NCBI GenBank assembly: GCA_904395845.1
Contig: CAJFOH010000077.1
Span: forward strand, 1 to 32,605
Reading direction: 5' to 3'
Length of the DNA: 32,605 nt
Source: an uncultured Lachnospiraceae bacterium
GTDB lineage: Bacteria > Bacillota > Clostridia > Lachnospirales > Lachnospiraceae
In this document: in pieces, positions 1 through 32,605 of the stretch
How the letters are laid out: every line of letters begins with the position of its first letter
How positions within the stretch are numbered: the stretch's first letter is position 1
Notes under the pieces: model-generated
What the model was told of the DNA's origin: nothing
Databases searched by the model: none
What the model saw: only the letters and a program-made list of their open reading frames with translations
Program-made: the position numbers and the translations under genes

Positions 1-373
1 AAACGCAGGAGCAGAGAAAAGAAAAGGATAGCATGTATGAACTGTCCGCAAAAAATGACCGACTGATGTTGCCGTGGCAGATGAATAATACTCTAAACAT
101 AATTTTCTCCTATCTCAAAATGACCTGTAATGTGGTGTTTAGGGTGTTTTTCTTCTATCTACAAGAGCATGATTTTTCGTTGCGTGAACTACACTTTTTA
201 CAAAATAGTGCAAAACTAGGCAAATCAATGCCGTGTGTAGTATTAAAATCGTAATAGAAATAAAAGGTTATTACTACCAAAACTCATCAACTGCTGCCAA
301 AAAACAACATATGAAATATCGTAAAAATTACAATTTTCTTCACTTATTCATCAATTGGACAATCTGGGATTTT

Positions 374-598
374 TTATCTTCTTAAATCATCAAAATACAT
401 CATAATCAAACCTGATCCGAATATAAGTACAAAAATCGTCATAGTCAAAAAAGCTAGAACAACCAACCTTATAATTGTATTTTTTTCATCATCAGGATTC
501 CTTTTCTTTCGAATAAAGTAAAAAGGTAACATTAATATTATTAGTATAGTTGTCCCTCCTAAAATGATAGGGAAAAATGTGTTTATTAAAGTTATCAT
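374..598 (-). CDS. small membrane protein, function unknown
   Basis: 74-aa ORF with two hydrophobic segments; SD-like aggaaa upstream of the start on the minus strand. Confidence 0.5.
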   Translation of the reverse strand: MITLINTFFPIILGGTTILIILMLPFYFIRKKRNPDDEKNTIIRLVVLAFLTMTIFVLIFGSGLIMMYFDDLRR

Positions 599-713
599 CT
601 TTATTTTTCCTTTCCCAATTAGTCAGTGTAAAAAACTACCATTTTTCTTATTCTAAAATACTATAGAAACCTTGTTTTTTAGGGAAACTTTTTTAATAGC
701 ATTGACCTCTTTT

Positions 714-1322
714 CTAATCTTCATCTGGAGCCTGCCCATCATGTGCAAGCCACTTACATTCTGTGATTTCCATATTTGTAAATGTAGCTTTAAAAGAAGA
801 TTCTTCTGGACTACAAGCATATATTCCAAACCAAATCTCATCAGTAGCCTTATGCATATGACAGATTCTCATCTGATTATACTTGACACCATCTTCAGAA
901 CACTCAATGCAATAGTCATCTTCTCGTCTACTAAATCTATACCACATTGACTTAATGTTGGCATCTATCTCTGTCGTAGCCCAATCTGAATAGCCATTAT
1001 TTGTTACTACACTACCAAGATGTTGAAAATCATCATTCTCATATTCAATAGAACCCTTCAGCCAGTTCTCACTATCTAAATACATTACCACACCACACTG
1101 GTCAAAACGCACTTTACTATCGAATTCCGTCTTTACAACAAAGGAAAAAAATTTTTCTGAAGTATTTATTTGAAGAACAGGTGCATTATCATTTCTAAAA
1201 TAATAGTAGGTACGTTGCCATAAATCAGTATATGGATTTGTAATTATTTCAATTTTATCTTCTGATATAGTATAATTCTTAGGTTCTCTCGTCCATTTCC
1301 ATTGCTTATTATCTATTTTCAT
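714..1322 (-). CDS. DUF1349 domain-containing protein (concanavalin-like fold)
   Basis: 202-aa ORF; WKWTREPKNYTI, FDQCGVVMYLDSENWLKGSIEYEND, SVVTNNGYSDWAT and W(F)GIYACSPEESSFKATFTNMEI resemble the DUF1349 family. Confidence 0.8.
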   Translation of the reverse strand: MKIDNKQWKWTREPKNYTISEDKIEIITNPYTDLWQRTYYYFRNDNAPVLQINTSEKFFSFVVKTEFDSKVRFDQCGVVMYLDSENWLKGSIEYENDDFQHLGSVVTNNGYSDWATTEIDANIKSMWYRFSRREDDYCIECSEDGVKYNQMRICHMHKATDEIWFGIYACSPEESSFKATFTNMEITECKWLAHDGQAPDED

Positions 1323-1500
1323 TTTACAGCCCTTTCATAGTTAAATCAAAATTTAGTCCTGAACAACACTTCGTCTAATTTACTATTTATCATATCACAA
1401 CACCTGCTTTTTTACCACAAGAAATAGACCTCGGTTACGACAATATGATATTTACATCTCCTCTTTGTATGTGATAAACTATGATTATCCATTTTGGATA

Positions 1501-1560
1501 CCTCCGTGTTTTATAAATTTGGTTGGCGAACCTTTATTTATTATAACACGGAGGTTTTTT
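1501..1560 (+). terminator. hairpin with T-tract (terminator-like)
   Basis: Perfect 10-bp inverted repeat cctccgtgtt (1501-1510) / aacacggagg (1545-1554) followed by TTTTTT; loop holds a nested ggtt-ggcg-aacc hairpin. Confidence 0.5.
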
Positions 1561-1632
1561 CTGAATCTAAAGACTACCTAGAACCCACCTGCATAGCGGT
1601 GGTATTTATTGCTTATTAAACCAATTAAAATA

Positions 1633-1658
1633 GCGGAGTGCTTATCGTAACACTCCGC
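1633..1658. terminator. hairpin, possible terminator
   Basis: Perfect 8-bp inverted repeat gcggagtg / cactccgc with inner tta/taa pairing; flanking T-runs are weak on both strands. Confidence 0.35.
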
Positions 1659-2089
1659 AAAAAGCCTAATGGATTTGAGAAAAATTTATCTAGGATACCC
1701 ATACATAAAAAGTCCCATCGGGTTGCGCATGGAAATCAGAGGCGTGGTGGGTTCTGTTAACATTATTATACTAATTTTGTAGTTACTATCAAGATTTCTT
1801 TTTCAAAAAATATTATTTTCCTAGTTATTGAGTATTGGCATTCTTTTTGAACTAAAAAAGAAAATCTGGAATAACTATATACTATCACTAATAACACTCC
1901 TGCTACTAAATCTCATACTTTATCTAGGGATAACTTTTCTAATATTAATTGAAAATATACCAACTGGTCGAACTACTAAGTAACCTAAATTTCTTTATAG
2001 ATATGCTTTTCTAAAATATTCCATACATTGTGCAAGAACACGAAATAAATACCTAATAATATGAAAGAATAGGTATGTAAAATGTTATA

Positions 2090-2758
2090 TTATTTATATC
2101 CATATATAATACAAATATTTTCCTTTTCATCATATTCATATGAGATAGAATACCGATTTAAAATACTATAAACTTCCTCTTTCTTATCTTCTATTATTAC
2201 TGTTGGCTCTACCAATCTACCATTATATTTTATTTCTTTTATCTCACATAAAATATGAAACCATTCAATAGCAGCCTTGTTCATTGGTTCAAAAAGTTCA
2301 TCCCCCTGTATATTCCAATAGATTGTTGGATTATCATTTTCAAAAAGTGTTTTATATTGAATTGGAATCTTAGGTATTTGTTCTTTTATTGCTTTTATTA
2401 ACTCATTCCACTTTGTGTTATTCATATAAGAAGTAAGATTCCTATCTTCTACTACTTTTCTAATTTTTTCACTCAACGTTTTTTTCCCCTTATACTTTCC
2501 ATTTTCAATCTCATCTATCATCTTTTGCATACTTTTAAATAATGTATTATCTATTTTTCTAAAATAGTATTCCTCAGAGATTACCTCACTATTTCTTTGC
2601 ACACAGTACCAACCATTATGATGATACCAACCTGATACAATAAAATGAAAATCTCCTTTCCATTTTATATCAAATAATATAGGACCTCTCTTATCATCAT
2701 ATGGCTGGATTTTCCCACTTCTTGGATTTAATTGTTCACATAATATGTCATAAAGCAT
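2090..2758 (-). CDS. hypothetical protein, DUF6678-like C-terminal half
   Basis: 222-aa ORF; MNNTKWNELIKAI...YWNIQGDELFEPMNKAAIEWFHIL resembles DUF6678-type proteins; family call is from memory. Confidence 0.5.
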   Translation of the reverse strand: MLYDILCEQLNPRSGKIQPYDDKRGPILFDIKWKGDFHFIVSGWYHHNGWYCVQRNSEVISEEYYFRKIDNTLFKSMQKMIDEIENGKYKGKKTLSEKIRKVVEDRNLTSYMNNTKWNELIKAIKEQIPKIPIQYKTLFENDNPTIYWNIQGDELFEPMNKAAIEWFHILCEIKEIKYNGRLVEPTVIIEDKKEEVYSILNRYSISYEYDEKENICIIYGYK

Positions 2759-3075
2759 ATCTATTTCACTCCTTTTTAAAAGAAACCCTATCTATAATTA
2801 TCTACTTCTTTAATATATTGTTTTATACTAAAATATGATTCCTATACCTATTGGTTATTTCATCTCTTACCTCTTTGTTACTTTTAAAAACATATTTTAT
2901 ATATTTTACTACAATAATTTTCTGTTATTATCAAAATCAAATTTTCTTAGTCATTTTTACTATCTCAGTAATTATAAATACTTCTTAAATACTTGTTTCA
3001 TATTAGTACAAATATATTTAATAGAATCAATCCTTTTTTACAAGTCTTTTATTCTTATTACCTATACTTGTATAT

Positions 3076-4029
3076 CTATTTAATTAGGGAAGCAATCCTT
3101 ACCGCCGCTGCCATTCCTCCATCTCCATAAGATGGACTTTTTACAAAGTCTTTTGATATTTGACTTATACTTTGATTTTCTAATAGGGCATGCCCTATCT
3201 CCGTTTCCCAACCATAAAGCCTAGACATAGAAATTGACTCTAGCCCTAATATCACATCTATCATATTTTCTTGATACGATTTTTTATGCTTTTCCATAAT
3301 AAAACGCATTAACTCTAAACGCTTTTCCATACTTTTTATATTGGCAGATGCAGGTGCTGTACGATAACAAATTAGTGGCTTTGGAACAATTCCAATATGT
3401 GCGTTTGAATTTGTTTCTAACATACTTAAAAAGAAGTCCCAATCTTCAAATCCTTGTCGCATTGAGTTATCATAACCACCACTTTTTTCCCATATTTCAC
3501 GGCGTAACATGTGAGTAGCTGGACAACAATTTCTAGGAAGGAAACTTACAATATCCCCTCCACTTGCACAAACAATAGAATCAAGAACACCAAAGGTGTG
3601 CATCCATGATGATGCAGCAACCATAGTAGGTTCTTCCATAGCAAGTTCTCCCATAGAAGAATTTTCTACTAATAACTGACGAACTTCCTCAATGTAAGAT
3701 GGCTCTAGTTTATCATCTCCATCAAGTATAAGCACCATAGGGGACTGTGTCTTGCTAATACCTGTATTTCTTGCTTTGGATACTCCTCCATTTGACTGAT
3801 GTACCACGGTAATCGGTACAGGAATGTTTTTATCTTCTTTAAGATGTTCTAATATCTCAATAGAATCTCTATCGGTAGAACCATCATCTACAACAATAAT
3901 GTTTGCTGGCAACATTGTTTGATTGCACAAAGAATATACCGCCTCTAAAATCATATCTTTTTGATTATAACTTGTAATTACTGCTTCTACATCGTTTGCA
4001 ATACATCTATTGTTTTTCATATTTATCAT
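3076..4029 (-). CDS. glycosyltransferase family 2 protein
   Basis: 317-aa ORF; VEAVITSYNQKDMILEAVYSLCNQT, VVDDGST, HQSNGGVSKARNTGI and ILDGDD motifs of GT-A GT2 enzymes. Confidence 0.93.
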   Translation of the reverse strand: MINMKNNRCIANDVEAVITSYNQKDMILEAVYSLCNQTMLPANIIVVDDGSTDRDSIEILEHLKEDKNIPVPITVVHQSNGGVSKARNTGISKTQSPMVLILDGDDKLEPSYIEEVRQLLVENSSMGELAMEEPTMVAASSWMHTFGVLDSIVCASGGDIVSFLPRNCCPATHMLRREIWEKSGGYDNSMRQGFEDWDFFLSMLETNSNAHIGIVPKPLICYRTAPASANIKSMEKRLELMRFIMEKHKKSYQENMIDVILGLESISMSRLYGWETEIGHALLENQSISQISKDFVKSPSYGDGGMAAAVRIASLIK

Positions 4030-4101
4030 TCCTCCTAATATACATTATAATATTTTGCTACATTTATAGTTCTGCTTAATTTATTGAATCATTAATGTAT
4101 C

Positions 4102-4839
4102 CTAATCTTCATAGGAAATTCTAAAATAATCAAGATAAGCCTTATATCTATCTTGTGCCGAAAGGCAAGTATCTGTTAAATAGCCTCTTTCTCTATCCCA
4201 TTCTTTTAATCCACGATAATAGAACATTTTTAAATTATCTTCTATAAGAAAAGGCACAATATGATTTCTTAAACATTCCTTAAACATAATTAGCCTTCCC
4301 ACCCTACCATTTCCATCTTGAAACGGATGTATTCGCTCAAAATTAACGTGAAATTCTAAGATATCCTGAAAAGTTTTTTCCTCTATTTGATTATATTCTA
4401 ATAGCAACTTTCTCATAGCTATCTCAACATTTTCTGGCATTACTGCTTGCATTCCACCAACTTCATTTGGCATTTTTTTATAATCCCCTACTGCAAACCA
4501 CTCATTTCTAGAATCACTAGTTCCTGACTTCAAAATATAATGGAGCTTTTTTATAAATTGTTCTGATAATGGTAAATGGGCTTCCTCAATAACTATGTCA
4601 ATGCATCGAAAATGGTTTGATGTTTCAATAATATCATCCACATTAACTGCTTGATTTTCTACACCTATTGTATTGGTTTCAAAAATATATCTTGTCTGCT
4701 CATGTGTTAAACAACTACCCTCCATATGATTTGAGTTAAATGTAAAATCAATTTGTGTTTTATGATAAATCCCACCAGAATATTTTCTTTTTTTCTCTTC
4801 TTTTAAAACTTCTAATAATGAATTTCTCTTGAACTCCAT
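4102..4839 (-). CDS. Fic family protein (predicted AMPylase) with N-terminal inhibitory motif
   Basis: 245-aa ORF; Fic motif HPFQDGNGRVGR and N-terminal SNHMEG matching the (S/T)xxxE(G/N) inhibitory helix. Confidence 0.93.
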   Translation of the reverse strand: MEFKRNSLLEVLKEEKKRKYSGGIYHKTQIDFTFNSNHMEGSCLTHEQTRYIFETNTIGVENQAVNVDDIIETSNHFRCIDIVIEEAHLPLSEQFIKKLHYILKSGTSDSRNEWFAVGDYKKMPNEVGGMQAVMPENVEIAMRKLLLEYNQIEEKTFQDILEFHVNFERIHPFQDGNGRVGRLIMFKECLRNHIVPFLIEDNLKMFYYRGLKEWDRERGYLTDTCLSAQDRYKAYLDYFRISYED

Positions 4840-4956
4840 TTGCCTTTTCTCCTTTACAATCTAATCTATTATAAGGTATCAACTATCTTTTATTCCTATT
4901 ATTATATCACTTTGTATCGGAGACTAATAGGAAAATATTACTACATATTTCCCTTC

Positions 4957-5406
4957 CTACAAACGTTTTCTCCATTCCATTTCTATCTCTGATAACTTCC
5001 CAGAACAATTTACGTTTCCTGTTTCACAAAATCCCATTTTTTTATATAAACGTTTGGCATTTTGATTATTTTCCAAAATCCAAAGTCTTGGACAAGCCTT
5101 ACATCTACTTATGGCAAAGGTAAGAAGTTGTGAACCATATCCTTTTTTCTGATGTTCTGGTAAAATGTATAAATCTTCTATAACACTTTCTGGGGAAATA
5201 GAAATCACTCCAACTGGTATTTCTTTCATTAATAAATAAAATTCATATCCTTTGTCTATTTTCTTTTGAATATATTCTTGTTGACGCTTTGGGGTATGTA
5301 AAAGAATAAAATCTTCACTACAAAATTTACGATGTGACTCTTGCCATGAAATAGCATGAACTTTAGAAGCCTTATTAATATGCTGTTTATCTACTTTTAT
5401 AATCAT
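4957..5406 (-). CDS. GNAT family N-acetyltransferase
   Basis: 149-aa ORF; LYILPEHQKKGYGSQLLTFAI acetyl-CoA loop and NQNAKRLYKKMGF motif. Confidence 0.92.
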   Translation of the reverse strand: MIIKVDKQHINKASKVHAISWQESHRKFCSEDFILLHTPKRQQEYIQKKIDKGYEFYLLMKEIPVGVISISPESVIEDLYILPEHQKKGYGSQLLTFAISRCKACPRLWILENNQNAKRLYKKMGFCETGNVNCSGKLSEIEMEWRKRL

Positions 5407-5699
5407 TGCTTTTCCTCCTCATACCTATATCGTTCAAGTACTTTTCTATTTCCATTTTATCACTTTTAAAATTTCATTCCACTATTTTTTTCAAATAATT
5501 TTTATCTATATGTTTTATTATAAGTATTTCAAATTATAATTCACCGTTTAATATTTTTTCTTCCATACTCTATTCAACATATACTTTTATTATTCTTTAA
5601 TTCATTTGACATCTCTATATTTCCTAACTATAATACTTTTATGACCTTATTTATATTTTAAAATATTGTAATATTAATATAATCAGATAGGAGTGTGTT

Positions 5700-7010
5700 A
5701 TGGTTACTTACATCCTTGATTCCACAAAATCAGAACCTTATTACATCCAAATTTATAACTATTTAAAACGAGATATTGAACAAGGAACGATTAAAACAGG
5801 GGAGAAACTTCCTTCTAAGAGAGCATTATCCGCTCACCTTGGAGTAAGTGTAATTACTGTTGAAAATGCGTATGGACAGCTACTTTCTGAAGGCTATATA
5901 AAATCCATTGCTAAAAAAGGATATTTTGCTGAAGAAGTCACCGTTACTCATTATAAAAAAAGTGAAAACAAACCTTCAAGAAATGATGATGAACCGGAAG
6001 AAAAAGAACCGGAAAATCAATTATTCCCCTTTTCTATCTGGGCAAAATTAATGCGAGAAGAATTATCCTATCATCAAGAAAAACTTCTTACTAAACCATC
6101 ATTTCAAGGAGTTTATGAACTTCGTGTTGCTATTTGTGAACATTTAAAAAAGTTTCGAAATATGAATGTATCACCCAATCAAGTGGTAGTTGGTGCTGGA
6201 ACCGAGTATTTATACCTTTTAATTCATACATTATTTGGTGGCAATTATACTTTTGGGGTAGAAGACCCTGGATATGAAAAAATCTCTCATATTTACGAAG
6301 GACAAAATATTACTTGTAAAGCAATTCCTATGACAGATGATGGAATTGATATCGACTATTTAAAACAAACACAAGTAGATATTTTACATATTTCTCCTTC
6401 TCACCATTTTCCAACTGGTGTAGTTACTAGCATTGGAAAACGCTATGCTTTATTAGAGTGGGCATCTCACTCCCCTAGCCGATACATTATTGAAGATGAC
6501 TATGATAGTGAATTTCGATTATCTGGAAAGCCAATTCCATCTATGTATAGCATTGATGCCATTGACAAGGTGATTTATATGAATACCTTTAGTAAAAGCC
6601 TTGCCTCCACCATACGAATTAGTTATATGGTACTTCCAAATGCACTCTTAGATAAATTTCACCAAGCTACTTGGTATTACTCTTGTACCGTATCTACCTT
6701 TGAGCAATATACACTTGCAAGATTTATTAAAGAAGGATATTTTGAGAAACATATTAACCGAATGAAAAAGTACTACAAGGAACGTAGGGATTGCCTATTA
6801 AAAGAAATTAAGAACTATGATATTTTTAAACATTCTGTTGTATCTGGTGAGAATTCTGGACTTCACTGTGTCATTACCTTTGACACTTTATTGTCTGATG
6901 AAGATTTAAAACATACTGTGGAGCAATACGGATTTCGTGTTGGGCTATTAAAAGAGTATTACAAGGAAAAGAAACAGATAGACACCCATACGTTGATTTT
7001 TTACTATTAA
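5700..7010 (+). CDS. MocR/PdxR-type regulator (GntR wHTH fused to aminotransferase-like domain)
   Basis: 436-aa ORF; GntR-type N-terminus (IYNYLKRDIEQGTIKTGEKLPSKRALSAHLGVSVITVENAYGQLLSEGYI) plus PLP-fold domain with YNTFSKSLAS-like lysine region (NTFSKSLASTIRISYMV); SD aggag at about 5690. Confidence 0.92.
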   Translation: MVTYILDSTKSEPYYIQIYNYLKRDIEQGTIKTGEKLPSKRALSAHLGVSVITVENAYGQLLSEGYIKSIAKKGYFAEEVTVTHYKKSENKPSRNDDEPEEKEPENQLFPFSIWAKLMREELSYHQEKLLTKPSFQGVYELRVAICEHLKKFRNMNVSPNQVVVGAGTEYLYLLIHTLFGGNYTFGVEDPGYEKISHIYEGQNITCKAIPMTDDGIDIDYLKQTQVDILHISPSHHFPTGVVTSIGKRYALLEWASHSPSRYIIEDDYDSEFRLSGKPIPSMYSIDAIDKVIYMNTFSKSLASTIRISYMVLPNALLDKFHQATWYYSCTVSTFEQYTLARFIKEGYFEKHINRMKKYYKERRDCLLKEIKNYDIFKHSVVSGENSGLHCVITFDTLLSDEDLKHTVEQYGFRVGLLKEYYKEKKQIDTHTLIFYY

Positions 7011-7012
7011 AA

Positions 7013-7047
7013 AATCCCTAGAAGATTAACACTTCTAGGGATTATTT
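7013..7047 (+). terminator. rho-independent terminator of the MocR-type gene
   Basis: 12-bp perfect stem aatccctagaag / cttctagggatt followed by attttac. Confidence 0.75.
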
Positions 7048-7083
7048 TACTATTTTATACCCTTTTTTTATAACTAAAAAAAG

Positions 7084-7377
7084 CTATATATTCAATAATG
7101 ACATAAGAATATCAGATACATACAACTTCATTGCTAATAACTGGATAACTAAACCAATACAACAACCAAAGGATGATGTTTTTAGTCCTTTTTTCCAATC
7201 CGCTATTATTCCTTCAATAGAAATGATTAAACCAATGATTAAACTGAAAATTAATGATGTACTAATTAATGTAATACCCAACTTTGTACATAACAATACA
7301 CAACCAATATTTATAATTCCAAAAATAATGCAACCTTTCCATGATGGTATGTGCTTTTTTGACCCTTTCGTCCCCAT
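7084..7377 (-). CDS. small membrane protein, function unknown
   Basis: 97-aa ORF with several hydrophobic segments. Confidence 0.6.
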   Translation of the reverse strand: MGTKGSKKHIPSWKGCIIFGIINIGCVLLCTKLGITLISTSLIFSLIIGLIISIEGIIADWKKGLKTSSFGCCIGLVIQLLAMKLYVSDILMSLLNI

Positions 7378-7480
7378 TTCTAACTTACCTCCATTTACAA
7401 TTCATATTTACTATCCACACTCGTTCTATTTTTCTTTCATTTATTCTATCATAGTTATTCCACTCTTTCCATAGAAAACG

Positions 7481-7514
7481 AAAAAAGAGATAACACTTAT
7501 TTTTGTGTTATCTC
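7481..7514 (-). terminator. rho-independent terminator of the GH3 gene
   Basis: On the minus strand gagataacac-aaaaataa-gtgttatctc then TTTTTT. Confidence 0.75.
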
Positions 7515-7569
7515 AAAGTCCATAGTGTCCTTACCTACTATCCAATATTTTTTCCTTACCTACGGTCAG

Positions 7570-10383
7570 TTACTCCATCCAATCTGGTTTATCCAATGGT
7601 TTTGTCCATATGATTTTTATGGCATCTATTTTCATTCCACTTTGAGCAAAATACAAGCGAATATAATTATGAGGTGAGAAAATTACACCTAAATTCTGCT
7701 CTATTTCTATCCACTCTTCATTGGTGCCATTTATAGTAATGGTTCCTAATAATGTTCCATTTAAAAAGATTGATACTGGAATCTGTGCTACCTCTCCTGC
7801 ATCTGCCTTTACTTTCATGCACAACTTATATTCTCCAGGCTTTAAAATTTCAAGACCATATAAAACAGAGTTTCCTTTTTCTGTACATAGTTCTTCTCCT
7901 GACAGAATAATTTCTCCATCCACCTGATGATAAATTAAATCAAAATCAACCTTTTCCTCTTCTTTTATAGATTCATAAGCTTCCTTTTCTTCTTTGCTAA
8001 TTCGTCCTAACTGTCTTTCCATAACAGGAGAATGAAGAAGCATATTTAAAATATTTATTGCACATCTTTGAAGAGCTCCACGGGTTAAGCTACCATTTTC
8101 TAAGTCATCTAGTAAATTTCCCTTAAGCTTCTCTGTATCAGGAACTACCATAAAAACATCATTTTGTGCTTTCACCATAGCTGTGTAATTATATACTGAT
8201 GGCAATCCACCTTCATCATTTATGTCTGCCCACCAGTCTGTCATAACCATTCCATCAAATCCCCATTCTTTTCTTAGGATTGTTGTAACTAAATCATAAT
8301 TTCCAGCAGTCCATACTCCATTTACTGCTCCATAGGTTGTCATAACAGATTTTGCATTTCCTTCTTTTACTGCAATTTCAAATCCCTTTAAATAAATTTC
8401 TCTAAGCGCTCGTTCCGATACAATAGAATTATACTTTCGACGATTATGTTCTTGATTATTTGCTGCAAAATGCTTTATGGTAGAATGAATACCATATTTT
8501 TTCATTCCTCTAAGCTGAGCAGATGCTATTTTTCCTGTTACAAGAGGATCTTCAGAAAAATATTCAAAATTTCTTCCATTCAAAGGATTCCTATGAATAT
8601 TCATTCCCGGTCCTAATAAGGTATCTACTCGATTTTTACGAAGCTCGGCTCCAACCATTTCAAATAAATCCTCTAATAAGGTTTCATTAAAGGTAGAGGC
8701 TAAACAAACACCATTTGGCAAGCTAAATGCCTTTGTCCCACAATCCATACGAATCCCTGATGGACCATCTGCACAACAGCCACATGGAATACCTAATTCC
8801 TTTAACTCTTCTGTTAGCCCTCCAAATGCTGCCGCAGTTCCCGGTGTTACCTTAGGAGAACACATACCTTCCCCCTTAACAATGCAACACAAACCTTGAT
8901 CTGAAATCTGTGCAACAAAGGTATTCAAGTCAATTTTTCCATCATATACATCTGAAAGAAAATATCCCTTATTTCCAGTATATGATATTTCATTTATTTT
9001 ATCGTTCTCTATATGTGATTTCATAGAAGAAATTTTTATTGGAGCATTTTCCAATAAGGCTTCTACACCCCCTTCTTTTTCCTCTAATACATTTGGTCTT
9101 AATCTTGAAAATACCTTTTCTGGTGCAGCTACCTGTGTACATTCTTCTACTACAATTAACTCTTTAATGTCAAATCCACCTACAGATATTGCGTTTCTAA
9201 CATCTGTTCCAATATAAAATTCATAATATCCTGGCTCTAATACATAACAAAATGGATGTCCTGTCTTTCCTTCATCATCATAAGATGCAAGCTGTGAATC
9301 TGTTATAAGAAAATCTATTTGTTCACTTTCTCCCGTACTTAATAGTTTTGTTTTCTTAAATGCAACAAGACTTCTAAGTGGCTTTCCTAATTTGCCTTGA
9401 GGTGCTTTTAAATAAACCTGTACCACTTCCTTACCAGACACCTGACCTGTATTTACTACACTTACCTGTAAATGACTCCTACAACACTTTAAATCCTCTA
9501 ATTCTTCTCTTTTTACCTGAGGTTGCTGCAAATGAAAAGAAGTATATGATAGTCCATAACCAAAAGGATACATTACCTTTTCTTTTTCAAATGTTTCAAA
9601 ATATCGATATCCTACATAAATATCCTCTTCATACTCATTATATTGCTCTCCACCAAAATTTTTAGTAGATGGATAATCATGAATATCATAAGCAATAGTA
9701 TCTGTTAGTTTTCCACAAGGATTGACTCTTCCCATAAGAACATCTACTACACCATTGCCACCTTCCTGTCCTCCTTGCCATACATACATTACAGCGGAAG
9801 GCTTATATTTTTCTACCCATTTCATATCAATAATACTACCAACATTTAAAAGAACCACTGTTTTAGAAAAGGCACTACACACCTTCTCTAGCATATCCTC
9901 TTCAATAGATGTAAGCAAATAGCTTCCCTTTTCTATTCGGATATCTCTATCTTCCCCTGCAGTCCTTCCAATAACCACAATAGCTGTATCTGACTCTTTT
10001 GCTGCCTGACAAACCAATTCATCGGTCAACGGCATTTCCTCTTGACTCCATGGTTCCTGCGCCCAGCCCTTCCCTTGATCAAAGGGATGCTCTTTTATCC
10101 AATCTTGATAAATTTTATCTAGCTCTTGATTCAAATGGAGATTTTCTTTTACTAATGCATCTAAAATCCCAACGGTATATCTTGTATTCACCAAACCTCC
10201 AGATCCTGTACCACTTTTATAATAATTAAACTGGATTCTTCCAAAAACAGAAATTTTCTCTCCTTCTCTCAGTGGAAGGGTATTATTTTCATTTCTAAGA
10301 AGTACCACCCCTTCTGCTGCTGCTTGTCTTGCTAATACAGTATATTTTTCCCAATCCATTATATAACGATTTGTCATCCTCAT
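7570..10383 (-). CDS. glycoside hydrolase family 3 protein with inverted domain order
   Basis: 937-aa ORF; GH3 C-domain and Fn3-like segment at the N-terminus (AAAEGVVLLRNENNTLPL, YPFGYGLSYTSF), then the TIM-barrel domain (GPGMNIHRNPLNGRNFEYFSEDP, KHFAANNQEHNRR, VMTDWWAD), then a CBM6-like tail. Confidence 0.92.
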   Translation of the reverse strand: MRMTNRYIMDWEKYTVLARQAAAEGVVLLRNENNTLPLREGEKISVFGRIQFNYYKSGTGSGGLVNTRYTVGILDALVKENLHLNQELDKIYQDWIKEHPFDQGKGWAQEPWSQEEMPLTDELVCQAAKESDTAIVVIGRTAGEDRDIRIEKGSYLLTSIEEDMLEKVCSAFSKTVVLLNVGSIIDMKWVEKYKPSAVMYVWQGGQEGGNGVVDVLMGRVNPCGKLTDTIAYDIHDYPSTKNFGGEQYNEYEEDIYVGYRYFETFEKEKVMYPFGYGLSYTSFHLQQPQVKREELEDLKCCRSHLQVSVVNTGQVSGKEVVQVYLKAPQGKLGKPLRSLVAFKKTKLLSTGESEQIDFLITDSQLASYDDEGKTGHPFCYVLEPGYYEFYIGTDVRNAISVGGFDIKELIVVEECTQVAAPEKVFSRLRPNVLEEKEGGVEALLENAPIKISSMKSHIENDKINEISYTGNKGYFLSDVYDGKIDLNTFVAQISDQGLCCIVKGEGMCSPKVTPGTAAAFGGLTEELKELGIPCGCCADGPSGIRMDCGTKAFSLPNGVCLASTFNETLLEDLFEMVGAELRKNRVDTLLGPGMNIHRNPLNGRNFEYFSEDPLVTGKIASAQLRGMKKYGIHSTIKHFAANNQEHNRRKYNSIVSERALREIYLKGFEIAVKEGNAKSVMTTYGAVNGVWTAGNYDLVTTILRKEWGFDGMVMTDWWADINDEGGLPSVYNYTAMVKAQNDVFMVVPDTEKLKGNLLDDLENGSLTRGALQRCAINILNMLLHSPVMERQLGRISKEEKEAYESIKEEEKVDFDLIYHQVDGEIILSGEELCTEKGNSVLYGLEILKPGEYKLCMKVKADAGEVAQIPVSIFLNGTLLGTITINGTNEEWIEIEQNLGVIFSPHNYIRLYFAQSGMKIDAIKIIWTKPLDKPDWME

Positions 10384-10581
10384 TCTTCCTTTCCATACAC
10401 TACAGTCATCGCTTCTATTTTCTACGACTTTAGCCTACCATTTATTTCTATGAATTCATTATAATCAATAAAAGTATGTATGAAAAGTAATTATTTTACA
10501 ATTAGGTTTTTATTTTTTATTTAAATTTGGTTTCCTTCCACTTCTTGCCCAATCATTGTCAACGTGCTTTGCAAGGGAATT

Positions 10582-10633
10582 AAAAAAGTGACTGTGGCAT
10601 CTACGATCCCTTAAGCGTTGATTCCACAGCCCC
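10582..10633 (-). terminator. terminator-like hairpin downstream of the TOPRIM-like gene
   Basis: Minus strand ggggctgtggaatcaacg-cttaagggat-cgtagatgccacagtcac then TTTTTT; 18-nt arms, imperfectly complementary. Confidence 0.6.
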
Positions 10634-10737
10634 TTCATTTGTTTATATAACCTAAAATTCCAATAACTTTGCAAAACCCAATAGTTTTATCTAAAATCAA
10701 ATAGTACATAGAATCGTCTTTACTCTTAACTGCCTTA

Positions 10738-11427
10738 TTATTTCACTTTGGGTTCAAAAATCAAATGCATATTAGTATGTCTATTTAAAGAGTTAGTATC
10801 TTTCTCAATAAAATTCCAAGTTTCCTGATAAGTACCAGCTACTGCCACATTTACACCTGATATAAATTCGATAAACTCATCTACTCTTCCATCATATCTA
10901 TCAGCAAACTCATCAGACAATTCCCTTTTTTCATCGTCAGTAAGGGATGTTAACTCATTATACAACACATGTTCTAAATTACAAGAATTATAGTAAATTC
11001 TATAAGGTATTCCTCTTACTTTTCCTTCTTTTCTTAACTTGGATAAGATTAATCGCTTCCGTTGATTACGATCTACAATCCCTTTTACATTTTTAGTTTC
11101 AATAAAACATGTACCATATTGAACCTTTTCTACATTTGCTTCTTTTACATTCTCATCTGGTATAAATACACCATCTGTATCAACAATGTGTATGATTTTT
11201 ATAAAATCACTGCCACAATAGCGATATTTCTTTTTAATCTCATTAATTGTATCACTTATCTTGACTTTTATTTTATCTATTGTAACATAATCTTTTAGTG
11301 TAATATCCCCATGTACAACAACAAACTGTACCTCATGATTGGAAAAGTATTCTTTCATAATTGATCCAAGTGCAGTTTCATCACTTGGACCTTCCACAAT
11401 AAATGCAATAACCTTCTTTTCCTTCAT
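10738..11427 (-). CDS. TOPRIM-like protein partnered with upstream AAA ATPase
   Basis: ORF track gives 10738..11460, but MKEKKVIAFIVEGPSDETAL starting at 11427 is a more natural N-terminus and sits 1 nt after the ATPase stop. FIVEG...E and IIHIVDTDG (DxD) fit a TOPRIM/OLD-like nuclease core. Confidence 0.7.
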   Translation of the reverse strand: MKEKKVIAFIVEGPSDETALGSIMKEYFSNHEVQFVVVHGDITLKDYVTIDKIKVKISDTINEIKKKYRYCGSDFIKIIHIVDTDGVFIPDENVKEANVEKVQYGTCFIETKNVKGIVDRNQRKRLILSKLRKEGKVRGIPYRIYYNSCNLEHVLYNELTSLTDDEKRELSDEFADRYDGRVDEFIEFISGVNVAVAGTYQETWNFIEKDTNSLNRHTNMHLIFEPKVK

Positions 11428-11428
11428 T

Positions 11429-12811
11429 TTATATTCTTCGACCTGCCTTTCTAAATGCACGTGCCATTTTTAAACTATCTGTTGCTTCATAAATCACCTC
11501 ATCTTGACCTCCAAGGGTAATTCCTCTAAGATACGTATCCCTAAGATTATTGGTTGCCTTTACATGCTTCATTCTTATATATCTTCTATTAGGATTTGCT
11601 GTAGAAAACATAATGCTATCTTTATCTAACATTTCTAATGCTCGAAGATTATGAGAAGTAAAAATCAACTGACCTTTTGCACTCTTATGAAAAATATCAA
11701 GTAACTCCCCTAACATATACTCAAAAATTCCTGCATCTAACTCATCAATAGCTAAACATATGGATGGGTTACCAAAGGCTTGAATTAAAATATTTAGTAT
11801 GGAAATAATTTTTATAATCCCCTCCGACTCCATTCGAATTGGAATTGGTGGCATATTTCCTCGAATAGAAACAAGTTCTACTCTATAACCATTCTCTCCA
11901 GAGTCTAGTAGCTGCTGTCCATAATTTCGGACCTCTATCTTCATTTCTGGAATAATAGTACATAATACAATATTAATATGTTCTACAATAATCTGAAGTA
12001 AATCTTTTTCTTCTTCTTTCAAAACAACTGGCTCTGTTAATGAAACAGTCAAATCTCCTCTCATTCCAATTTGATTATGTTCTATTTTAAAAGCCATAGG
12101 AAGTACGAAATTGGCAGAAATCACTCCAGAATGCGTATTGCGTATTACAAATAAATTTTTTAAAGCAAAATGAAATAATGCCTCTATTACTTGAGAATAA
12201 TCTTTAAAATTATTGTCATAATTGCGAAGAAAAATTTCTCTACTACTTTCTCCAAAGATATAAGAACAATTACTTTTTTCTGCCATTCTTTTTGCTACGA
12301 TTAAATCGGTTCTATTCTCTTGATTTCCTTCAATGACTTCCTCAAGCCTTTTTTTAGGCATAAATATACGTTCCTTTTCCTTACGGTTATAGTCCATAAA
12401 TACTGTTTTATTACTTCTTGAAGCACCTGTATTAATAGCACAACTTAAAGTTTCCTGAATAATCTCTACACCCTTATTATTCTTTTGCAAATCAATCCTA
12501 TAAGTCACTTCATATATATTGTTATCTTCAAAAATATTAAAGTCTGCAACAATCCTTGCTTGATTATCATTTACATCAATATAATCCGCCATTTCCTCAT
12601 TAAGTGTACTTCCTATCATAATTTTCTGTAAAAAGTATAACGTATCAATTACTGCCGTTTTTCCTGAACCATTTTGCCCATATACACCAAGTATTTCTGC
12701 ATTGTTATATGACATATTTTTTTTATAGGTATTTGGCATAATAATTTTTCCATTTTTAACATTTTTTATATTTGAAAGTTCCAGTGAAGCTAATCTTACA
12801 ATACCATCCAT
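11429..12811 (-). CDS. AAA family ATPase (AAA_15/AAA_21, ABC/SMC-like)
   Basis: 460-aa ORF; Walker A GVYGQNGSGKTAVIDTLYF, Walker B SICLAIDELDAGIFEYML, switch-like IFTSHNLRALEML. Confidence 0.92.
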   Translation of the reverse strand: MDGIVRLASLELSNIKNVKNGKIIMPNTYKKNMSYNNAEILGVYGQNGSGKTAVIDTLYFLQKIMIGSTLNEEMADYIDVNDNQARIVADFNIFEDNNIYEVTYRIDLQKNNKGVEIIQETLSCAINTGASRSNKTVFMDYNRKEKERIFMPKKRLEEVIEGNQENRTDLIVAKRMAEKSNCSYIFGESSREIFLRNYDNNFKDYSQVIEALFHFALKNLFVIRNTHSGVISANFVLPMAFKIEHNQIGMRGDLTVSLTEPVVLKEEEKDLLQIIVEHINIVLCTIIPEMKIEVRNYGQQLLDSGENGYRVELVSIRGNMPPIPIRMESEGIIKIISILNILIQAFGNPSICLAIDELDAGIFEYMLGELLDIFHKSAKGQLIFTSHNLRALEMLDKDSIMFSTANPNRRYIRMKHVKATNNLRDTYLRGITLGGQDEVIYEATDSLKMARAFRKAGRRI

Positions 12812-13091
12812 AATATATCCTCCATTTTATTTATATTAACATAATTAATTTTTTAATTCAATATTTTCATTTCTATATTTTTTATTTCATTTTTCAAAAA
12901 ACAATTTTAATAAACCCTTATGAAATACAAATATTTATCTGTATTTATTCCCTTTCTTTTTTAAGAATATACATTTTTACTACTATATTGATTAAACATA
13001 CTCTTTATCCCATTTACTTATCCTATACAAAAAAAGAGACAAAACCATCTCTGATTTCATCTCTTTTCTCTTTAAAACAGCTTGTTTTGTT

Positions 13092-15695
13092 TTATTCTTC
13101 TTCCTTGCTATCTTCTTCTGCTCGTTCTAATAGAGTATCTATCTGGCTAGATTGTATTGTCTCAGATTGTGAAGTAGTGTTTACTACCTCTGCTGCCTGC
13201 ATGTTTTCTTCTCCGTCTTCCACAGATTCTTCCTCTGCATCTTCCTCTTCTTCACTTTCTCTTACCTTTGCAATACTAGCAACACGAACATTACTACTAG
13301 CATCAATGTTCATTAATTTTACTCCAGAAGTATTTCTTCCAAGTAGGGAAATATCAGAAACTTTAATTCTTATAATAATTCCTTCTGTTGTAATCATCAT
13401 AATTTCTTGGTTGTCTTCTACTGCTTTAACACCAACAATATTTCCTGTCTTTTCATTAATCTTATAACATCTTACCCCTTTGCCGCCACGATTCTGACGA
13501 GTAAATTCGCTTACCAATGTACGCTTACCATAACCATTTTCAGAAGCAATTAATAAGCTTTCTCCTTGGCTATCCATTTGCATTCCAACTACTTCATCTT
13601 CATCATCAAGGTTCATTCCACGAACCCCCATAGATGCTCTACCAGTTGTTCTAACATCTGTTTCGTTAAAGCGAATACATTGACCTAATTTACTTACAAG
13701 TAAAATGTCTTTTGTATTATCAGTTGCCTTTACTTCAATTAACTCATCGTCTTCACGAAGAATAATCCCTTGAATACCAGTTTTACGAATATTTGCATAT
13801 TCATTTAATGAGGTTTTCTTTACCATACCTTTCTTTGTTGCCATAAATAAGTATTCGCCCTCATTAAACTGTTCTTTCGTAATAATTGCAGTTACTTTTT
13901 CTTCTGGAAGTAGCTGAATTAAATTTACAATGGCAGTTCCTCTAGCAGTTCTACTAGACTCTGGAATTTCATACGTTTTTAAACGATACACTCGTCCAAG
14001 GTTTGTAAAGAACATAATATAGTGGTGTGTCGTAGTCATAAGCAAATCTTCAATGTAATCTTCATCAATGGTTTGCATTCCCTTAATACCCTTACCACCA
14101 CGATTTTGTGCCTTAAAGTTGTCAACGGACATACGCTTAATGTATCCTAACTTTGTCATAGCAATTACAGTATTTTCTCGTTCAATTAAGTCTTCGTCTG
14201 TGAAATCTTCCTCACTAAATCCAATGGAAGTTCTTCTTTCATCGCCATATTTATCTCGAATTACTAAAATTTCTTCACGAATTACACCTAATAACTTCTT
14301 TTCATCTGCTAAAATAGCCTTTAATTCTGCTATTCTTGCTTGAAGTTCTGCGTATTCCCCTTCTAGCTTTTCTCTTTCTAAGCCTGTAAGCGCTCTAAGA
14401 CGCATATCTACAATGGCTTGAGATTGGGCTTCTGATAAGCCAAAGCGTTCCATTAATTTTGCTTTTGCAGTGGCAACATTGTTAGAACCACGAATAATAG
14501 AAATTACTTCATCAATATGGTCAAGAGCAACTAATAACCCTTCTAAAATATGAGCTCTTTCCTCTGCTTTATTTAAATCATACTGAGTTCTTCTTGTAAC
14601 TACATCTTCTTGATGCTTTAAGTAGTGCTTAAGCATATCCAAAAGATTTAATACCTTAGGCTCATTATTCACAAGTGCCAACATAATAACACCAAAAGTG
14701 TCTTGAAGTTGTGTATGCTTCATTAACTGATTTAAAATTACATTTGGATTTACATCTCGTCTAAGTTCAATACATACTCTTGTACCTTCACGATTGGATT
14801 CATCTCTTAAATCTGTAATTCCATCCACACGTTTATCTTTTACAAGTTCTGCAATCTTTTCAATTAAACGTGCTTTATTTACCATATATGGAAGCTCTGT
14901 TACTACAATACGATTCTTTCCATTTGCCATTGGCTCAATATTTGTAACAGCACGCACTTTAATTTTTCCACGACCAGTACGATATGCCTCACTAATTCCT
15001 TTTCGACCTAAAATGGTTGCACCAGTTGGAAAATCTGGACCTTTTACAATTTCCATTACTTCTTCAATGTCTGTATCTTTATCACCAATACGATTGTCAA
15101 TAATTTTCACAACTGCACTTATTGTCTCTGTTAGATTATGAGGTGGAATATTGGTTGCCATACCTACGGCAATCCCAGTTGTTCCGTTAACTAAAAGGTT
15201 TGGAAAACGAGCTGGTAATACTACTGGCTCTTTTTCTGTTTCATCAAAGTTTGGAGCAAAATCTACAGTATTTTTATTGATATCTGCTAACATTTCCATA
15301 GAGATTTTACTTAAACGTGCTTCTGTATAACGCATAGCAGCAGCTCCATCTCCATCAACAGAACCAAAGTTTCCATGTCCATCAACCAGTGGATATCTTG
15401 TAGACCAATCTTGTGCCAAATTTACCAATGCACCATAAATAGAACTATCACCATGAGGGTGATATTTACCCATGGTATCCCCAACGATACGGGCACACTT
15501 TCTATGTGGCTTGTCTGGTCCATTATTTAATTCAATCATGGAATATAATACACGTCGTTGCACTGGTTTTAGACCATCTCTTACATCTGGCAATGCACGA
15601 GAAGCGATAACACTCATTGCATAATTAATGTATGATGTTTCCATGGTTTTTTGTAAGTCTACTTCGTGTACTTGATCAAATACGTTTTCTTCCAT
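13092..15695 (-). CDS. gyrA: DNA gyrase subunit A
   Basis: 867-aa [50 protein letters not shown], GyrA-box-like QNRGGKGVR; acidic C-terminal tail. Confidence 0.98.
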
Positions 15696-15847
15696 GTTTT
15701 GCTTCCTCCATCTTCCTTTTTTCCATACATAAACCTGTATGCTTGCTTAGAAACTGATAAAGATTTTTATAAAAAAACATCATATTCTTTTGCAAGCATA
15801 ACAGGTATTATCATGCTGTCTTTATTATAACAAAGATTTCTAATCTC

Positions 15848-17788
<1,941 letters not shown>

Positions 17789-17881
17789 CTATTACATGAG
17801 TAATTACATACCAAATTACTTATGCAACTTGTTGTACCAAATTGTTCTTGGCTTCATTTATCCTTTGTTTTCATTTCATCA

Positions 17882-18973
17882 CTAATTTTGTTTTGATACC
17901 GTTCCTTGTTCCACATGAAAAATTTTATCCATATGAAATCTATGATGAATAAAATCATCAACTCCTGTACAAGTTATTATTGTTTGAATTCCATCAATGC
18001 AATTTAATAACTGGTTTTGTCTGTTAAAATCCAATTCACTTAATACGTCATCAAGCAAAAGAATAGGGGAGTCTTTTATTACATTTGTTACAAGTTCTAT
18101 TTCAGCCATCTTAAGCGACAAGGCAGCCGTTCGTTGTTGCCCCTGAGAACCATATTTACGAATATCAATGGAATTAATTGTTAACATTATATCATCTCTA
18201 TGTGGTCCAACTAACGTAATTTTTTGTTTTTTATCTCGCTCTCTGCTTTTTTGTAATTGGGCAGCAAACAAATCTTCTTCTACATTTGGTTCATAAATGA
18301 CTTGTAACCTTTCTTTTCCACCTGAAATAATACTATGTTTCCTTTGAACGATTTCATTTAATTGTTCAAGAAAATTTTTTCTTAACTGTACTATTTTACA
18401 CCCATATTGAATTAATTGCAAATCATAAATATCAAGTATATCTTCGTAGTCACTTTTATTTATTAATTCCTTTAATAATTGATTTCTCTGTGCCAATACT
18501 TTGTTATAATGAATCAAATGATGTACATATAGTTTATCCAATTGGCACAATTCTAAATCAATAAATTTTCTACGCTCTGATGGACCATTTTTTATTAATT
18601 GCAAATCTTCTGGTGAAAATACAACTACATTCATAAGTCCAAATAACTCACTAGTACGCCTAATAGGAATTCCATTAACAGCAATCCCTTTGCTTTTATT
18701 TGTTTTTAAATGAATATCCACTCGGTCTGTAGCATATTTCTTTTCAATATAAGCTTTGATATGAGCTTCTGTTGAATCAAATGCAATTAACTCTTTATCT
18801 TTGCTTCCTCTATGTGATTTTCCCGTTCCACATACATAAATAGCCTCTAAAATATTGGTTTTCCCTTGTGCATTGTCACCATAAAAAATATTAATTCCCT
18901 TATCTAATTCTAAAGAAAGCTCTTTATAATTTCTAAAATGATTTAACTGTATTGATGTTAGATTCATAAGCAC
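17882..18973 (-). CDS. recF: DNA replication/repair protein RecF
   Basis: 363-aa ORF; LNHFRNY, GDNAQGKTNILEAIY, GPHRDD, GSQGQQRTAALSLKMAE, LLLDDVLSELD. Confidence 0.98.
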   Translation of the reverse strand: MLMNLTSIQLNHFRNYKELSLELDKGINIFYGDNAQGKTNILEAIYVCGTGKSHRGSKDKELIAFDSTEAHIKAYIEKKYATDRVDIHLKTNKSKGIAVNGIPIRRTSELFGLMNVVVFSPEDLQLIKNGPSERRKFIDLELCQLDKLYVHHLIHYNKVLAQRNQLLKELINKSDYEDILDIYDLQLIQYGCKIVQLRKNFLEQLNEIVQRKHSIISGGKERLQVIYEPNVEEDLFAAQLQKSRERDKKQKITLVGPHRDDIMLTINSIDIRKYGSQGQQRTAALSLKMAEIELVTNVIKDSPILLLDDVLSELDFNRQNQLLNCIDGIQTIITCTGVDDFIHHRFHMDKIFHVEQGTVSKQN

Positions 18974-18994
18974 CCTACATTCTAAGTTTTTTTC

Positions 18995-19210
18995 CTATGA
19001 TTGCTTTACAATGTAAATAGTTTCTCCATCAAACAATACAACATCTCCATCGTATAGCTTTTTTCCTCTTTGAGTTTCTACTACACCGTTGACCATAACC
19101 TCGCCGTCTTGAATGACCATTTTAGCTTCTACCCCTGATTCTACTAAGTTTGCAGCTTTTAAGGCTTGACCTAATTTAATAAATTCTTCTCTTAATACAA
19201 TGTTTGCCAT
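18995..19210 (-). CDS. yaaA: S4 domain RNA-binding protein YaaA/RlbA
   Basis: 71-aa S4-domain ORF (EEFIKLGQALKAANLVESGVEAKMVIQDGEVMVNG) between dnaN and recF. Confidence 0.9.
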   Translation of the reverse strand: MANIVLREEFIKLGQALKAANLVESGVEAKMVIQDGEVMVNGVVETQRGKKLYDGDVVLFDGETIYIVKQS

Positions 19211-19323
19211 AGCAACCTCCTTATAGGTTTACATAATTATTATATATTGGTTTACATAATTTCGCGAATATGCTTAACATAATTATATGTTGTTGTTTTA
19301 ATTTTTTTAAAAAGAAAAAGAAA

Positions 19324-20433
19324 TTATTCTGTAACTGTAAAGTTTACTGGAAGTATCAAATAAATATAACTTTCATTTTCATCTTTAATAAAACATGGAG
19401 CTTTTGGATTAATCATATAAATTGTAACAATTTCATCATCAATAACACGAAGTGCATCACTAATAAACTTTGGATTAAAACCAATTAAAATGTCTTTTCC
19501 AGTTTTTTCAATTTCAATTTCTTCTTTTAAAGAACCCATGGAAGAGATTAATTTTACTTCCATTTGGTTATCATTAACCCCTACAATAATAGGCTTTTTA
19601 TCACTTTCCTTTACAAGTAATGTAGCACGGTCAATACAATTTAATAGTTCTTTTTTATTAATTTTAATGCTAGTTTCATAATCTCCATTTAACATTTGAT
19701 TAATTTTAAAGTATTCTCCTTCAATTAAACGAGATACTACAACTGTTTGATCAAATTCAAAAATAATATGATTGTTTGTAAAGAATAATGTTACTTCTTT
19801 ATCCACTTCTCCTGATAAAATTTTGCTTACATCATTTAATGTTTTTCCAGGAACAACTACTTTAATTGGTTCATACACATCATTAAGTTCTACTTTACGA
19901 ATAGAAATTCTATGTCCATCTAATGAAACAATTTTTAATTGATTTTCATTAATTTCAATTAATTCTCCTGACATCATTTTGTTACTTTCACTATCAGAAA
20001 TAGAAAAAATTGTCTGACGAACAATTTCTTTTAATGTAAATTGGGATAGTACTACCTTTTTTTCTTTTTCTATATTAGGTAAGTATGCAAAGTCATCTCC
20101 TGATTGACCTGGAATGGAGAATTTTGCTTTTTCACAAATAATAGTAGTAGTAAATTGTTCATCTGTTTCAATAATCACTTCATTATCAGGTAACTTTCGA
20201 ACGATTTCAGAAAAAATCTTAGCATCAAGGGCAATCTTACCTTCCTCTAAAATGTTACCATTAATAATAGTTTCAATACCAAGTTCCATATCATTGGCAG
20301 TCATTTTAATAATACCAGCTTCTGCATTTAATAAGATACAACCTAATATAGGCATTGTAGTTTTAGAAGGAACTGCTTTAGAAACAGTAGTAACGCCTTT
20401 TTGTAAAAATTCTCTTTGACAAATAATCTTCAT
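19324..20433 (-). CDS. dnaN: DNA polymerase III subunit beta
   Basis: 369-aa ORF; MKIICQREFLQKGVTTVSKAVPSKTTMPILGCILL, LDGHRISIRK, conserved position after dnaA. Confidence 0.98.
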   Translation of the reverse strand: MKIICQREFLQKGVTTVSKAVPSKTTMPILGCILLNAEAGIIKMTANDMELGIETIINGNILEEGKIALDAKIFSEIVRKLPDNEVIIETDEQFTTTIICEKAKFSIPGQSGDDFAYLPNIEKEKKVVLSQFTLKEIVRQTIFSISDSESNKMMSGELIEINENQLKIVSLDGHRISIRKVELNDVYEPIKVVVPGKTLNDVSKILSGEVDKEVTLFFTNNHIIFEFDQTVVVSRLIEGEYFKINQMLNGDYETSIKINKKELLNCIDRATLLVKESDKKPIIVGVNDNQMEVKLISSMGSLKEEIEIEKTGKDILIGFNPKFISDALRVIDDEIVTIYMINPKAPCFIKDENESYIYLILPVNFTVTE

Positions 20434-20501
20434 AATTGTGAATATCTCCTTTCAAGTAAAAAACGTGAATATTTTTCATACATATATATATAGTTAAATT
20501 C

Positions 20502-20538
20502 GTAGTAGTAATATTAGGGGGTGTAGATATGTGTAAAA
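20502..20538 (-). promoter_or_regulatory. candidate origin unwinding element (DnaA-trio array next to a C/G tract and a weak DnaA box)
   Basis: Minus strand reads TTTTACACATATCTACAC-CCCC-TAATATTACTACTAC in the dnaA-dnaN gap. Confidence 0.55.
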
Positions 20539-20828
20539 GCATAGAAACCCTTATACTTTAACATATTGAGAAATAGGATAACTATGTTAGAAACTATTTT
20601 ATTTCTTATGGATAAATTGTGAATGATACACAGCTTATTTTAAAAGAAGAAACAAAAAAGTTTCTTTATGCACATGATCTACACATAGTTTTAAACGTTA
20701 AAATTTAAATTATACACATATTATCAACATCATAAGGAATAGAAAACTTTCCTTAATAAACTTTCTTTCTACTATTTAGAAACTACAAGGAAAAGGTGAC
20801 AGTAAATGTCACCATATGAATACTTTTT

Positions 20829-22187
20829 TTAACTTGGGTTAATTTTCTTTTTTAATATTTCAATAGTAGAAGATAGCGTTTCATTTTGCTTTAAGTCTTC
20901 GGTTATTTTCTCAATCCCATGTAATATAGTTGAATGGTCTCGTTTTCCAAGAGCTTTTCCAATTAATTGTAAGGAAGTGCTTGTCATTTCACGACATAAA
21001 TACATAGCAATTTGTCTTGGATATACGATTTCTTTGTTACGTTTATGTGAGCTTAAGTCAGATGGTTTAAAGCCAAAATGTTCAGCAACTACTTCAATAA
21101 TAAGTTCAACGGTAACTTCACGAGTAGAATTTGGTGAAATTAAGTCTTTTAGAGCCTCTTCGGCAACTTCTAATGTAATTTCTGCATTATAAAGCTTGGA
21201 ATATGCAGTAATTTTTGTTAAAGCACCTTCCAATTCTCGAATATTAGATTTAATATTAGTTGCAATATATTTAATAATCTCATTATCAATATTATAGCCT
21301 TCTAGTTCTTCTTTTTTTCTTAAGATTGCCATACGAGTTTCATAATCTGGTGCTGAAATGTCTACTGGTAGTCCCATTTCAAAGCGAGAGCGTAGACGTT
21401 CCTCTAATGTTTCAAAGGCTTTTGGTGGTTTATCTGATGAAATAACAATTTGTTTATTGTTTTCATGTAAAAAATTAAAGGTATGAAAAAATTCTTCTTG
21501 GGTACTTTCCTTACCAATAATAAATTGAATATCGTCAATTAGTAACACGTCAATGTTTCTATATTTTTCACGAAATTCAAAGGTTGAAGTATTGTTTTTA
21601 TTACGAATAGAATCAATAAGCTCGTTGGTAAATTTTTCACTAGTTACGTATAAAACACGAGCAGAGGGGTTATTCTTTAGTATAAAGTGAGCAATAGAAT
21701 GCATTAAGTGTGTTTTACCAAGACCAACTCCTCCATATATAAATAGAGGATTGTAACGTTCTGCAGGAGATTCTGCAACTGCAAGGCTAGCAGCATGAGC
21801 GAACTTATTATTAGCACCTACGACAAAGGTTTCGAATGTATATCTTGGATTTAAGTTTGCATTCATTGATGCAAGAGTAAGGTTGTCCTTTTTTTGTATT
21901 GTTTGTGCAGCCGTGTTTTGTTTCGATGGTGAAACAAATTCCACATTGCAAACAAATCCTGTTGTATTGGCAATCACAACCTGAAAAAATGTTTGAAATT
22001 TTCGTGTTAAATAATCAACGAACATATTAGCGTTTTCTTCTTTTACTGTAATTTTTACTGTATTTCCTTCAACGGATAGGATTTCAAGGGGTTTAATCCA
22101 TGTATCATATGAAACAACAGTTAAATCACATTCTTGTTTTAAATTTTCTTTTATCAGTTCCCAATTTTCCTGCAAAACCTCGATCAT
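20829..22187 (-). CDS. dnaA: chromosomal replication initiator protein DnaA
   Basis: 452-aa ORF; NPLFIYGGVGLGKTHLMHSI, LLIDDIQFI, domain IV LIGKALGKRDHSTILHGIEKI. Confidence 0.98.
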   Translation of the reverse strand: MIEVLQENWELIKENLKQECDLTVVSYDTWIKPLEILSVEGNTVKITVKEENANMFVDYLTRKFQTFFQVVIANTTGFVCNVEFVSPSKQNTAAQTIQKKDNLTLASMNANLNPRYTFETFVVGANNKFAHAASLAVAESPAERYNPLFIYGGVGLGKTHLMHSIAHFILKNNPSARVLYVTSEKFTNELIDSIRNKNNTSTFEFREKYRNIDVLLIDDIQFIIGKESTQEEFFHTFNFLHENNKQIVISSDKPPKAFETLEERLRSRFEMGLPVDISAPDYETRMAILRKKEELEGYNIDNEIIKYIATNIKSNIRELEGALTKITAYSKLYNAEITLEVAEEALKDLISPNSTREVTVELIIEVVAEHFGFKPSDLSSHKRNKEIVYPRQIAMYLCREMTSTSLQLIGKALGKRDHSTILHGIEKITEDLKQNETLSSTIEILKKKINPS

Positions 22188-22895
22188 AGTGTATCTCCTA
22201 AACTTCTATTTTCTAAAATGTATCAACAAAAAAAGTAAAATAATTGTGGATAAGTGAAAAAGGGGAGAGTACCCCTATTATCACTTTAGTAAACAATATA
22301 GTTACTTTTATCATATAACAAAATATTTGAATTTTCAATGATAATTTATAAAGGTGGAAGGATAGGGGGAAAATTGTGGAGAAAAAAATAGATAATGAAT
22401 ATGTGGATAAGTTGGAATAAATTCGTGTTGAAAGAAACAAAATGATTAACAGAATATAGAAAAATTGTGAATAAAAAAGTATTCCTGTGGACAACTAAAA
22501 AAAATATTATTGACAAATACACAATGATTAAAATCTATAAATTTCAAGGAAATTATTTTATGTCCTTTTGATTGTTAACAAAAAAACAAACAGCTTATCC
22601 ACAAGTTATAAACAAAATGTGGATAACATTATGTAAACATTAAAAAATACCCACAATATTGTCGATAAAATGTGTATAATAAAAACTAAGAATATAAAAA
22701 AGTTTCTTTTCAACCAAATAAACAAATTTAATTATCAACAAGAAAAGAAAAATATGAAGAAATTTCTAGGATAAAAATAAAATTAATACTTGACGAAAGC
22801 TAATGTTTTCAATATAATTAGCGTGATGTCTAAATTTCAAAATGGAAGAAATATAAGTATGTTTGGATAATTAAATTTAAGGAGGTGTATAGTTT
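22188..22895. promoter_or_regulatory. oriC region with DnaA boxes
   Basis: AT-rich dnaA-rpmH gap with consensus boxes: TGTGGATAA at 22245-22253, 22402-22410 and 22618-22626; TTATCCACA at 22595-22603. Confidence 0.85.
22790..22818 (+). promoter_or_regulatory. housekeeping-type promoter for rpmH operon
   Basis: TTGACG (22790-22795), 17-bp spacer, TATAAT (22813-22818), upstream of rpmH. Confidence 0.75.
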
Positions 22896-23030
22896 ATGAA
22901 GATGACATTTCAACCAAAAAAGAGACAAAGATCAAAAGTTCATGGTTTTAGAGCAAGAATGAGCACAGCTAGTGGAAGAAAAGTATTAGCTGCTAGAAGA
23001 GCAAAAGGAAGAAAAGTATTATCAGCATAG
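22896..23030 (+). CDS. rpmH: 50S ribosomal protein L34
   Basis: 44-aa [49 protein letters not shown] aaggaggtg at 22879; below the ORF track length cutoff. Confidence 0.98.
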
Positions 23031-23082
23031 GTCGCAGTTTTGTGACCTTTTCTTTCTTTAGTGAAAAAAGGTAGGAAGATGT

Positions 23083-23439
23083 ATGAGAAATATACATTCG
23101 TTAAAAACAAATAAAGAGTTTCGTATTGTATATAGCAAAAAACACTCATTTGCTAATAAGTACTTAATTATGTATGTTTTAGAAAATAAACTAGAGAAAA
23201 CAAGACTAGGTATTTCAGTTAGTAAAAAAGTAGGTAACAGCGTTGTAAGGCATAGAGTTACTAGATTGATTAGAGAAAGTTTTCGGTTAAACCAACACAT
23301 ACTAAAAAATGGAATAGACATAATTATTGTTGCCAGACCACTGGCAAAGGAACAAGGGTTTAAAGAAATTGATAGTGCAATGTTACATTTAAGTAAAATG
23401 CATCATATTTTAGATAGTAATAGTAAAAAAGATGATTAG
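23083..23439 (+). CDS. rnpA: ribonuclease P protein component
   Basis: 118-aa [28 protein letters not shown] and [16 protein letters not shown]. Confidence 0.96.
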
Positions 23440-23449
23440 GGTGGATGTT

Positions 23450-23662
23450 ATGAAAGCTATATTAATTTACATGATTCAATGTTATAGAAAATATTTATCT
23501 CCCTTAAAGATAAAGACACATTGCATCTATACACCAACTTGTTCACAATATGCCATTGAAGCATTAGAAAAATATGGTGTATGTAAGGGGCTATGGCTTA
23601 CGTGTAAGCGTATTTTAAAGTGTAATCCCTTTTCAAAGGGAGGATTTGATCCAGTGCCATAA
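23450..23662 (+). CDS. yidD: membrane protein insertion efficiency factor YidD
   Basis: [19 protein letters not shown]...[12 protein letters not shown]; start at 23450 ([18 protein letters not shown]) preferred over track start 23432. Confidence 0.96.
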
Positions 23663-23692
23663 AGAATATTGGATGTAAGGAGGACGCAACCG

Positions 23693-24940
23693 TTGGACGC
23701 ATTTTTGTTATTAACAAAATCAAATACATTTATTATTGGACCAGTTGCTAGCTTATTAGGATACATTATGGAAGGTATCTTTGTATTTTGTAGCTGGTTT
23801 GGTATTGCAAACATTGGTTTAAGTATTATTTTATTTACTCTTATTGTAAAGTTATTAATGCTTCCAATGTCTATTAAGCAACAGAAATTTTCCAAGTTAA
23901 ATGCTGTTATGATGCCAGAAATTCAGGCGATTCAAAAGAAGTATAAAGATAAAAAAGACCAAGAGTCTTTATTAAAACAGCAAGCAGAAACAAAAGCAGT
24001 ATATGAAAAGTATGGGACAAGCCCAACAGGTGGATGTCTACAACTACTTATTCAGATGCCAATTATTTTTGCGTTATATCGTGTTATTTATAATATTCCA
24101 GCATATGTAGCTTCTGTAAAAGAAGTATATATGGAAATTGGGAACGCATTAATTGAGAGAGTTCCAGATTATAGTCAGGTAGAAGGCTTTGTAGAGCTAG
24201 CAAAAGCTAATATTACACAAGGCTCAAGAACATTAGAAGCAGGAAATGTTAATAAATTAGTTGATGCAATGTATAACTTTGATCATTCAGAGTGGAATAA
24301 ATTTACAGAGTTATTCCCAAGTTTAACAGATGTTGTTGCAGAAAGACTTCCTGAAATTGATCGAATGAATGCATTTTTTGGAATTAACTTAGCAACTGCA
24401 CCAGCCAATAATCTTTGGCCTGCAATTATTATTCCAATTTTAGCAGGTTTAACACAGTGGTATAGTACAAAGTTAATGACTGCAAACACACCACAAAGAG
24501 AAGATGATCCAACAGCAAAAACAATGAATACAATGAATACAATTATGCCACTTGTATCTGTATTTTTCTGTTTTACATTTGCTTCTGGTATTGGTGTATA
24601 TTGGGTAGCATCAAGTGTATGTCAAATTATTATCCAGTTAATTGTTAATAAGCATATGGAAAAAATTGATGTAAACCAATTAATTGAAAAAAATCTTGAA
24701 AAAGTAAATAAAAAGCGTGCAAAACAAGGACTTCCACCACAAAAGATGACAAAGGCATCTGTGGCAAGTTTGCATCAAATTGAGGAAAATGAAAATGCTA
24801 GATTAGAAAAGATTGCAAAAAGAGAAGCACAAATGAAAAAATCAACAGAGTTTTATAATCAGTCTAGCAATGCAAAACCAGGAAGTTTAGCTGCAAAGGC
24901 AAATATGGTACAAAAGTATAATGAAACTCATAAAAAATAA
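23693..24940 (+). CDS. yidC: membrane protein insertase YidC/OxaA
   Basis: ORF track start is 23669; SD aaggagg (23677-23683) lies inside that extension and points to TTG at 23693. IGLSIILFTLIVKLLMLPM-like and GGCLQLLIQMPIIFALYRVI motifs. Confidence 0.93.
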   Translation: MDAFLLLTKSNTFIIGPVASLLGYIMEGIFVFCSWFGIANIGLSIILFTLIVKLLMLPMSIKQQKFSKLNAVMMPEIQAIQKKYKDKKDQESLLKQQAETKAVYEKYGTSPTGGCLQLLIQMPIIFALYRVIYNIPAYVASVKEVYMEIGNALIERVPDYSQVEGFVELAKANITQGSRTLEAGNVNKLVDAMYNFDHSEWNKFTELFPSLTDVVAERLPEIDRMNAFFGINLATAPANNLWPAIIIPILAGLTQWYSTKLMTANTPQREDDPTAKTMNTMNTIMPLVSVFFCFTFASGIGVYWVASSVCQIIIQLIVNKHMEKIDVNQLIEKNLEKVNKKRAKQGLPPQKMTKASVASLHQIEENENARLEKIAKREAQMKKSTEFYNQSSNAKPGSLAAKANMVQKYNETHKK

Positions 24941-24968
24941 GGAAATGGCAATATAAGGGGGCTATTCA

Positions 24969-25646
24969 ATGTCTGAATATATTAAAGTGTCAGGAAAAAC
25001 AGTAGAGGATGCAATTACAAATGCTTGTACACAGTTACAAGTTCCTACAATGCACTTAGAATATGAAGTTTTAGAACAAGGAAGCAATGGATTTTTTGGA
25101 ATCTTTAGCAAACCTGCAATTATAAAAGCTCGCAAAAAAAATGATTTTATTGGGGATGGAAAAGAGTTTTTAGAAAAGTTATTAAAAAAAATGAATATGA
25201 ATGTCCAAATTACCACATCATTTGATGAAGTAAATCGTGTGCTAAGTATTGATTTAAGTGGAGCAGATATGGGAGTTCTTATTGGAAAGAGAGGACAAAC
25301 CTTAGATTCTCTTCAACACTTAGTAGGATTGGTCGTTAATAAACAAGCAGATAGTTATGTTCGTGTAAAATTAGATAGCGAAGATTATCGTGCAAAACGT
25401 AAGGAATCACTAGAAACATTAGCAAAAAATGTTGCACAAAAGGTAAAGAGAAATAAAAGAAGTATTTCTTTAGAACCAATGAATCCTTATGAAAGACGAA
25501 TTATTCATGCTGCTTTACAAGAAGATGTAAACATTGTTACAAGAAGTGAGGGAGCAGAACCATTTAGACATGTGGTTATTGCACTTAAGCGAGAACGTAG
25601 AAATTATGATAAAAAGCCTAGATATGTAAAAGAAATTGTATCATAG
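24969..25646 (+). CDS. jag: Jag/KhpB RNA-binding protein (Jag-N, KH, R3H)
   Basis: 225-aa ORF; Jag-N VSGKTVEDAITNAC, KH GVLIGKRGQTLDSLQHLVGLVVN, R3H ERRIIHAALQ. Confidence 0.95.
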   Translation: MSEYIKVSGKTVEDAITNACTQLQVPTMHLEYEVLEQGSNGFFGIFSKPAIIKARKKNDFIGDGKEFLEKLLKKMNMNVQITTSFDEVNRVLSIDLSGADMGVLIGKRGQTLDSLQHLVGLVVNKQADSYVRVKLDSEDYRAKRKESLETLAKNVAQKVKRNKRSISLEPMNPYERRIIHAALQEDVNIVTRSEGAEPFRHVVIALKRERRNYDKKPRYVKEIVS

Positions 25647-25710
25647 TATTCAATATATCTAGAGGTTATGATAGTAAATATTATTAGGATAGAAAATATA
25701 ATATGAAAAG

Positions 25711-25752
25711 TGATAAACGGGTGCGGATTTAGAATCCGTACCCGTTTTATCA
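25711..25752 (+). terminator. rho-independent terminator or hairpin between jag and mnmE
   Basis: gataaacgggtgcggatt / aatccgtacccgttttatc inverted repeat with short loop. Confidence 0.6.
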
Positions 25753-25822
25753 AATGGATATAAAATTTATTTATTTGTAGAAATCGTTATAGTATGGTAA
25801 AACCATTAGAAAGGAATAATAC

Positions 25823-27202
25823 ATGGAAGGAAAAACAATTGCTGCTATTGCTACAGCCATGAGTCCAGGTGGCATTAGTATTATAAGAATTAGTGGTGAT
25901 GAAGCAGTATTAATTATAGATAAAATATTTCGCTCTCCACAAGGGAAGAAAAAGCTATCAAAGGTAGCTAGTCATACCATTCATTATGGCTATATTTATG
26001 ATGGAGAGGAACTAATTGATGAAGTTATGGTTTCTGTGATGAGAGCACCAAAAAGTTATACCATGGAAGATACCGTTGAGATTAATTGTCATGGTGGTGT
26101 GTTAATTACAAAAAAACTATTAGAAGTTGTATTAAAACATGGGGCTACTATGGCAGAACCAGGAGAGTTTACAAAAAGGGCTTTCTTAAATGGAAGAATT
26201 GATTTATCAAAAGCAGAGGCTGTTATTGATTTAATTCATGCAAAAAATGAGTTTGCTATTAAGTCATCTATGGGGCAGTTAAGAGGAAGTGTTAGTAAGA
26301 AAATCGCTACGTTAAGAGATTCTATTTTAGACAGTATTGCTTTTATTGAAGCTGCACTTGATGATCCAGAGCATATTTCCATTGATGGATACGATGAAGA
26401 ACTTCTAAAAAAGGTAGAATCTATGATTGTTGAAATGGAGCAAATGGAAGATAAGGCGGACAATGGTAGAATTCTTGTAGAGGGGATAAAAACGGTTATT
26501 TTAGGAAAGCCAAATGCAGGAAAATCCTCTCTACTAAATCGCTTGGCAAGGGAAGAAAGGGCTATTGTTACTCATATTGCAGGAACAACAAGAGATAGCT
26601 TAGAGGAACAAATACGAATTGGTGGTGTTAGCTTTAAAATGATTGATACAGCTGGAATTCGTGAAACAGAAGATGTGGTAGAGCAAATTGGTGTATCAAA
26701 GGCAAAAGCCTTGGCAAAAGAAGCAGATTTGATTTTATATGTTGTAGATAGTTCTGTACCTCTTGATGATAATGATAGAGAAATTATTGAATTAATAACA
26801 GATAAGAAGGCAATTATCTTATTAAATAAATTAGATTTAATGCAAATAGTAAAGAAAGAAGATATACAGGTATTTTGTAGTAATATTCCTGTTCTTGAAA
26901 TCTCAGCAAAGGAAGGAATAGGAGTAGAAGCATTAGAGGAGACATTAATGGAGTTATTCTTCCATGAAGAAGTTACATTTAATGATGAAGTATATCTAAC
27001 AAATATAAGACAAAAAAATGCTCTTAGTGAAGCATTAAATAGTCTTATTATGGTAAAACAAAGTATAGAAAGTGGAATGCCAGAAGATTTCTTTACCATT
27101 GATTTAATGAGTGCCTATGCTCAATTAGGCTATATTGTAGGGGAAGAAATTGAAGAAGATTTAGTAAATCGAATTTTTGAAAAGTTTTGTATGGGAAAAT
27201 AA
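25823..27202 (+). CDS. mnmE: tRNA modification GTPase MnmE
   Basis: 459-aa ORF; GKPNAGKSSLLNRL, TAGIRETED, C-terminal FCMGK. Confidence 0.98.
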   Translation: MEGKTIAAIATAMSPGGISIIRISGDEAVLIIDKIFRSPQGKKKLSKVASHTIHYGYIYDGEELIDEVMVSVMRAPKSYTMEDTVEINCHGGVLITKKLLEVVLKHGATMAEPGEFTKRAFLNGRIDLSKAEAVIDLIHAKNEFAIKSSMGQLRGSVSKKIATLRDSILDSIAFIEAALDDPEHISIDGYDEELLKKVESMIVEMEQMEDKADNGRILVEGIKTVILGKPNAGKSSLLNRLAREERAIVTHIAGTTRDSLEEQIRIGGVSFKMIDTAGIRETEDVVEQIGVSKAKALAKEADLILYVVDSSVPLDDNDREIIELITDKKAIILLNKLDLMQIVKKEDIQVFCSNIPVLEISAKEGIGVEALEETLMELFFHEEVTFNDEVYLTNIRQKNALSEALNSLIMVKQSIESGMPEDFFTIDLMSAYAQLGYIVGEEIEEDLVNRIFEKFCMGK

Positions 27203-27251
27203 AAAAATGTTATGGAACGTTTTATTATAAATGTTAGGAAAGGAGCAGATA

Positions 27252-29207
27252 ATGGCTGTTTTAGAGGAAAAATATGATGTTGTTGTAGTTGGAGCAGGTC
27301 ATGCTGGGTGTGAAGCAGCACTTGCTAGTGCAAGATTAGGTTTACAAACTATAATGTTTACTGTTAGCATTGAAAGTATTGCACTAATGCCTTGTAATCC
27401 AAATATTGGAGGAAGCTCTAAGGGACATTTGGTAAAAGAAATTGATGCTTTGGGTGGAGAGATGGGAAAAAATATTGATAAAACATTTATCCAATCAAAG
27501 ATGTTAAATCGCTCCAAAGGTCCAGCAGTTCATTCTTTACGAGCGCAAGCAGACAAAGATGCTTATTCAAGAAGTATGAGAAAGGTACTTGAAAATACAG
27601 AGAATTTAACAATAAGACAAGGGGAAGTATGTGAGATTTTAACAGAAGTTGATGAAATTAATAATAGGACAAAGGTTGTTGGAGTGAAAACCTATTCAGG
27701 TGCAATTTATCATTGTCAGGCAGTCGTATTGGCAACAGGAACTTATTTAAAGGCTCGTTGTATTTATGGAGAAGTAAGTAATGAAACAGGTCCAAATGGA
27801 TTACAAGCAGCCAATCATTTAACAGAGTCATTAAAGGCACTAGGAATAGAAATGTATCGTTTTAAAACAGGGACTCCAGCAAGAGTGGATAAACGAAGCA
27901 TTGATTTTTCTAAAATGGAAGAGCAAAAAGGCGATGATGTAATAGTACCATTTTCCTTTACAACCAATCCAAAAGACGTTCAAAGAGAACAAGTTTCTTG
28001 TTGGTTAACCTATACCAATGAAAAGACTCATGAAATTATTCGAGAAAATCTTCACCGTTCTCCATTATTTTCTGGAATGATAGAAGGAACAGGACCAAGA
28101 TACTGTCCTTCCATTGAAGATAAGGTGGTAAAATTTGCAGAAAGAAACCGTCATCAAGTATTTATTGAGCCAGAAGGATTAGATACCAATGAAATGTATA
28201 TTGGTGGTATGTCAAGCTCATTACCAGAAGATGTACAATATGCTATGTATAAAACAGTTTCTGGGTTAGAAAACTTAAAAATAACAAGAAATGCGTATGC
28301 CATTGAATATGATTGTATTAATGCAAGACAGCTAAAAAATACACTAGAATTTAAGCATATTCATGGGTTATATAGTGGTGGACAGTTTAATGGTAGCTCA
28401 GGGTATGAGGAGGCAGCAGCACAAGGTCTTGTAGCAGGAATTAATGCAGCATTGCATGTGCTAGGAAAAGAAGAATTAGTACTTGACCGTTCAGAAGCAT
28501 ACATTGGAGTATTAATTGATGATTTGGTAACAAAAGAAAATCACGAACCATATCGAATGATGACATCAAGGGCAGAGTATCGTTTAATTTTACGCCAAGA
28601 CAATGCAGATTTGCGTTTGACGGAAAAAGGATATAAAGTAGGATTGATTGAACAAGACCGTTATGATAGATTGCTACAAAAAAAGGCATTAATTGAACAA
28701 GAAGTAGAGCGTATGGAACATACAAATATTGGTGCATCCAAAGAAGTCCAACAATTATTAGAGGATAATGGTAGTACACCATTAAAAACAGGAACAACAC
28801 TAGCAGAGCTTATTCGTAGACCAGAGTTGAGTTATGAAGTGTTAGCTCCTATTGATAAACAACGTGAAACTCTTATAGAAAATGGACAGTTACCTGAAGA
28901 TGAAATGTTAAGAAATGAAGTAATAGAGCAAGTTAACATTAACTTAAAGTATGATGGTTATATTAAGCGTCAATTAAAACAAGTAGAGCAATTTAAAAAG
29001 CTAGAAAATAAAAAATTAGACGTTAATTTCGATTATACAAAGGTACATAGCCTTCGTATTGAAGCAGTACAAAAACTAACAGAATATAAACCAACATCTA
29101 TTGGTCAGGCATCAAGAATTTCTGGAGTTTCTCCAGCAGATATTTCTGTGTTATTGATTCATTTAGAGCAGGAGAGAAGAAAAGATGACAAGAGAGCAAC
29201 AGATTGA
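27252..29207 (+). CDS. mnmG: tRNA uridine-5-carboxymethylaminomethyl synthesis enzyme MnmG
   Basis: [43 protein letters not shown]; start at 27252 (SD aggaaaggag) preferred over 27231. Confidence 0.97.
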
Positions 29208-29910
29208 GTATTTAAAGGAAGCATTTTTAGCTATTAATAAAACTTTAAGTAGAAAACAGTTAGAGCAATTTCTTACTTATTATGAAATGTTAGTAGAAAA
29301 AAATAAAGTAATGAACTTAACTGGGATTACAGAATTTGAAGAAGTGGTACAAAAACATTTTATTGATAGTATTATGTATTCAGAGCAATTAATAAAGGAA
29401 GATGGTAGTTTGATTGATGTAGGAACAGGAGCAGGATTTCCTGGAATACCATTAAAAATTGTATATCCTAAATTGTCAGTTGTATTATTAGATTCTTTAA
29501 ATAAGCGAGTTAAGTTTTTAAATGAAGTAATTGAAGCATTAGAGTTAGAACAAATTGAAACCATTCATAGTCGTGCAGAAGATGGTGGAAGAAACCCTAA
29601 GCTTAGAGAACAATTTACTTATGCAGTATCAAGAGCAGTAGCAAACTTGGCAACACTATCTGAATATTGTATGCCATTTGTAGTAGTAGGTGGGAAATTT
29701 ATTTCTTATAAATCAGGAAAAGTGGAAGAAGAGTTAGCTAGTGCAGAGGGAGCAATTAAAAAGCTAGGCGGTCGTATTAAGGATAAAGTAATGTTTGAGT
29801 TACCAGATAGTGATATGAAAAGAAGTCTTATTGGAATTGAAAAAATAGAAAAGACAAAACAAAAATATCCTAGAAAAGCTGGATTACCAAGCAAAGAGCC
29901 ATTAAAATAA
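29185..29910 (+). CDS. rsmG: 16S rRNA (guanine(527)-N(7))-methyltransferase RsmG
   Basis: 241-aa [32 protein letters not shown]; overlaps the mnmG end. Confidence 0.97.
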
Positions 29911-30029
29911 AAAGTGGTAGTAATAGAAAGTATTTATACATAAGTAAGTAATATTTATTATCCTATTTTTTATGAAGTAATGTAATTGTAGAACTAGGTA
30001 TTTTTTAATATAAGAGGAAAAAGAGAGGA

Positions 30030-30045
30030 TGTTCCACGTAGAACA
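30030..30045. promoter_or_regulatory. parS-like site 1
   Basis: TGTTCCACGTAGAACA; close to the ParB-binding consensus TGTTTCACGTGAAACA. Confidence 0.8.
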
Positions 30046-30306
30046 TTTCTCTCTTTTATATAAAAAAATACTAGGTTACAGTTGAAAACAATAAATGTTG
30101 TTTTGTTAAATATTGTAATATTTTTAGAATTTGTTTTCAAGTATATAATAAGTTTGTTATAGAAAAGAAAATAGATATTTTAATGGATAGTCTATAAGTT
30201 TCTTGAAAATTTATTTATTAGATAGTTTCAGAATATATAAAATAGATATGAATCTTATGGATTATTTATAATATCTTATATGCGAATAAGGAAAAGTAGA
30301 GATTAA

Positions 30307-30322
30307 TGTTCCACGTAGAACA
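30307..30322. promoter_or_regulatory. parS-like site 2
   Basis: TGTTCCACGTAGAACA, identical to site 1. Confidence 0.8.
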
Positions 30323-30508
30323 TGTACTTCTCTTTTTTTATAATAAGATAAAATATTATAAGTATTGTATTAGTTATTCTTTCGGCGATAGAGATATTGC
30401 TCCTTAAATTTGGTGTAAAAAATCTACAATTTACAAGATGGTATCTACACAATGAAAAATAATACATTTTAACCAGAAGAAAAGTATCGTAAAACTAAAA
30501 GGACAATG

Positions 30509-30538
30509 GGTGTACGAAATAATTGGTACACCCTTTAA
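30509..30538 (+). terminator. terminator-like hairpin
   Basis: gggtgtac / gtacaccc 8-bp stem followed by tttaaa. Confidence 0.5.
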
Positions 30539-30541
30539 AAA

Positions 30542-30557
30542 TGTTCCACGTAGAACA
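30542..30557. promoter_or_regulatory. parS-like site 3
   Basis: TGTTCCACGTAGAACA, identical to sites 1 and 2. Confidence 0.8.
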
Positions 30558-30584
30558 TTTTCCCTTACTTTTTCTTAAAGTTTC

Positions 30585-31532
30585 TTATATCATTTTTAAA
30601 GCACCTAAAATGTAGTTTGGTGATTCCAAAGGAATTAACTTTTTACATTTTGGCAAAGTAATAGATTCAATAGCAGAATTATAACTTTTGTATTGTTTAA
30701 CTGTATCATGGAAGGTAGTATCAAATTCTCCACCAATAATAAAAATACTATTATCAATTTCTTTTAATGCATTGGTAATATTTATTTTTGTATAATTATT
30801 TTTAATAGAAGAATATAGGGCTTTTGCATTTGCACCACCTAAATGAGAATTGCGATGAAAATAATAAATATCATTATTAGAAATATGAGATGGTATGGTA
30901 ATATTTTTTTCCAATAATTCATCGTATATCATTTTTTTTGAGTGGGCAATATTATAGACTAATGTGCCAATAATAGGAAGGTCTAAAATGGTTCGCCTAA
31001 CTTTACTAAATCTAGTTGGAACTTGTACGCTTTCTATAATAGATTCAGGTGATAGGAAAATCAGTTTATTAAATAGTTCTGAGTTATACATACAAGCCAT
31101 TAGTGCAAGAGAAGAAGACGCTCCTAATGTCATAACATCGGTACGTTGTCCAATTACATTTTTTACAAAATCATTTATTAATTGGACAAAGACAAAGTTT
31201 GTATAAGTAAAATCAGGTTTTTCCGATTTGCCACAACCTAGTAAGTCAATGGTGTAAACCGTATGGTTTTTTGCTAGTGGTTTTACAATTTTATGCCATT
31301 CATAATCACTAGATATGGTATTTAGATTATGGATTAATAAAATAGGATTTCCTTGTCCTTGTTTTGTATAATGAATCTTACCATAACGCCATTGATAACT
31401 GTCTGCACATTCATCAAATGAAGTACTTCCTTTTGTAGCGGAATAAAATAAATATTTATTAATCAGAGCAATGGTAGTTGTAGCAGTAGCAGTTAATGCT
31501 AGTGCAGTTAAAAACTTTTCCTTTGATTTCAT
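30585..31532 (-). CDS. alpha/beta hydrolase with N-terminal membrane/signal segment
   Basis: 315-aa ORF; NPILLIHNLNT, YTIDLLGCGKSEKPD, nucleophile-elbow position LGASSSLALM, FIIGGEFDTTFHD. Confidence 0.85.
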   Translation of the reverse strand: MKSKEKFLTALALTATATTTIALINKYLFYSATKGSTSFDECADSYQWRYGKIHYTKQGQGNPILLIHNLNTISSDYEWHKIVKPLAKNHTVYTIDLLGCGKSEKPDFTYTNFVFVQLINDFVKNVIGQRTDVMTLGASSSLALMACMYNSELFNKLIFLSPESIIESVQVPTRFSKVRRTILDLPIIGTLVYNIAHSKKMIYDELLEKNITIPSHISNNDIYYFHRNSHLGGANAKALYSSIKNNYTKINITNALKEIDNSIFIIGGEFDTTFHDTVKQYKSYNSAIESITLPKCKKLIPLESPNYILGALKMI

Positions 31533-31585
31533 AAGTCCTCCTTTTAATCTATGTAAACTGCATATAGAAAAATTTCTAAATGAAT

Positions 31586-31675
31586 AAGTAACTAAATTAA
31601 CAAGTAACTAAATTAACAAGTAATTAAATTAACAAGTAATTAAATTAACAAGTAATTAAAATTAATAAGTAATTC
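31586..31675. repeat. 16-bp tandem repeat, about 5.5 copies
   Basis: Unit aagta(a/a)(c/t)taaattaac at 31586, 31602, 31618, 31634 and 31650 (17 nt, degenerate), then a partial copy. Confidence 0.9.
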
Positions 31676-31694
31676 ATAGTAACTATGTTTTTGT

Positions 31695-32276
31695 TTAGTG
31701 ATTTCCCGTATATTCTTTTTTTACAATTAATAGTTCTTCTTTGTTAATACAATTCAAACCTTCAAAATCCAATCGTATTATATATGGCATATAATCTATT
31801 ATGCGTAGAAAATCATCACAGTTATAAGAATTATCATAATAATTTAAAATGGTACTAAGTAATGTTCCATGAGTTCCTAGTAAAATGTTTTGTCCTTGAT
31901 GAGTGGTTAACAATTCTGTTAATGCTTCTATATTTCTTTATTGAACCATTAGTAAGGATTCTCCTCCATCTTCATGGAAGTTAAAATCTGCCCAACGCTT
32001 TTGAAACATTTCTTTATTGTTACCATTTTTTCCTTTTTCACGCTCTCTATATCTTTCATCAAAATAGATTTCAAGATTATGTAAAATAGCACATTTTTCT
32101 ATTGTTTTTATACTTCGAATATAGGGACTTGATATTGCATAATCTAATGATATGTTTTGTAATGTGTTACATACATACTGACAGTCAGCAATACCTTCTG
32201 CTGAAAGTGGTCTAGTTCTATCATCTTCCCATGAATAATTTGGTCGTGCGTGACGTACAAAAAACATACTTGTCAT
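31695..32276 (-). pseudogene. histidine phosphatase (phosphoglycerate mutase-like) gene interrupted by an in-frame TAA
   Basis: N-terminal half MTSMFFVRHARPNYSW...HEDGGESLLMVQ; stop at 31938-31940; same frame continues RNIEALTELLTTHQGQNILLGTHGTLLSTIL to 31695. Confidence 0.85.
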
Positions 32277-32467
32277 AAAAATCCCCCTTAGAAATAAAAA
32301 ATTAATTCCATAATGATTTAATAATTGTAACGTACGTTAACAATGTGTTTTTTCTTATTATACCATAAGTTTCTTTCCTTTGATAGTATTATAAATGGTG
32401 AAAAGAAAATTATAATAATATAAGAGAACAAAAAAAGTATGCAAATATGAAAAAAAGTATTAAAAAA

Positions 32468-32483
32468 AGTTCCACGTGGAACA
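32468..32483. promoter_or_regulatory. parS-like site 4 (palindromic variant)
   Basis: AGTTCCACGTGGAACA; core GTTCCACGTGGAAC is a perfect palindrome. Confidence 0.8.
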
Positions 32484-32544
32484 CGACAAACGCATGAAAA
32501 TTTTTATTCCCTCTTATCCTACTGTCAAGCTTTAAAAATTTATA

Positions 32545-32605
32545 TTAAAACTTAAGAACTTCTTCTAAATATTGCACAGGTTTTAAACCGATCACAAATC
32601 TCTTC
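32545..32605 (-). CDS. C-terminal end of a CDS running off the window
   Basis: Open minus-strand frame ending KRFVIGLKPVQYLEEVLKF*; identity cannot be judged from this fragment. Confidence 0.5.
   Translation of the reverse strand, partial: KRFVIGLKPVQYLEEVLKF

Follow-up and report, generated by a model that had tools for sequence, protein, structure and literature searches.

An ATPase gene and a small TOPRIM-like gene lie next to gyrA

The window (the whole 32,605-nt stretch of DNA analysed here) carries, in minus-strand order, dnaA, dnaN, recF, gyrB, gyrA, an ATPase gene, a small TOPRIM-like gene and a GH3 gene. The replication genes were named by reading the open reading frames and their order, gyrA was checked against relatives and the GH3 gene was identified with Pfam. 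The original prediction of a two-gene unit, in which an ATPase is followed 1 nt later by a small TOPRIM-like protein, held up: both open reading frames are present at the positions given in Table 1, and the motifs GQNGSGKT and CLAIDELDAG (with D356 and E357) were found in the first protein and FIVEGPSDE and IIHIVDTDG in the second. The ATPase gene starts with an ATG 7 nt downstream of GGAGG. The small protein starts MKEKK from an ATG one base past the ATPase stop codon; the ORF caller offered a GTG at 11460 as an alternative start, which would make the gene overlap that of the ATPase. The predicted terminator-like hairpin 3′ of the pair is present with its U run, but it folds only mildly better than shuffled sequences and is not listed by a consensus terminator scanner. 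Because this hairpin follows the pair and a strong gyrA terminator lies upstream of it, the ATPase and small genes read as their own transcription unit between gyrA and the GH3 gene. The GC content of the pair (0.30-0.31) equals that of its surroundings (0.312).

Table 1. Features of the two-gene cassette and its borders in the window.
Feature	Position	Strand	Description	Evidence
ATPase gene	11429..12811	-	ABC/OLD-type, 460 aa; proposed role in sensing and in restraining the nuclease	ORF, Pfam, PADLOC, AF2, Foldseek
Small TOPRIM-like gene	10738..11427	-	229 aa; proposed nuclease effector	ORF, AF2, profile match to RloB
Shine-Dalgarno GGAGG	12819..12823	-	Of the ATPase gene	Sequence
Walker A GQNGSGKT	12656..12679	-	Residues 45-52 of the ATPase	Conservation in 30 ATPases
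E12	11392..11394	-	Predicted catalytic glutamate, TOPRIM core IVEG	Invariant in 103/103; aligned to RloB EG and GyrB IVEG
D83-T-D85	11173..11181	-	Predicted metal-binding DxD	D83 and D85 invariant in 103/103; aligned to RloB DxD
SLNRHTN	10771..10791	-	C-terminal family signature, residues 213-219	S213, R216 and N219 invariant in 103/103
Hairpin and U run	10584..10636	-	Probable intrinsic terminator 3′ of the pair	Fold -21.3 kcal/mol, z -1.75
gyrA terminator hairpin	13029..13070	-	Separates gyrA from the cassette	Fold -21.1 kcal/mol, z -4.2

Two further genes of the window drew attention in their own right. The GH3 protein (7570-10383, minus strand) has a reversed domain order in Pfam, with Glyco_hydro_3_C (26-280) and an Fn3-like domain preceding the Glyco_hydro_3 N-terminal domain (526-779), and a Fic/DOC family protein (4102-4839, minus strand) is possibly another toxin-like gene.

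The ATPase resembles AbiLi and falls in a separate clade

AAA_21 was the sole Pfam family above cut-off in the ATPase (6.1e-11), and in PADLOC the protein scored 102 bits on the AbiLi model. AbiLi is matched by all 30 ATPases of the family survey and gives the best E-value; AriA is the second-best model, with a weaker match of 1.3e-12. The motifs of an ABC-type ATPase are intact, with the Walker A motif, G331, D356-E357, D359 and H387 invariant in the 30 ATPases; within Walker A, G45-Q46-N47-G48 and G50-K51-T52 are strictly invariant and S49 nearly so. The AF2 model (pLDDT 80.6) matched Rad50, SMC and PtuA folds in Foldseek, with E-values from about 1e-9 to 3e-12. Aligned with hhalign, the profile of the cassette ATPases matched AbiLi at 99% and 1.4e-19. 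True AbiLi proteins, encoded in Lachnospiraceae RloB operons, reach 265-312 bits with the AbiLi model versus the 102 bits of the window ATPase. In a tree of 58 ATPases, a single branch with a support of 100 separates the cassette ATPases from the true AbiLi proteins; two long-branch rows and L135, an apparent intruder read in the wrong frame, were removed from this tree. By sequence, the cassette ATPase is thus nearest to AbiLi, yet in a clade of its own.

The small protein is very probably a TOPRIM-type nuclease

None of the Pfam, NCBIfam, PADLOC or PHROG models reached its cut-off with the small protein, and its homologues on plasmids appear in RefSeq as 'hypothetical protein' beside an 'AAA family ATPase' or 'ATP-binding protein'. 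Below threshold, its Pfam matches cover one and the same N-terminal core and point to the TOPRIM-type families Toprim and OLD-like TOPRIM as well as to DUF4276. Across 103 distinct homologues E12, G13, D41, D83, D85, Y104, K124, N150, H153, K167, W204, S213, R216 and N219 are invariant, and since E12, G13, D83 and D85 are identical in every one of them, the TOPRIM-like motifs are not a product of chance. AF2 returned a confident alpha/beta model (pLDDT 88.4) in which strand 6-11 ends just before E12 and strand 75-83 runs into the DxD. The arrangement is TOPRIM-like: a conserved glutamate after strand 1 and a DxD after a later strand of the alpha/beta core are both found where the fold has them, so that structure prediction spoke for the proposed TOPRIM fold and not against it.

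In a profile comparison with 26 RloB proteins, EG aligned on EG and DxD on DxD (P 2e-4, score 34.5; maxima of 19.8 and 21.1 in 20 and 30 column shuffles and of 17 in gyrA controls), and the GyrB TOPRIM aligned with the small protein at IVEG. The second Foldseek match in the viral library was an RloB-like phage protein (probability 0.93, E 0.0045) with the best TM-score among the top matches; in the PDB library a PARIS complex chain, 8ux9_A, stood tenth (E 0.05) and topoisomerase II reached E 0.13. We take 8ux9_A (306 aa) to be AriB of PARIS. The two kinds of comparison proposed for the small protein therefore differed in outcome, with the profile match to RloB standing and all Foldseek matches staying above E 0.001 in both libraries (TOPRIM matches at E 0.0045 to 0.13). 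Taking sequence and model together, we regard the small protein as very probably a TOPRIM-type nuclease; the assignment of the fold is probable rather than proven and draws on motif conservation and the RloB profile match. Class 2 OLD enzymes build a two-metal site from a glutamate, a DxD, an acid four residues after the glutamate and a lysine (PMC6755086). Most members of the small-protein family likewise have an acid four residues past E12, and we would guess by analogy that K124 corresponds to the lysine.

The family carries the signatures IVEG-PSD, DTDG, YxSxNLxH and SLxRxxN. The last of these lies in the C-terminal tail, which had at first been left unassigned and turns out to be a real family signature. 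Some small proteins bear extra C-terminal tails of ~30-45 aa past SLxRxxN (L014 139-288, L017 2182-2268). PDB sequence matches to calmodulin, chorismate mutase and elongation factor P were at chance level and were discarded.

The two genes are strictly paired and co-diverge

In the family survey the ATPase gene directly precedes the small gene, in the same order, at each of the 30 loci. The genome and virus collections supplied another 85 loci, and 84 of these show the same arrangement, 83 of them clean and one with a broken but adjacent ATPase (L108); the locus without an ATPase (L114) is a fragment of 4.6 kb. The genes overlap or lie 1 nt apart in most loci, with an overlap of 8 or 11 nt in the majority of pairs, which suggests coupled translation. 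The ATPase distances follow those of the small proteins closely (Mantel r 0.95, p 1e-4). No conserved third gene accompanies the pair, as the 285 flanking proteins fell into 229 clusters, the commonest of which reflect related strains. The small protein is almost certainly the working partner of the ATPase.

At eight loci of close relatives (L034 5666-6457 and seven others), the first or second gene upstream of the pair encodes a 263-aa protein without a Pfam or PADLOC match, which is absent from the window. Among broken loci, the nuclease was affected in six and the ATPase in two, near-duplicates included, too few to claim preferential loss of the nuclease.

The pair is a patchy, mobile accessory element

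Homologues of the small protein were found in 44 of 397 Lachnospiraceae genomes, in one of eight congeneric species and in 8 of 399 genomes of the phylum. Searching genome contigs yielded 358 related stretches, mostly from Lachnospiraceae among the 80 listed, and virus contigs held five loci with small-protein homologues. The original prediction had named universal conservation of the pair at gyrA as an outcome that would count against it; the pair proved patchy instead, with seven of the eight congeners without it. As the nearest relatives (66-69% identity) belong to other genera while congeners are without the pair, horizontal transfer would fit its distribution.

The proposal that the pair is inserted beside gyrA survives only in part. 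The pair does adjoin gyrA in the window, but this is local to the one genome: not one of the 85 loci taken from genome and virus collections has gyrA close to the pair, gene order downstream of gyrA varies in congeners, and neither an exact empty site nor a common right-hand flank was found among 15 relatives. In the stretches equivalent to 10384-13091 (L178-L192) the sequence downstream of gyrA varies among relatives, several leading to tRNA-Ser(GCT) and one to a 16S rRNA start. The contigs of several relatives end near tRNA-Ser or 16S.

Plasmids of Firmicutes and a phage carry the pair as well. It sits near a tyrosine recombinase on Ruminococcus albus pRUMAL01, among or next to transfer genes on Lysinibacillus pFN9A, and on Paenibacillus pY5S7-1; in the 132-kb Clostridioides phage pCD1602_4 it has a virion structural gene on one side and a series of anti-repressors on the other. 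Most copies occupy genome contigs, in varied places. The pair is thus accessory and mobile as well as patchy. An association with defence islands, also raised by the original prediction, came out weak, few immediate neighbours matching defence models: in a raw count, these were a handful of the 91 neighbouring proteins (single matches to JetD, ThsB or PDC-M03), most of the 91 being housekeeping proteins.

Some plasmids hold decayed or diverged versions. On Paenibacillus pART37 the ATPase is intact and the TOPRIM gene (L206 5296-5948) has decayed, with stops and loss of the EG motif. One Cetobacterium plasmid pairs a diverged ATPase with a 241-aa partner that has EGPSDE and DTD and is without the SLxRxxN tail, and on a Cetobacterium somerae plasmid (L208 398-5749) a distant ATPase with no recognisable TOPRIM partner has cas13c, MNT/HepT genes and a recombinase as neighbours. 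The 627-kb plasmid of [Eubacterium] eligens bears an orphan ATPase (L205 3989-5389) with an IS256 transposase upstream; no TOPRIM remnant was found downstream.

The cassette resembles AbiL and PARIS and has a different putative effector

Comparison with AbiL and PARIS proved apt, the ATPase being nearest to AbiLi and then to AriA, and the small protein nearest to RloB/AbiLii by profile and structure. AbiL, the abortive-infection system of Lactococcus plasmids (AbiLi with AbiLii/RloB, PF13707), has the same build of two genes, ATPase first and a TOPRIM-type protein second. PARIS (AriA with AriB, DUF4435) shares the split OLD architecture. It differs in that none of the small-protein members matched PF14491 (DUF4435), and the small protein is shorter than the PARIS chain found by Foldseek. 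OLD, Gabija GajA and retron OLD nucleases likewise combine an ABC ATPase with a TOPRIM nuclease (EG, DxD), but in the cassette the domains are on two genes with no helicase or reverse transcriptase partner, the window neighbours being gyrA and GH3 and those elsewhere not conserved. Gabija, cited in the original prediction, is therefore not a close parallel, being one fused protein plus a helicase.

Among the NetFlax AAA(D29):TOPRIM_OLD pairs, which also consist of an AAA ATPase and a TOPRIM toxin on two genes, the D44 toxin of C. algidicarnis is RloB, unlike the small protein of the cassette (PMC10440598); the D60 pair of S. agalactiae 2603V/R could be of the same family as the cassette. The PADLOC candidates HEC-01, PDC-M07, PDC-M12 and MADS mad3/mad4 have related ATPases and a few sub-threshold matches to small proteins, but they are weaker than AbiLi for the ATPase, and of 28 small proteins they match 4 at most, with E-values of 7e-4 or worse. 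No paper describing the pair was found in a literature search that took in few subscription journals.

These comparisons bear on whether the cassette might simply be AbiL, an AbiLi with a diverged AbiLii (RloB) that goes unnamed because the models are narrow. The gene order, the AbiLi match of every ATPase and the standing of RloB as best profile relative of the small protein would all agree with this. We nevertheless consider it unlikely, given that the ATPases reach about one third of the true AbiLi score and split from those proteins with full support. On the partner side, PF13707 and the AbiLii model matched none of 28 small proteins even at E 0.1, and the RloB proteins are without the Y-x-S-x-N-L-x-H and S-L-x-R-x-x-N signatures. 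Filing the cassette under AbiL or PARIS was accordingly rejected, as the partner models of neither recognise it. The best reading by analogy is that the cassette would work like AbiL and PARIS with its own family of TOPRIM effectors.

Slightly less probable still is a module that serves only as a toxin-antitoxin pair or for plasmid/phage maintenance, in which the ATPase would neutralise a TOPRIM toxin for addiction without phage sensing. Neutralisation of TOPRIM toxins by AAA ATPases has been seen in published assays (PMC10440598), and plasmids and a phage do carry the pair; against this, most copies are on genome contigs, intact orphan ATPases exist, and a neutraliser needs less than 460 aa and a full set of catalytic motifs. 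Such a module would, moreover, be compatible with defence and not exclusive of it. A housekeeping pair for DNA or RNA processing or repair, tied to the replication genes, is very improbable. The resemblance of the ATPase to RecF, SMC and Rad50 folds and its position close to gyrA, gyrB, recF, dnaN and dnaA in the window invite the idea, but the pair is missing from ~89% of family genomes as well as from most congeners. This patchy distribution largely refutes a housekeeping link to gyrA, against which the varied locations elsewhere and the want of a conserved third gene also speak.

A sensor-restrained nuclease is the preferred model

We therefore favour the reading of the cassette as a mobile two-gene abortive-infection module, a split OLD system like AbiL and PARIS, and judge it likely to be correct; phage defence as its function appears likewise probable by analogy. 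Bolder is the proposal that split ATPase-TOPRIM immune systems come in a third kind beside AbiL and PARIS, represented by the cassette, with an undescribed TOPRIM nuclease family as effector and with an RNA or DNA target and a phage trigger of its own; here we see the balance as even. If so, about one in ten sampled Lachnospiraceae species and a C. difficile phage would carry it. Bacterial immunity makes repeated use of ATPase-TOPRIM pairs, with target and trigger known for only a minority of them. The unnamed pair is widespread in gut Lachnospiraceae, and current defence finders would miss it or file it loosely as AbiLi.

In PARIS, a hexamer of the AriA ATPase holds AriB, and when a phage protein is sensed AriB is released and cuts tRNA-Lys (PMC12409363). 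In tests of two NetFlax pairs, those of D44 and D60, AAA ATPases neutralised their toxic TOPRIM partners (PMC10440598). Some OLD-family enzymes are not defensive, as in the case of the archaeal Cran1 (PMC12796447). By analogy with AriA/AriB and the AAA:TOPRIM pairs, we infer complex formation, nuclease activity, target, trigger and defence for the cassette and propose a nuclease restrained by a sensor. The ATPase would act as an ABC-type machine that probably oligomerises and holds the small TOPRIM nuclease inactive while sensing a change caused by phage; on this trigger, the TOPRIM protein would be released or activated. It would then use two metal ions at E12/D83/D85, probably aided by the acid at position 16 and K124, to cut host nucleic acid. 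The most likely substrate would be tRNA, as for AriB, although we put this forward tentatively and with somewhat less than even confidence. Cleavage would stop translation and, with it, phage growth. The invariant residues offer ready point mutants, which makes target and trigger directly testable. Since the ATPase tail (residues 416-443) is predicted by AF2 with low confidence and yet is conserved above average (0.68 vs 0.54), it would fit a role as a partner-binding element.
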